In this document: positions 1 through 45,185 of the stretch, piece after piece
Layout: each line of letters opens with the position of its first letter
Position numbering within the stretch: the stretch's first letter is position 1
Virus record (IMG/VR): IMGVR_UViG_3300043434_001104
Coordinates: 1 to 45,185 of that record
DNA from: a virus
Reading direction: 5' to 3' (one strand)
DNA: 45,185 nt
Notes under the pieces: generated by a model
Databases searched by the model: none
What the model saw: the letters and a program-made list of their open reading frames with translations, nothing else
Told to the model about the DNA's origin: nothing
Made by a program: the position numbers and the translations under genes

Positions 1-1
1 A

Positions 2-1132
2 TTGATTGAAAGATCTGTTGACGAGCTAGACACTCTTCACGAAGCAGTTTCTGCGAGTTGGGAAATTGGATTTAGCGAGTATGATATTGTGGTTGGCAGC
101 AACAATCTCAAAGATGGAGAGCGTATTGATCCGAAACACTTTAATGAATTCAAGACAATGCTCAGAGCTTATGGTGGAGCTGGCAAAATGAAAGATGGAA
201 CTAAAGTTTTCAGGCTTCTCAAAGGAGAAATCTTCCCACTAGGCATTGGCTTTACTACAAAACCAGCCGCAGATGTAAAAGGACTTTATTCAGAAAATGC
301 AAGCTCCAATAGCATCTCCTTTAAAGATAAGAGAGACGCTAAAACATTTTTTGATATTAAAAATAACATTTTTTCTAAAAAAAATAACGCTTTTATTTCC
401 CATTTAGAAAATAACGATGTAAAAAACAAAAAAGAAACTAATATGGATATTGAACAAATTCTTGCAGAACTGAAAGGTCTCCTTGTTGAGAAAAAATTCT
501 CGGAAGAGGCAGTCGCCAACATGACGCAGACCTTTGCTGAGGCAATCAAAAAGAAAGACGAAGAATATCGCGAATCTGTGACCAAAGCCGAAAAAGAAAA
601 AGAAGATATGGCTAAGGAAAAAGAGGAGATGAAAAAGTCTGTCAAAAAAGTTGAAGACGAATTGAAAGCAGCTTTGGATAAAATCCAAGAATTTGAAAAC
701 TTCAAAAAACAAGAAGAAGCTGTCGCTCGTTTCAATCTTCGCATGGACACTATTGATCAAGCTTATGAACTTGACGACGAAGATCGCAAGGTTCTCGCTT
801 CTGATTTGAAAGTTCTTCCTGAAGGAGAAGAAGCTTTTGCTTCGTATCAAGAAAAAATTGCCGTTATGTGGAAACACAAGAGCAAAGAAGCTAAGGCAGA
901 ATTCGAAAAACAAATTCAAGCTCGTATTGCAGAAGAAGTCGCTAAGAAGCTGTCGGTTTCTACCGCTTCGGAAGGCAAAACCACAGAAGAAATCGCTCAA
1001 GAAGCTCTTGACAACGCTAAAGCTTCAGAAGGAACTCTTCCAAATAACAACGAGAAGCAGTCGGAGCAACCAGTCTCCTTCAAAGAAAAATTTGCTAATG
1101 CATTTAGCAGAGAGAACATTGTAATCTCCTAA
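2..1132 (+). CDS. Prohead protease/scaffold fusion, C-terminal part (5' truncated)
   Basis: The frame is open to the left edge, so the true start is probably outside the window. The first ~115 residues look like the end of a prohead protease-type domain (a stretch with GEIFPLGIGF and then TKPAADVKG); this reading is weak. From residue ~148 the protein is highly charged, predicted coiled coil (long runs of K/E, for example KAEKEKEDMAKEKEEMKK), typical of a capsid scaffold. It lies directly upstream of a decoration-like gene and the major capsid gene, the usual place for protease/scaffold. An in-frame ATG at 443 begins MDIEQILAELKG, exactly where the coiled coil starts, and could give a separate scaffold product. 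Family identity is inferred from composition and position, not from a catalytic motif. Confidence 0.6.
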   Translation: MIERSVDELDTLHEAVSASWEIGFSEYDIVVGSNNLKDGERIDPKHFNEFKTMLRAYGGAGKMKDGTKVFRLLKGEIFPLGIGFTTKPAADVKGLYSENASSNSISFKDKRDAKTFFDIKNNIFSKKNNAFISHLENNDVKNKKETNMDIEQILAELKGLLVEKKFSEEAVANMTQTFAEAIKKKDEEYRESVTKAEKEKEDMAKEKEEMKKSVKKVEDELKAALDKIQEFENFKKQEEAVARFNLRMDTIDQAYELDDEDRKVLASDLKVLPEGEEAFASYQEKIAVMWKHKSKEAKAEFEKQIQARIAEEVAKKLSVSTASEGKTTEEIAQEALDNAKASEGTLPNNNEKQSEQPVSFKEKFANAFSRENIVIS

Positions 1133-1166
1133 TCTACAACAAAAAACAATCTAATCAAAAAATAAT

Positions 1167-1802
1167 ATGGCACTTAGAACACTACCATTCAGACAGTATA
1201 ACGAAACTGATGTCATCAACATGTTCGCTCTTGGCACTGGATTCATTAATGAATCTGTTGTCGATAGCGGCAATGGCGATGCTGGCGTTTTCGTTACCGT
1301 AGAGTCTGGCGATCTCAACGCTGAAACTATCACGTATGACAACGCTTACGGCTCGTATCTTGGCAAAACAAATTACCCTCACGTTGGCTCGAATCAATAT
1401 CCACGGGTTACGCTTTCGCTGAAACCAGCGACTTCTGGCGATGCTCTGTTGGGCATGACCCTGCGTCAAACTGCTAAGTTTGATGAAAACGGCGAGAAAC
1501 TCCTTTATTACAGACAGAAAGCTGAAGAGCTGATGTGTATGCTCCCTGGTCAGGCAGTTCCTGTTGCTACCAGAGGTGTATTCACTCTTGCAGCTTCTGC
1601 GTTCGCTGGCGCAGTTCCAGCAGTCGGCTCTGGCTTCAAACTTCCTAGCGGTGTAAGCGGTAAAGTTACTGGTTGCGCTAATAGCGATGCTCAGAGAATT
1701 GGATCGGTGCTTGCTACTGGTTCGAGAACAGCTAGTGTTTCCACTGCAAATCTCGTAGACCCGCTCACTGGTGCTTATGCGATTGTTCGCCTTGGTCTCT
1801 AA
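1167..1802 (+). CDS. Probable capsid decoration/head-stabilising protein
   Basis: A 211-residue protein between the scaffold and the major capsid gene. It is rich in Gly, Ala, Ser and Thr, with a C-terminal half of short beta-prone segments (for example SGKVTGCANSD and LTGAYAIVRLGL), as in many small capsid-binding beta proteins. There is no signal peptide or membrane segment. The start ATG has no Shine-Dalgarno site and follows an A-rich 34-nt gap. The decoration role is inferred from gene order (scaffold, this gene, capsid) and composition; no specific family motif is recognised. A minor head protein or head fibre base is the main alternative. Confidence 0.5.
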   Translation: MALRTLPFRQYNETDVINMFALGTGFINESVVDSGNGDAGVFVTVESGDLNAETITYDNAYGSYLGKTNYPHVGSNQYPRVTLSLKPATSGDALLGMTLRQTAKFDENGEKLLYYRQKAEELMCMLPGQAVPVATRGVFTLAASAFAGAVPAVGSGFKLPSGVSGKVTGCANSDAQRIGSVLATGSRTASVSTANLVDPLTGAYAIVRLGL

Positions 1803-1822
1803 TTTTAACCTAGAAATATCAC

Positions 1823-2965
1823 ATGAAAATTACTCTTAAAAGAACTCCTGAACAAATCGAGCTTGTGAAAGCTATGGCTTCGAAAAATCGCGCTATCGCG
1901 ACTGAAGCCCAAGTTGCACTCGCTGAGTTTATCGGTCCCGTCTTGGCAGAAGTGATCAACAATGCTCCTACGCTGAGCAACTTGTTCACATCGCTGCAAT
2001 TCAATGCCGATGACAATCCTAGCATTCCGCTTGACCTCTATTACGATGTCAACGCTGAAGACTATATCACTGTCTACAGCCAAAGCGCTGCTGGCGGTCT
2101 TCCTCAGAACCAAGTGCTTCCTACTGTTTCTGAAATGAAGATTCACACCTACACTCTTGATTCCGCATTGAGCTTTGATAAGCGCTATGCTGCTAAGAGC
2201 CGCTTGGATGTGATTAGCAAAACCTTTACTCGCCTTGCTCAAGAAATCCTTTTGAAACAAGAAAAGACTTCGGCAAATTTGCTGCTTGGCGCTCTTGCTA
2301 ACGCTCAAACCAATGGCAAGAAGCACGTTCAACGCGCCAATACCAACGGTCGTTTCCTCTTGGCTGACTTGAACGAGCTGTTCACTCTTGCTAAGCGCAT
2401 TAACACCTCTTGGCTTGGTGGTACTCCAGATGCTCGTCAAGGTCGTGGTTTGACTGACATTATCGTGTCTCCTGAAGTTGTTCAAGAGCTTCGCGCTATG
2501 GCTTACAACCCAATCAACACCAAGTCGTCTCCTGCTGGTGGCACTGGCACTGATGGTATCGCTGCTCCTGAAGATATGCGCACCGCTATCTACAATTCGG
2601 CAGGTATCCCTGAGTTCTATGGTGTTTCGATCATGGAAATCAACGAGCTTGGTCGTGGTCAACGCTTTAACAGTATCTTCGACACTGTAGCTGGCAACAC
2701 TGCATTCACTGACGCTGCTGGCGGTAACTCCGCTCAATTCAACGGCGCTAACGAAGAGATCATCATCGGTCTTGATCGTGGTCGCGAGTCTCTGATTCGT
2801 GCAGTTGCCGTGGATTCGGAAAACGGTTCGGAGTTCTCTCTGACTGCTGATGACCAATACAGCGTTCGTCAGAAGAAAATCGGCTACTTTGGTTCGATGG
2901 AAGAGGGCCGTATGGTTCTCGATACCCGCGCCTTGGTTGGTAAGATCGTTTCTGGTCTCGCCTAA
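1823..2965 (+). CDS. Major capsid protein (probable HK97 fold)
   Basis: A 380-residue protein following scaffold and decoration-like genes, and followed at once by strong terminators, the classical setting of a major head gene. The N-terminal ~25 residues form a charged helix like an N-arm. Then comes a long acidic/beta section (E-loop-like) and a helix with KTFTRLAQEILLKQEKTSAN, as in capsid spine helices. Codon use is visibly more GC-rich and uniform (CGC, GCT, CTT) than in the replication genes, consistent with very high expression. No start-proximal Shine-Dalgarno is present. The assignment rests on context, length and expression signature rather than a diagnostic motif. Confidence 0.75.
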   Translation: MKITLKRTPEQIELVKAMASKNRAIATEAQVALAEFIGPVLAEVINNAPTLSNLFTSLQFNADDNPSIPLDLYYDVNAEDYITVYSQSAAGGLPQNQVLPTVSEMKIHTYTLDSALSFDKRYAAKSRLDVISKTFTRLAQEILLKQEKTSANLLLGALANAQTNGKKHVQRANTNGRFLLADLNELFTLAKRINTSWLGGTPDARQGRGLTDIIVSPEVVQELRAMAYNPINTKSSPAGGTGTDGIAAPEDMRTAIYNSAGIPEFYGVSIMEINELGRGQRFNSIFDTVAGNTAFTDAAGGNSAQFNGANEEIIIGLDRGRESLIRAVAVDSENGSEFSLTADDQYSVRQKKIGYFGSMEEGRMVLDTRALVGKIVSGLA

Positions 2966-2972
2966 TAGATTC

Positions 2973-3002
2973 AAGCTGGGAGGTTCGCCTCCCAGCTTTT
3001 TT
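2973..3002 (+). terminator. Rho-independent terminator after the capsid gene
   Basis: An 11-bp perfect stem (AAGCTGGGAGG at 2973-2983 with CCTCCCAGCTT at 2988-2998), a TTCG loop and a T6 tail. The UUCG tetraloop on a GC-rich stem is among the most stable RNA hairpins. It lies 8 nt after the capsid stop codon. Confidence 0.93.
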
Positions 3003-3007
3003 AGTAG

Positions 3008-3053
3008 ACCCACCACGCCTCTCAACGATGCGCAATTTGGTGGGTATTTTTTT
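3008..3053 (+). terminator. Second terminator-like hairpin in tandem
   Basis: ACCCACCA (3008-3015) pairs with TGGTGGGT (3038-3045) across a 22-nt loop that can form a further CGC/GCG pair, and is followed by a run of T (3047-3053). It sits directly behind the first terminator and may act as a backstop for the strong head transcript. Confidence 0.65.
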
Positions 3054-3079
3054 GCTTAAATTTAATGTTTAAATATTAC
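3052..3079 (+). promoter_or_regulatory. Possible promoter for the small head genes
   Basis: TTGCTT, a 16-bp spacer, then TATTAC, 8 nt before the start codon at 3088. It is placed right after the terminators, where a new transcript would have to begin. Weak match; inferred. Confidence 0.3.
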
Positions 3080-3087
3080 CATAAAGT

Positions 3088-3543
3088 ATGCCCAAAAAGA
3101 AAAAAATCATAGAAGAAGCTAATGGTATGCTTCAAGAACAAAATGCAGAATCGGTAGCAAGCACTGGAAAGAAAACATTGACTCAAGAAATTGAAGAAAT
3201 GAAAGCTACTGGTCTAGTCGGCACTCCAGAGTTTACCAATAAAATGAGAGAGCTTGAAGTGCTTTTGGGGGTTAGTGAAATTAGTCCATTTGGAACTAAC
3301 GAGCTTGAAATTTTTGAACAAAACCTTGCAGAAATGTCTCTAGCAGATATGCAAAAACTCGCTTTGAAAATTGGCACCAATCCATATCATGAAAAACCAG
3401 TGCTAAAGAAAAGCCTCATCAGAGAGTTTACTGCTTACACGCGCAATAGTCGCCGCAATATCATGCCGACTGCCGTGCAATCTTTTGTTATCGACCACAA
3501 CAATCCTAAGCACAAAGAATTGTTGAAGCTGTTGAATAACTAA
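3088..3543 (+). CDS. Unknown small head-region protein
   Basis: A 151-residue protein starting with a lysine-rich MPKKKKIIEE segment. It is predicted mostly helical, with an acidic middle (TNELEIFEQNLAEMSLADMQ) and a basic patch (TAYTRNSRRN) before the C-terminus. I do not recognise the family. It lies between the capsid gene and a connector-like gene on the same strand, so a head, neck or packaging-related role is likely. It appears to start a new transcript after the tandem terminators. The stop codon is 14 nt before the next gene. Confidence 0.6.
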   Translation: MPKKKKIIEEANGMLQEQNAESVASTGKKTLTQEIEEMKATGLVGTPEFTNKMRELEVLLGVSEISPFGTNELEIFEQNLAEMSLADMQKLALKIGTNPYHEKPVLKKSLIREFTAYTRNSRRNIMPTAVQSFVIDHNNPKHKELLKLLNN

Positions 3544-3552
3544 GTGTAAATC
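3543..3552 (+). promoter_or_regulatory. AGTGTAA start-proximal motif (promoter-like)
   Basis: AGTGTAA at 3543-3549, with TAAATC acting as a possible -10, ends 8 nt before the ATG at 3558. The same heptamer lies 8-9 nt before the starts at 7181 (-), 28333 (+) and 42763 (+). A TTGAAG at 3523-3528 lies 18 nt upstream. Confidence 0.35.
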
Positions 3553-3557
3553 AATAC

Positions 3558-4037
3558 ATGAGTGCAATAAGCGGTTTAGCTACAAAGATTTTTCAAACAG
3601 AGTTTGATGGTGACACAGGAATCATGCCACGTTCTTATATTGAGTCGTGGCTTGATGCTAATTTGGGATTACTGAATACAAGAATTAATACTTCATATAG
3701 CGGCTACAACGCTTCATTAGATCAAGAGTCTCAGGCAATCTATAAGGAGATGTATATGTCTCATTATTACAGAAAGCAAGCTCGCAATGCGCTCAAAGGT
3801 CTCGTAGGTAATTCAGACGGTTCCGATATTCTGTCTATTAGAGATGGCAATAGCTCAGTAAGCTTCACCAATAAAAATGAAGTTTCAAAAGTTTACAAGT
3901 CGCTAGCTGACGAATGCGAAGCAAAGCTAGACAAGCTCGTTCATCAATACAACATGTATCAATCAGAACCTTTACAATTGGGAGGGTTAGAAGTTGATGG
4001 AGTGATAACTGTAGCAGATTATCATTCGTTTCTTTGA
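3558..4037 (+). CDS. Possible head-tail connector/adaptor protein
   Basis: A 159-residue, mostly helical, acidic protein. The opening region has DGDTGIMPRSYIESWLDANLG, followed by helices containing QAIYKEMYMSHYYRKQARNAL. Helical head-tail adaptors of this size (gp6/gp15-like) commonly sit just after the capsid gene, so that role is plausible, but no diagnostic motif is seen. The start is preceded by the heptamer AGTGTAA 8 nt upstream, also seen before three other genes. The gene ends at a bidirectional terminator facing the leftward block. Confidence 0.5.
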   Translation: MSAISGLATKIFQTEFDGDTGIMPRSYIESWLDANLGLLNTRINTSYSGYNASLDQESQAIYKEMYMSHYYRKQARNALKGLVGNSDGSDILSIRDGNSSVSFTNKNEVSKVYKSLADECEAKLDKLVHQYNMYQSEPLQLGGLEVDGVITVADYHSFL

Positions 4038-4053
4038 TTAAAAAAAAGACCAA

Positions 4054-4085
4054 CAAAAAAAGGCGCTGTTTTCACAGCGCCTTTT
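4054..4085. terminator. Bidirectional terminator between convergent genes
   Basis: GGCGCTGT (4062-4069) pairs with ACAGCGCC (4074-4081) around a TTTC loop. The stem is flanked by an A-run (4054-4061) and T4 (4082-4085), so it can end transcripts from both sides. It lies between the rightward stop at 4037 and the leftward stop at 4105. Confidence 0.9.
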
Positions 4086-4104
4086 AAGTTTTACTAGTTG
4101 ACGA

Positions 4105-5214
4105 TTACAAAGTGCCAGTGAACGATCCACTCATAACAATACCATCGTCAGTATCGTTAATGCCACCAATTTGAGCGGAGAAAGTGAAATCTGCCGTCTT
4201 GTTGGAGCCGATTGAGCTGGAAACGCTCGAAGAATCGAGCTGAGCGTTTTTGATAATATAACGAACAGCTGGAGTAGAAGTTCCTGGTTGGTTGACAGTA
4301 ATCATGATTTGAGTTTTTGGATTAGAGTCCAAAATATTCATCAAACTACCGCTACCAATTTCGTTTTGAACACCATTAAGGTTGATTGTTGCGTTAACTG
4401 GGAAATCAACAGATCGAGTGTATGAAAATCTTGAACCAAGACGCTGAATTTGAGTACGACTCAATGGAATCGACACACTAGCGCTTTGTAGGTGAATACC
4501 GTCTGCGCCGCCAAGTTGACCAAGAATACCACTTGTGCCAAAAGTTCCAAATGTGACAGTGACATCACCAGGACGAAGAGCGGAAACAATACCTGTTTCA
4601 CTTGATGGGGCTGGCAAAACAACTGCGGTTCCGAGAGAGGTTCCGTTTTCTTGGTTAATTGCTGGATTAACACCAGAGTTTGTTCCAGAGATATTGGATG
4701 CGACGATATTTGCAGCTTCAAAACTTACTGTTGCAGTTGGAATTGAACCTACAGCGAACTCGACAGAATAATCTGTCAAATAAGCGTTACCAATGCCAAT
4801 TACTTGTCTTCCAGCTAGACCGCTGGTTCCAGTTGTGGCGTTCAAATCATTGCCTTCTTGAGAGGTGACAATGAAGAAATTACGACCGCTGCCGCCAGTG
4901 ATATGCCCACCGACAAATTGTGGAGCTGCGGTTTCTCCACTTCCACTTGGAATAACGCTGAAACCAATTTCTCGCTCATTATTGCCATTTGTAAGGTAAT
5001 AGCTAAAGTCAAGAGCTACTGTTGGAGCTTCAATAACAATAGAGTCGATTCGGGCAAGTTCACCATATTGGTTAATGTCTTGACGAGCAATATTAAAATT
5101 GTAATTAGCCGACTGAACTCTAGACAGATGAAAGTGATCTGCTGATGCTGTCGATGTGGCTTCTCTACTAACGTAGAGACCTTCTGATTGATAGATTACT
5201 CTGTTTCGTGCCAT
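4105..5214 (-). CDS. Tail tube protein (major tail protein), paralogue 1
   Basis: A 369-residue protein, rich in Ser, Thr, Gly, Asn and Ile and predicted largely beta. A central segment LTDYSVEFAVGSIPTATVSF (about residues 146-165) is almost repeated in the proteins at 19632 (LTNYSLAFQVGSIPTATVSF) and 17907 (LTDYSVNCAVGAIPNVNANF). A later conserved patch is FPVNATINLNG. These three proteins are clearly paralogous. This copy follows the neck-like genes in its operon, where the tube protein normally sits, so I take it as the major tube subunit. The other two lie at the tail-tip end. The tube role is inferred from order, length and paralogy. Confidence 0.7.
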   Translation of the reverse strand: MARNRVIYQSEGLYVSREATSTASADHFHLSRVQSANYNFNIARQDINQYGELARIDSIVIEAPTVALDFSYYLTNGNNEREIGFSVIPSGSGETAAPQFVGGHITGGSGRNFFIVTSQEGNDLNATTGTSGLAGRQVIGIGNAYLTDYSVEFAVGSIPTATVSFEAANIVASNISGTNSGVNPAINQENGTSLGTAVVLPAPSSETGIVSALRPGDVTVTFGTFGTSGILGQLGGADGIHLQSASVSIPLSRTQIQRLGSRFSYTRSVDFPVNATINLNGVQNEIGSGSLMNILDSNPKTQIMITVNQPGTSTPAVRYIIKNAQLDSSSVSSSIGSNKTADFTFSAQIGGINDTDDGIVMSGSFTGTL

Positions 5215-5268
5215 AAGTGTTTATCTTTACTTTGTTTACATCAATAATAAAAAAAAGAGAAAAAAAAA

Positions 5269-6117
5269 TTACAAACGCGGAAACCTTTGTTGGTGAATTT
5301 CAAAATCAATAAATCCAATAAACAAATCATTCGCCAAAGCTTTTCGGGCTTTATCTGTTAGTTTTGAAGTAACAACATCTTCTATAAAGAAAAGAGGTTG
5401 ATTTGCGTATTGATTTTTTAAATCAGCATAAGAATAGAATCCGTTTTTGATGTCACCGTATTCAGTAGATGGATGAGCGGAGAAGGGAATGGTTGGAAAT
5501 ACTTCGTTAAGACTGTCTGCAAAAATAGAAAGCGCACCATCAAGTTGATAAGAGTTTTCTGCCATGACTACAGCCTTCATTTGAATCTTTGTTGTATCTT
5601 CGCCGCCAAAAGAAAATGGTGCGTTGTTAATTGATTGGCTAGACAAGAAAATAGCTGGCACGACATTATCGTAAGGCTCTATATACGATTGCGCAGCAGA
5701 AAAAAGGCGCGAATTTGGCGTATATTTTTTATCAACAATCAAATCTTCTTCGCCGTCATTAGTAAAATAAATATTAAAATCTTTTACGGCAAAAGATCCA
5801 GAAACAGAAGCTGAGTTAGAGATTCCACTAGCAAGTGCTCTTCCATTATTAAAATCAAGCAATAAGTTTTGGCTGCGCGGCTGAAAGTTTCCATTGATAT
5901 AAACTCCAGATGGCACTGTTGCTCCAGTAATAGATGAGTCATTTACCCATTGTTTATATGGACTACCAAAAGCTTTGAAGCGATCATCTAGGCGATCATC
6001 TGCATAATAATAAAAAGAGCTGCTTTTATTAGAGTATGCTTGACCTTTTTTAAGAAGGTAATTGTCGAACCACAGCATAAATGAAGTTGTGGCTTTGTGT
6101 TGGAATTGTTCGATCAT
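5269..6117 (-). CDS. Neck/tail-completion-like structural protein
   Basis: A 282-residue protein starting MIEQFQHKATTSFMLWFDNYLL, followed by mixed beta-rich sequence and an internal segment rich in Ser/Asn. The C-terminal part has FFIEDVVTSKLTDKARKALAND. I do not recognise the family. It stands third in a four-gene leftward unit ending in the tail tube, the position usually held by a tail terminator or completion protein. Spacing to the preceding gene is 3 nt, implying cotranscription and coupling. The tail terminator role is only positional inference. Confidence 0.5.
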   Translation of the reverse strand: MIEQFQHKATTSFMLWFDNYLLKKGQAYSNKSSSFYYYADDRLDDRFKAFGSPYKQWVNDSSITGATVPSGVYINGNFQPRSQNLLLDFNNGRALASGISNSASVSGSFAVKDFNIYFTNDGEEDLIVDKKYTPNSRLFSAAQSYIEPYDNVVPAIFLSSQSINNAPFSFGGEDTTKIQMKAVVMAENSYQLDGALSIFADSLNEVFPTIPFSAHPSTEYGDIKNGFYSYADLKNQYANQPLFFIEDVVTSKLTDKARKALANDLFIGFIDFEIHQQRFPRL

Positions 6118-6120
6118 GAG

Positions 6121-6723
6121 TTATTTAATGTTAAGTTGTGATGATTTTATGGTGGCGAATTGTTGTGTGTATTTTTTGATAAACGAAGATATGTATTGTG
6201 TTTTTTTGAAGCCGCCACCTCTAATTTTTTTGCTCGATTGTATACCAGCTTCAGATCTTCCTATACCTGATCTTATGATATAAAAACCTAAGCCAGATAT
6301 TCCGCTTTCTATACCCTTGGCCCAGCTCCTACCATTAGCCCAAGGCATAGGGGTAATGCTAAAAATGGATGAGGCAGATGGAATTGTAATAGTCGCGACA
6401 TAATCTTGTCCTTCCCTAAAAGAAATTGTAGAAGATTCTAACAAATCCAAGATAGGATCAATAGGTTTATCTTCTTTTTCAAAACCAATAAATCCAAAAA
6501 GGTTTCCAGATCCTCCAAGAGTTCCTGAAATATTTGAAGATTCGGGGCCTCCAAGTATCTCTTTTGTTACTGGTAAACTCAAAAACTCATCAATCATTCT
6601 TTTTTTGATTACTTCAAACTCTTGCTGAATAGCGCTCTGCACTTTCATACGCAAGTTATCCGCTGAATCTTTGCGAGCTTTTTTAAGAACGGATTGTGGT
6701 ATTACAAGTCTAGCGGCATTCAT
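6121..6723 (-). CDS. Neck protein, unknown family
   Basis: A 200-residue protein. The N-terminus is a basic helix (KKARKDSADNLRMKVQSAIQ), the middle has Gly/Ser-rich stretches (GGSGNLFGFIGFEKEDKP) and the C-terminus is strongly basic with aromatic residues. This layout resembles HK97 gp10-like neck proteins, which bind near the head-tail joint, but no firm motif is visible. The start overlaps the upstream stop as TAATG, so translation is coupled to the 6723-7181 gene. Confidence 0.5.
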   Translation of the reverse strand: MNAARLVIPQSVLKKARKDSADNLRMKVQSAIQQEFEVIKKRMIDEFLSLPVTKEILGGPESSNISGTLGGSGNLFGFIGFEKEDKPIDPILDLLESSTISFREGQDYVATITIPSASSIFSITPMPWANGRSWAKGIESGISGLGFYIIRSGIGRSEAGIQSSKKIRGGGFKKTQYISSFIKKYTQQFATIKSSQLNIK

Positions 6724-7181
6724 TATTCGTCAATAGGCGTTAAGAAAAATTCATAATAGTTATTGCCAAACAATCCTATTGGATTTCCATCGCTTCTAAT
6801 AGCAAAAGTGATTCCATCAAATTCAACCTTTCTGGCTTCTTTAATAAACAAGAAACCTTCAGGATCAACTACTATTTTAACAGATCCATTTGGCATGATG
6901 ATTTTATTTTGAGAATTCGAACCTTTTGAGGAATTTTCAAAAAACTCTTCATCCATTTTAAGATAATAAACTTTCGCCGAAAAAGTTTTTACAACAGTTT
7001 CATATTCAAGGTTATTAGTTGCACCAGAAGATCCATATATGGCGTTAAAATTTTGAGAGCTAGCAATGGCAATTCTTTTGGCGTTTTTATAAACAGTTAT
7101 TTCTCTTGCGAAAGTATCGTGAAGATCAGCGAACTTTTTATTGACTTTATCCATGAGTTTTTGATTAACCAAGCTAGGCAT
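6723..7181 (-). CDS. Head-closure-like/neck protein
   Basis: A 152-residue protein. Residues ~1-30 are helical; the rest is beta-rich (KTFSAKVYYLKMDEEFF, then KIIMPNGSVKIVVDPEGF and KVEFDGITFAIRSDGNP), consistent with the small beta-barrel of head-closure proteins. It is first in the leftward neck/tube operon. The start lies 8 nt after an AGTGTAA heptamer on the minus strand, and there is no Shine-Dalgarno. Function is inferred from fold impression and order. Confidence 0.5.
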   Translation of the reverse strand: MPSLVNQKLMDKVNKKFADLHDTFAREITVYKNAKRIAIASSQNFNAIYGSSGATNNLEYETVVKTFSAKVYYLKMDEEFFENSSKGSNSQNKIIMPNGSVKIVVDPEGFLFIKEARKVEFDGITFAIRSDGNPIGLFGNNYYEFFLTPIDE

Positions 7182-7182
7182 A

Positions 7183-7210
7183 TTGAAATTTACACTTTTT
7201 TTACTATTAT
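7183..7210 (+). promoter_or_regulatory. Possible promoter for the 7223 tail operon
   Basis: TTGAAA (7183-7188), a 16-bp spacer and TATTAT (7205-7210), 12 nt before the ATG at 7223. It overlaps the leftward motif, so the two directions may compete. Moderate match only. Confidence 0.35.
7187..7196 (-). promoter_or_regulatory. AGTGTAA start-proximal motif for the neck/tail-tube operon
   Basis: On the minus strand AGTGTAA (complement of 7190-7196) followed by ATT precedes the start at 7181 by 8 nt, the same spacing as at 3558. A perfect TATAAT also occurs further upstream on this strand, in the 41-nt divergent gap. Confidence 0.35.
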
Positions 7211-7222
7211 AAAATAGATAAA

Positions 7223-7510
7223 ATGCACGCCAACGAGTATCTTTTAAGACAGCACAAAAAAGAAGTTACTTCTTTGTTTAAAAATTACCTGAAAATTCTT
7301 GAGGATATGAAGGCGGATCACGACTTTCATTATAACAAGCTGTATGAATTGATTCCAGAAAAATATCACCAAGTAATTACTGCGGCCAATCATTTTACGC
7401 CAGATAAACTAGCTTGGATCAGAAAAAGAATTCTTGACGGAGGAAACGAATCATTAAGAAATTTTGCAGAAGAAATGGAAAATTTAACAGTTTCTTTTAC
7501 ATTTAAATAA
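7223..7510 (+). CDS. Small unknown tail-region protein
   Basis: A 95-residue, charged, predicted all-helical protein (MHANEYLLRQHKKEVTSLFK, then PDKLAWIRKRILDGG). No family is recognised. It opens the rightward tail operon 4 nt before the probable tail assembly chaperone gene. Its size and helicity would fit a small chaperone or tail-length accessory protein, but that is a guess. Confidence 0.5.
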   Translation: MHANEYLLRQHKKEVTSLFKNYLKILEDMKADHDFHYNKLYELIPEKYHQVITAANHFTPDKLAWIRKRILDGGNESLRNFAEEMENLTVSFTFK

Positions 7511-7514
7511 CACT

Positions 7515-8276
7515 ATGGAAAAAGGTTTTAAAGAATTGTATAGTTTCTCTGTTGACAGAGAAGTTGAAAAGGAAGTTAGCTCTACTAAAAAAGATAAAAA
7601 AACTGGAGAGGAGATTACCGTGACTAAAAAAGTCAAGGAAAAAGAGCCTCTTGTTGTTAAGCTTAAAAAACCTTCTCGTAGAGAGCTTGAAGAAGCTGAG
7701 TTGGAATTTAGTGTCGAGATGAGTAAGTGTATCAAAAAAGGCATTCTTACTAAAGCTATGTTGGCTAAAAAATATAGCGATACTGGCGGCTTGATGAGCG
7801 AAGATGACGCTCAAGAACTTGTCGATAATTACAAAAAGATTTTTGAATTGCAGTCAGAATATTCTCGTCTTGAAATTATTCAAAATAAGACTGAAAAACA
7901 AGCAAAAAGAGTTGAAGAGATTGTTGGTGAATTGCAAGTTGTTCGTCGTAGCATTGTAGAAACAGAGTCTAATTATCAAGCTCTATTCGATCATACAGCA
8001 GACGTTAAAGCTCAAAACAAATTGATCTTATGGTATGTCGTTATGCTGACATACGTTCAAGCTCCAGATGAAGATCAACCAAAACCTTATTTTGGTGGTG
8101 GAGATTTTGAAACTCGACTAGAAGAATATTACAAAAAAGAAGAATCGGACGATTCGGTTTATTTCTTGATTGCGAAAAAAGCAGCAACTATTCTAGCTTT
8201 CTGGTTCTTCAATCAAGCATCTGACAAAGAGTCTTTTGATGATCTGATGAAAAGAGTCGAGAGCAATGAACTCTAA
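7515..8276 (+). CDS. Probable tail assembly chaperone 1
   Basis: A 253-residue, strongly charged helical protein lying two genes before the tape measure gene, the standard location of tail assembly chaperones (lambda gpG/gpT position). The N-terminal ~50 residues are lysine/glutamate-rich (KKDKKTGEEITVTKKVKEKE), the middle is a predicted coiled coil, and the C-terminal ~80 residues hold a hydrophobic helix (LILWYVVMLTYVQ). Next gene starts 2 nt after the stop. No slippery sequence was found at the junction, so the two chaperone genes appear to be separately translated. Role inferred from position. Confidence 0.5.
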   Translation: MEKGFKELYSFSVDREVEKEVSSTKKDKKTGEEITVTKKVKEKEPLVVKLKKPSRRELEEAELEFSVEMSKCIKKGILTKAMLAKKYSDTGGLMSEDDAQELVDNYKKIFELQSEYSRLEIIQNKTEKQAKRVEEIVGELQVVRRSIVETESNYQALFDHTADVKAQNKLILWYVVMLTYVQAPDEDQPKPYFGGGDFETRLEEYYKKEESDDSVYFLIAKKAATILAFWFFNQASDKESFDDLMKRVESNEL

Positions 8277-8278
8277 TC

Positions 8279-9247
8279 GTGACTGAAGAAGAGTATATTG
8301 GAATCGTTGGAGAAATATTTGATGGTTATACAGACATAGCCTACAAAGGGCAAATTGTATACATCAAGCATTTCTCTATTCGAGATCAAAGATACATTCA
8401 TAAGTTTTACAACAAATACAAGTCAATTGCAGAATCAAAGGGCATCCCCTCAGAAAGGGAGATGCTCGATTCTTTATTGGAAGACGGTCTATGGAAAGAC
8501 GAAGACGAGAAGCAGATTATTGGTCTAGAGCAAGAGATAGAAGGTCTGAAAGCATCTCAAAAACTCACTCTTCTTCCATCAAAAAAACAATCTATTCAAA
8601 AAATCATAGATGACAAATCACATGAGTTTATTAATTTAATCAACAAAAAAAACGAACTAGTTGGGAACACTTCTGAGAAGTATGCATCTAGAAGATCTAA
8701 TGAAGAATTTATTAGATATTTACTTTACAGGGATAAAGAGTGCAAAGAACATTTTTTTACAGATGCAGAGTTTGCGGATTTAACAGATGATGAAATATCT
8801 TACTTTGTTAATTGCAATAATGCTATTTCAGAGAGGTTGAGTGAGCAAAATATACAACATGTTGTGTTAAGAGACTTCTTTAACATGTATATGTCTCAAA
8901 CCGAAGATGTCAAAGGATTTTACGGAAAAGCTATTATTGAGCTTTCTGTTTACCAATTAAAACTCGCTCTTTATGCGAGAGTATTCTTTAATATGTTCCA
9001 GTATCATGATGACATTCCAGAGAGGATGAAAAAAGATCCATCAGCGATACTTAATTTTGTAGAAATGAAAAAAGGAGGTTCTAAAACTTACAATCAATCT
9101 GAAAGCGGAGCTTCTGCCGTGTTCGGAGCTACAAAAGAGGATTTGGAATACCTAGATCCAAATGCCAAAAAAGTTAGTTTATCAGAAGAGATTCAAAAAA
9201 GAGGCGGCACAATGAATATGGAAGATTTCATTAATTTGATGAGTTAG
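8279..9247 (+). CDS. Probable tail assembly chaperone 2 (GTG start)
   Basis: A 322-residue helical protein between the first chaperone-like gene and the tape measure gene. The N-terminus (EEYIGIVGEIFDGYTDI) is followed by a charged region with KHFSIRDQRYIHKFYNKY, a short coiled coil (residues ~80-130), and a C-terminal acidic tail ending MNMEDFINLMS. Translation begins at GTG 2 nt after the upstream stop; no ATG lies nearby in frame, and an in-frame stop at 8267 excludes an earlier start. Tail assembly or baseplate-chaperone function is positional inference. Confidence 0.5.
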   Translation: MTEEEYIGIVGEIFDGYTDIAYKGQIVYIKHFSIRDQRYIHKFYNKYKSIAESKGIPSEREMLDSLLEDGLWKDEDEKQIIGLEQEIEGLKASQKLTLLPSKKQSIQKIIDDKSHEFINLINKKNELVGNTSEKYASRRSNEEFIRYLLYRDKECKEHFFTDAEFADLTDDEISYFVNCNNAISERLSEQNIQHVVLRDFFNMYMSQTEDVKGFYGKAIIELSVYQLKLALYARVFFNMFQYHDDIPERMKKDPSAILNFVEMKKGGSKTYNQSESGASAVFGATKEDLEYLDPNAKKVSLSEEIQKRGGTMNMEDFINLMS

Positions 9248-9269
9248 TTAGAGTCATTTTTGTGTAATC

Positions 9270-9285
9270 CCTTATAGGAATAAGG
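9270..9285 (+). promoter_or_regulatory. Small hairpin with AGGA loop before the tape measure start
   Basis: CCTTAT (9270-9275) and ATAAGG (9280-9285) can pair with AGGA as the loop, ending 4 nt before the ATG at 9290. This is one of few purine-rich, Shine-Dalgarno-like stretches in the window. It may tune tape measure translation. The functional reading is inferred. Confidence 0.3.
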
Positions 9286-9289
9286 AATC

Positions 9290-12200
9290 ATGCAAGCAAT
9301 TCAATTACCAGTAACTCAAGTAGGTTTAGAGCAAAGTATTCAAGCCGCAATGAAGCGAGCTAGTGGATCTGCTCAAATCAATCTTGGAACAAATTCACGA
9401 CAAATTAACGCTTTGTCCCAACCCTTGGGTAGAATTACTGGTCAAGCTGATGAGTTCTCAAAATCTATGGCAGCAGCTAATGCTCGCGTTCTAGCATTCG
9501 GAGCTTCTGCTGGTATTATCGCTGGAGTATCTAAGGCGATGTCTGGATTGGTAACAAGCACCATCAAGGTGGAAAAAAGTCTTGTAGAAATAAATGCCGT
9601 ATTAAACAAAAGTGGCAGCGAATTAGATAAATTTGGACAGCAGATTTTTAATACAGCAAAAAATACAGGTAAATCTTTTGAAGAAGTTGCCAGCGGCGCA
9701 TTAGAGTTGGCTCGTCAAGGTTTGAGTGCAGAAGATACTATTAACAGATTGAACGATGCTCTTATTCTTTCTAGACTTTCAGGATTGGATGCAGCTCAAT
9801 CTGTTGAAGGTTTAACTGCCGCATTTAACTCTTTTAAAAAATCTGGTATTACAACCGCAGAGATTTTGAACAAAGTTGTTGCTGTTTCTCAAAAATATGC
9901 AGTATCGGAAAGAGATATTATTGAAGGTGTAAAACGCTCTGCTTCAGTTGCTCAACAAGCTGGAGTTTCATTTGAAGAGTTGGCGGCAGTTATTACGGCA
10001 GTTCAGCAGACTACTGCCAGAGGTGGCGCTGTTATCGGTAACAGTTTTAAAACTATTTTCGCGAGAATCCAAAGAAAAGATGTTCTTTCTGATTTGAAAG
10101 GCATGGGTATAGCAGTTGAAGATCTTCAGGGAAATGTATTACCAGCATTAAGAATTTTAGAAAATCTTGCAGCTAAATTAAATAACTTTTCTCAAATTGA
10201 ACAGGCGAGTATTGCCGAAAAACTTGGTGGTGTTTTCCAGTTAGATAAATTATTGGCAGCACTTAAAGATCTTTCTTCTGAAGCTTCGGTAACTTCTGGA
10301 GCTTTAGAGGTGATGGGAAAAGCTGGAAATTCAGCGTATCAGAAAAATGTCGTCTTAAATCAAACTCTCGCTGCTTTATTGAATAAAGTTGCCGTAAGTG
10401 CTGAACAACTTGGCGCAAAACTTGGTGAAATTGGCGTAACAGACAGCTTAAAGAATGTCTTGGGATTTTTTAATGGTCTGCTAGAAGGCATTCAAAAAGT
10501 TTTGGGAGAAGAAAGTGGACTTGGTACTATGGTTCGTGGACTTGTTAAGGGTCTTGGAAATTTCTTGGGTGGTCCAGGTTTGGCTATTTTTGGTGCTATT
10601 ATTCTTAAACTTTCTAAGGATTTGGTGCAGTTTGGATTTGCCAGCTTGAAAACATTCTTTGGAATTGGCAAGGCAGCGCAAGAAGTAAAAAGTGTCGAAA
10701 CAGCAATCTCTCAAATCCTAGCTAAAAACGTAAACTTGCAACAGCAGTTGTTTGCGCTAGAAGGCAATAGAGCTGCTCAATTAAAAGTAATTACTGGAGC
10801 ATTGGTTGAGCAAGAAGCGCTTCTTCGTAGAAGTGCTAATATTTCCTCTGGATTGGCAAAACCTCTTTACAATGTTGGGGTTAGAGCAGGTGGTTCTGGA
10901 TTGCGCGTTGGCAATAGTGCTGATGGCTATATGCCAGCAGTCGCAAAAGAAAGTAAAGCGATCAAACAAGGAGTTGGTGGCGCTCGCGCAGGTGATAAGC
11001 CTGTTGTGATTCCAAACTTTAATTTTGGCGGCGGCAAAAAGGGAACGATGGTTGCACACACTGGTGAGTATGTTGTGCCTAATTTCAATGGAAGTGGCGG
11101 CTCTGCTGTGTTTAATAGACAAATGGTGCAGTCAATGGGATTGCCATCAGGAGCAAAGAAAATTAATGCGGCTGGAGGATTCGTTCCAAATTTTGCAATA
11201 AAAGGGCTAGCTGCAAAAGATTTTGACAAAGAGGGTGGAGGAGAATATAAAATATTAGCTGGGAGAATTTTTGAATCTTTGTTGCGGGGAGAAAATTATA
11301 TAGATTTGACAGAAAATGTAGTTGGACCAGATATAGATAAGGGTAAATTTAAAATTAAAGAAGCTAAAATATCTGGAAAAGCAGCATGGAGAGATCCAAA
11401 TTTTGGCACTGGCAAGCCAAAGGGATCTAATTTGATTTTGCCAAAAACAGCAACTGATGATTTCGATAAAAAATTGATTTTAGAAAAAGGAGCAGATATT
11501 TTTAGATCTCAAATTACTCATCAAAAACTTTTTGGAATTGCAAGAAAAATTATAGCTAGGGAAAGTGTTAAACCAGTGACTAATTTATCACGTATTGAAT
11601 TAGCATCTAACGGTTTTATTCCAAACTTTGCTCCAAAATTCAATGCAGAAACCGTTAGAAAATACGCTGACGAAATTGAAAAATACAAACACCCAACAAA
11701 AGATTTCTACGAATTCCCAGATGGAACTGGTGGTTATGGATCTCAGATAAAAAATGTCTTATCAAGACAACAATCAAAAGCTGTTGCCAATAAGATAATC
11801 AAAGAGAAAAAAATAGAAGATAAGGGATTTTATAATTTAAATGCTGATGAGCTTGGCGGTATTCTTTTAGTTTCTCCTAGATTTGGCAAAAGCCAAGGAT
11901 CATTGGATACTTCGATGCAGATTGGCGAAATTCCATACTTCAATCAAGATAAATCTCCGCCTATTGATAAAAATAAATATATCAAATTAGCTGGCATTAA
12001 AACATCTAATACGCCAAGTGGTAGAGATTTGAAATCTTTAAGAGCGGATGTTAATGAATTATTTTCTGATGGAATTGTAAAACTTGCATATAGATTATAT
12101 GGTGAAACTTTTGACCCTGCAAGCGGAGGAGAGTTTTCTGCAAAACTACAATCTCTAGATGCTTCCAAAAAAGAACAATTGTTACCTCCTGCTGCACAAG

Positions 12201-15200
12201 GAGATTTATTCGAAGCTGCTGGAAAAGTAGCTCTAAATAGTTTTGCGAATTTAGAATCTTTGTTTGGTTCTGGCGAACAAAATAGACCGTTTGATTTCCA
12301 AAATCCAGAAGCATTGCGTAAAGTATTTGGCGTAAATGCCAAAAGAGGTGAAGCCAAGAGAGGAGGAGAGAAAAACTTTAGCTCTTCCAAGCAAGTTCAA
12401 GGAATAATCAAAAAAATATTCAATGATTCAGAGTATGGACAAAGCGCAGTTCAATCCCTGAAGAATCAAGGAGCGTTTAATTTTTCTAAGGCACAAAAGG
12501 CAGCGCAAGCGAAAAATGCTTTTGGAGGTTTTATTCCCAATTTTGCTCAAACGGGCCAGCTTATTGGCAGTGGGCAAGAAAGCGATGTGTTTAGAAAGGG
12601 CAATAGAGTAATTAAATATTCAAAAGGCGACGAAAGACAAGCGTCAGAAAAAGCACAGTTGAATAAAGCGATGAACTGGGCGGCTGCTAAAAACCAGCTG
12701 AATAATATTTATAAAGATGGAAAATTGAGAATTCTTCAAACTTTCCAAAGACAAGGTTTTTCTGTGCAAGCATTTGCTGGAGAAACGGGGGCAACAGTTA
12801 TTAAAGATAAATTAAAAGCATTTAAATTATCAGATTTGATTGATAGAAAATTTGAAGAAGCGAGAAATCGTAATACACAAGAACCAGACTGGCTAGCTCC
12901 ATTGTTTTTTGATCCTGATCCACGTAATTTTACTTTTTTAAATGGTGTAAAAGGAGATATTAATAGAGCATCTGTAGAGGAAATATTTAACGCTAATAAA
13001 TTTGGTCTTATTGATATGGGAGTTTATCCTTTGAGATTGCCTGATATAAAGAAAAGAGCTGCTGGCGGCTTCCTTCCCAACTTCGCCAATCCACTCCAAG
13101 CAGCAGTAGGTCGCGAAATGGCTGCTGGTGTTCCTGCTTCACAAATTTATATTGATAAGAGTCCTGCGTTGAAGAATGCGGCAAACCCTATGGGTTTGAT
13201 GGTTGCCAATCGTCGTGACGAACCCGCTGGTGGATTCCAAGGTATTAATCGCGCCAGAAGAGAAGGAGCTAATCCAATGACGTATGGTGCTGCTGGTGGG
13301 TTTGTGCCTAATTATGTCGCCGCAGTTCCAGCTCAACACCAAGCGGCAGCGTATGGTAGACCAGCAGCTTCTTCTACTGCAAATGATAAAGCAGCATCAG
13401 GTGCTGGAAAAACCCTTGTAGCTTTAGTTGCTTTCCAAAGCGCTGTTTCTGTTTTGTCTGGATTTTTAGAACAAGCGGGAGACGGCGGGAAAAAATTAGC
13501 AGAAACTCTTCAAAAGGTAGCGACAACTGCTTTGATTTTTGGAGGTATTGCTTTTAGCGATCCAATCAAAAAATTAAAAGAGTTCGCTGATGAGCTTGAA
13601 AAAACAAGAAAAGCAGCTAGAGATTCAGCAACAGATGGCTATTACAAAGGATATAGAAGCGGAAGAGCTGGAGAATCAACTGACAAGTTAAACCTCATGG
13701 GAAAAATAGGTGGCGGTGTTGGCCGTGGGGTAACATTTGCTAGAGACACAGCTTCAAATGCTTATGGTTTTGTTCGCAATAAAGCAGCTGGAGCGGCAAC
13801 TGCGTTTGCTAGCACCAACATTGGAGGAAAAGTTATTGGTTTCGGTCGAGGAGTAGGAAATTTCGGTCGAGGAGTAGGAGCTGTCGGTGGTTTTGTTGGT
13901 CGAGGAATAGGAGCTGCTGGCGTTGCTGCTGGTGGTCTTCTTGGACCCATAACTCTTGCTGTTGGCGGATTTAAAGCTGTTGGTGAAGCTCTTAGTGGTT
14001 TTAGAACTTTTTCAAATTCAGCCGCAAAATCATTAGGAGAAATGTCTGTATATGCTGCCAAGGCATCTGAATCTTTGTCTGAATTAGATAAAACCGCTAT
14101 AGAGGCAGAAACTAACAGAAGATATGGAGTAACAGGGGGTACTCTGTTAGGTTCAATTGCTGACATAACTGGAGCTTCAGCTATAGCCTCTGGAATTACT
14201 GGACGACAAATATCTAATACTAGTTATCGAGGACGAAATGTTGAGCTATCAAATGTATCAGAAGATACATTTAAGCAAATTGAAAAAGCCTTTATTGCTT
14301 CATACGTTGGAGCTAATAGGACTAAGTTTGCAACAGCAGAAGATGCTGCTGGCGTAGCAGCAGCGGAATTTTCTAAGAAATTCGCAGATGGTTTTGATGA
14401 ATTCGATGCAGAATATATTAAAAATGATATTAAAGAATTAAGCGAAGAAGCTCAAAGATTTAGAAAAGATAATGCTGTAGCAGAAGCGCTAAAACAAGCA
14501 AAAATACAATCTGAATTAGCAGCAAGAGACGTAATTAATTTTAATAATGTTCTAGGAGATAGCGCAAATAAGATTATTCAATTAAAAGCAAAAGTATTTG
14601 AACTAAAAAGTTCTAATGAAATATTCAAGGCTCTGTCAGAAGCTGGCACTGAAAATGCTATTAATTTGTCAGAATTTCAAAAAGTTGCCCAAAAACTTGG
14701 AACAACCTTGCAATCTTTAGATGCTTCAAAAGCAGTTCAGGAATTAGATTTATTCACAAAAACAACTGAAAATATAGATAATATTGTAAGAACGAATCTT
14801 AAAGATTTAACTGTCCAAGATGTAGGTTTAGGTGAAGTATACTCGAAGATTAAAACCGATATTCTTTCTGGTGATTTAGAGAGAATAAATGCAGTAATTG
14901 CCAATCCCGCTAAAGCAAGCGATCTTATTAGATTATTTGGTCAAGATTATAGAACCGTTTTGCAAGATCTAACTAAAGAGTATGCTAATCAAACAGTAGA
15001 AATAAAAAACCAATTAAAAGAGGCTCAAAACAATGCCAATATAGAAGCATACCGATCAGCACTAGCACAACAAACAACATCTGCGCTTGAGAATCAAACC
15101 AAACAACTTGATTTGCAAAAATTAAGTTTTGAAAAAATGTCAGAGTATGCTGACAAAATTAGAGCATCGACAAGTAAAATTTCCGATTTAAATTTCGAAA

Positions 15201-17905
15201 AAGGTTTAATAGGTGCAACTCAAAGACAAAGACTATCAGCTCAAATTTCTAGAAGACCAGAGCTAGAGGCCAGAGCTAGAAAAGAATCTTTAAGGAATTT
15301 TCAAAAGGATAGAATTAGTTCGGTGCAGTCTTTGGAGAGTTTAATACCATCTACATTGAGTTCAGAGTTGCAGTTTAGTTTAAAGACTGGTATTTTAGAA
15401 GCCACAAAAAGCATTAGAAAGCAAAATACTTTAGATAAAGTTGCTGAAGAAGCTAATAAAAGATATGCGGAAACCGTTCAAGAAATAAATAAAGCCGTTA
15501 AAGAAGAAACGACAGAAAGAAGCCGTTTTATTGATCAAATACAAGATTCTTTGACTAATGGGAGCATTAAATTTGAAAGTTCGGTAGTTGGAGCAGCTCA
15601 AGAATTTGCTAGAATAATAAAAGCATCAAGTCTGGCTCCAAAAGAGGTGGAATTAAAAGATTTGCAATCTAAAAAAGCAGAAGCTCAAAAAGACCTTGAA
15701 TCAAGAAATGTAGCGATAGAAAAATATTTGTCAGACAGAGATAAATATATAAAGAAATTTGAAAAAGGAAATCCTGGTCAAAAAAGTCTTATGCGGGATC
15801 TGCCATTTGAAAATGATTCAGAGTATTTAAAATTGACTGGCAATTTGGATAAATCACAGCAATCTTTTTTAGACTTAAATACTGCAATTGCAGAATTAGA
15901 AAAAAGGATAAAAGAATTTGTTCCAACGCCAACATTTATGCCTTCTAGTGTGATTCCACCGCTTCTAAAAAGAAAATTGGAAACTCCCGAAACCAAACCT
16001 CTGCCGACCAGTCCACCAGAAGGAACGGAAGATCCTCTTGAAGCAGCTAGATTGGAAGAAAAAGCTTCTCTACTTGAGATCGCCAATACAACTGAAAACG
16101 CAGCCGATGAATTGCAAAAACTTACTAGCGTCTCAAGAATACTAGCCGATGAGTTCATGCAGCTAAAAGATGGTATACCTGCTGCCATCGCTGCAATTAT
16201 ATCACAAAGAAATAAATCAATCTCTGGAGCAGAAATTCTTGGCGCTAACTATGATTTAGAAACAAATAGACAGTTAGCTGGTGCAAAAACACAAGAAGAG
16301 TATGAAAAAATCACAAGAGACCGTCAAAACAAAGGCATTGGACAACTCTTCGCCGAAGAATATGGTAAAACACCAGAAGAACAAGCTTTAGACTTGAAGA
16401 AAACCATCGTAGATGGTTCTGTTCAATTCAAAAACAATATGATCGAAGCAATTATGGGCGCTGCCGAAGGCACATCTAGTCTCAAAGATGGCTTGCGTTC
16501 TGCTGCTTACGAATTCGTAAAAATGATCAACCAAAAAATGATGAGCAACTTGGTTGACAAGCTCGTCGGTGGAAATGTTCAGAGCGGAACAGGTCAAACT
16601 AGTGGTGGATTAATTAATTTCTTCTCCAACATGTTTGCTTCTGGCGGCAAAGTAACTGGCGGTTCTGGCACTAAAGACGATGTTCCTGCAATGCTTATGG
16701 GCGGCGAATATGTCGTGAATAAGAGAGCTGTAGCAAAGTATGGCCCACAATTCCTAGAAGCCATCAACAATGGCACGCTCGCTGGATATGCTAAAGGTGG
16801 AACTGTGCAAAGAGGTCCTCAAGGAAACTTCTATACTCCAGGAACTTTTGGTCAAGGAGCTATCAGCGGTAAAAGAAACCTTTTGGATTTCGCAACCCAA
16901 AGCGGCACAACTGGTAAATATGATCAAATGGTAAATGAATCGGGCTTTCAAGCTATTCGCTTGGAACCAGAAAGCAATCGTTTGAGCTTTTCTGGCATGA
17001 GAAACTCGCCTATGTTCGAAGTTACTCAGTCAGCAAAACAACAAGCTTTTGATTTGTATCTCCAACAATATAACGCTGAACAAGAAGCTCGTAGACAATC
17101 TAAAGCGCAGAAAAAAGCTTTGACAAATCAGTTGCTGATGCTCGCTGGATCTGTCGCTTTAGGTGGACTTGGCAAAGTGGCAATGACTGGAGGAAAAGCC
17201 GCTCTTGGCTCACTTGGATCAAATGCTACACTTGGACAAAAAGCAATGGCATTCCTCAAAGGAGCGTGGAGTGGTGGAAATGTTGCTGGAACAAATCAAA
17301 TGGCTGGTGGATTAAAAAATCTATTTACTGGTAATTTTAATACTGCTTTTAGATCTGGCACGGTATTGAAAGCTATTGGGCTTGATGATGGATTGCAAAT
17401 AAAAAGTAGAATTCTAATGCCAGATAGAAATTCAATGTATAAAAATATATATCCTATTCCTACTGGCGATGGAGCAGACACAGAGGCATTTAATATGCTA
17501 ATAGGTGAGCGTTATGCTACTGGCGGCATGATTCCATCTACTTCTGGTATCGACACTGTTCCAGCTATGCTTTCTGGTGGAGAGTTTATCATGAATAGAG
17601 CAGCGGTTCAAAACATTGGCGCAGGTAATCTTCGCTCGATGAACTCTGGAGCTGCATCTGTCACTTCAGAAGAAACAAGCAAAGATTTGAATGCCCAACT
17701 TATCGCTAAACTCGACGAACTGATTCAAGTTTCGGGGTCAAGTGGCGACATCAACATCAATGTTTCTTCTTCTGGTGATTCAAGAGAACAATCCTCAACT
17801 CAAGATGGATCGTCGCAAAGACAACAATTGGCGAGACAAATCCGCGATGCTGTGTTGCAAGTCATTCAAGAAGAAAAACGCATAGGAGGCACTCTAAGAA
17901 GATAA
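9290..17905 (+). CDS. Giant tail tape measure protein with embedded cassette domains
   Basis: A 2,871-residue tape measure protein that sets tail length (about 430 nm at ~1.5 angstrom per residue, if all residues span the tail) and is usually ejected with the DNA. Residues ~85-370 match the phage tail tape measure domain (hallmark RGGAVIGNSFKTIFARIQ). Hydrophobic segments lie at ~425-455 and ~1540-1570. Residues ~570-1340 contain repeated (G)GFxPNFA-type motifs that separate inserted domains: two with PD-(D/E)XK-like residues and one kinase-like. Residues ~1620-2250 are largely coiled coil. GEYVVN-type tape measure motifs occur at ~592, ~2472 and ~2764. The C-terminus is Ser/Gln-rich. The next gene starts 1 nt after the stop. 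The inserted enzymatic-looking domains are unusual for a pure ruler. Confidence 0.92.
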   Translation: MQAIQLPVTQVGLEQSIQAAMKRASGSAQINLGTNSRQINALSQPLGRITGQADEFSKSMAAANARVLAFGASAGIIAGVSKAMSGLVTSTIKVEKSLVEINAVLNKSGSELDKFGQQIFNTAKNTGKSFEEVASGALELARQGLSAEDTINRLNDALILSRLSGLDAAQSVEGLTAAFNSFKKSGITTAEILNKVVAVSQKYAVSERDIIEGVKRSASVAQQAGVSFEELAAVITAVQQTTARGGAVIGNSFKTIFARIQRKDVLSDLKGMGIAVEDLQGNVLPALRILENLAAKLNNFSQIEQASIAEKLGGVFQLDKLLAALKDLSSEASVTSGALEVMGKAGNSAYQKNVVLNQTLAALLNKVAVSAEQLGAKLGEIGVTDSLKNVLGFFNGLLEGIQKVLGEESGLGTMVRGLVKGLGNFLGGPGLAIFGAIILKLSKDLVQFGFASLKTFFGIGKAAQEVKSVETAISQILAKNVNLQQQLFALEGNRAAQLKVITGALVEQEALLRRSANISSGLAKPLYNVGVRAGGSGLRVGNSADGYMPAVAKESKAIKQGVGGARAGDKPVVIPNFNFGGGKKGTMVAHTGEYVVPNFNGSGGSAVFNRQMVQSMGLPSGAKKINAAGGFVPNFAIKGLAAKDFDKEGGGEYKILAGRIFESLLRGENYIDLTENVVGPDIDKGKFKIKEAKISGKAAWRDPNFGTGKPKGSNLILPKTATDDFDKKLILEKGADIFRSQITHQKLFGIARKIIARESVKPVTNLSRIELASNGFIPNFAPKFNAETVRKYADEIEKYKHPTKDFYEFPDGTGGYGSQIKNVLSRQQSKAVANKIIKEKKIEDKGFYNLNADELGGILLVSPRFGKSQGSLDTSMQIGEIPYFNQDKSPPIDKNKYIKLAGIKTSNTPSGRDLKSLRADVNELFSDGIVKLAYRLYGETFDPASGGEFSAKLQSLDASKKEQLLPPAAQGDLFEAAGKVALNSFANLESLFGSGEQNRPFDFQNPEALRKVFGVNAKRGEAKRGGEKNFSSSKQVQGIIKKIFNDSEYGQSAVQSLKNQGAFNFSKAQKAAQAKNAFGGFIPNFAQTGQLIGSGQESDVFRKGNRVIKYSKGDERQASEKAQLNKAMNWAAAKNQLNNIYKDGKLRILQTFQRQGFSVQAFAGETGATVIKDKLKAFKLSDLIDRKFEEARNRNTQEPDWLAPLFFDPDPRNFTFLNGVKGDINRASVEEIFNANKFGLIDMGVYPLRLPDIKKRAAGGFLPNFANPLQAAVGREMAAGVPASQIYIDKSPALKNAANPMGLMVANRRDEPAGGFQGINRARREGANPMTYGAAGGFVPNYVAAVPAQHQAAAYGRPAASSTANDKAASGAGKTLVALVAFQSAVSVLSGFLEQAGDGGKKLAETLQKVATTALIFGGIAFSDPIKKLKEFADELEKTRKAARDSATDGYYKGYRSGRAGESTDKLNLMGKIGGGVGRGVTFARDTASNAYGFVRNKAAGAATAFASTNIGGKVIGFGRGVGNFGRGVGAVGGFVGRGIGAAGVAAGGLLGPITLAVGGFKAVGEALSGFRTFSNSAAKSLGEMSVYAAKASESLSELDKTAIEAETNRRYGVTGGTLLGSIADITGASAIASGITGRQISNTSYRGRNVELSNVSEDTFKQIEKAFIASYVGANRTKFATAEDAAGVAAAEFSKKFADGFDEFDAEYIKNDIKELSEEAQRFRKDNAVAEALKQAKIQSELAARDVINFNNVLGDSANKIIQLKAKVFELKSSNEIFKALSEAGTENAINLSEFQKVAQKLGTTLQSLDASKAVQELDLFTKTTENIDNIVRTNLKDLTVQDVGLGEVYSKIKTDILSGDLERINAVIANPAKASDLIRLFGQDYRTVLQDLTKEYANQTVEIKNQLKEAQNNANIEAYRSALAQQTTSALENQTKQLDLQKLSFEKMSEYADKIRASTSKISDLNFEKGLIGATQRQRLSAQISRRPELEARARKESLRNFQKDRISSVQSLESLIPSTLSSELQFSLKTGILEATKSIRKQNTLDKVAEEANKRYAETVQEINKAVKEETTERSRFIDQIQDSLTNGSIKFESSVVGAAQEFARIIKASSLAPKEVELKDLQSKKAEAQKDLESRNVAIEKYLSDRDKYIKKFEKGNPGQKSLMRDLPFENDSEYLKLTGNLDKSQQSFLDLNTAIAELEKRIKEFVPTPTFMPSSVIPPLLKRKLETPETKPLPTSPPEGTEDPLEAARLEEKASLLEIANTTENAADELQKLTSVSRILADEFMQLKDGIPAAIAAIISQRNKSISGAEILGANYDLETNRQLAGAKTQEEYEKITRDRQNKGIGQLFAEEYGKTPEEQALDLKKTIVDGSVQFKNNMIEAIMGAAEGTSSLKDGLRSAAYEFVKMINQKMMSNLVDKLVGGNVQSGTGQTSGGLINFFSNMFASGGKVTGGSGTKDDVPAMLMGGEYVVNKRAVAKYGPQFLEAINNGTLAGYAKGGTVQRGPQGNFYTPGTFGQGAISGKRNLLDFATQSGTTGKYDQMVNESGFQAIRLEPESNRLSFSGMRNSPMFEVTQSAKQQAFDLYLQQYNAEQEARRQSKAQKKALTNQLLMLAGSVALGGLGKVAMTGGKAALGSLGSNATLGQKAMAFLKGAWSGGNVAGTNQMAGGLKNLFTGNFNTAFRSGTVLKAIGLDDGLQIKSRILMPDRNSMYKNIYPIPTGDGADTEAFNMLIGERYATGGMIPSTSGIDTVPAMLSGGEFIMNRAAVQNIGAGNLRSMNSGAASVTSEETSKDLNAQLIAKLDELIQVSGSSGDININVSSSGDSREQSSTQDGSSQRQQLARQIRDAVLQVIQEEKRIGGTLRR
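11198..11611 (+). other. Tape measure inserted domain 1, PD-(D/E)XK nuclease-like
   Basis: Residues ~637-774 lie between two PNFA motifs. They contain GRIFESLL (E662), GPDID (D681) and KEAK (E691, K693), in the order and spacing (E, PD, x9, ExK) of PD-(D/E)XK nuclease folds. Seen: the residues. Inferred: the fold and activity. Confidence 0.45.
11633..12523 (+). other. Tape measure inserted domain 2, PD-(D/E)XK nuclease-like
   Basis: Residues ~782-1078 lie between PNFA motifs. They contain GDLFEAAG (E975), RPFDF (D1002) and GEAK (E1021, K1023), again an E, D, ExK order with 18 residues between D and E. The ~190 residues before this are of no recognised family. Fold and activity are inferred. 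Confidence 0.4.
12548..13057 (+). other. Tape measure inserted domain 3, protein-kinase-like
   Basis: Residues ~1087-1256 show, in order, a glycine-rich loop IGSGQESDVF (G1093, G1095, V1100), the VxK lysine (VIK, K1109), a catalytic-loop-like FDPDPRNF (D1208-x4-N1213) and a DFG-like IDMG (D1242). These are the core residues of kinase-fold phosphotransferases. The classical H of HRD is replaced by F. The domain is short (~170 residues), like minimal kinase domains in phage polyvalent proteins. Confidence 0.6.
13841..13882 (+). repeat. Tandem 21-bp repeat inside the tape measure gene
   Basis: Two copies of a 21-nt unit beginning TTCGGTCGAGGAGTAGGA (13841 and 13862), encoding FGRGVGN then FGRGVGA, within a glycine-rich hydrophobic segment. 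A third looser copy (GGTCGAGGAATAGGAGC) follows. This suggests recent local duplication. Confidence 0.8.
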
Positions 17906-17906
17906 T

Positions 17907-18695
17907 ATGTTTGGATTTACCACTAACAACGAAAACAGAGTATTCATCAATGGCATTCAATTGCCAGGAATTGAAAGCGCAGAGTTTTCGTATTCAAATT
18001 CGTATTCTCCAAGCAGATTTTTGGGCGTGTCAACAATTCATTCTCTTGTTTCAAATGACACACAGAAGCAGTTCTCTTTTGCGCGTTACTTGATCTACAA
18101 CGATCCCTGCCTACAATTTACTGGAAACTCTCCAATAAGCGGAAGCGTTCACTACGATGGCAAATCTTACGGTTTTAATAGCGGTTTTTTAACTGACTAC
18201 AGCGTTAACTGCGCCGTAGGAGCTATTCCCAATGTTAATGCCAACTTTGCTGTTTATGGTCAAATGAACACTGGTATCAGTGCGTCTGGAAATGTTGTCG
18301 CTCCAACAATCTTTATTCCAAATCAAGGATCAATATCTCTGACATGCGACAATGTTTCGACTAATAGAGTTGTTGGTTTTGATTACGCTCTCAAAATCAA
18401 TAGAGAGCCAATCTACACAATAGGATCTTCGTTCCCAGCAGAAGTTATCACAATGCAAGGAATAGAGTTTTCGGCATCAGTGCAAATTGATGTTGATGAT
18501 GCGTTTATGCAAAATGCCGCATCTTTTCTTTCGTTAAGAGAGAACAAATCTATATCTTTTACTGTAAGATCTAGAGACGGAAACACAATACTGCAACAAT
18601 TCTCTATACCAAGAGCTTCTTTGATTGGCGAGAATTTAACGTCTTCGGCAGATGGTGGGGTGAAGTTAACAATTAATTATGCGGGACAAGTATGA
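17907..18695 (+). CDS. Tail-tube-like tail-tip protein, paralogue 2
   Basis: A 262-residue, beta-rich protein sharing the segment LTDYSVNCAVGAIPNVNANF with the tube protein at 4105-5214 and with the 19632 protein. It is ~100 residues shorter than those two. Position right after the tape measure gene suggests a distal tail or tube-initiator protein built on the tube fold. The stop overlaps the next start as ATGA. There is no signal peptide. Assignment is from paralogy and gene order. Confidence 0.65.
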   Translation: MFGFTTNNENRVFINGIQLPGIESAEFSYSNSYSPSRFLGVSTIHSLVSNDTQKQFSFARYLIYNDPCLQFTGNSPISGSVHYDGKSYGFNSGFLTDYSVNCAVGAIPNVNANFAVYGQMNTGISASGNVVAPTIFIPNQGSISLTCDNVSTNRVVGFDYALKINREPIYTIGSSFPAEVITMQGIEFSASVQIDVDDAFMQNAASFLSLRENKSISFTVRSRDGNTILQQFSIPRASLIGENLTSSADGGVKLTINYAGQV

Positions 18696-19630
18696 GTACA
18701 TTTTACGATAGAACAACTGGAAACATTTCGGGTGTAAATGCATTAACATCTTTAGATTTGGTGTTTCCAGCTTTTGGATCAAGAGTGTCAATGACCGCAA
18801 GATCAAACTCTTATGAGACGCAAAACGGATATTATAATTCAATACCAATGTCCGTAAACAATCTTAATGCTAAGTTCGAGCTAAGATACGATTTGCCAGA
18901 AACCACAGCGCAACAGTTGGTGAGATTTTTAGAATCAAAAAAGGGGCAAGACTTTATTGAATTCGATGATCCATCTGACTTTTACAAAAGATTGAGTGGT
19001 GTCTGCAATAATTATGCAATCAATCACATCAATAAGCGTCATTACGAAGTAGCATTCTCTCTCGATGTTAATCAAGCTTCTTCTATACTCAATTGGTCTG
19101 GCATGTCTTATGTAAACGCGACTGTAAAAAATTGGTCAGCAGGTCAACAGTTCAAAAAATACGACATTCTTTATTCTGGCGTGAATCAAGAAAAATTAAA
19201 AAACTTTTATTATTGTACGCAAGATCACACATCTGCAAGTTCTGCTATTGATGGGCCAACAGGATCATCTGCACGATGGAGCCAAAACTTTTTCTTTGAG
19301 CCAGATGTTGGATTACAAAACGATGTGAAGATGCGAGTAGAAACCATCGAATTCAAAAACTCTTTTATTCAAAATATCAACTCAACAAAAAATACTTCGC
19401 TGATTAATTTGAGCTATAAGTTTGAGAATATTGATGACCAAAAAGCAAAAGCTATTTTTCACTTTTTAGAAAACAAGTTCGGCTACAGAAGATTCGAACA
19501 TACTCCAACATCAGTATATAATCGCCCGAAAGTATATTATGCTCCAACTTGGAGCCACTCTTGGAATTATCACAATTCGCACACAATAGAAGTTAACCTT
19601 ATCGAAGATCCTCTTGGGATAGTGCCATAA
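18692..19630 (+). CDS. Minor tail protein, lambda gpM-like, duplicated domain
   Basis: A 312-residue protein containing two similar halves. Residues ~60-135 contain LRYDLPETTAQQLVRFLESK then FIEFDDP and HYEVAFSLDV; residues ~235-308 contain LSYKFENIDDQKAKAIFHFL then RRFEHTP and HTIEVNLIEDP. Both match the lambda gpM/phage minor tail pattern, in which a capped helix is followed by F-x-[WY/E] and a beta hairpin ending in an E. gpM-like proteins sit at the tail tip and connect tape measure and hub. It lies between two tube paralogues. The start is coupled to the preceding gene (ATGA) and the next ATG is 1 nt after the stop. Confidence 0.72.
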   Translation: MSTFYDRTTGNISGVNALTSLDLVFPAFGSRVSMTARSNSYETQNGYYNSIPMSVNNLNAKFELRYDLPETTAQQLVRFLESKKGQDFIEFDDPSDFYKRLSGVCNNYAINHINKRHYEVAFSLDVNQASSILNWSGMSYVNATVKNWSAGQQFKKYDILYSGVNQEKLKNFYYCTQDHTSASSAIDGPTGSSARWSQNFFFEPDVGLQNDVKMRVETIEFKNSFIQNINSTKNTSLINLSYKFENIDDQKAKAIFHFLENKFGYRRFEHTPTSVYNRPKVYYAPTWSHSWNYHNSHTIEVNLIEDPLGIVP

Positions 19631-19631
19631 T

Positions 19632-20741
19632 ATGAAACCAATCTTAAAAAGCAATTCGTCATTTCTTGCAGTCAGCCCATCTCCAGCTTGGACAACTGGA
19701 CAGCAGAGTGGATACTTCATGCCTTTAATTCAAGGCTCAGAAGTGTCAATTTCTTTAGAGAGACAATCTTCTAAATCGGTTGGATCTAATGCGTATGCAG
19801 TTAATGATTTAGTTAGGTCTCCAAATGTTTCGTTCAATATTAATTATTTATTTTCACCATATCTAGTTAACGAAAATTTATTTGGCATATCGTCGCCAAC
19901 TACTGGAGTGGGTAAATATATAGCGTCTGGAATGTCCGATAGGGATCAAAATTTTTATTTGATTATAAATGATAAAGACGGTGAAGATGTTTTAAAAAAT
20001 TTTACAGGAACTTTACCTAGAACAAATTTCAGCGGCATGACATGTATGGCAGTAGGAAATTGTTTCTTGACTAATTATTCGCTTGCATTTCAAGTAGGGA
20101 GCATACCAACAGCAACAGTATCATTCGATGCTTCCAACTTGCAAATGACTAATTTAACTGGCTCAAGAGTTAGCATTCCAGCTATAAATTTACAATCTGG
20201 CAATAATACAAATTCTGGGTTTTTAGATTTTTCTAATTTGCAAACATCTCTATCTGGCTATGCCAGCGGATTCTCTGGCAGCAAACCAAATGTATACAGA
20301 CTTCCAGTTTTATCCCCACAGGGAATCAATGCAAGTTTAGATAACTTGCAAATGGGAGGGCCAGTTCTTGTTAGTGGGGCAATTCTTCAATCAATAAATC
20401 TTTCTGTACCATTCGAAAGAACCGATTTGTATGGGTTTGGCAGCAACCATGTATATGGAAGGAAGTTGCAATTGCCAATCAATGCGACCCTTGATTTAAG
20501 CGCTTTGATAACAGGATTTTCAAGCGGAAACCTTCATCTTATTAATCAATCAGAGGCATTTTATAATTTTGACATTACCTTTATAGATCACTTAAAAACT
20601 TCTTCTGGAAGACTTGAAGTAAGAGGTGCGAAACTAAATTCAGTCTCTCACTCTATGCAGGTAAATGGATCTATGGATTTCAATGCAAACTATTCAATTT
20701 CAACAAACGAGCTTTCTGGAATCAGAATGTTTAGATTGTAA
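19632..20741 (+). CDS. Tail-tube-like tail-tip protein, paralogue 3
   Basis: A 369-residue, beta-rich protein, the same length as the tube protein at 4105-5214. The two share LTNYSLAFQVGSIPTATVSF (here) versus LTDYSVEFAVGSIPTATVSF, and LPINATLDL versus FPVNATINL. Located at the tail-tip end of the operon, it could form a specialised tube ring or baseplate tube-like hub. It ends only 3 bp from a convergent gene with no terminator hairpin seen between. The role is inferred from paralogy and place. Confidence 0.65.
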   Translation: MKPILKSNSSFLAVSPSPAWTTGQQSGYFMPLIQGSEVSISLERQSSKSVGSNAYAVNDLVRSPNVSFNINYLFSPYLVNENLFGISSPTTGVGKYIASGMSDRDQNFYLIINDKDGEDVLKNFTGTLPRTNFSGMTCMAVGNCFLTNYSLAFQVGSIPTATVSFDASNLQMTNLTGSRVSIPAINLQSGNNTNSGFLDFSNLQTSLSGYASGFSGSKPNVYRLPVLSPQGINASLDNLQMGGPVLVSGAILQSINLSVPFERTDLYGFGSNHVYGRKLQLPINATLDLSALITGFSSGNLHLINQSEAFYNFDITFIDHLKTSSGRLEVRGAKLNSVSHSMQVNGSMDFNANYSISTNELSGIRMFRL

Positions 20742-20744
20742 TTA

Positions 20745-21137
20745 TTATTTGCCAAAATCAACTTTAATATTTTTGCTTTCAAATGATTTCATTTGATCGG
20801 GATGTTTTGCGCCTCTTCGCTTCGCAGAATAATCTTTAAAATATTTTTCTTTTACTGGATCTACGCCACCAGCCATTTCAGCTCTTTGATGGCTAAGCTC
20901 AGCGCTTTTATCGAGAAGATCGCCGTAAGTTCCTTTTTTGGAACCTGTTTTTCTAGCGAAATCTTCCGCTTTGAATGGGTCCATTTTTGAATCAATAGAA
21001 GCATGTGGGCAAGTAAAAACTCTTTTCCACGAAGTTTCTTCGCCACTTTCTCCAAAGTATTCATGTTTTTCATTCATGCCTTGGAAGATTTCGCGATACT
21101 CGTCTGTTTCTTCGTTGTGATAAATATAAATTGGCAT
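20745..21137 (-). CDS. FmdB-like small protein lacking the zinc cysteines
   Basis: A 130-residue protein beginning MPIYIYHNEETDEYREIFQG, which resembles FmdB-type zinc ribbons (MPxYxYxC..CG..F) except that both CxxC pairs are absent; only one Cys (FTCPH) is nearby. The C-terminal ~70 residues are basic (KYFKDYSAKRRGAKHPDQ). The ATG at 21137 is preferred over the upstream in-frame TTG because it gives the FmdB-like MPIY start and lies 1 nt after the preceding stop. FmdB-like proteins are small and often of unclear role; a degenerate ribbon here suggests a structural or binding role. It is the last gene of the leftward operon. Confidence 0.6.
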   Translation of the reverse strand: MPIYIYHNEETDEYREIFQGMNEKHEYFGESGEETSWKRVFTCPHASIDSKMDPFKAEDFARKTGSKKGTYGDLLDKSAELSHQRAEMAGGVDPVKEKYFKDYSAKRRGAKHPDQMKSFESKNIKVDFGK

Positions 21138-21138
21138 T

Positions 21139-22221
21139 TTATTCAAACGACTTTAGAATTTGTTTAGCTGTAACTGCGTATGTCATGCGCTGCCCGAGAT
21201 CAATACCTTTAGTGTTAATTGGGTTTGCAGCCAAAGCTTTTTCTGCTCTTTCAAAAGAAGAGACGAGAGCTTCTTCGGAATAAGCATGGAACGTCCCTTG
21301 ATTAAAGGGTTGACCCGTAACGAAAAATACTCCATCGTGAGAATCAACAGGAATATCTGCATCTACAATAATAGAGTTGTCAGATGTTGCCCAATCTTTA
21401 TGAGCTGTATGATTAGCAACGATAGACCACTTTCCTAAGCAGGTAGCGTTGAAAGAGGGAAGATTCCAACCCTCTGCCAAACTAAGGCCAGTCAAATCAA
21501 TATCAATTGCATTCAATAGTTCATTAACTTCCTTGTTTGTTTTAAGAAATGGAAGGAAGTTGATATTCGAATATCTTTTGCCTCCAAGCAGACTTTTAAT
21601 TATTTCGTTCATCTGCTCTGTTTTGAAAAAAGGATTTGTGATACAACAAGTCAACTGATACTTATTATTGTTTCCATACTTTTCCAACCACGCTTTAATG
21701 ATTGCGCCAGTATTCTTTCTCTTTTCAAACTTGCCCATTAACCCAAAATGAACAACGCCTTCTAGGTATTTGCGGTCAGTTTTTTTGAAATCTTCGTCAA
21801 AGCCAAGAGGAGCGAACACAAAATTGTCACAACCTTTTTGTTTAAATTTTTCAATAGCATCATTAGAGCTTACGATTACTTTGTTTTGGGATTTGGCAAT
21901 AGCAATCTCTACATCTGTAGGATCGCTACATTCGTAAAAGGTAAAAAGATTTTGACAATGAGATTTTCTGTCATCCCCACCATTAAAGTGCCACAACTTC
22001 AATGATGGAGATTTTTTTGACAACGCCGAATAACGAACATCTATTGCATTCTGCAAATACTTTTTGAACCCATCGTCAGCTCTATATGCCGACAAGTCTA
22101 CATTACCAATTGGGAATAGCCCAATATCTAGATTCATTTTATAAAACTCTCTCAAAATGTTATAGGAAACATTTCCGAAACTAAGAGAGTTTAATGGAGC
22201 TTCTACTATCAGGCTATTCAT
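21139..22221 (-). CDS. GT-B glycosyltransferase (GT4-like)
   Basis: A 360-residue protein with a Rossmann-like N-terminal half and a C-terminal donor-binding half with LAEGWNLPSFNATCLGKWSI (E of the ExxxxxE type region, followed by the A/G-K/T and catalytic-fold pattern of GT4-like enzymes). Such enzymes transfer a sugar from a nucleotide donor. Its position in an operon with SSB, sigma-like factor and dUTPase does not reveal the acceptor; phage DNA bases, virion proteins or host envelope are all possible. There is no signal peptide or membrane segment, so it should act in the cytoplasm. The next gene starts 1 nt after its stop. Confidence 0.75.
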   Translation of the reverse strand: MNSLIVEAPLNSLSFGNVSYNILREFYKMNLDIGLFPIGNVDLSAYRADDGFKKYLQNAIDVRYSALSKKSPSLKLWHFNGGDDRKSHCQNLFTFYECSDPTDVEIAIAKSQNKVIVSSNDAIEKFKQKGCDNFVFAPLGFDEDFKKTDRKYLEGVVHFGLMGKFEKRKNTGAIIKAWLEKYGNNNKYQLTCCITNPFFKTEQMNEIIKSLLGGKRYSNINFLPFLKTNKEVNELLNAIDIDLTGLSLAEGWNLPSFNATCLGKWSIVANHTAHKDWATSDNSIIVDADIPVDSHDGVFFVTGQPFNQGTFHAYSEEALVSSFERAEKALAANPINTKGIDLGQRMTYAVTAKQILKSFE

Positions 22222-22227
22222 AATAAA

Positions 22228-22632
22228 TTAAAAAGGAATGTCGTCGTCTTCGTCAGCTTGAGACGAAAGATTAGTTGGCGCTGCTGGTTTATTCGAGCCT
22301 TTTTCAGATGGAAGAGAATCTCCTTTAGCTCCACCAGATTTAAGGAATTTTACAGTTTTTGCGCGAATAAAATTCTTGGTTTGTTTTTGGCCATCTTTTT
22401 CCCACGAAGAAGAACTAAGTTCTCCTTCAATATAAACCTCGCGACCTTTTACTAGATATTGCTGACAAACTTCAGCGAGTTTTTCCCAAGCTTCGACATC
22501 AATAAAGCATTTATTTTTTGCCGAATTATCAGAGATGCAAACTCTCATGCGACAGATTGCTTTTCCTGATTGTGTATGTTGGGTAGTCGGATCGGCTACC
22601 AAATGTCCAAGTGCTACGATTGTGTTATGCAT
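22228..22632 (-). CDS. ssb: Single-stranded DNA-binding protein
   Basis: A 134-residue OB-fold SSB. The N-terminal ~100 residues have the expected features: LGHLVADPTTQHTQSGKAIC, then ISDNSAKNKCFIDVEAWEKLAEVC and YIEGELSSSSWEKDGQK. The C-terminal tip is DEDDDIPF, the partner-binding DDDIPF signature of bacterial SSBs. It coats ssDNA during replication and recombination and docks partner enzymes. The gene overlaps the upstream sigma-like gene by 8 nt. Confidence 0.95.
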   Translation of the reverse strand: MHNTIVALGHLVADPTTQHTQSGKAICRMRVCISDNSAKNKCFIDVEAWEKLAEVCQQYLVKGREVYIEGELSSSSWEKDGQKQTKNFIRAKTVKFLKSGGAKGDSLPSEKGSNKPAAPTNLSSQADEDDDIPF

Positions 22633-23194
22633 TTTGTATTGTTTTTTTGATTTTGTTAATGAATTTGTCGTGAATGTCTATGCATCCCTGAATCGACATA
22701 TTCAAAGAAGCGGCAATGTCTTTCCATGCGTGCGGCTTATTGTAAGCTAAACCATATCGCATGTCAAGGATTTTTTTTACTCTTTTGTCTTTTTGTTGAT
22801 CAGCAAGATCCATAACCATATTCAATGTTTCTTGAGTCTGGAGATCTTCCAAAAAGAAAACGGGGTCTGGAGATTCGTCGATTGAGTTATCGAGAGACTC
22901 TCTTTGGAATTTTTTATGTTTATTATAGATATTCAAACAGCGCCATCTAGTTTCATTTGCTAGATACGTAGAAAACTTAATATTTCTTTCTGGCTCGAAT
23001 TTTAAAGCAGCAGAATAAATATGGTAATCTTTCTCTTCTAAGATTTCATTTTTATCAATAAAAAATGACGCATTAGCGATTGTCTTATTGACAGTATCAA
23101 TGTAAATTCCAGAATGCCGATCAATGAGAGATTGAAGGCTATCACTATCGTTCTCTTGTTTGATTTTTTCAATTAGTGAAATGTCTCCGTCCAT
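22625..23194 (-). CDS. Sigma-70-like transcription factor
   Basis: A 189-residue protein with the two core sigma regions. Region 2-like: AALKFEPERNIKFSTYLANE followed by TRWRCLNIYNKHKK (about residues 66-100). Region 4-like HTH at the C-terminus: MRYGLAYNKPHAWKDIAASL then NMSIQGCIDIHDKFINKIKK. The pattern fits ECF-size sigma factors or phage late sigma factors. It would redirect host RNA polymerase to phage promoters, perhaps late genes. Overlaps the dNMP kinase end by 22 nt and the SSB start by 8 nt. Sequence recognised is unknown; the AGTGTAA heptamers upstream of four genes are candidates. Confidence 0.78.
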   Translation of the reverse strand: MDGDISLIEKIKQENDSDSLQSLIDRHSGIYIDTVNKTIANASFFIDKNEILEEKDYHIYSAALKFEPERNIKFSTYLANETRWRCLNIYNKHKKFQRESLDNSIDESPDPVFFLEDLQTQETLNMVMDLADQQKDKRVKKILDMRYGLAYNKPHAWKDIAASLNMSIQGCIDIHDKFINKIKKTIQNA

Positions 23195-23778
23195 AATGCG
23201 ATTTCTTTTTCATCAATAGTTTTCTCCAATACTTCTACGGCAACAGGCTTGAGAATGCTTTGCTGCCCATCCCCAACAGTAATCCATTGCAACTGGAAGT
23301 CACACTGCTCGCGAAGAAGAGGATTATTGCGAGCTTCTTCTTCATTTGCAGGAGGAATAACATCTCCGTTTTCATCAACTCTTTCAACGTAAATACAGTA
23401 ACTGCGATGACCTCTAAGCCAGTCAAGCTCATTTTGAAAGCGAATATCAGGAACAAGATAAACGACTTTCTCGTTCATTTTTTCTTCAGCTTTTTTCACC
23501 CATACGTTTTCATCAAGTTTTCTACGGACATGAGTTCCCCACGAAACAAGAAGAGGTCTGATGATACTCTTCTCTTCTGTGTTTTGCGTAAAGACATCAA
23601 TTCCAAGCGTTGACATGACGAGTTCAGCAACTTCCTCTTTGAGGCAATCAGCAAGATTGATTTTTTTGCTTCGAACTCCAATGTCAGCCAAAACCTCTTG
23701 AATAAGAGCCGCCATAGTATCTTTGCCGCAGCGAGCGTTGCCACAGATACCAATAATTGTTTTTTGTTCAGTGTTCAT
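23173..23778 (-). CDS. Deoxynucleoside monophosphate kinase
   Basis: A ~201-residue P-loop kinase. A GICGNARCGKDTMAALI segment is a Walker A (GxxxxGKDT) of the dNMP kinase type, with PLLVSWGTHVRRKLDENVW and YLVPDIRFQNELDWLR (lid/base-binding region) following. Phage dNMP kinases phosphorylate several dNMPs to dNDPs to feed dNTP synthesis; T4 gp1 is the model. The ATG at 23778 is preferred over the earlier in-frame TTG (23790) because it overlaps the upstream stop as ATGA. It fits with dUTPase and ribonucleotide reductase in this region. Confidence 0.88.
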   Translation of the reverse strand: MNTEQKTIIGICGNARCGKDTMAALIQEVLADIGVRSKKINLADCLKEEVAELVMSTLGIDVFTQNTEEKSIIRPLLVSWGTHVRRKLDENVWVKKAEEKMNEKVVYLVPDIRFQNELDWLRGHRSYCIYVERVDENGDVIPPANEEEARNNPLLREQCDFQLQWITVGDGQQSILKPVAVEVLEKTIDEKEIALWTETFH

Positions 23779-24464
23779 TTTATATTCCAATTAATTTCCT
23801 TTATCTTTTCATAAAATTCAGAATCTGTCAAGTTTTGTTTAAATGAATTTATAGAAAAACAACACCAAACGATATTGCCTTTCGTGTATCCCATTCTTGG
23901 GTCTTTTCTATCTACAGATGGAGATTGCCAGCCTTGAAATCCATTTACTCTACCCTCAGACTTCATTACTAGATTAGAATAATAACATAATCCATTTTGA
24001 AGATTCCATTGATCAATTAAATCATTAATATCTAAATTAAAATCTATATTATTTTTTTTAGAATTGCTTTTTATAGCCATGAGTCTCAACTTTACATATA
24101 AATTAAAATTTTCATTAAAAGAAGATCTCCTTCTATTTTTTTTATTTGTTTCACATTTTTTAACAGAATCATATTTGTTGTAACAAGACCGACATGTTTT
24201 AGATACACCTCCAGAGAGATTTTTACTTTTATTAAAAAATGACAAATCTTTCCATTCAGAACACTTAAAGCATCTTTTGGTATTTCCATTAATAATGGGA
24301 CATTGATGTTTTCTTTTAGCGTTTCTAAACTCTCTATCTATAAGTGAATGACAATTTTCGCATTCTACTACAACACACTTTCTTGATTTTTCACTTAAAG
24401 ATTGAGAAATGTAACCAAATTTTGAATAAGTTAGACTTTCATTAATATTGACGTTATGGAACAT
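23775..24464 (-). CDS. HNH endonuclease, probable homing element
   Basis: A 229-residue protein from the ATG at 24464. The N-terminal half holds zinc-ribbon-like CxxC pairs (CENC, CPII..CFKC, CRSCYNK). The C-terminus has an HNH core: NGLCYYSNLVM, then SPSVDRKDPRMGYTKGNIVW and SINSFKQNL, matching HNH endonucleases of the C-Y-Y..DR..GYxxGN..N..K type. Longer in-frame TTG starts upstream would run into the dUTPase gene, so the ATG is preferred. The gene stands between dUTPase and dNMP kinase (37 nt after dUTPase, ATGA overlap with the kinase), and its base composition is more AT-rich than those neighbours. It looks like a mobile insertion. Confidence 0.8.
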   Translation of the reverse strand: MFHNVNINESLTYSKFGYISQSLSEKSRKCVVVECENCHSLIDREFRNAKRKHQCPIINGNTKRCFKCSEWKDLSFFNKSKNLSGGVSKTCRSCYNKYDSVKKCETNKKNRRRSSFNENFNLYVKLRLMAIKSNSKKNNIDFNLDINDLIDQWNLQNGLCYYSNLVMKSEGRVNGFQGWQSPSVDRKDPRMGYTKGNIVWCCFSINSFKQNLTDSEFYEKIKEINWNIK

Positions 24465-24501
24465 ATTGATTGTTACAAGAGGTTTCGGAAATTGTGAAAT
24501 T

Positions 24502-24996
24502 TTACTTGTCAGTGCTTCCAAAGCCTTTTTTTCCTCGTTGTGTTTCGTCCAAAAGACCGATGATAAGTTCTCTTGGCTCGATTGTTTTAGCGAAAACAAG
24601 TTGACCAATTCGGTCGCCTTTTTTGTAGATTGTGCTGGGACTTACTTCGCATATCAATTGACTTCCATCAATGACCATGTCGTAAGGTTGAAAAATATAT
24701 CCAAAACGCAACTTGATTGTTCCACGATAACCATTGTCAATTAATCCGACAGAATTACGCAAAAATAGATTAGTTTTGGAAATTGAACTGCGAGGCACGA
24801 CAAGAGTATGGTAGCCTTTTTCTGGAGCAATTTGTAGTCCAGTATCGTATTCGATATAGTCGATCTTTTGCCAATATGGACCATAAGCAATCGTGCCAAC
24901 AATATTCGGCTCGCTTGCTGCAATAATGTCATATCCAGCGTCACCAACAACAGCTGGCATCAGAATTGAATCAGCAGAATTAATTGATAGTTTCAT
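24502..24996 (-). CDS. dut: dUTPase
   Basis: A 164-residue trimeric-type dUTPase hydrolysing dUTP to dUMP and PPi. All five motifs are present in order: DAGYDI (motif 1), PRSSISKT (2), NSVGLIDNGYRGTIKL (3, with catalytic D and Y), KGDRIGQLVF (4) and RGKKGFGST (5). The ATG at 24996 lies 1 nt after the preceding stop and matches the family's short N-terminus; in-frame ATGs further upstream overlap that gene. It keeps uracil out of phage DNA and supplies dUMP for dTTP synthesis, working with the dNMP kinase next door. Confidence 0.95.
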   Translation of the reverse strand: MKLSINSADSILMPAVVGDAGYDIIAASEPNIVGTIAYGPYWQKIDYIEYDTGLQIAPEKGYHTLVVPRSSISKTNLFLRNSVGLIDNGYRGTIKLRFGYIFQPYDMVIDGSQLICEVSPSTIYKKGDRIGQLVFAKTIEPRELIIGLLDETQRGKKGFGSTDK

Positions 24997-24997
24997 A

Positions 24998-25303
24998 TTA
25001 CGAGTCCTCATTTTCGTCTTCATCTTCTTGAGCTTTCAAGAGTTCATCAAGATCTTTTGCAAAAGCGTGCATTCCAATGTCAGCCAAGACAATTGGGGAA
25101 TAGATCATTTGAGCTTTTTCGATGTTAAATTTCACAGGCATAACTTTAATCGTAGCTCCAACAGTAAATCCTGTTGATGGAGAATCGACCTGCTGCTTCA
25201 AAGCTTTTGCCGCAGCCTCAAAAGGAGATTCTGCGTCTTCCACCAAACAATCCCATTCTGCGCTTGAGCAAAGATACGATTGAGTTTTTTTCTTATTCGT
25301 CAT
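24998..25303 (-). CDS. Unknown acidic small protein, first gene of leftward operon
   Basis: A 101-residue protein with a short basic start (MTNKKKTQSYL), a middle beta segment (GATIKVMPVKFNIEKAQMIY) and an acidic tail (AQEDEDENEDS). I do not recognise a family. It is the first gene behind a strong consensus promoter (-35 TTGACA, 17-bp spacer, -10 TATTTT). The predicted transcript start falls at the ATG, so its mRNA is probably leaderless. It is likely an early gene. The dUTPase start lies 1 nt after its stop. Confidence 0.6.
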   Translation of the reverse strand: MTNKKKTQSYLCSSAEWDCLVEDAESPFEAAAKALKQQVDSPSTGFTVGATIKVMPVKFNIEKAQMIYSPIVLADIGMHAFAKDLDELLKAQEDEDENEDS

Positions 25304-25309
25304 GTGAGT

Positions 25310-25338
25310 AAAATAACATAGATCGCAAAGCTTGTCAA
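25310..25338 (-). promoter_or_regulatory. Strong sigma-70 promoter of the leftward operon
   Basis: On the minus strand TTGACA (complement of 25333-25338), a 17-bp spacer and TATTTT (complement of 25310-25315). The -10 box ends 6 nt before the ATG at 25303, so a normal +1 falls on or next to the start codon (leaderless). It is the best promoter match in the window. Confidence 0.8.
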
Positions 25339-25391
25339 GATCTTTTTTGGTGTAAACAAAAGAATTTTCGCCATTAAAAAAGATTAGTAAT

Positions 25392-25565
25392 TACTTAGCG
25401 ATAGCGTAGTGCGTAATCGCAAGCTTTACTTCTATTCGTAAAGTAGTACGAATACGCTTACGTATTACTTATCGTAAAGTGGTACTTCCTTATCGTTTTC
25501 CTTGTTGATTAAAAGTATTACGTTATAGAATATCAAAAGCTTTACTTCCTAAAGATCGCTAAGTA
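25392..25565. repeat. 11-bp inverted repeat framing the intergenic repeats
   Basis: TACTTAGCGAT at 25392-25402 and its exact complement ATCGCTAAGTA at 25555-25565 enclose the direct repeats of the intergenic region. A related ATTACTTATCGT lies between them (from about 25464). Symmetry suggests protein binding sites or an origin structure. Confidence 0.65.
25436..25485 (+). repeat. Direct repeat TCGTAAAGTRGTAC
   Basis: Two 14-bp copies differing at one base, at 25436-25449 and 25472-25485, spaced 36 bp apart (about three to four helical turns). The first is also part of a TTCGTA/TACGAA inverted repeat (25435-25440, 25447-25452). Possible iterons or repressor sites. Confidence 0.6.
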
Positions 25566-25591
25566 CTACGTACTCATTATAACAATGAAAA

Positions 25592-26644
25592 ATGACTTGT
25601 CAAGAAAAAAAATTAGGAAAATTTTCTGTTGACATTGGGATGATTTATGATTATCGTGTAATCACATTAGCTATGATCTTTGAAGAACAAATCTCCCGCA
25701 AGCCAAACAAATATCCTTGGACAGAACAATTTATTGAAGCCATGCATAATGGCTTTTGGACAGATAAAGAATTTAGCTTTAAAACAGACTTTCATCAATT
25801 CAAAACCTCTTTGAATGACAAGGAGCGTGAAATTATCGTGAGGACGTTGTCTGCAATTGGTCAAATTGAGGTAGCCGTTAAGACATTCTGGGCCAAGCTG
25901 GGTGAAAACCTACCACACCCTTCACTTTCTGACCTCGGCTTTGTAATGGCAAACGTAGAGGTAATTCACAACAACGCTTATGAGCGTCTATTGAGCGAAT
26001 TAGACATGGAAGATATTTTTGAAGAGAACCTCAAATTGGAGTGGATCCAAGGTCGGGTTAAATATCTCAAAAAATACACGCATCGTTTTTACAAAGACTC
26101 TAAAAAACAGTATCTCTACGCGCTAATTTTGTTCACTTTGTTTGTGGAAAATGTTTCTCTTTTTAGCCAATTTTACATCATTAATTGGTTTGCAAAAAAC
26201 AAAAACGTGTTGAAAGATACCGACCAACAAGTTCGTTATACAAGAAACGAAGAAGCTATTCATGCTATGGTTGGCACAAAAATCATCAATACGATTCGTG
26301 AGGAATATCCAGAGCTATTTGATGAAGAGCTTGAAGCTAGAATTCTTCATGAAGCGGATCAAGCTTTCGTTGCGGAAAGTAAAATTATTGATTGGATGGT
26401 CAATGGTATGAAAGAAGAAGGTCTTTCAGCTCCTGTTCTTAAAGAATTCATTAAGAATAGAATCAATGATTCATTGGCTGGAATCGGCTTCCCAAAAGCT
26501 TTTAAAGTTGATCAAGGATTGCTCGACGAAACATTCTGGTTCGATGAACAAGTTCTCGCTCCAAACATGACTGATTTTTTTCACTCCAGACCCGTAGAAT
26601 ACGCTAAAAATGCTCAATCCTACGATGAAGATGAACTATTTTAA
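25592..26644 (+). CDS. nrdB: Ribonucleotide reductase small subunit, class I
   Basis: A 350-residue radical-generating subunit. Metal ligands are visible: the first carboxylate in QIEVAVKTFW, EVIH in ANVEVIHNNAY, a Glu in LFVENVSLF and EAIH in RNEEAIHAMV. The radical Tyr lies four residues after the first His (HNNAY), as in class Ia enzymes. First ligand appears to be Glu rather than Asp, as in several bacterial subgroups. The C-terminal DEDELF tail should dock with the large subunit. It makes dNDPs from NDPs in the cytoplasm together with the next gene, 3 nt downstream. A TATAAC box ends 8 nt before the start. Confidence 0.95.
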   Translation: MTCQEKKLGKFSVDIGMIYDYRVITLAMIFEEQISRKPNKYPWTEQFIEAMHNGFWTDKEFSFKTDFHQFKTSLNDKEREIIVRTLSAIGQIEVAVKTFWAKLGENLPHPSLSDLGFVMANVEVIHNNAYERLLSELDMEDIFEENLKLEWIQGRVKYLKKYTHRFYKDSKKQYLYALILFTLFVENVSLFSQFYIINWFAKNKNVLKDTDQQVRYTRNEEAIHAMVGTKIINTIREEYPELFDEELEARILHEADQAFVAESKIIDWMVNGMKEEGLSAPVLKEFIKNRINDSLAGIGFPKAFKVDQGLLDETFWFDEQVLAPNMTDFFHSRPVEYAKNAQSYDEDELF

Positions 26645-26647
26645 TAT

Positions 26648-28300
26648 ATGACAAGAGAAAAATACTACTGGTTAAATGAAGACTCCATTAAGTTTTTGGA
26701 GCAAGGTTATCTTAGCGAAGGGCAATCTCCTATCGCAAGAATTCAAGAAATCGCTAATGCAGCTCAAAATATTCTCGGCATCGAAGGATTCGCTGACAAA
26801 TTTATTGACTACATGTCTCGCGGTTTTTACAGCCTATCCACTCCAGTGTGGATGAATTTCGGCAACGATAGAGGCAATCCAATTTCTTGCTTTAATAGCC
26901 ATGTCTCTGACAGCATTGAAGCATTTTTAACAAAGCAAGCTGAAGTTGGAATGATGACCAAAGTTGGCGGAGGTACTTCTGGTTATTTTGGTGACATTCG
27001 CCCAAGGGGTTCGAAAATTTCTACAGGCGGTATTGCAGAAGGAGCCGTTCGCTGCATGGAGCTATTTGATAACGTAGCAAAGATCATTAGCCAAGGAAGC
27101 GCACGCAGAGGCAGTTTTGCGGCGTATCTACCCATTGATCATGATGACTTTGATGAGTTTATGAAGATTCGCTCTGAAGGTCACTCTATTCAGGAGATGT
27201 CTATCGCTGTCACAATTCCTGAAGGGTGGATGCAATCAATGATTGATGGCGACAAAGAGAAAAGACGTAGATGGGCTTCGGTAATTAAAAAGCGTTCTGA
27301 AACTGGTTATCCATACGTATTCTTCACAGATAACGCCAACAACCAAGCTCCTCAAGTTTATAAAGACAAGGGATATAAGATCAATGCGAGTAACCTTTGC
27401 TCTGAGATTTTTCTACCATCAACTAAAGACGAGTCGTTTGTTTGTTGCTTGTCTTCTTTGAATTTGCTTTGGTGGGATGAGATTGAAAAGACTGATGCTG
27501 TTGAAACAATGGTGATGTTCTTGGATGCTGTTATGACAGAATTTATCGAGAAGACTAAAGGTAATCGTCTGATGGAAGCTGCTCATAATTTTGCAAAAAA
27601 TCATAGAGCATTGGGTATGGGAGTTCTTGGATATCACAACTACCTGCAATCAAAAATGATTGCATGGGAAAGCATGGACGCGCATTTTGAGAATATCTCA
27701 ATTTTTTCAGAAATCAGAAAACGTGCTGACAATACATCAGAAAAACTCGCAGCAATGTTTGGTGAACCAGAAGTATTAAAAGGTTATGGTCGTCGCAATA
27801 CTACAACTATTGCTATTGCACCCACTACGAGTTCCAGCTTTATTCTTGGTCAGGTGAGTCCTAGCATTGAGCCTCTCAACAGCAACTACTTCGTTAAGAA
27901 TCTTGCCAAAGGTCAATTTACTTACCGCAATCCAAAACTTGAAGAAGTTCTGAAATCCAAAGGTAGAGATGATAAAGAAACTTGGAAGAGTATTCTACTC
28001 CACGGTGGTAGTGTTCAACATCTCGATTTTCTCACAGAACATGAGAAAGATGTTTTCAAAACATTTGCAGAACTCTCTCAAAAAGAAGTTGTGATCCATG
28101 CTGCTCAACGGCAACCATATATTGATCAGGGGCAATCTCTCAATCTCATGATTCCTGCTGGCACAAAACCAAAAGAAATCAATGAGTTGATGATCTTTGC
28201 GTGGGAGCAAGGCATTAAATCTTTGTATTACCAAAGAAGTTCCAATCCATCTCAAGATCTAGCTCGATCAATTTTAACATGCTCTAGTTGCGAAAGTTGA
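26648..28300 (+). CDS. nrdA: Ribonucleotide reductase large subunit, class I, no ATP cone
   Basis: A 550-residue catalytic subunit. Active site features: SCFNSHV (first redox Cys), NLCSEI (N, radical Cys, E), FVCCLSSLNL (second redox Cys area), SLYYQRS (Tyr pair of radical transfer) and a C-terminal CSSCES (CxxC that passes electrons from thioredoxin or glutaredoxin). The protein begins close to the catalytic barrel, so the N-terminal ATP cone that mediates dATP inhibition is missing; full-length cellular enzymes are ~750 residues. Loss of the cone would keep dNTP synthesis active. Cotranscribed with the small subunit. Confidence 0.95.
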   Translation: MTREKYYWLNEDSIKFLEQGYLSEGQSPIARIQEIANAAQNILGIEGFADKFIDYMSRGFYSLSTPVWMNFGNDRGNPISCFNSHVSDSIEAFLTKQAEVGMMTKVGGGTSGYFGDIRPRGSKISTGGIAEGAVRCMELFDNVAKIISQGSARRGSFAAYLPIDHDDFDEFMKIRSEGHSIQEMSIAVTIPEGWMQSMIDGDKEKRRRWASVIKKRSETGYPYVFFTDNANNQAPQVYKDKGYKINASNLCSEIFLPSTKDESFVCCLSSLNLLWWDEIEKTDAVETMVMFLDAVMTEFIEKTKGNRLMEAAHNFAKNHRALGMGVLGYHNYLQSKMIAWESMDAHFENISIFSEIRKRADNTSEKLAAMFGEPEVLKGYGRRNTTTIAIAPTTSSSFILGQVSPSIEPLNSNYFVKNLAKGQFTYRNPKLEEVLKSKGRDDKETWKSILLHGGSVQHLDFLTEHEKDVFKTFAELSQKEVVIHAAQRQPYIDQGQSLNLMIPAGTKPKEINELMIFAWEQGIKSLYYQRSSNPSQDLARSILTCSSCES

Positions 28301-28326
28301 TTTTTTATCAAAAAAAAGTGTAATAA
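28297..28326 (+). promoter_or_regulatory. Promoter abutting the 28333 gene
   Basis: TTGATT (28297-28302), an 18-bp spacer and TAATAA (28321-28326), with the -10 ending 6 nt before the ATG at 28333. It includes AGTGTAA (28317-28323). The predicted +1 falls on the start codon. Confidence 0.45.
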
Positions 28327-28332
28327 ATTCGT

Positions 28333-29307
28333 ATGGAATTAGACTTCTCTTTGCAAATTAAAGACCTCTTTGAAAATTCAGATGCGGCTAAAAGACCAGG
28401 ACCTAAAAGCGGGGCGCAAACCCCCGCTCCAACGTCTGAACGTCGAAAAGGATCAGATAAAAATCCATCTGGTTCTGCATCGAAAGATGGCGCAAAGATT
28501 CAATTTACAGAAAAGATCATCAATTCTTTGCAAGAGAAAGTCAAAAACCATAACGAAAAACACAGTAAAAAAGTCACGCTTTCTCAATTGAAGAAAGTCT
28601 ATCGTCGTGGTTTAGGCGCGTTTTCTTCGTCTCACAGACCAGGACAGAATAGAAACAGTTGGGCAATGGCTCGCGTCAATATGTTTTTGAAGATGCAAGC
28701 TGGCGGCAAAGTAAAGCAATCGTATCGTGCGGCAGATCAAGATCTTGCCTCTGGTGAAGAATTGTATTACGAGCAGAAATCAGAGGACGTGTTTTGGGAG
28801 TTTGACTCTATCGACTTTGATTTAGCGCGAATTGATCTTTTGAAAGCCAATGTAGATCTTGACGAAGAAGGCGACACTGACCTCTTTGATATTGATTACA
28901 GTGAAGCTGAGAAAAAGACTCTTGGCAAGCCATTTCGTCTCCCTAGTGGCTCAAACAAAAAATTCGGTGTTTATGTCAAAAATGACAAAGGAAACACTGT
29001 GATGGTTAAATTTGGCGATCCAAATATGGAGATTCGTAGAGATGATCCTGACCGTAGAAAAAACTTCCGCGCCCGTCATCAATGCGATTCAAATCCAGGA
29101 CCTCGTTGGAAAGCTCGCTATTGGAGCTGTCGCTTTTGGAGCAAAAAGCCCGTATCGTCTATGGCATCAGAAGAGTTTCTTTTGAGTGATGACGATGGCA
29201 TGGATTGGGATTGGGATGATTCTTCTTTCTATAAGCAAGAAGAGCTGCTTATCGAAAATCCTGAATTGCAAAATGTCCAAATTGAGGTTGAAGAAATCGA
29301 CCTATGA
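28333..29307 (+). CDS. Conserved phage protein, unknown function
   Basis: A 324-residue protein. Residues ~1-60 are Pro/Ser/Lys-rich and probably disordered. Residues ~80-135 hold a helical module (LKKVYRRGLGAFSSSHRP, then RNSWAMARVNMFLKM) and residues ~225-275 a compact module (KFGDPNMEIRRDD, then HQC and RWKARYWSCRFW). Both modules are familiar from many large-phage genomes as uncharacterised domains, sometimes in head proteins. The C-terminal ~50 residues are strongly acidic. The two conserved Cys (HQC and WSC) and His could bind a metal. Function is not assigned. The promoter directly abuts its start. Confidence 0.65.
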   Translation: MELDFSLQIKDLFENSDAAKRPGPKSGAQTPAPTSERRKGSDKNPSGSASKDGAKIQFTEKIINSLQEKVKNHNEKHSKKVTLSQLKKVYRRGLGAFSSSHRPGQNRNSWAMARVNMFLKMQAGGKVKQSYRAADQDLASGEELYYEQKSEDVFWEFDSIDFDLARIDLLKANVDLDEEGDTDLFDIDYSEAEKKTLGKPFRLPSGSNKKFGVYVKNDKGNTVMVKFGDPNMEIRRDDPDRRKNFRARHQCDSNPGPRWKARYWSCRFWSKKPVSSMASEEFLLSDDDGMDWDWDDSSFYKQEELLIENPELQNVQIEVEEIDL

Positions 29308-29320
29308 TTTAAAATAGACT

Positions 29321-30070
29321 GTGAGTTCAGTCATTTTAACTTCTTACTTTTCTCGAAAAGAGCATCCCAATGAATTAGGCGATCTGCATGTTGTCGGTCG
29401 TGATTCTGATGGCAGAGTGCTTCAAAATGATTTTAAATATATTCAACCTTGGTATGAATCAATATCTCTTTTAGGTCTAGATGCTAGAGTTTTTTATGAT
29501 AATTTATCTGATGATTTTATAAATAAATACACTACAGATAAAATTAAATTCATTAAAGTTAAAAACTCAGATTACTCCAATTTAGATTGGCGCTGGTTTT
29601 GTTATAGAAATTTTTTAGAAGAGAATAAATTTGATTCTGTTTTCTTGACTGATGGTTCTGACGTTACAGTTGTGAAAGATCCGAGCTGTATATTGAAAGA
29701 ATTTCCAGATTTCGATTTTTTCATCTGCAAGGATAGCATTTTACTAGGAGAGTTTCCCTATCTGCAAATTCATGAAAGATTTGGTTGGAGTGATTATGTA
29801 TGGTTTGCGATTATGGCTGATCGACTAGATTTGATTAACATGGGCGTTATTGGATGCTCCTACGAAAACGCTATGCTATTTTTAAATACTTTTTGTCAAG
29901 AAAGAATTAAAATGGGTTATCCAGAATTTGGTCAGGCAGACATGTGGCTCGGTCAATATGTATTTAGAAGTCTGCTTAGAGATAAGAGTATTTTAATTGG
30001 AGAACCTTTCACTAGCGTATTCAAAGGATACGAAATAGATAGAAAAGATGTTTATTTTATTCACAAATAA
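29321..30070 (+). CDS. GT-A-like glycosyltransferase (GTG start)
   Basis: A 249-residue protein with a GT-A-like layout. KFDSVFLTDGSDVTVVKDP (about residues 104-122) contains a DGSD that fits the DxD metal/nucleotide-sugar motif. INMGVIGCSYENAMLFL and GQADMWLGQYVF follow, like the acceptor region of related phage enzymes. The start codon is GTG 13 nt after the preceding stop; a TAAAAT box ends 5 nt before it. It begins a sugar-modification island with the next three enzymes. Sugar and acceptor are unknown. Confidence 0.65.
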   Translation: MSSVILTSYFSRKEHPNELGDLHVVGRDSDGRVLQNDFKYIQPWYESISLLGLDARVFYDNLSDDFINKYTTDKIKFIKVKNSDYSNLDWRWFCYRNFLEENKFDSVFLTDGSDVTVVKDPSCILKEFPDFDFFICKDSILLGEFPYLQIHERFGWSDYVWFAIMADRLDLINMGVIGCSYENAMLFLNTFCQERIKMGYPEFGQADMWLGQYVFRSLLRDKSILIGEPFTSVFKGYEIDRKDVYFIHK

Positions 30071-30073
30071 TTT

Positions 30074-31006
30074 ATGAAAATTTGTTTTTTAGCTCCAGGA
30101 GATATTGAGATACCTCCTATAAATTGGGGTGCTATCGAATCTATAACATGGGAGCTTTCTCAAGAATTAGAAAAAATTGGCCACAGTGTTTTAATTGTTA
30201 ATCAAAAAAAACAAGAAGATGCTTATCAAGAAATCAAATCATTTGATCCAGATATTCTTCATTTGCATTATGGATCTCATTATGAACTAATGCCAAAATT
30301 TGATTGCAGAAAAATAGTTACAAATTACGACGGAACATTTATTCAGTCTCGTGTTTTTCATGATGAAATTACTCGTAAATATTTTTACGATTGTGAATTC
30401 ATTCTTTATAGAGAATACGAACGAGATTTTTTTCTCAATATTGGCATCTCTCCTAATAAAATAAAACTTCTTCCTTTAGGAGTTAGATCTAGTTTTTTTA
30501 AAATTAAAAAAAATTCACCAAGCAAGGGAGACAGGTCAATCTATCTTGGGAAAATTGATTTTCGTAAAAGACAACATGCATTTCAAGGTAAAGACTTGTC
30601 TATTGATTTTGTCGGCCCGTTGTCTTGCTCTATATTTAATAGCAAAGATCCCTGTTATCTTGGCGTTTGGAGCCAATACGAAAAATATCAAAATTTGACA
30701 GAATATGGAAATTTGGTGCTTCTTTCTGTATCCGAAAACGGCAATCCTCCCCTTGTTTGCTTAGAGGCTATGTCTGCTGGCTTAGGCATAGTTATTTCAG
30801 AAACATCCAACGAACTTCTTGATACAGATAAAAAGTTTATTACTGTAATTCCCGACGATAGAATTTTTGATTTTGATTATCTTAAATCCGAAATTGAAAA
30901 AAATAGAATTTACTCTATTAATAATAGGCAGGAAATTATAGACTATGTAAGCAAAAGAGGCTGGTCTGAAATCGCTAAAAAATATAATAATTATATCAAT
31001 GGATAA
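30074..31006 (+). CDS. GT-B glycosyltransferase (GT4-like)
   Basis: A 310-residue protein. The N-terminus (MKICFLAPGDIEIPPINWGA) has the first Rossmann strand and Gly loop of GT4-like enzymes. The C-terminal domain has YLGKIDFRKRQ and ENGNPPLVCLEAMSAGLGIV, the ExxxPxxxxEAMAxG signature of the donor-binding site. It starts 3 nt after the GT-A-like gene, so the two are probably cotranscribed. The low GC of both suggests import as a cassette. Donor is plausibly a GDP-sugar given the adjacent gmd gene, but this is inferred. Confidence 0.82.
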   Translation: MKICFLAPGDIEIPPINWGAIESITWELSQELEKIGHSVLIVNQKKQEDAYQEIKSFDPDILHLHYGSHYELMPKFDCRKIVTNYDGTFIQSRVFHDEITRKYFYDCEFILYREYERDFFLNIGISPNKIKLLPLGVRSSFFKIKKNSPSKGDRSIYLGKIDFRKRQHAFQGKDLSIDFVGPLSCSIFNSKDPCYLGVWSQYEKYQNLTEYGNLVLLSVSENGNPPLVCLEAMSAGLGIVISETSNELLDTDKKFITVIPDDRIFDFDYLKSEIEKNRIYSINNRQEIIDYVSKRGWSEIAKKYNNYING

Positions 31007-31020
31007 TATTCAGCTTGAAT

Positions 31021-31218
31021 ATGACAGATGAAGAGTTAAGTCAACAAAAAACCGCAAGACTTGGAAAAAGTATTGAAATTTTAGACAAAAATAATAATAT
31101 TCTTTCAGTAAAGAATATATCTCAATTCTGCCGAGAAAAAGGCTTAAACAGAAATTCTTTTCAAGCTCTTATTTCAGGAAAAATTAAACAATATCATGGA
31201 TACAAACTCTCAAAATAA
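31021..31218 (+). CDS. Small NUMOD-like DNA-binding protein
   Basis: A 65-residue protein from the ATG at 31021 (an in-frame TTG 6 nt earlier is possible). Its pattern KSIEILDKNNNILSVKNISQ, FCREKGLNRNSFQALISGK, YHGYKLS resembles the short NUMOD-type helix-turn-helix modules found at the ends of phage HNH and GIY-YIG homing endonucleases. Here it stands alone with no nuclease domain and overlaps the start of gmd by 23 nt. It may be a relic of a homing endonuclease or a small regulator. Confidence 0.55.
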   Translation: MTDEELSQQKTARLGKSIEILDKNNNILSVKNISQFCREKGLNRNSFQALISGKIKQYHGYKLSK

Positions 31219-32254
31219 AAAAGTATTAGTCACTGGGGCTAGCGGTCAAGATGGGTCATATATGATTGATTTTCTTCTAGCTCATACTGATTGCGAAGTT
31301 ATTGGCGCTATTAGAAGAACAAGTCAATTGATAGATTCTCATTTCAAACAACATCTTCGCAATCCAAGATTTAAAATTATTCATCTTGATTTGTCCGATC
31401 CTCACTCGATCACCAATACAATTAAAAATGAAAAGCCAGATTATTTTATTAATTTTGGCGCTCAAACTTTTGTCGCAGACTCTTGGCAATCGCCAGCAAC
31501 TCATTTTCAAACAAATGCTTTAGCGGTAATACATATTCTGGAAGCGATTAAAAATTATCAACCATTGTGCAGGTTTTATAATGCTGGGTCATCTGAAGAG
31601 TTTGGAGATGTAACTTACTCTCCTCAAGATGAAAACCACCCAATGCGCCCGAGAAGCCCTTATGGAGCATCTAAGGTGGCTGCTCGATGCATTACGAAAG
31701 TTTACAGAGAAAGCTACGGTCTATATGCTATTCAAGGATTCTTATTTAATCATGAATCAGAAAGGAGACAAGATTATTTCGTAACTCGCAAAATTACAAA
31801 AGCAGTTGCTCGTATCAAGAAAGCTATCGACAGAGAAGAGGCTTATGAACTTTTGGAATTGGGCAATCTCGATTCTCGCAGAGACTGGTCTGACGCTGAG
31901 TGTTTTGTAGATGGTGTATGGAAGATGCTTAATCACACTTCGCCGCAAGAATATGTTCTCTCTTCTAATGAAACCCACACTATTCGAGAGTTTGTTGAAC
32001 TCGCATTTGAATCCGCTGGAATCAATGGAGAATGGTATGGCGAAGGTCTTCACGAAGAGTTCCGTCAAAAAGAAACTGGCAGAGTATTAATGGTCATCAA
32101 TGAAAAATTTTATCGCCCAGCCGAAGTAGATCTTCTTCTTGGTGATTCTACTAAAGCTCGTCAAGAGCTTGGATGGAAGCCAAAAACTTCTTTCAAAAAT
32201 TTAATTGACAAGATGGTCAAAAATGATATTCTATTGCTGGATGGCAAAGAGTAA
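31196..32254 (+). CDS. gmd: GDP-mannose 4,6-dehydratase
   Basis: A 352-residue short-chain dehydratase. TGASGQDGSYM is the NADP-binding glycine motif in its GMD form; AGSSEEFG carries the catalytic Ser/Glu region; YGASK is the active-site YxxxK; FNHESERR, RRDW and FYRPAEVDLLLGD are GMD-specific substrate segments. It converts GDP-mannose to GDP-4-keto-6-deoxymannose, the precursor of fucose, rhamnose and related sugars. Together with three glycosyltransferases in the window it implies that the phage makes its own activated sugar. Cytoplasmic; no partner reductase is visible here. Confidence 0.93.
   Translation: MDTNSQNKKVLVTGASGQDGSYMIDFLLAHTDCEVIGAIRRTSQLIDSHFKQHLRNPRFKIIHLDLSDPHSITNTIKNEKPDYFINFGAQTFVADSWQSPATHFQTNALAVIHILEAIKNYQPLCRFYNAGSSEEFGDVTYSPQDENHPMRPRSPYGASKVAARCITKVYRESYGLYAIQGFLFNHESERRQDYFVTRKITKAVARIKKAIDREEAYELLELGNLDSRRDWSDAECFVDGVWKMLNHTSPQEYVLSSNETHTIREFVELAFESAGINGEWYGEGLHEEFRQKETGRVLMVINEKFYRPAEVDLLLGDSTKARQELGWKPKTSFKNLIDKMVKNDILLLDGKE
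32205..32232 (+). promoter_or_regulatory. Promoter inside gmd, abutting the next gene
   Basis: TTGACA (32205-32210), a 16-bp spacer and TATTCT (32227-32232), ending 8 nt before the ATG at 32241. The same TATTCT box and layout occur before 38797. It lies within the end of gmd. Confidence 0.5.
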
Positions 32255-32585
32255 AATAAATAAAAAGCAAATACTCGCAAGACTCACGCTTGTCCCCGCA
32301 AAGGATAAGCGTTTATTTTATATGCGAGAGATGAAGCTTCTTAATGACTTGTGTGAAAGATATTCACTTGAGTTCATGAATGCTGTTTCTTTTGACAAGA
32401 AGTTTGATTCATTGGCTTACTTGGTCAGCGACAAACTCCAAGAGACAATGGATAAAAAGTTTCGCGCATTCAACTTTAAGGTTGACTTATCCAAATATCC
32501 AAGTTATGATATAGGAGAAAAGGTTGGCGAAGATGCCACAATAGACAAAAAAACAAAATCATTAAAAGACTTTTTAGATGGCTAA
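32241..32585 (+). CDS. Unknown small protein upstream of recombinase
   Basis: A 114-residue protein from the ATG at 32241, which overlaps the end of gmd by 14 nt; an earlier in-frame TTG is part of a promoter -35. It is basic at the N-terminus (MAKSKINKKQILARLTL) and acidic/basic mixed later, with a helical middle (KLLNDLCERYSLEFMNAVSF). No family recognised. It overlaps the recombinase start by 8 nt, so coupled translation and a role next to recombination or replication are plausible. Confidence 0.6.
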   Translation: MAKSKINKKQILARLTLVPAKDKRLFYMREMKLLNDLCERYSLEFMNAVSFDKKFDSLAYLVSDKLQETMDKKFRAFNFKVDLSKYPSYDIGEKVGEDATIDKKTKSLKDFLDG

Positions 32586-34770
32586 AATTAAACAAGATAA
32601 AGACAAAGAGGTAATCAAGTCAAGTGCGGTATTGGGTTCGTTTTTGAAACAGAATTCTGATGACCACTACAACTTTGAGGATGAAATTGATTACAAAGTT
32701 TCCAGTAGTTCTTTGCAGTTGGATTTGCGACTAGGTGGAGGTTTGGGTCCAGGCTTGCATAGATTCTGCGGCATGAACGAGGGCGGTAAAGAGCAGCCTG
32801 TATCGGAACCCGTTTTAACTCCAAACGGATGGGTTCCAATTGGTGATTTGCGGGTTGGAGATAAGGTAATAGGCTCTTGTGGACAAGAACAAATAGTTTT
32901 GGGGGTTTTCCCACAAGGCAAAAAAGATGTTTACGAAGTCGAGTTCGATGATGGATCTGTAGTCAGATGCGGTATTGAACACCTTTGGGAGACCTCTTCT
33001 TTTCAAGAGAGGCACAATGGTAAAAAATCTTCGGTAAAATCTTTAGAATATATTAAAAATACTCTACGATATGGATCTCATCTTAATCACTCTGTGAAGA
33101 TTGTAAAGCCTATTGATTTCGTCGCAAAAGAATTACCTATGCCTCCTTATTTGCTTGGAGCTATTATCGGAGATGGAGGCATTACTAGTTCAGTTTTAAT
33201 CTCAAATATTGATTCTGAAGTTTGGTCTGGTATTGAGAGAGATATGCGATCCACTGATCGTTATAATGGTTATCAAATCGTGCCTAGCGATAGTACAGGC
33301 ATCACCAATAGAATTTCTTTTTTAAACAGTCGGAACAATCCAGTCAAAGATGATTTAGTTTTTCTTGGTCTTTTTGGATTAAAATCGGATGTGAAATTTA
33401 TTCCCGAGGTTTATAAATTTGCCTCAAAAGAACAGAGGCTTGAATTGATGCGTGGTCTTATTGATACTGACGGCTATGTCAATTCTAAAAAATCAGAGGT
33501 ATTGTATTATTCGACATCTGAAAGGCTTGTCGATGATGTCATCGAGTTGGCTAGATCGCTTGGATGCTTAGCAAGAAAAAGATTTAAAAAATCTTCTTAC
33601 GTTACGGTTAAAGGCGTTCGAAAAACTTGTAAGGACTGCTTTATTGCCACTCTGCATTTCCCAGAAGGAGTCATTCCTTGCACAATTAAAAGAAAAGTAG
33701 ACGCTTTATCTTATCGACAAATTAATTTTTGTCATTTTATTAAAGACGTTCGTTTAGTTGGCGAAGAAGAAAGTGTCTGCATTAAAGTATCGTCGTTAGA
33801 CTCTCTTTACGTAACCAAAGACTATGTATTGACGCATAATACAAGCTCTGCTCTTGCATTCATGAAGAACTTTTTAGCTACTGTTCCTAATTCAAAAGGT
33901 TTTTATATTAAAGCAGAAGGTCGTCTCTCCAAAGAGATGAGAGAAAGATCTGGAATCAAGTTCGTGTTCAAGCCAGAAGAATGGGAGGCTGGTACGTGTT
34001 TTGTATTCGAGAGCAATATCTATGAAACTGTTGTCGCGGCAATGCGTGAACTCGTTACTAAAAACGAAGAAAATAATCGTTACTATTTCCTACTTGATTC
34101 AGTTGATGGATTAATCACAAAAGGCGATCTTGATAAAGATTTCGAAGATTCAAACAAAGTTGCTGGTGGCGCTGTGATTGCTGCAAACTTTATGAAGCGC
34201 CTTTCGATTGCTCTTGCTAAGAGAGGTCACATGGCAGTATTCATTAGTCAAGTTCGCGCTGACATTAAGCTCGATCCATATTCTAAAGCTCCAGTGCGCC
34301 AAACAACTGCCACGGGCGGGAATGCACTTCTGCACTTTGCAAACTTCATTCTTGAGTTTGAACCGAGATATAAAGGAGATTTAATTCTTAAAAATCCATC
34401 AGACAAGACAATTGATCCTGTGACAAACCCAATCATCGGTCACTTTGCAAAAGTGACTGTCAAGAAGTCTCCCAATGAAAAGACAAATCTTACGATTGCT
34501 TATCCAATCAAATACGGTCGCACAAACGGCAATTCTGTATGGATTGAAAAAGAAATCGTTGATCTTCTTCTTCTTTGGGAGTTTTTGACAAAAGGTGGGG
34601 CTTGGTATACAGCGACAGAAGAATTTGAAGAACTTCTCGCAGAAAATTCTCTTCAAGCATTTGGCAAGGTTCAAGGTCTCGATGCAGTATTCAATAAAAT
34701 TGAACAAGACCCACAGCTCACCAAATTCCTTGTCGGGTATTTCAAGAAAGCTATTTGCAATGAAGTTTAA
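32578..34770 (+). CDS. RecA/UvsX-like recombinase interrupted by an intein
   Basis: A 730-residue precursor; without the intein the protein is 380 residues, normal for phage RecA/UvsX-like recombinases. The exteins meet to give the P-loop GMNEGGK-TSS (GxxxxGKT). After the intein come the Walker B YYFLLDSVDGL and the region AVFISQVRADIKLD then TATGGNALLHFANFILEF, which match loop L1/L2-type features of recombinases. It should form filaments on ssDNA and catalyse strand exchange, working with SSB and the phage helicase/primase. Splicing must occur before it can bind ATP. ATG overlaps the preceding stop by 8 nt. Confidence 0.88.
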   Translation: MAKIKQDKDKEVIKSSAVLGSFLKQNSDDHYNFEDEIDYKVSSSSLQLDLRLGGGLGPGLHRFCGMNEGGKEQPVSEPVLTPNGWVPIGDLRVGDKVIGSCGQEQIVLGVFPQGKKDVYEVEFDDGSVVRCGIEHLWETSSFQERHNGKKSSVKSLEYIKNTLRYGSHLNHSVKIVKPIDFVAKELPMPPYLLGAIIGDGGITSSVLISNIDSEVWSGIERDMRSTDRYNGYQIVPSDSTGITNRISFLNSRNNPVKDDLVFLGLFGLKSDVKFIPEVYKFASKEQRLELMRGLIDTDGYVNSKKSEVLYYSTSERLVDDVIELARSLGCLARKRFKKSSYVTVKGVRKTCKDCFIATLHFPEGVIPCTIKRKVDALSYRQINFCHFIKDVRLVGEEESVCIKVSSLDSLYVTKDYVLTHNTSSALAFMKNFLATVPNSKGFYIKAEGRLSKEMRERSGIKFVFKPEEWEAGTCFVFESNIYETVVAAMRELVTKNEENNRYYFLLDSVDGLITKGDLDKDFEDSNKVAGGAVIAANFMKRLSIALAKRGHMAVFISQVRADIKLDPYSKAPVRQTTATGGNALLHFANFILEFEPRYKGDLILKNPSDKTIDPVTNPIIGHFAKVTVKKSPNEKTNLTIAYPIKYGRTNGNSVWIEKEIVDLLLLWEFLTKGGAWYTATEEFEELLAENSLQAFGKVQGLDAVFNKIEQDPQLTKFLVGYFKKAICNEV
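32791..33840 (+). mobile_element. Class 3 intein with LAGLIDADG endonuclease in the P-loop
   Basis: A 350-residue intein (precursor residues 72-421) inserted after the P-loop Lys (K71) and ending HN|T. Splicing block A-like sequence EPVLTPNGWVPIGDLRVGDK is present but the first residue is Glu, not Cys/Ser. Class 3 signatures are all present: W137 in EHLWETS (block B), C401 in ESVCIKV (block F), and Thr422 after HN. Endonuclease motifs LLGAIIGDGG (from residue 192) and LMRGLIDTDG (290-299) have their catalytic Asp. It is thus probably an active homing element. Confidence 0.9.
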
Positions 34771-35167
34771 AACTATCAATGGCTCTGACGCAGAACTCAA
34801 GAATGCCAAAAGATATTTAATCAAATGGAGAGGCAAGAGTCGGAGCAAGTTTCAACTCTCTGTCAAACAGTTCCTCTTTCCTTATTGGAAAAACGATATT
34901 GTATTTGAAGAGTTTAAGCTTGTCGGCACTCGCCTTTCTTTTGATTTTTATAATGCTAACAAAAAAATCGCCATCGAAGTGCAAGGAGGCCAACACACGA
35001 AGTATGTTGAATTCTTTCACGGTAATCGTTTCAAATATCTCGAACAATTAAAAAGAGATGAAAAGAAATTAAAATTCTGTGAAGTTAACGGAATCACTCT
35101 TGTTGAGATTTATCCAAAGGACGAAATCAATGAAGAGCTTTTTTTATCGTTTGGCGTAATTTTGTAG
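34760..35167 (+). CDS. PD-(D/E)XK endonuclease-like protein
   Basis: A 135-residue protein from the ATG at 34760 (11-nt overlap with the recombinase end). The sequence RLSFDFYNANKKIAIEVQGG and QHTKYVEFF forms a D-x(n)-ExQ-like active site as in Vsr/DUF559-type and related restriction-fold nucleases; the C-terminus GITLVEIYPKDE is a typical closing strand. The ExK lysine is replaced by Gln (EVQ), as in some active members. A repair or Holliday-junction type role next to the recombinase is plausible, not proven. Confidence 0.7.
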   Translation: MKFKTINGSDAELKNAKRYLIKWRGKSRSKFQLSVKQFLFPYWKNDIVFEEFKLVGTRLSFDFYNANKKIAIEVQGGQHTKYVEFFHGNRFKYLEQLKRDEKKLKFCEVNGITLVEIYPKDEINEELFLSFGVIL

Positions 35168-35198
35168 TTGACAAATCAAAACAGCTCTCTAATATCAA
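35168..35198 (+). promoter_or_regulatory. Promoter-like sequence abutting the helicase start
   Basis: TTGACA (35168-35173) with either a 17-bp spacer to AATATC (ends 7 nt before ATG) or 19 bp to TATCAA (ends 5 nt before the ATG at 35204). The -10 is not perfect, so this is a moderate candidate. Confidence 0.4.
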
Positions 35199-35203
35199 TC
35201 CAG

Positions 35204-36712
35204 ATGATTTACAACCTAGAACTAGAAAAACAACTATTGGCAGCTCTAATCAAAGAGCCTGAAAGTTATTGCGAAATCTCAAACTTTATTAGTCACAAGG
35301 ATTTTTACAGCGAAGATTCAAGCCTTCATAGTTCCATTTTCACTGTCATCAAACAAGCTATTGATGCTGGCGATCAAATTGACGAAGTTATTGTCGCGCA
35401 AAGAGTTTCTTCTCTTGGTCTATCTTTCGAGGACAGACTTAATCCTGCTGATTATATTCGATCTCTTGCAATGCGCAAAGTGCCAAAAGGCAACCTAATC
35501 AAAACAGCTAAAGAACTCAAAAAATTTACTATCCGTAGAGAGATTTACGAGTCTGCTCAAGAGATTGCGCGTAAGATGAAGTCTATTGCTCCTGATGCAA
35601 GCTACAGCCAAATCATTGGATCGGCAGATGACTCTTACAATTCTCGCATCAATCTTTATGAGATTGGCAATGACGTTCCAGAAAATATCTACGATGAAAT
35701 GGAGGCTCTGATTGAAGAGCGTGGTAATAATCCTATTACCGAATTTGGAATGATGGGGCCTCATGAAAAAATCAATGAAATCTACGGATCGCTGTTGAGA
35801 CCTGGGAATATTACTGTTATTGTCGCTCGATCAGGCGTAGGAAAAACTCAGTGGTGCATGGATTACTCTACAAAAGTTTCAATGAAATACGATGTTCCAG
35901 TTCTTCACTTTGACAATGGAGAGATGAGCAAAGAAGAGTTGATCATGCGTCAATGCGCAGCTATTTCTGGAGTTCCAATGCATTTGCTTGAAACAGGAAA
36001 TTGGAGAAAGGCTGGCGCAGATGTAGTCGCAAAAGTTCGCGCTACTTGGCCAAAGGTCAAGAATTTAAAATTCTTTTATTACAATGTTGGCGGCATGGAT
36101 GTTGATTCTATGTTGAAAGTTCTCAAGCGATTTTACTATGGAAAAATTGGTCGTGGAAATCAAATGATCTTTTCTTTCGACTATATCAAAACAACATCAG
36201 AATCTGGTGGCGGCAAGAATGAGTGGCAAGTTGTTGGAGAAATGGTAGACAAGTTTAAGAAATGTATTCAAAAAGAAATTCTACACGAAGGTCTTCCTAT
36301 CATTCCAATGATCACGTCTGTTCAATCGAACAGAAGCGGTATTACAAACAATCGTCAATCGGCAAACATTATTGACGATGAAAGTATTGTTTCGTTGTCT
36401 GACCGTATTACGCAATTTTGTTCGCACATGTTTATTCTTCGCAATAAAACTGCTGACGAAATTGAAACAGAGGGTCGCAATTTTGGCACTCATAAACTGG
36501 TCAATGTTAAAGCTCGACATCTTGGCAAAGATATTGCTGGTGCTGTAGAACCTGTGAGGATTGGAGATAATTTGCGCAAGAACTTTATTAACCTTGAATT
36601 CAACAACTTCTGCATTACAGAACGAGGCGATCTTCGTGATATTGCTCGCGTTGCAGAAGGACAAATGGATCTAGAAGACGATGAATCAGACGACTTGCCA
36701 AGCTTCAATTAA
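35204..36712 (+). CDS. DnaB-like replicative helicase
   Basis: A 502-residue helicase from the ATG at 35204 (an in-frame TTG at 35168 belongs to a promoter). The N-terminal ~110 residues (LELEKQLLAALIKEPESYCE) are the helical DnaB N-domain. The C-terminal RecA-like motor has the Walker A ARSGVGKTQW, HFDNGEMSKEELIMRQ (motif 1a), FSFDYIKT (Walker B) and DRITQFCSHMFILRN with RHLGKD (arginine/sensor region). It should unwind DNA at the phage fork, with the primase gene overlapping it by 32 nt. Confidence 0.92.
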   Translation: MIYNLELEKQLLAALIKEPESYCEISNFISHKDFYSEDSSLHSSIFTVIKQAIDAGDQIDEVIVAQRVSSLGLSFEDRLNPADYIRSLAMRKVPKGNLIKTAKELKKFTIRREIYESAQEIARKMKSIAPDASYSQIIGSADDSYNSRINLYEIGNDVPENIYDEMEALIEERGNNPITEFGMMGPHEKINEIYGSLLRPGNITVIVARSGVGKTQWCMDYSTKVSMKYDVPVLHFDNGEMSKEELIMRQCAAISGVPMHLLETGNWRKAGADVVAKVRATWPKVKNLKFFYYNVGGMDVDSMLKVLKRFYYGKIGRGNQMIFSFDYIKTTSESGGGKNEWQVVGEMVDKFKKCIQKEILHEGLPIIPMITSVQSNRSGITNNRQSANIIDDESIVSLSDRITQFCSHMFILRNKTADEIETEGRNFGTHKLVNVKARHLGKDIAGAVEPVRIGDNLRKNFINLEFNNFCITERGDLRDIARVAEGQMDLEDDESDDLPSFN

Positions 36713-37751
36713 TCCTAATGAGATTAAACCAACGCTTGAAAAGCTTGGCTATAGGTTAATTGACTGTGGTAATCACTGGAGAGCTAGAGCTTTATACAGA
36801 GGGGGAGATAATGACACCGCCCTCTGTATCTACAAAAATAGTGGAGTTTGGACAGACTTCGCGCAGGGAGATAAAAAATTTCCATTTGAGCGATTGATCA
36901 AATTAAGCTTTGGCTCTGATTATAAATCAATAAAACACACTTTATCAACAATATCGAAATCTGAGGATTTCGTCTACACTCAAAAACAAACAATCGAAAT
37001 GGACGCAGTATATCCTGAAGAAATGCTTAACAATCTATTCCCAAACTTTTCTTTTTACAAAAAGAAGGGATTGTCAGATGACACTCTTAATTTTTACAAA
37101 ACTGGATTAGCTCAATCTGGCAAAATGTATCGCCGCATGGTGTTTCCAATTTACAATGAGCATAAACAAATCATTGGTTTTAGTGGAAGAAAGATAGACG
37201 ACAGTAATGAAAAAATCCCAAAGTGGAAGCATATTGGGAAAAAAAAGAATTGGATTTATCCAGCTTATATCCCAGCAGAAGAGACTGTTGATTCTATTAT
37301 TCAAAAAACAGGAGAAGTTGTAATCGTAGAAAGCATCGGAGATAGTATGGCTCTCTTTGAGTCTGGCGTGAAAAATAACTTGGTATCGTTTGGTCTTGGA
37401 TGTCAGTCTATTATGCTTTCGTATCTCAGTTCATTTCCAATTAAAAGAATCGTCATTGCTGGAAACAATGATCTTGATGGAGAGAACCATGGTTATCTTG
37501 GCTGCGTTAAAACCCTACTAAATCTTTTACCATACTTTGATTTCAATTGTATTGAAATTAATTTGCCGCCAGAATCTTATAACGACTTCTCTGATGCATT
37601 TACTTCTGGAGTGGATTTAAAAAAATGGTATAATACTCCTGTAGACCGCTCTCAATTTATCAAAGAATTGATTGCATTTGTAGCTGCGAACAAGCAGAAA
37701 TTCAAAGAAAAAGATTTGTCTATGCTAAGAAAAGTACTAAAATCAGCATGA
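36681..37751 (+). CDS. DnaG-like primase (TOPRIM) with degenerate zinc domain
   Basis: A 356-residue primase. The TOPRIM domain shows VVIVESIGDSMALFESG (E and GD) and IVIAGNNDLDGENHG (DxD). The N-terminal ~70 residues (HWRARALYRGGDNDTALCIY and NSGVWTDFAQGDK) resemble the CHC2 zinc-binding fold but lack its Cys/His set. It would make RNA primers for the split polymerase. The start is 32 nt inside the helicase gene; no better ATG in frame follows. The stop overlaps the next start as ATGA. Confidence 0.85.
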   Translation: MNQTTCQASINPNEIKPTLEKLGYRLIDCGNHWRARALYRGGDNDTALCIYKNSGVWTDFAQGDKKFPFERLIKLSFGSDYKSIKHTLSTISKSEDFVYTQKQTIEMDAVYPEEMLNNLFPNFSFYKKKGLSDDTLNFYKTGLAQSGKMYRRMVFPIYNEHKQIIGFSGRKIDDSNEKIPKWKHIGKKKNWIYPAYIPAEETVDSIIQKTGEVVIVESIGDSMALFESGVKNNLVSFGLGCQSIMLSYLSSFPIKRIVIAGNNDLDGENHGYLGCVKTLLNLLPYFDFNCIEINLPPESYNDFSDAFTSGVDLKKWYNTPVDRSQFIKELIAFVAANKQKFKEKDLSMLRKVLKSA

Positions 37752-38764
37752 GTGAGCCAAAAAATTCGTTATCAGCCAGCAGAATCAAAACCCTTCAGTC
37801 TTGTAGCTGGATGTATTATGCGAAGTACATTCTTGGCATTCCTGACAAATCAAACGATGGCGCAAATCGCGGCACAATTTGTCACTTAGTATTTGAAGTC
37901 CTTGGTGAGCCGCGCAGAAAAAAAATCTACGACAAGATCATCAAAAAACAAGATGTGTTTGCTGTAGAGTCAATCAAGAGATTGATATTCAAACACGCAA
38001 AACGCCTTGCTGTTGATGATGATGACAATATTGAGTTGATTAAAAAAATGACGCTCAATGGATTGATGTATGACTTCTTTGGTTTGAGCGCTGGAAAACC
38101 TACTCTAGCCGTATCAGAGCAAGACTTCGACATTGTTGTTAATGACGGCAAATTCAAATACAAAATCAAAGGATTCATTGACAAACTATTTCTCTACAAG
38201 AAACAAAAGTTTGCGCTCATTCGAGATTTCAAAACTAGCCGCGAAACTTTTAAGGGCAAAGAAGTGAAAGATAATTTGCAAGACTACATGTATAGCCTTG
38301 CAGTCAAACATCTATTTCCAGAATATATCAATAGAGCGAGTGAGTTTTTGTTTTTGAAGTTTGAGTTGGATGATTCTAAAAACTCTGGAGTCATTAAAAT
38401 GGCCCCCATTACTGATGACGACCTAGAGGGATTTGAGTATCAACTTACAGCGATTCAAGAATACCTTGATAACTTTTCTGAAGAAGATGCTCATTCAAAC
38501 TTTGCAGCAAAGCAACCTTTTCCAACTGACAAATCATTTAGTGGTCCATTGCAATGTGGATTTGCTAAATCTCCAGGACAGCTAAAGAAAGATGGAACAC
38601 CAATGTGGGCATGTTCTTGTAAGTGGGCTTTTGATTATTATGCGACCGTTGATGAAAATGGTAAGCAATTAAAATCATATTTTAATGAATCTGAAATACC
38701 AGAAGGGCAAAAATATGAAAAAAGAACCTATAAAGGTTGTCCCGCACACCAAAAAAGTTCTTGA
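37748..38764 (+). CDS. Cas4/RecB-like PD-(D/E)XK nuclease
   Basis: A 338-residue protein. SLSASRIKTLQSCSWMYYAK is the N-terminal helix, followed by RGTICHLVFEVL. The active site has GFIDKLF and LIRDFKTS (D and DxK) then LQDYMYSLAV, the QxxxY of RecB/Cas4 nucleases. Cysteines at 19, 270, 289, 291 and 331 could bind a 4Fe-4S cluster, as in Cas4 and AddB. A 5'-3' or end-processing nuclease for recombination or replication is likely. It is coupled to the primase (ATGA) and precedes the polymerase genes. Confidence 0.8.
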   Translation: MSEPKNSLSASRIKTLQSCSWMYYAKYILGIPDKSNDGANRGTICHLVFEVLGEPRRKKIYDKIIKKQDVFAVESIKRLIFKHAKRLAVDDDDNIELIKKMTLNGLMYDFFGLSAGKPTLAVSEQDFDIVVNDGKFKYKIKGFIDKLFLYKKQKFALIRDFKTSRETFKGKEVKDNLQDYMYSLAVKHLFPEYINRASEFLFLKFELDDSKNSGVIKMAPITDDDLEGFEYQLTAIQEYLDNFSEEDAHSNFAAKQPFPTDKSFSGPLQCGFAKSPGQLKKDGTPMWACSCKWAFDYYATVDENGKQLKSYFNESEIPEGQKYEKRTYKGCPAHQKSS

Positions 38765-38789
38765 CATCGTTCGGAGAATGATATATTCT
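38761..38789 (+). promoter_or_regulatory. Consensus promoter abutting the split polymerase operon
   Basis: TTGACA (38761-38766), a 17-bp spacer and TATTCT (38784-38789), ending 7 nt before the ATG at 38797. The -35 overlaps the stop of the preceding nuclease gene. A leaderless transcript is predicted. Confidence 0.6.
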
Positions 38790-38796
38790 CTTGTCG

Positions 38797-39564
38797 ATGA
38801 TTCCTATTTTTACATCTCACTTCTCGATAGGAAAGAGTATTCTGACTCTTTCTCATCCAGACAAACAAACCAGCGATGGTTCTGATAGCATCTTTTCAAT
38901 CGCTAAAGAAAGCGGTTTGAAGAATCTTTTCTTGGTTGAGGAATCAATGACTGGATTCTTCGAAGCCTTTAGAATTTCTAAAGAGCTAGGCATTCAATTA
39001 CACTTCGGCTACAAATTCGTATGTTGCAACTCTGATGCCAATATCAAGTCTAATCATAAGCTTATTGCCTTTGCCAAAAATGACGCTGGTTGCAAAGCTT
39101 TGAATCAATTGTATTCTTTCATCAATACAAGTCAAAAGGGCGCTATCTCTAATGACGATCTAATCTCTCACTGGAGCGACGATCTGATGTTAGCTGTTCC
39201 TTTTTATGACTCATTTATTTTTAATAATCAAATGATTATGGGTAATTGCATTCCAAATATCGCACCGCTCAATCCAGTCTTTTTCATCGAGTCTAATGGG
39301 CTTCCATTTGATGAACTAATCAAGAAAGCTGTGCATCGTTATGCGCGAGATACTATGCCAGATGCATCAATTCAATTAGTGCAATCTATTTTCTATAAGC
39401 ACAAATCTGACTGCGATGCCTTTCAGACATATAAGATTCTCAGTGACCGCAAATTTGGCAAGCAAGCGACACTCTCTTGCCCCAACTTAGAACACTTTGG
39501 CAGCGATGAATTTTGCTGGGAACAATACGAACAAAAACTTAAAACAATAATGAACCAACCATGA
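38797..39564 (+). CDS. Detached, degenerate PHP domain of PolIII alpha
   Basis: A 255-residue protein from the ATG at 38797. It matches the N-terminal PHP domain of bacterial PolIII alpha: FTSHFSIGKSILTL at the start, then SIAKESGLKNLFLVEESMTG and FFEAFRISKELGIQLHFGYK, aligned to HxHxxxS..LTDHG...G.......GI..I.G.E. The usual PHP metal residues (HxH, DHG) are mostly gone (TSHFS, VEES), so it is probably a non-catalytic structural domain. Its stop overlaps the exonuclease start (ATGA). It starts behind a consensus promoter. Confidence 0.75.
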   Translation: MIPIFTSHFSIGKSILTLSHPDKQTSDGSDSIFSIAKESGLKNLFLVEESMTGFFEAFRISKELGIQLHFGYKFVCCNSDANIKSNHKLIAFAKNDAGCKALNQLYSFINTSQKGAISNDDLISHWSDDLMLAVPFYDSFIFNNQMIMGNCIPNIAPLNPVFFIESNGLPFDELIKKAVHRYARDTMPDASIQLVQSIFYKHKSDCDAFQTYKILSDRKFGKQATLSCPNLEHFGSDEFCWEQYEQKLKTIMNQP

Positions 39565-40190
39565 ACGACCTACTAAGATTTAAGAAAGATCAGAACTACA
39601 TTGTTTTTGATACGGAAACAGAAGGATTGAACTTGGTATACTCTAGACCTTGGCAAGCTTCTTGGGTTATTTGTCGCGGCAACAATATCATCTCTAAACA
39701 CGATCACTTTATTCGCTGGGACAATATCAACGTATCTCCTGATGCTGCCAGAATTACAGGCTTCAACAAGGAGAATTACTACAGAAAAGCAGAAGACCCA
39801 AAAGAAGTTTTCCTAAAACTAAATAAGTACTTAAGCGATCCTTCTTTTCTTGTGATTGGACAAAATCTGCTTGGTTTCGACGTTTACATGGTCAACATTT
39901 GGCGCAAACTTCTTGGTATGAATAGCGACTACTCCTATATCAATAGGATTATTGATACAAAATCAATCTCAACTGCCATCTTCAAACAGATTCTCCCCGA
40001 TAAGGAAAATTTTCTATCTTGGCAATATAAGATGCTGCATATTCGCGAGAAAGGTCTAAAAACAAACCAAGCATTCATGCTTAAATACTACGACATTCCG
40101 CACGATCCAAAACGCCTACACGATAGTCTCTACGATGTAGAGATGACTTTCGAAATCTTCAAAAAACAAATCTTTAATATTGACCTATGA
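39561..40190 (+). CDS. DEDDh 3'-5' exonuclease (proofreading)
   Basis: A 209-residue exonuclease. Motif I FDTETEGL (D and E), motif II VIGQNLLGFDVYM (D) and motif III HDSLYDVEMTFE (H and D) are all present, as in PolIII epsilon and PolC exonucleases. It should remove misincorporated nucleotides for the adjacent polymerase subunit. It starts with ATGA overlap on the PHP gene and ends with ATGA overlap on the polymerase gene, so all three are likely translated in fixed ratio. Confidence 0.9.
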   Translation: MNDLLRFKKDQNYIVFDTETEGLNLVYSRPWQASWVICRGNNIISKHDHFIRWDNINVSPDAARITGFNKENYYRKAEDPKEVFLKLNKYLSDPSFLVIGQNLLGFDVYMVNIWRKLLGMNSDYSYINRIIDTKSISTAIFKQILPDKENFLSWQYKMLHIREKGLKTNQAFMLKYYDIPHDPKRLHDSLYDVEMTFEIFKKQIFNIDL

Positions 40191-42745
40191 TTGAACAATT
40201 CTCACATTACGAATCCCCATTTCCAGCAGGGGTAAAACTTCCTAAAATCCAAATCGAAAAGCGTTATTACCAACAGCTTGGTATTTCTGATGATATTTCA
40301 AATTTTGAATTTTTGCGCCGCATTTGCTTCGAGGGAGTAAAGAAGCGTGGTATTCTTGAATATCCAAACAAAGAAAAATACTTTGAGAGGCTCAAGATGG
40401 AGCTTTCTATTTTTGAGGAGTTAGGTTTTATTGATTATGTTTTGCTGAATTGGGACATCATCAACTTCTGCCATGAAACTGGTATTCCTACGGGCGCAGG
40501 TAGAGGCTCAGCACCTGGAAGTTTGGTGCTATACGCTATTGGCGTAACTAACATCGACCCAATCAAACACGATTTATTCTTCGAACGATTTGTATCTAAA
40601 AGTCGCGCTCGCAAAATTGAACATAACGGAGAAATCTTTTTAGATGGATCTTTGCTGTGCGATGTTGATAACGACATTAGCTACGACAGACGACAAGAAG
40701 TGCTAGATTACATCAATAAAAAATACGCTGGCAAAACGTCCAAAATTCTCACGCTGAATACTTTGAGTGGCAAACTCTGCATCAAAGAGTGCGGAAAGGT
40801 CGTTAGCGAAATGTCAGAGTCTGAAGTGAATATCGTCAGCGATAGCATTCCTAAAAAATTTGGCAAAGTAGCTAAATTGGAAGTAGCCTATCAAGAAAGC
40901 GAAGCTTTCAAAGAGTTTGCGAATAACAACAAGAAAGTTTATCGCATTGCCAAAAAACTCGAAGGCTTGAATAAAAATGTCGGCGTTCATCCATCTGGAA
41001 TCGCTATTAGCTATTACCCTTTGGAAGAAGTGATGCCCGTGCAAAACACTGGAGAAGAGGCTTTGGTTTCTGGATACGACATGAACAATGTCGCAGAATT
41101 GATGGTTAAGTTCGATATTCTTGGTCTGCGCACGTTATCTGTTGTCAATGATGTTTGCAAGCAGATTGGCTTGAATGCTCACGATATTGATGTTGAGCAT
41201 CCATCTATTTATGCAGCGCTGCAAACTCTTCAAGCTCCCAAAGGACTCTTCCAGATCGAGGCTGATACAAACTTCAAAGTAGCTCAGAAAGTTGCACCTC
41301 AAAATCTAGAGCAGCTTTCTGCTGTGGTGGCTATTGCAAGACCTGGGGCATTAGACTTCTTGGATAAGTATGCAGAATACGTGAGAACAGGAGAGTCGCA
41401 ATCTATTCACCCGTTCTTTGACGATGTATTGTCCTATACTGGTAACATTCCTTTGTTTCAAGAGCAGTTGATGAAGATGGCTGTAAAAGTAGGATTCAAC
41501 CTAGACGAAGCTGAACAGCTCCGTCGAATCGTCGGCAAGAAAAAAGTCGATAAGATGGCAGAATGGAAAGATAAGATCTCTCAAAAAATCAAAGAGAATA
41601 ATCTTGATCCAGTAATCGGCGATGTGCTATGGAAAGTCGCAGAAGACTCCGCAAACTATTCGTTCAATAAGTCTCACTCGATGGCTTACGCTTATCTTGC
41701 AGCAACTACTGTTTATCTGAAATTCAACTATCCTCAGCAGTTCTTTTTGAGCCTACTAAAATTCGCGCAGTTCGAGCCTAATTCTCACGAAGAAATCCTC
41801 AAAATCTCTCAAGAGCTTTCTTCATTTGGCATCAAGCTGCTTCCGCCAAGCCTCACGAAATCTGAAATTGATTTTTCTATTGAAGGCAGTGACATTCGTT
41901 ATGGCTTGAATACAATCAAAGGAGTATCCACCAAATCGCTGGAAGCATTGCTTGAATTTCGCGAGGGAGCATTCCCAAACAAGTATGAGGTGTTCATGGC
42001 AGCAAAACAAGCTGGAGTAAATATCGGATTGGTATCTGCTTTGATTCAAGCTGGTCTATTAGATAGTTTTGTCGAAAAAGATCGCTGCCGTTTGGTATTA
42101 GAGGCTCAAACATTTAACGTGTTAACAGAAAGAGAAAAAAGAAACTTGGTAGCGCTCGGAGAAAAATACAATTACAATCTTTTGGAAAGCATTAACGATT
42201 GCGTTAAAAACCAATTGGTTGGAGACGATAACAAACCAATCTTCTCTGCAAAAAGATTCGAAACATTCAAAACAAAATATCAACCCTACCGACAAATCTA
42301 CGATCAAAATAAAAAACACATTAAATATGCAAATTGGTTCTTTGAAAGCAAGCTGCTTGGCTACAGTTATTCGCAAAACATTCGCGAAGTCTTTAAAGAT
42401 GCGAGCCAGTCTCACTTCGTATCTTCTCAAGATCTTCATTCTGTTGATAACAATACCACTGTTTGCTCTGTTGGTTTTGTCGTGGACTCTATCTCTAGGA
42501 CTAGCGCTAGCGGCAATAAGTATGCTCGTATTGACATTGCTGATGAGCGGGGCAATATATCAATGCTACTTATGGACAATTCGAGAGAAGCTAAACTCAC
42601 AAGTTTTCTCAACTCTGGTAAAAAAATTCCTAAAAAAGGAGAAGTCGTGATTGGTATTGGTCAAAAAAATAACGACATTATTATGCTTGACAAGCTCGTT
42701 CTTTTAGAGGATAAAATTTACATGAAGCTCTCTGAGCTGAAGTAA
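40187..42745 (+). CDS. PolIII alpha polymerase core
   Basis: An 852-residue C-family polymerase lacking its own PHP domain. GAGRGSAPGSLVLYAIGVTN then DPIKHDLFFERF is the hallmark palm region; DSLLCDVDND carries catalytic D159 and D161; KFDILGLRTLSVV has the third Asp. KGLFQIEADTN, IARPGALDFLDKY and SFNKSHSMAYA are further conserved palm/fingers motifs. The C-terminus includes an OB fold (VGFVVDSISRTSASGNKYAR then IDIADERGN). E. coli DnaE is 1,160 residues, the difference being the missing PHP and part of the tail. The phage carries its own replicative polymerase. Confidence 0.93.
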   Translation: MIEQFSHYESPFPAGVKLPKIQIEKRYYQQLGISDDISNFEFLRRICFEGVKKRGILEYPNKEKYFERLKMELSIFEELGFIDYVLLNWDIINFCHETGIPTGAGRGSAPGSLVLYAIGVTNIDPIKHDLFFERFVSKSRARKIEHNGEIFLDGSLLCDVDNDISYDRRQEVLDYINKKYAGKTSKILTLNTLSGKLCIKECGKVVSEMSESEVNIVSDSIPKKFGKVAKLEVAYQESEAFKEFANNNKKVYRIAKKLEGLNKNVGVHPSGIAISYYPLEEVMPVQNTGEEALVSGYDMNNVAELMVKFDILGLRTLSVVNDVCKQIGLNAHDIDVEHPSIYAALQTLQAPKGLFQIEADTNFKVAQKVAPQNLEQLSAVVAIARPGALDFLDKYAEYVRTGESQSIHPFFDDVLSYTGNIPLFQEQLMKMAVKVGFNLDEAEQLRRIVGKKKVDKMAEWKDKISQKIKENNLDPVIGDVLWKVAEDSANYSFNKSHSMAYAYLAATTVYLKFNYPQQFFLSLLKFAQFEPNSHEEILKISQELSSFGIKLLPPSLTKSEIDFSIEGSDIRYGLNTIKGVSTKSLEALLEFREGAFPNKYEVFMAAKQAGVNIGLVSALIQAGLLDSFVEKDRCRLVLEAQTFNVLTEREKRNLVALGEKYNYNLLESINDCVKNQLVGDDNKPIFSAKRFETFKTKYQPYRQIYDQNKKHIKYANWFFESKLLGYSYSQNIREVFKDASQSHFVSSQDLHSVDNNTTVCSVGFVVDSISRTSASGNKYARIDIADERGNISMLLMDNSREAKLTSFLNSGKKIPKKGEVVIGIGQKNNDIIMLDKLVLLEDKIYMKLSELK

Positions 42746-42746
42746 T

Positions 42747-42756
42747 AGTGTAATAA
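42747..42756 (+). promoter_or_regulatory. AGTGTAA/TAATAA motif before the unfoldase gene
   Basis: AGTGTAA (42747-42753) overlapping TAATAA (42751-42756), identical over 12 nt (GTGTAATAAATT) to the site before 28333. It ends 6 nt before the second ATG (42763). No -35 is evident. Confidence 0.4.
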
Positions 42757-42759
42757 ATT

Positions 42760-45042
42760 ATGATGGACTTAGACAAAAAAAATTGGACATTCCGAGCTTT
42801 AGAATCTTGGCAGCAAGTTACTAAGTTTGCTGCTTCTAAAAACCACAAAATGACGAACATCTATCATTTGTTTGTTTGTCTATGGGAAAACAGCAACGAA
42901 TCCTTTATTGAGTTTTTAAACAGTAAAGGTATAGAGATTTCAGACAAGGTTATTTCTTTAAGCTTTAATAAATTTGTTAAGAAATATCCAGAGTATTTTC
43001 TTACTCTTGAAATGGATGATATTGTTGAAGCTGAAATTCATAAATGCGTAGCAAATGCAACAGCTCTAGCTCACCAACAAGACAATCTTTTTATTGGAAC
43101 TGAGCATTTTATTTGGAGCGTATTGGAGACTTCCGAGAAGTTTTCAGAAATTCTTTTGCAAAACAATATTGACACAGAATATCTGAAAAAATGCATTAAA
43201 AAATTTCTTAAAAATCCAGACCTACAATTTTCTGATCCATCGAAGCTTCTTGAAGATGGTATTTTGGAAGAAGAAGACGCAGAGGAAATGGCTCAACTTT
43301 CAGAATCTCAAATCGAGCGTTTTTGCACTTCGCTTAACGAAGCGGTTCAGAAACCTGAATTTGGGATCATCTCTGGAAGAGATAAAGAAATCAACAGTCT
43401 TGAAGAAATTCTGTCGTGCAAAGTTAAGAGCAATTGCATTTTGATTGGTGAAGCTGGCACAGGAAAAACATCGGTAGTAGAGGGTCTTGCTCAGATTCTT
43501 TCTACACCAAAGTATAACGGTCCTCTAAAAAACAAAACAATCTATTCTCTTGATGTCGGAGCCTTGATTGCTGGAAGTAAATATCGTGGGCAATTTGAAG
43601 TGAGGTTCAACAAACTAATTTCGGAACTAAAAGAAGATGAAGATGCTATTTTGTTTATTGACGAAATCCATACTATTATTGGAGCTGGTGGCAAAGAAGG
43701 CTCTCCAGATTTGGCTAACCTGCTTAAACCAGCTTTGGCTCGCGGAGAAATCAAATGCATTGGAGCTACCACTTCTTCAGAATACAAAAAATACTTTGAA
43801 AAAGATCCAGCGCTCACAAGAAGATTTCATCCTCTTGACATCAAAGAGCCAGATGTAGAGCAGATGAAAGAAATTGCGGCGAAAGCTTGCCCATCGTATG
43901 AAAAGTATCATGGAGTGAAATTCTCCAAAAAGCTTTTGAATTTATCTATCGAAATGTGCGAAACTTATCTTCCACACAAAAAATTCATCGACAAAGCTTT
44001 TGATGTAATTGATCGAACTTTTGCAAAGGCAAAAATGAGAACTTCTCAAGAAGAATCAACAGATAAAGCTGTACGAGTTGATGATCTTCTTTATGTTGTT
44101 TCAGAATTGTCGGGAGTGAGCTTTGAAGTCTTAGAAAAAAATCTAAACAAAAAATTCTCTGATATTCCAGAGAACTTCAAAAAAGAAATCTTTGGACAAG
44201 ACAAAGCCGTCGATAAAATTTACAACTGTCTTGCTTGTGCAAAGGCTGGACTCAATTCTCCAGACCGCCCACTCTCAAGCTTCTTGTTTGTTGGTCCAAC
44301 AAGCACAGGAAAAACTCATACCGCCAAAAAGATAGCGAAAGAGTTTTTTGGCAATGATCAAAGTTATCTGCAAATTAATATGAGCGAGTATCAAGACCCC
44401 GTGTCAGTTTCTCGATTAATTGGTGCGAGTGCTGGATATGTTGGTTTCGACGAGGGAGGAGTTCTCACTGAATTTGTTCGTAAAAACCCAAACAGTCTTA
44501 TTTTGTTTGACGAGATTGAAAAAGGAAGCTTTTCAGTATTGAATCTATTGCTTCAAATTCTAGACGAAGGTAAACTTAGAGATTCTTTTGGAAGAGACAT
44601 TGACTTCAAAAAAACCATCATTGTATTGACTAGCAATATTGGCGCACAAGAGGCAGCTAAGCCGTTTATGGGCTTTATATCTAATTCAAATGATTCTAAT
44701 CAAACATTTTTGAGTTCACTCAACCAAGCGCTATCTCCAGAAATGAGATCTCGCATTGATGAGATTGTTGTATTTGAGAAAATGAATGAAGAGTCACTAG
44801 AAAAACTGTTCAATCAATATCTCCAAGATTTATTGCAGAAAGCAGAAAAAAAAGGAATTAAAATTAACTGTGAACTCTCCATCCGCGATTTGGCAAGTGA
44901 TTTTAGAAACATGCACGCTCGCGAAATTAAAAATCTTCTTCGCAATAAGATTCAAACTCCGCTGGCTCATAAGATCGCTTCGGGCAAAAAAATCAACAAA
45001 TTGACAATAAAAGTTGTTGACAAAGAAGTTATTCTAGTTTAG
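42760..45042 (+). CDS. ClpA/ClpC-like AAA+ unfoldase
   Basis: A 760-residue double-ring unfoldase. N-terminal Clp N-domain repeats (about 1-160; for example LFIGTEHFIWSVL). D1: Walker A GEAGTGKTS (230-238) and Walker B ILFIDEIHT; D2: Walker A GPTSTGKTHT (from 512), Walker B LILFDEIEK. There is no inserted coiled-coil M domain, so it is ClpA-type rather than ClpB. The D2 loop contains MGF (637-639) where ClpA/ClpX/ClpC carry their IGL/IGF-type ClpP-docking tripeptide. Two start ATGs (42760, 42763) exist; the second is 6 nt from TAATAA. It could hijack host ClpP or remodel phage complexes. Confidence 0.9.
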   Translation: MMDLDKKNWTFRALESWQQVTKFAASKNHKMTNIYHLFVCLWENSNESFIEFLNSKGIEISDKVISLSFNKFVKKYPEYFLTLEMDDIVEAEIHKCVANATALAHQQDNLFIGTEHFIWSVLETSEKFSEILLQNNIDTEYLKKCIKKFLKNPDLQFSDPSKLLEDGILEEEDAEEMAQLSESQIERFCTSLNEAVQKPEFGIISGRDKEINSLEEILSCKVKSNCILIGEAGTGKTSVVEGLAQILSTPKYNGPLKNKTIYSLDVGALIAGSKYRGQFEVRFNKLISELKEDEDAILFIDEIHTIIGAGGKEGSPDLANLLKPALARGEIKCIGATTSSEYKKYFEKDPALTRRFHPLDIKEPDVEQMKEIAAKACPSYEKYHGVKFSKKLLNLSIEMCETYLPHKKFIDKAFDVIDRTFAKAKMRTSQEESTDKAVRVDDLLYVVSELSGVSFEVLEKNLNKKFSDIPENFKKEIFGQDKAVDKIYNCLACAKAGLNSPDRPLSSFLFVGPTSTGKTHTAKKIAKEFFGNDQSYLQINMSEYQDPVSVSRLIGASAGYVGFDEGGVLTEFVRKNPNSLILFDEIEKGSFSVLNLLLQILDEGKLRDSFGRDIDFKKTIIVLTSNIGAQEAAKPFMGFISNSNDSNQTFLSSLNQALSPEMRSRIDEIVVFEKMNEESLEKLFNQYLQDLLQKAEKKGIKINCELSIRDLASDFRNMHAREIKNLLRNKIQTPLAHKIASGKKINKLTIKVVDKEVILV

Positions 45043-45045
45043 TAT
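45017..45045 (+). promoter_or_regulatory. Promoter at the end of the unfoldase gene
   Basis: TTGACA (45017-45022), a 17-bp spacer and TAGTAT (45040-45045), ending 9 nt before the ATG at 45055 (or TATATC 6 nt before, with a 20-bp spacer). It lies inside the unfoldase 3' end and drives the next gene. Confidence 0.5.
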
Positions 45046-45054
45046 ATCGGTGTT

Positions 45055-45185
45055 ATGAGTAAATCAATTAATGAAAAAGCAGTAAAAGCAATGAAAGAAA
45101 GCCGTGGCCGTTTCTTTGGCATGTATCTTAACAGCGGCGAAGTATTCAACGCTCAGTTCCGAAAAGAGACTCCGCAAACAGTAAT
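45055..45185 (+). CDS. Unknown protein, 3' truncated by the window end
   Basis: The ORF starts MSKSINEKAVKAMKESRGRF and continues FGMYLNSGEVFNAQFRKETP to the right edge. The beta-strand pattern GRFFGMYLNSGEVFNAQF suggests a small beta barrel fold. No family is assigned. Its start is directly preceded by a TTGACA-containing promoter within the unfoldase gene, and no Shine-Dalgarno is present. Confidence 0.55.
   Translation, partial: MSKSINEKAVKAMKESRGRFFGMYLNSGEVFNAQFRKETPQTV

Follow-up and report, generated by a model that had tools for sequence, protein, structure and literature searches.

The tape measure gene and the GGFxPNFA motif

The window analysed is a 45,185-nucleotide stretch of viral DNA (IMG/VR record IMGVR_UViG_3300043434_001104), and all features described here lie on its forward (+) strand. 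The ORF at positions 9290..17905 encodes a protein of 2871 aa that matches the tape measure family phrog_4211 (1.1e-46) in a PHROG search and contains a PhageMin_Tail domain (Pfam PF10145, 9.5e-32) at aa 122–314 (9653..10231). The gene that adjoins it, after the ORF, encodes a minor tail protein (phrog_290, 7.4e-8). N-terminal homology and great length beside tail genes identify the product as a phage tape measure protein. Isolate phages yielded distant matches to its N-terminus only, at about 25% identity. No sheath gene was found in nine related records, and the tail of the phage is probably non-contractile.

Every motif copy quoted in a preliminary description of this DNA was found at the position given there. 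Motif 1 (AAGGFVPNFA, aa 627–636, 11168..11197) marks the point where identity with relatives drops from about 90% to unrelated sequence. It is followed by motif 2 (SNGFIPNFA, aa 773–781, 11606..11632), motif 3 (FGGFIPNFA, aa 1078–1086, 12521..12547) and motif 4 (AAGGFLPNFA, aa 1257–1266, 13058..13087), and the array ends, as judged from the sequence and the comparison with relatives, at motif 5 (AAGGFVPNYV, aa 1334–1343, 13289..13318). A constant segment at aa 574–600 (11009..11089), the same in the related L124 and L125, includes the motif-like sequences IPNFN (around aa 574) and VVPNFN (around aa 597). Two hydrophobic segments resembling membrane helices by hydropathy (aa 1375–1394 and 1540–1558, within 13412..13963) come directly after the array, and the region spanning aa 1351–2300 is divergent among relatives and contains no motifs.

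Chance recurrence of the motif was ruled out by shuffling, as 20,000 shuffles gave 0.0001 copies on average, against the five observed. When GGFxPNFA was sought in the tape measure proteins of other phages, as had been proposed, it proved to mark a large family, with at least 119 IMG/VR stretches carrying it. Across 101 distinct ORFs, there were 355 forward occurrences and 0 reversed, and the reversed-motif control was near 0 across 50 whole records. Of 33 pattern matches in bacterial genomes, three (L157, L176 and L187) proved to be tape measure ORFs; the others look like chance matches. The motif has a near-invariant hydrophobic/proline core. Codon agreement between copies was 0.600, against 0.554 expected, and codon use this near to background indicates that selection acts mainly on the peptide, which argues against a DNA-level recombination site as the main cause of the conservation.

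Blocks between the motifs

The four blocks delimited by the motifs are 136 (A), about 296 (B), 170 (C) and 67 (D) aa long, in agreement with the preliminary description. Cassette A (aa 637–772, 11198..11605) is variable, with other sequence in its place in L124 and L125, and carries a PD-(D/E)XK signature (E662, D681, E691-x-K693) that is kept in one homologue, L045. Block B (aa 782–1077, 11633..12520) is near-constant, being about 92% identical in L124 and L125. Its nuclease-like core (aa 968–1046, 12191..12427; G971, F974, E975, D1002 and E1021-x-K1023) has a homologue in 57 of the 101 ORFs, and the G, F, E, D and K residues are invariant across 29 diverged sequences. The 19 residues from D1002 to E1021, with a predicted helix between them, are an unusual spacing for PD-(D/E)XK enzymes.

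Cassette C (aa 1087–1256, 12548..13057) is also variable. It has kinase-like residues (G1093-S-G1095, K1109, D1208-x4-N1213 and D1242-x-G1244), and this GxG loop, Lys, D-x4-N and D-x-G fall among the 23 invariant columns of A2 (three sequences). A different kinase-like block occupies the position in L124, L020 and L154, and an unrelated block of 164 aa in L125. Block D (aa 1267–1333, 13088..13288) is a constant, spacer-like element present in 60 of the 101 ORFs.

The blocks had been described as enzymatic-looking. This holds for A and B, which are PD-(D/E)XK-like, and for C, which is kinase-like, by residue signature only; none of blocks A–D of this protein matched an enzyme family in Pfam or PHROG. 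The AlphaFold model of block B was mostly at pLDDT of about 80–92 and had no significant Foldseek match in PDB or BFVD. A lectin identity for this nuclease-like block was rejected, as the PDB sequence matches were short, repeated and not credible. The model of cassette A fell below pLDDT 50 and that of C was at 40; of three sequences tried, none gave support for a kinase fold. For C, Foldseek returned only weak matches to APH(2'') (E 0.76), Pfam and PDB profile searches gave no match, and a search of the sequence collection found no relatives. Neither C nor D had a homologue in isolate phages.

Exchange between relatives at the motif

Relatives with N-termini 77–98% identical were compared in 22 pairs, which gave 77 points where similarity breaks off or resumes. 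These points lie a median of 4 aa from a motif, against 49 under the null, and 83% of them (19% under the null) are within 15 aa of one. Whole blocks have been exchanged between this phage, L124 and L125, as seen in both profile and alignment comparisons. In L085, an insertion of 202 aa, which contains a GNAT-like cassette, lies within what is a single GFIPNFA in L144, and the sequence upstream of the insertion is 96.8% identical. L028 and L135 share an N-terminal region that is 98% identical and a block D that is 95.7% identical, and their first two cassettes are unrelated. Judged from these comparisons, entire blocks are exchanged, gained or lost among relatives at the motif. An assembly artefact is unlikely because independent contigs share the same architecture.

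The proposal that the domains between motifs differ among relatives was borne out, as they do so while other parts of the N-terminal half are 85–98% identical. Neither a single continuous coiled coil nor conserved, non-modular content was found for the variable cassettes. The proposed division into cassettes stands, with the variable ones swapped at the motif, but B and D are near-constant (57 and 60 of the 101 ORFs, respectively) and are not variable cargo.

Enzyme families among the cassettes of the wider family

Elsewhere in the family, cassettes match known enzyme and effector families, several of them enzymes linked to host takeover, which accords with the enzymatic content that had been proposed. 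In Pfam, matches above the cut-off were to GNAT (PF00583, 7.1e-8) and SNase (PF00565, 9.2e-5), and one cassette matched ART-PolyVal (PF18760, 1.2e-5) at 26.6 bits, below the 31.2-bit cut-off. Others matched DUF7178 (1.4e-17), the nucleotidyltransferase-associated HIGH_NTase1_ass (6.1e-8) and a P-loop family. Pfam matches are limited to a minority of the cassettes, and most cassettes are unclassified. The PD-(D/E)XK pattern was found in 43 cassettes, compared with 6 in reversed and 7.7 in shuffled sequences. The cassettes that were scanned in Pfam gave no match to HNH, GIY-YIG or LAGLIDADG families.

Proposed mechanism and alternatives

The reading that we consider fairly probable is that the tape measure protein serves as a scaffold bearing a docking array, whose cassettes are swapped at the motif joints and delivered with the DNA as early effectors. 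GGF[I/V]PNFA would be a protein-level joint between independent domains, and may act as a linker, a clip or a protease site. The basic array would consist of two domains, the near-constant, nuclease-like B and the small, constant D, with further enzyme cassettes swapped, inserted or lost at the joints via inter-phage recombination. The protein would ride in the tail, with its cassettes packaged in the tube folded or refoldable, and leave with the DNA, as would be expected of a tape measure protein, so that they would reach the host at time zero. There, nuclease cassettes might serve in host DNA degradation or counter-defence, and kinase-, acetyltransferase- and ADP-ribosyltransferase-like cassettes, if catalytically active, might modify host proteins. 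Several points count against this: tail-tube lumens are narrow and folded domains of 15–35 kDa may not fit, the structure models gave no backing to the enzyme assignments in this protein, the D1002–E1021 spacing in B is unusual, and Pfam matches cover a minority of the cassettes. The further proposal that uncultured tailed phages use the tape measure protein as a standardised, motif-jointed effector rack, a general and evolvable platform that injects interchangeable enzymes as the DNA enters and has GGFxPNFA as its joint for loading and exchange, is plausible but falls somewhat short of being probable.

A sub-variant of the scaffold reading, in which the motif is a processing site where a phage or host protease cuts to free the cassettes in the virion or on entry, is rather unlikely. 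The motif core is unlike a merely flexible linker, cassettes end a few residues from the motif, and separation of the parts has been proposed for polyvalent proteins (PMC5512222). However, no protease gene is linked to the array, and a linker or docking role fits the same data. The motif is, to our knowledge, unlike known prohead-protease sites.

It is distinctly improbable that the cassettes act in DNA passage, in the envelope or on the phage DNA ends, rather than on host physiology. The near-constancy of the nuclease-like block and the membrane-like segments directly after the array would suit such a role, but it is hard to see what part GNAT-, kinase- and ART-like cassettes would play in it.

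Structural blocks that adjust the length of the tail or occupy its tube, with divergence reflecting fast evolution only, are very unlikely. Length variation is expected of tape measure proteins, and aa 1351–2300 diverges without motifs; against this, divergence at the motif is all-or-none beside blocks that are 90–98% identical, the invariant residues are active-site-like, and several blocks match enzyme families. That the cassettes are mobile selfish elements (homing nucleases or intein-like insertions) persisting in the gene for their own spread is equally improbable, for although nuclease-like domains are enriched and homing endonuclease genes interrupt tape measure genes in other phages (PMC10448857), the cassettes are in frame and flanked by a peptide conserved at the protein level, many are kinase-, GNAT- or ART-like, the joints read GGFxPNFA and lack intein splice residues, and block B is a fixed part of 57 ORFs.

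Comparison with known systems and implications

Some tape measure proteins, for example those of SPbeta-like phages, also have internal enzyme domains, in their case peptidoglycan hydrolases; they attract 'lytic transglycosylase' annotations and show distant N-terminal homology, at about 25% identity. Their enzyme domains target the cell wall, whereas none of the cassettes scanned in this analysis proved to be a cell-wall hydrolase, and we know of no motif-bounded array in such proteins. Iyer et al. 2017 (PMC5512222) described polyvalent proteins, in phages and conjugative elements, that hold many enzymatic domains per polypeptide and are thought to enter with the DNA. The repertoire of these proteins overlaps the cassettes here (ART, GNAT, kinase, nucleases), including the one sub-threshold ART-PolyVal match, and cassette-like recombination has already been suggested for them. 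The word 'tape' does not occur in the text of that article; in the present case, it is the tape measure protein of the tail that serves as carrier, and one conserved peptide separates the cassettes, with exchange seen directly at it. Sle1 and its relatives (PMC13277306) are likewise tape-measure-related, packaged in a tail-like particle and endowed with exchangeable functional domains. They belong to bacterial contractile injection systems and have one C-terminal functional domain, whereas the internal cassette array described here is in the tape measure protein of an uncultured phage. Polymorphic toxin systems (PMC3482391) similarly have effector cassettes that can be swapped on a carrier that stays constant, but swapping here is internal, at several joints, and not C-terminal only.

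No published account of a motif-bounded cassette array in tape measure proteins was found. A recent survey of mosaicism in phage proteins (PMC10684548) described tape measure proteins as mosaic in appearance but could confirm genuine recent mosaicism in none; the pairs of relatives examined here are cases of recent tape measure mosaicism with exact joints. The findings suggest that the tail has a second role, that of a reconfigurable vehicle for enzymes of host takeover. Should delivery of the cassettes occur, the tape measure protein would be a further route for injected effectors, GGFxPNFA would be a sequence tag with which to find such effectors in metagenomes, and the family would supply of the order of 100 mostly unclassified candidate domains for host takeover or counter-defence.

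A repeated peptide motif in the tape measure protein

The tape measure protein of the window (2871 aa, positions 9290-17905, + strand), which was recognised by its tape-measure N-terminus, contains five copies of a GGFxPNFA-type motif between aa 627 and 1343. All of the motifs quoted in a preliminary description are present, at exactly the coordinates reported there, and the lengths it gave for the intervening blocks (approximately 140, 300, 170 and 70 residues, here A to D) agree with the protein. Shuffled versions of the protein contained a mean of 0.0001 copies and a maximum of one. The stretch preceding the first motif (11057-11170) resembles two C-terminal repeats of the form MLxGGE[YF]V..N..AV...G (16652-16819 and 17507-17689), and the joint motif may thus have descended from a tape-measure repeat.

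Using a degenerate DNA pattern, GGFxPNFA was found in at least 119 IMG/VR stretches. In the 50 records that were checked whole, all matches were on one strand and those listed clustered in one region, while reversed-pattern controls were near zero. Removal of duplicates left 101 ORFs (49 complete; 1776-4473 aa), with 1-12 motifs each and the first usually at aa ~540 or ~630. A relaxed motif matched 355 times forward and never reversed in this set, though as presence of the motif was the criterion for choosing these ORFs, the meaningful contrast lies in the repeated copies. The cassette array of one 4452-aa ORF (L132), with at least 10 motifs, is among the longest in the set, and two others (L032 and L064) include a single 1504-aa stretch between two motifs, far above the usual cassette length. 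A slightly narrower pattern gave 33 matches in 84,980 cellular genomes, nearly all apparently due to chance, but three of them were tape measure ORFs from contigs assigned to bacterial bins. In the collection searched, blocks C and D are absent from all isolate phages.

G-[FY]-[IV]-P-N-F-A is near-invariant in about 250 distinct copies, with variable flanks. Motif copies within one gene agreed in codon use at 0.600, compared with 0.554 for the rest of the gene. As the codons are almost as free at the motif as elsewhere, it is mainly the peptide, rather than a DNA site, that is conserved.

Exchange of blocks at the motif

The expectation that the domains between motifs differ between relatives was borne out. 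In two close relatives (L124 and L125), most of aa 1-600, block B (aa 782-1077) and block D (1267-1333) agrees with the window at ~85-95%, whereas their sequences at the positions of A (637-772) and C (1087-1256) are unrelated to it or barely alignable. In the alignment, all three read ...KKINAAGG[FL][VI]PNFA, then unrelated sequence, then [AS][GN]GFIPNFAPKFNAETVRKY.... In 22 ORF pairs whose N-termini are similar, similarity began or ended at 77 points. The median distance of these points from a motif was 4 aa (null 49), and 83% were within 15 aa (null 19%); here a conserved motif beside a swapped block always adds a few residues to the match, and the pairs have members in common, so are not fully independent.

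Two pairs stand out as particularly clear examples. Identity between L085 and L144 is 96.8% as far as residue 1043; at that point L144 has GGFIPNFAYKQAVMGLEESMSG, and L085 has GGFIPNFASMISS, followed by a 136-aa block, SGFIPNF, a 52-aa block and EGFIPNFAYKQAVMGLEESMSG. The difference amounts to two cassettes gained or lost in frame at a single motif. The L085 insertion includes a GNAT-like block (7.1e-5, above cut-off, with the profile covered only in part). L028 and L135, with N-terminal regions 98% identical and D 95.7% identical, differ entirely in their first and second cassettes and also in cassette number.

Content of the cassettes

Block A, which has a sole homologue (in L045), is putatively PD-(D/E)XK-like, with E662, D681 and E691-x-K693 at the classical spacing and kept in that homologue. 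The A-position blocks of L124 and L125, which are unrelated to their counterpart in the window, also show such patterns (FFDLSGDNEVKT and AVDGFIKKSNSIKLLEVKSG), the former largely kept in L096. In its C-terminal part, block B has a core that is present in 57 ORFs. Only G, F, E, D and K are invariant in 29 diverged sequences of this core, with an acidic residue two positions ahead of the K; at the residue level, this is a PD-(D/E)XK-like signature (E975, D1002, E1021-x-K1023 in the window). The structure model of block B was good, yet Foldseek found no match in PDB or BFVD. Across 326 partly redundant blocks, the PD-(D/E)XK pattern occurred in 43 forward, 6 reversed and 7.7 shuffled.

Block C appears kinase-like at the residue level. 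G1093-S-G1095, K1109, D1208-x4-N1213 and D1242-x-G1244 are among 23 columns invariant in an alignment with the kinase-like block of L124 and L020, of which L154 has a third copy. Structure prediction was unsuccessful for block C, and the aminoglycoside phosphotransferases among its Foldseek hits had non-significant E values. A constant element of 67-77 aa, block D is present in 60 ORFs.

Pfam scans covered 99 and 83 representative cassettes, the majority of which had no match. Above the cut-off were GNAT acetyltransferases (best 7.1e-8), an SNase (9.2e-5) and HIGH_NTase1_ass, which is cytidyltransferase-associated (6.1e-8). DUF7178 (1.4e-17), ART-PolyVal (1.2e-5, below cut-off) and weak P-loop/AAA matches were also found. 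On one contig binned with bacteria, a fragment of a tape measure ORF (L176, 1233-3533) combines an ART-PolyVal-like cassette (1.2e-5, below cut-off) and a DUF7178 cassette (1.4e-17) with a second block that looks ART-like on visual inspection. Clustering gave about 107 groups in addition to the two constant blocks. This number is too high, since certain blocks stop at the border of a locus and there is overlap between certain loci.

Other genes in the window

Two 369-aa proteins, encoded at 4105-5214 (-) and 19632-20741 (+), flank the tail genes on opposite strands and are apparently paralogous, at ~28-30% identity as judged through relatives. At 26648-28300 and 40187-42745, the phage encodes the large subunit of a ribonucleotide reductase (58% to a Sinorhizobium phage) and a protein resembling DNA polymerase III alpha.

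Relation to known systems and possible role

No published description of the motif or array was found in a literature search with few subscription papers or preprints in reach. The cassette arrays may resemble polyvalent proteins (PMC5512222) in combining many enzymes that enter together with the DNA, and probably overlap with them in part of the repertoire; tape measure proteins are absent from the text of that paper. In a survey of phage protein mosaicism (PMC10684548), recent mosaicism in tape measure proteins could not be confirmed. Sle1-type effectors (PMC13277306) are tape-measure-like with exchangeable domains, but belong to contractile injection systems and have these domains at the C-terminus. 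A search of nine related records revealed no sheath gene, and the tail is thus probably non-contractile.

It is established in other phages that tape measure proteins exit the tail together with the DNA and arrive at the envelope (summarised in PMC13277306). From this, together with the enzymatic repertoire and the pattern of exchange, we infer that the cassettes would be cargo, delivered at time zero.

What the first reader, a model, noticed from the sequence alone, without database searches (positions are those of the whole stretch)
12548..13057. Kinase-like domain embedded in a tape measure protein
Seen: G1093-x-G1095...V1100...K1109 (IGSGQESDVF, then VIK), D1208-x4-N1213 (FDPDPRNF) and D1242-M-G. 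These are the phosphate loop, VxK lysine, catalytic loop D..N and DFG positions of protein-kinase-fold enzymes. Known: phage polyvalent proteins carry minimal kinase domains delivered at infection. Inferred: this tape measure delivers a kinase-fold enzyme into the host.
Basis: partly seen in the sequence, partly recalled or inferred. Interest (0 to 1): 0.85.

Follow-up and report, generated by a model that had tools for sequence, protein, structure and literature searches.

The report
Swappable enzyme cassettes in phage tape measure
The ruler protein that sets a phage's tail length, and is thought to be fired into the bacterium at infection, carries interchangeable enzyme-like modules (here a kinase-like and two nuclease-like ones) that related phages swap at a short repeated GFIPNFA motif.

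Summary
The motif is real and exactly where described: TMP residues 1087-1256 (window 12548-13057) carry GxGxE...VxK...Q...D-x4-N...hhDxG in kinase order. The only sequence homologue found (L066, 28% identical, in another phage's TMP, same slot) keeps every catalytic position. Two further kinase-like families occupy cassettes of relatives; a model of one matches protein kinases only. The W domain's own fold is not proven: its AlphaFold model is poor and no Pfam kinase family hits.

The larger finding is that this domain is one of several cassettes set off by a recurrent motif, A-[AS]-x-G-[FY]-[IV]-P-N-[FY]-A. GF[IV]PNFA occurs 303 times in 283 motif-bearing ORFs and once in all other ORFs of the same contigs. 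Against three close relatives, DNA homology stops or resumes within 4 residues of a motif at 14 of 15 breakpoints, and the cassettes between differ completely. I found 493 distinct cassettes in 124 clusters: PD-(D/E)XK-like nucleases (commonest; two in this TMP), P-loop NTPases, GNAT, SNase, HExxH and kinase-like domains.

Best reading: a tape measure working as a modular multi-effector injection chassis, with polyvalent-protein logic. Cassette exchange is shown; delivery, activity and the linker's role are inferred.

The parts
9290..17905 (+). Tape measure protein (2871 aa), the chassis
   Evidence: PF10145 E 9.5e-32 at aa 122-314; PHROG TMPs; followed by minor-tail genes
11174..11197 (+). 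Linker motif 1, GGFVPNFA (aa 629-636)
   Evidence: DNA homology to L002, L003 and L204 ends at aa 637-639
11198..11602 (+). Cassette 1: PD-(D/E)XK nuclease-like (G658-R-I-F-E662, PDID 680-683, EAK 691-693)
   Evidence: pattern; absent from close relatives
11609..11632 (+). Linker motif 2, NGFIPNFA (aa 774-781)
   Evidence: homology resumes at aa 774-775 in L002 and L003
11633..12517 (+). Cassette 2: PD-(D/E)XK nuclease-like (GDLFE 971-975, D1002, EAK 1021-1023)
   Evidence: 25-sequence alignment with only G, F, E, D, K invariant
12524..12547 (+). Linker motif 3, GGFIPNFA (aa 1079-1086)
   Evidence: homology to L002, L003 and L204 ends at aa 1086-1087
12548..13057 (+). Cassette 3: kinase-like domain (G1093, G1095, E1097, K1109, Q1160, D1208, N1213, D1242, G1244)
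   Evidence: predicted b-b-b-a order of a kinase N-lobe, low confidence
13064..13087 (+). Linker motif 4, GGFLPNFA (aa 1259-1266)
   Evidence: homology resumes at aa 1255-1262
13088..13288 (+). Cassette 4: near-constant NPLQAAVGREMAAGVP domain, function unknown
   Evidence: 261 relatives in IMG/VR; 97%, 93% and 96% identical to L002, L003 and L204
13295..13318 (+). Linker motif 5, GGFVPNYV (aa 1336-1343)
   Evidence: homology ends at aa 1343-1346

Best explanation
The segment is a minimal kinase-like enzyme domain, one of four cassettes at aa 629-1343 of a tape measure protein. Cassettes are set off by copies of a short linker, A-[AS]-x-G-[FY]-[IV]-P-N-[FY]-A, and are exchanged as whole units between related phages by recombination at or beside the linker (shown by sequence). 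The tape measure serves as a modular effector carrier: cassettes ride in the tail, are ejected with the protein at infection, and act in the host before phage genes are expressed, the kinase-like one by phosphorylating a host target and the nuclease-like ones by cutting host or rival nucleic acid (inferred). The linker marks the boundary and may be a hinge or a processing site (inferred).
For: L066 homologue keeps G, G, E, K, Q, D, N, D and G at 28% identity and sits in the same slot before the NPLQ cassette. A second kinase-like family (6 distinct sequences, 9 contigs, all in TMPs) has invariant G-x-G, VKKF, E, D-x-HG-x-N and D-x-G, one computable pair with dN/dS 0.115, and a model whose top 50 Foldseek and VIA rows are all protein kinases. 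A third type is L271/L246. Homology breaks at motifs: 14 of 15 breakpoints against L002, L003 and L204 lie within 4 residues, with 87-97% protein identity on most flanks and no counterpart between. Motif 303 times in motif-bearing ORFs versus 1 elsewhere. Other cassettes: PD-(D/E)XK signature in 139 of 493, P-loop in 19; GNAT 7.7e-7 and SNase 3e-6; endonuclease 7.7e-8 and polynucleotide kinase 6.2e-6. Precedent that TMP-like proteins carry effector domains: Tme and Sle1 (PMC11126660, PMC13277306).
Against: The W kinase model is poor (pLDDT 45; no VIA match; Foldseek rows not significant). No Pfam or PDB sequence match; PF18762 does not hit. Only one homologue of this exact type exists in what was searched. 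W has no His or Arg before the catalytic Asp. The PD-(D/E)XK call rests on a residue pattern; a profile search of the PDB gave nothing convincing. No experiment shows ejection, folding or activity, and the host is unknown. TMP-bearing ORFs were selected by the motif itself, so the enrichment figure is partly circular for membership, though not for its rarity in other ORFs.
Confidence: 0.65

Rival explanations
1. The cassettes are structural: variable spacer or folding modules that tune tail length or lumen packing, and enzyme-like signatures are vestigial or coincidental.
For: TMP length sets tail length in known phages (background knowledge; PMC5099701 abstract); cassettes differ in size; one near-constant cassette of unknown function.
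Against: Catalytic residues are the only invariant positions among nuclease-like cassettes at 14-41% identity; kinase residues are conserved at 28% identity; dN/dS 0.115 in one kinase-like pair; several cassettes match enzyme families.
Confidence: 0.15
2. The TMP is a precursor: cassettes are cut out at the linker during virion assembly and act in the producing cell or enter the virion separately, so they are not injected as part of the TMP.
For: The repeated short motif at every boundary resembles a processing site; DdrB of phage P1 is processed before packaging and HExxH peptidases are common in polyvalent proteins (PMC5512222); two distinct cassettes here carry HExxH.
Against: No protease specific to the motif was identified; HExxH cassettes are rare here.
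Confidence: 0.2
3. The segment is an inactive kinase relative (pseudokinase) or another nucleotide-binding fold that uses the motif for binding only.
For: No His or Arg before the catalytic Asp; short domain; poor model.
Against: Lys, Asp, Asn and metal Asp are all kept in the homologue.
Confidence: 0.2

Closest known systems
Polyvalent proteins of phages and conjugative elements (Iyer et al. 2017, PMC5512222), including Kinase-PolyVal (PF18762)
   Same: Several unrelated enzyme domains in one large protein thought to enter the host with the DNA; minimal kinase without a C-terminal subdomain, GxE near strand 2, Gln in the last N-lobe strand; kinase, GNAT, ADP-ribosyltransferase (ART) and HExxH domains in the repertoire.
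   Different: Chassis here is a tape measure protein (the term 'tape' does not occur in that paper); cassettes set off by one short motif; PF18762 profile does not hit.
Tape-measure-related effectors of Streptomyces contractile injection systems: Tme (PMC11126660) and Sle1 (PMC13277306)
   Same: TMP-like protein loaded in a tail-like tube and carrying an effector domain that varies between species.
   Different: Bacterial injection systems, one C-terminal effector domain; here infectious-phage TMPs with 1 to 8 or more internal cassettes and a recurrent linker.
Phage TMPs with embedded peptidoglycan hydrolases (background knowledge, not searched)
   Same: Enzyme domain inside a TMP.
   Different: Those act on the cell wall; predicted activities here are cytoplasmic.
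Domain mosaicism of phage proteins (PMC10684548)
   Same: Recent exchange of domains within phage proteins.
   Different: That study saw a mosaic signal in TMPs but could not confirm genuine recent cases; clear ones are shown here.
T7-type ejection proteins (PMC8954989)
   Same: Ejected proteins with swappable enzymatic domain, refolding after passage.
   Different: Podovirus internal core proteins; only a hydrolase domain is reported to swap.

Membership tests
Tape measure protein | TMP sequence family, longest ORF, next to minor-tail genes | tested here: met
Protein-kinase-like fold | Gly-rich loop, VxK Lys, catalytic Asp/Asn, metal Asp in order, conserved in homologues | tested here: met
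Protein-kinase-like fold | Kinase fold of this segment by model | tested here: inconclusive
   pLDDT 45; N-lobe element order fits; no significant Foldseek or VIA match
Protein-kinase-like fold | Fold of the second cassette family (L002) | tested here: inconclusive
   pLDDT 62; top 50 rows all protein kinases but best E 6.7e-3 and Z 5.9, in the range where chance is possible
Kinase-PolyVal (PF18762) | Match to the Pfam profile | tested here: not met
   no match at E 10
Kinase-PolyVal (PF18762) | GxE near strand 2, N-lobe Gln, loss of C-terminal subdomain | tested here: met
   hhalign places GxE..V..VIK on W at probability 23%, weak
PD-(D/E)XK nuclease (cassettes 1 and 2) | Invariant E, D and (E/D)xK residues | tested here: met
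   cassette 2: only G, F, E, D, K invariant in 25 sequences; cassette 1: pattern only
PD-(D/E)XK nuclease (cassettes 1 and 2) | Nuclease fold or profile match | tested here: inconclusive
   no Pfam match; no convincing PDB profile match; not modelled
Polyvalent proteins | Delivery into the host with the DNA | not testable with these tools
   inferred from TMP biology

The most novel reading that the evidence does not exclude
A widespread group of phages seen here only in metagenomic contigs uses the tape measure protein as a programmable multi-effector payload, with whole enzyme cassettes exchanged at a universal short linker that also serves as a processing or translocation signal.
Probability: 0.5. 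Interest if true: 0.92.

Novelty: new variant of a known kind. Interest (0 to 1): 0.78.

Why it matters
It would show that tape measure proteins can be effector carriers in infectious phages, linking polyvalent proteins with the TMP-derived effectors of bacterial injection systems. It supplies clear cases of recent TMP mosaicism that a systematic survey could not confirm (PMC10684548), and a sequence tag (GFIPNFA) by which unannotated early-acting phage enzymes can be found. The question of whether domains in the middle of a TMP reach the cytoplasm becomes directly testable.

Tried and rejected
Single-sequence search for the domain in viral contigs found no relative; the two-sequence profile A1 found only L066. 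tblastn of the kinase segment, of L066, of the NPLQ cassette and of L087 against isolated phages gave nothing credible, so no cultured representative was found in that collection. Pfam, NCBIfam and PADLOC scans of cassettes gave mostly weak hits, not used except those cited. PDB profile searches: none for the kinase, only lectin and hydrogenase chance matches for the nuclease set. VIA on the W model: no rows. hhalign between kinase families: weak, aligning only the Gly-rich loop region; MAFFT of W, L066 and L271 misplaced the L271 catalytic loop, so it was not used. Inteins or homing endonucleases were considered and set aside on general grounds (boundaries are GFIPNFA motifs, not splice-site residues); no specific test was run. 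Host assignment from DNA polymerase and Clp-like genes was uninformative. dN/dS failed for 14 of 15 pairs by saturation.

Full report
Observation. The window is a 45,185-base virus contig. Its largest ORF, 9290-17905 (+), 2871 aa, is a tape measure protein. The pattern is rare by chance (5 of 200,000 shuffles), and no Pfam family recognises the segment.

What surrounds it. Two close relatives of the TMP were found (L002, L003), and a third (L204) came with a later scan. Protein identity to these is 87-92% in the N-terminal 628 residues, 53-92% in cassette 2 and 93-97% in the NPLQ cassette, but cassettes 1 and 3 have no counterpart. At DNA level, homology ends or resumes within 4 residues of a motif at 14 of 15 breakpoints across L002, L003 and L204; the exception is at aa 841 in L204. 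This is whole-cassette replacement.

How general. A scan for AGGF[IV]PNFA found 90 stretches in IMG/VR, 89 of them in long ORFs with the motif in frame. The first motif lies near aa 630 in most ORFs whose N-terminus is held. The near-constant NPLQ cassette has 261 relatives. The same AGGF pattern found only 5 hits in 257 billion bases of genomes, near the number I estimate by chance, and two of these lie in long motif-bearing ORFs. In the collected loci GF[IV]PNFA occurs 303 times in 283 motif-bearing ORFs and once in all other ORFs; the consensus is A-[AS]-x-G-[FY]-[IV]-P-N-[FY]-A. Between motifs lie 493 distinct cassettes in 124 clusters.

What the cassettes are. In 25 diverse cassettes, including window cassette 2, the only invariant positions are G, F, E, D and K in the arrangement G-x-x-F-E...D...[ED]-x-K, the PD-(D/E)XK nuclease pattern; 139 of 493 distinct cassettes carry the pattern, 19 a P-loop and 2 HExxH. 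Profile matches include GNAT and SNase, endonuclease and polynucleotide kinase. ART-like and HAD-like cassettes were seen by eye only.

The kinase-like cassette. L066 holds a homologue, 28% identical, in a TMP and directly before its NPLQ cassette; Gly, Gly, Glu, Lys, Gln, Asp, Asn, Asp and Gly of the active-site pattern are identical. A second family of six distinct sequences, all in TMP cassettes, has its own complete pattern, and a third is in L271 and L246. The W model is of low confidence but shows strands and helices in the order of a kinase N-lobe; it gave no significant structural match. The model of the second family (pLDDT 62, pTM 0.59) lists only protein kinases in its first 50 rows, led by PRPK, ULK1 and RIO2, at modest scores. 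Like polyvalent-protein kinases described in PMC5512222, the W domain ends shortly after the metal-binding Asp, has GxE before strand 2 and a Gln in the last N-lobe strand; PF18762 itself does not match.

Mechanism. Shown: motif-delimited cassettes, their exchange, and conserved catalytic patterns. From established biology: TMPs sit in the tail tube and leave the virion during infection (described in PMC13277306 and PMC11126660). Inferred: cassettes are ejected with the TMP, refold in the host and act before phage genes are expressed; the linker is a hinge or processing site and its conserved coding sequence may guide recombination.

Limits. TMP-bearing ORFs were gathered through the motif or the NPLQ cassette, so frequencies describe this family, not TMPs at large. 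Only open-access literature was searched (nine searches), so prior description in subscription journals or preprints cannot be excluded. Activity, delivery and host remain untested.

Noticed in passing
L087 aa 591-1588 (and L021, L089, L172, L271): Tape measure ORFs with seven to ten motif copies under a loose pattern; L087 holds GNAT, HExxH and HAD-like stretches in successive cassettes.
   Followed up: partly
L092 aa 159-235 and 947-1023: Two copies of the NPLQ cassette in one tape measure, suggesting duplication of a cassette block.
   Followed up: no
L048, L079, L105, L136 and others, first cassette: P-loop cassettes (GPAGSGKST) preceded by VYDSD, in 19 distinct cassettes; NTPase or polynucleotide-kinase-like.
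   Followed up: partly
L284 aa 403 onward; L014 aa 631-846: Cassettes resembling ADP-ribosyltransferases by eye (YYHGTS..., LYRGM...); not confirmed by any profile.
   Followed up: no
window 26648-28300, 35168-36712, 40187-42745, 42760-45042: Ribonucleotide reductase, DnaB-like helicase, DNA polymerase and Clp-like ATPase genes (PHROG matches); fits a lytic phage of uncertain host.
   Followed up: partly
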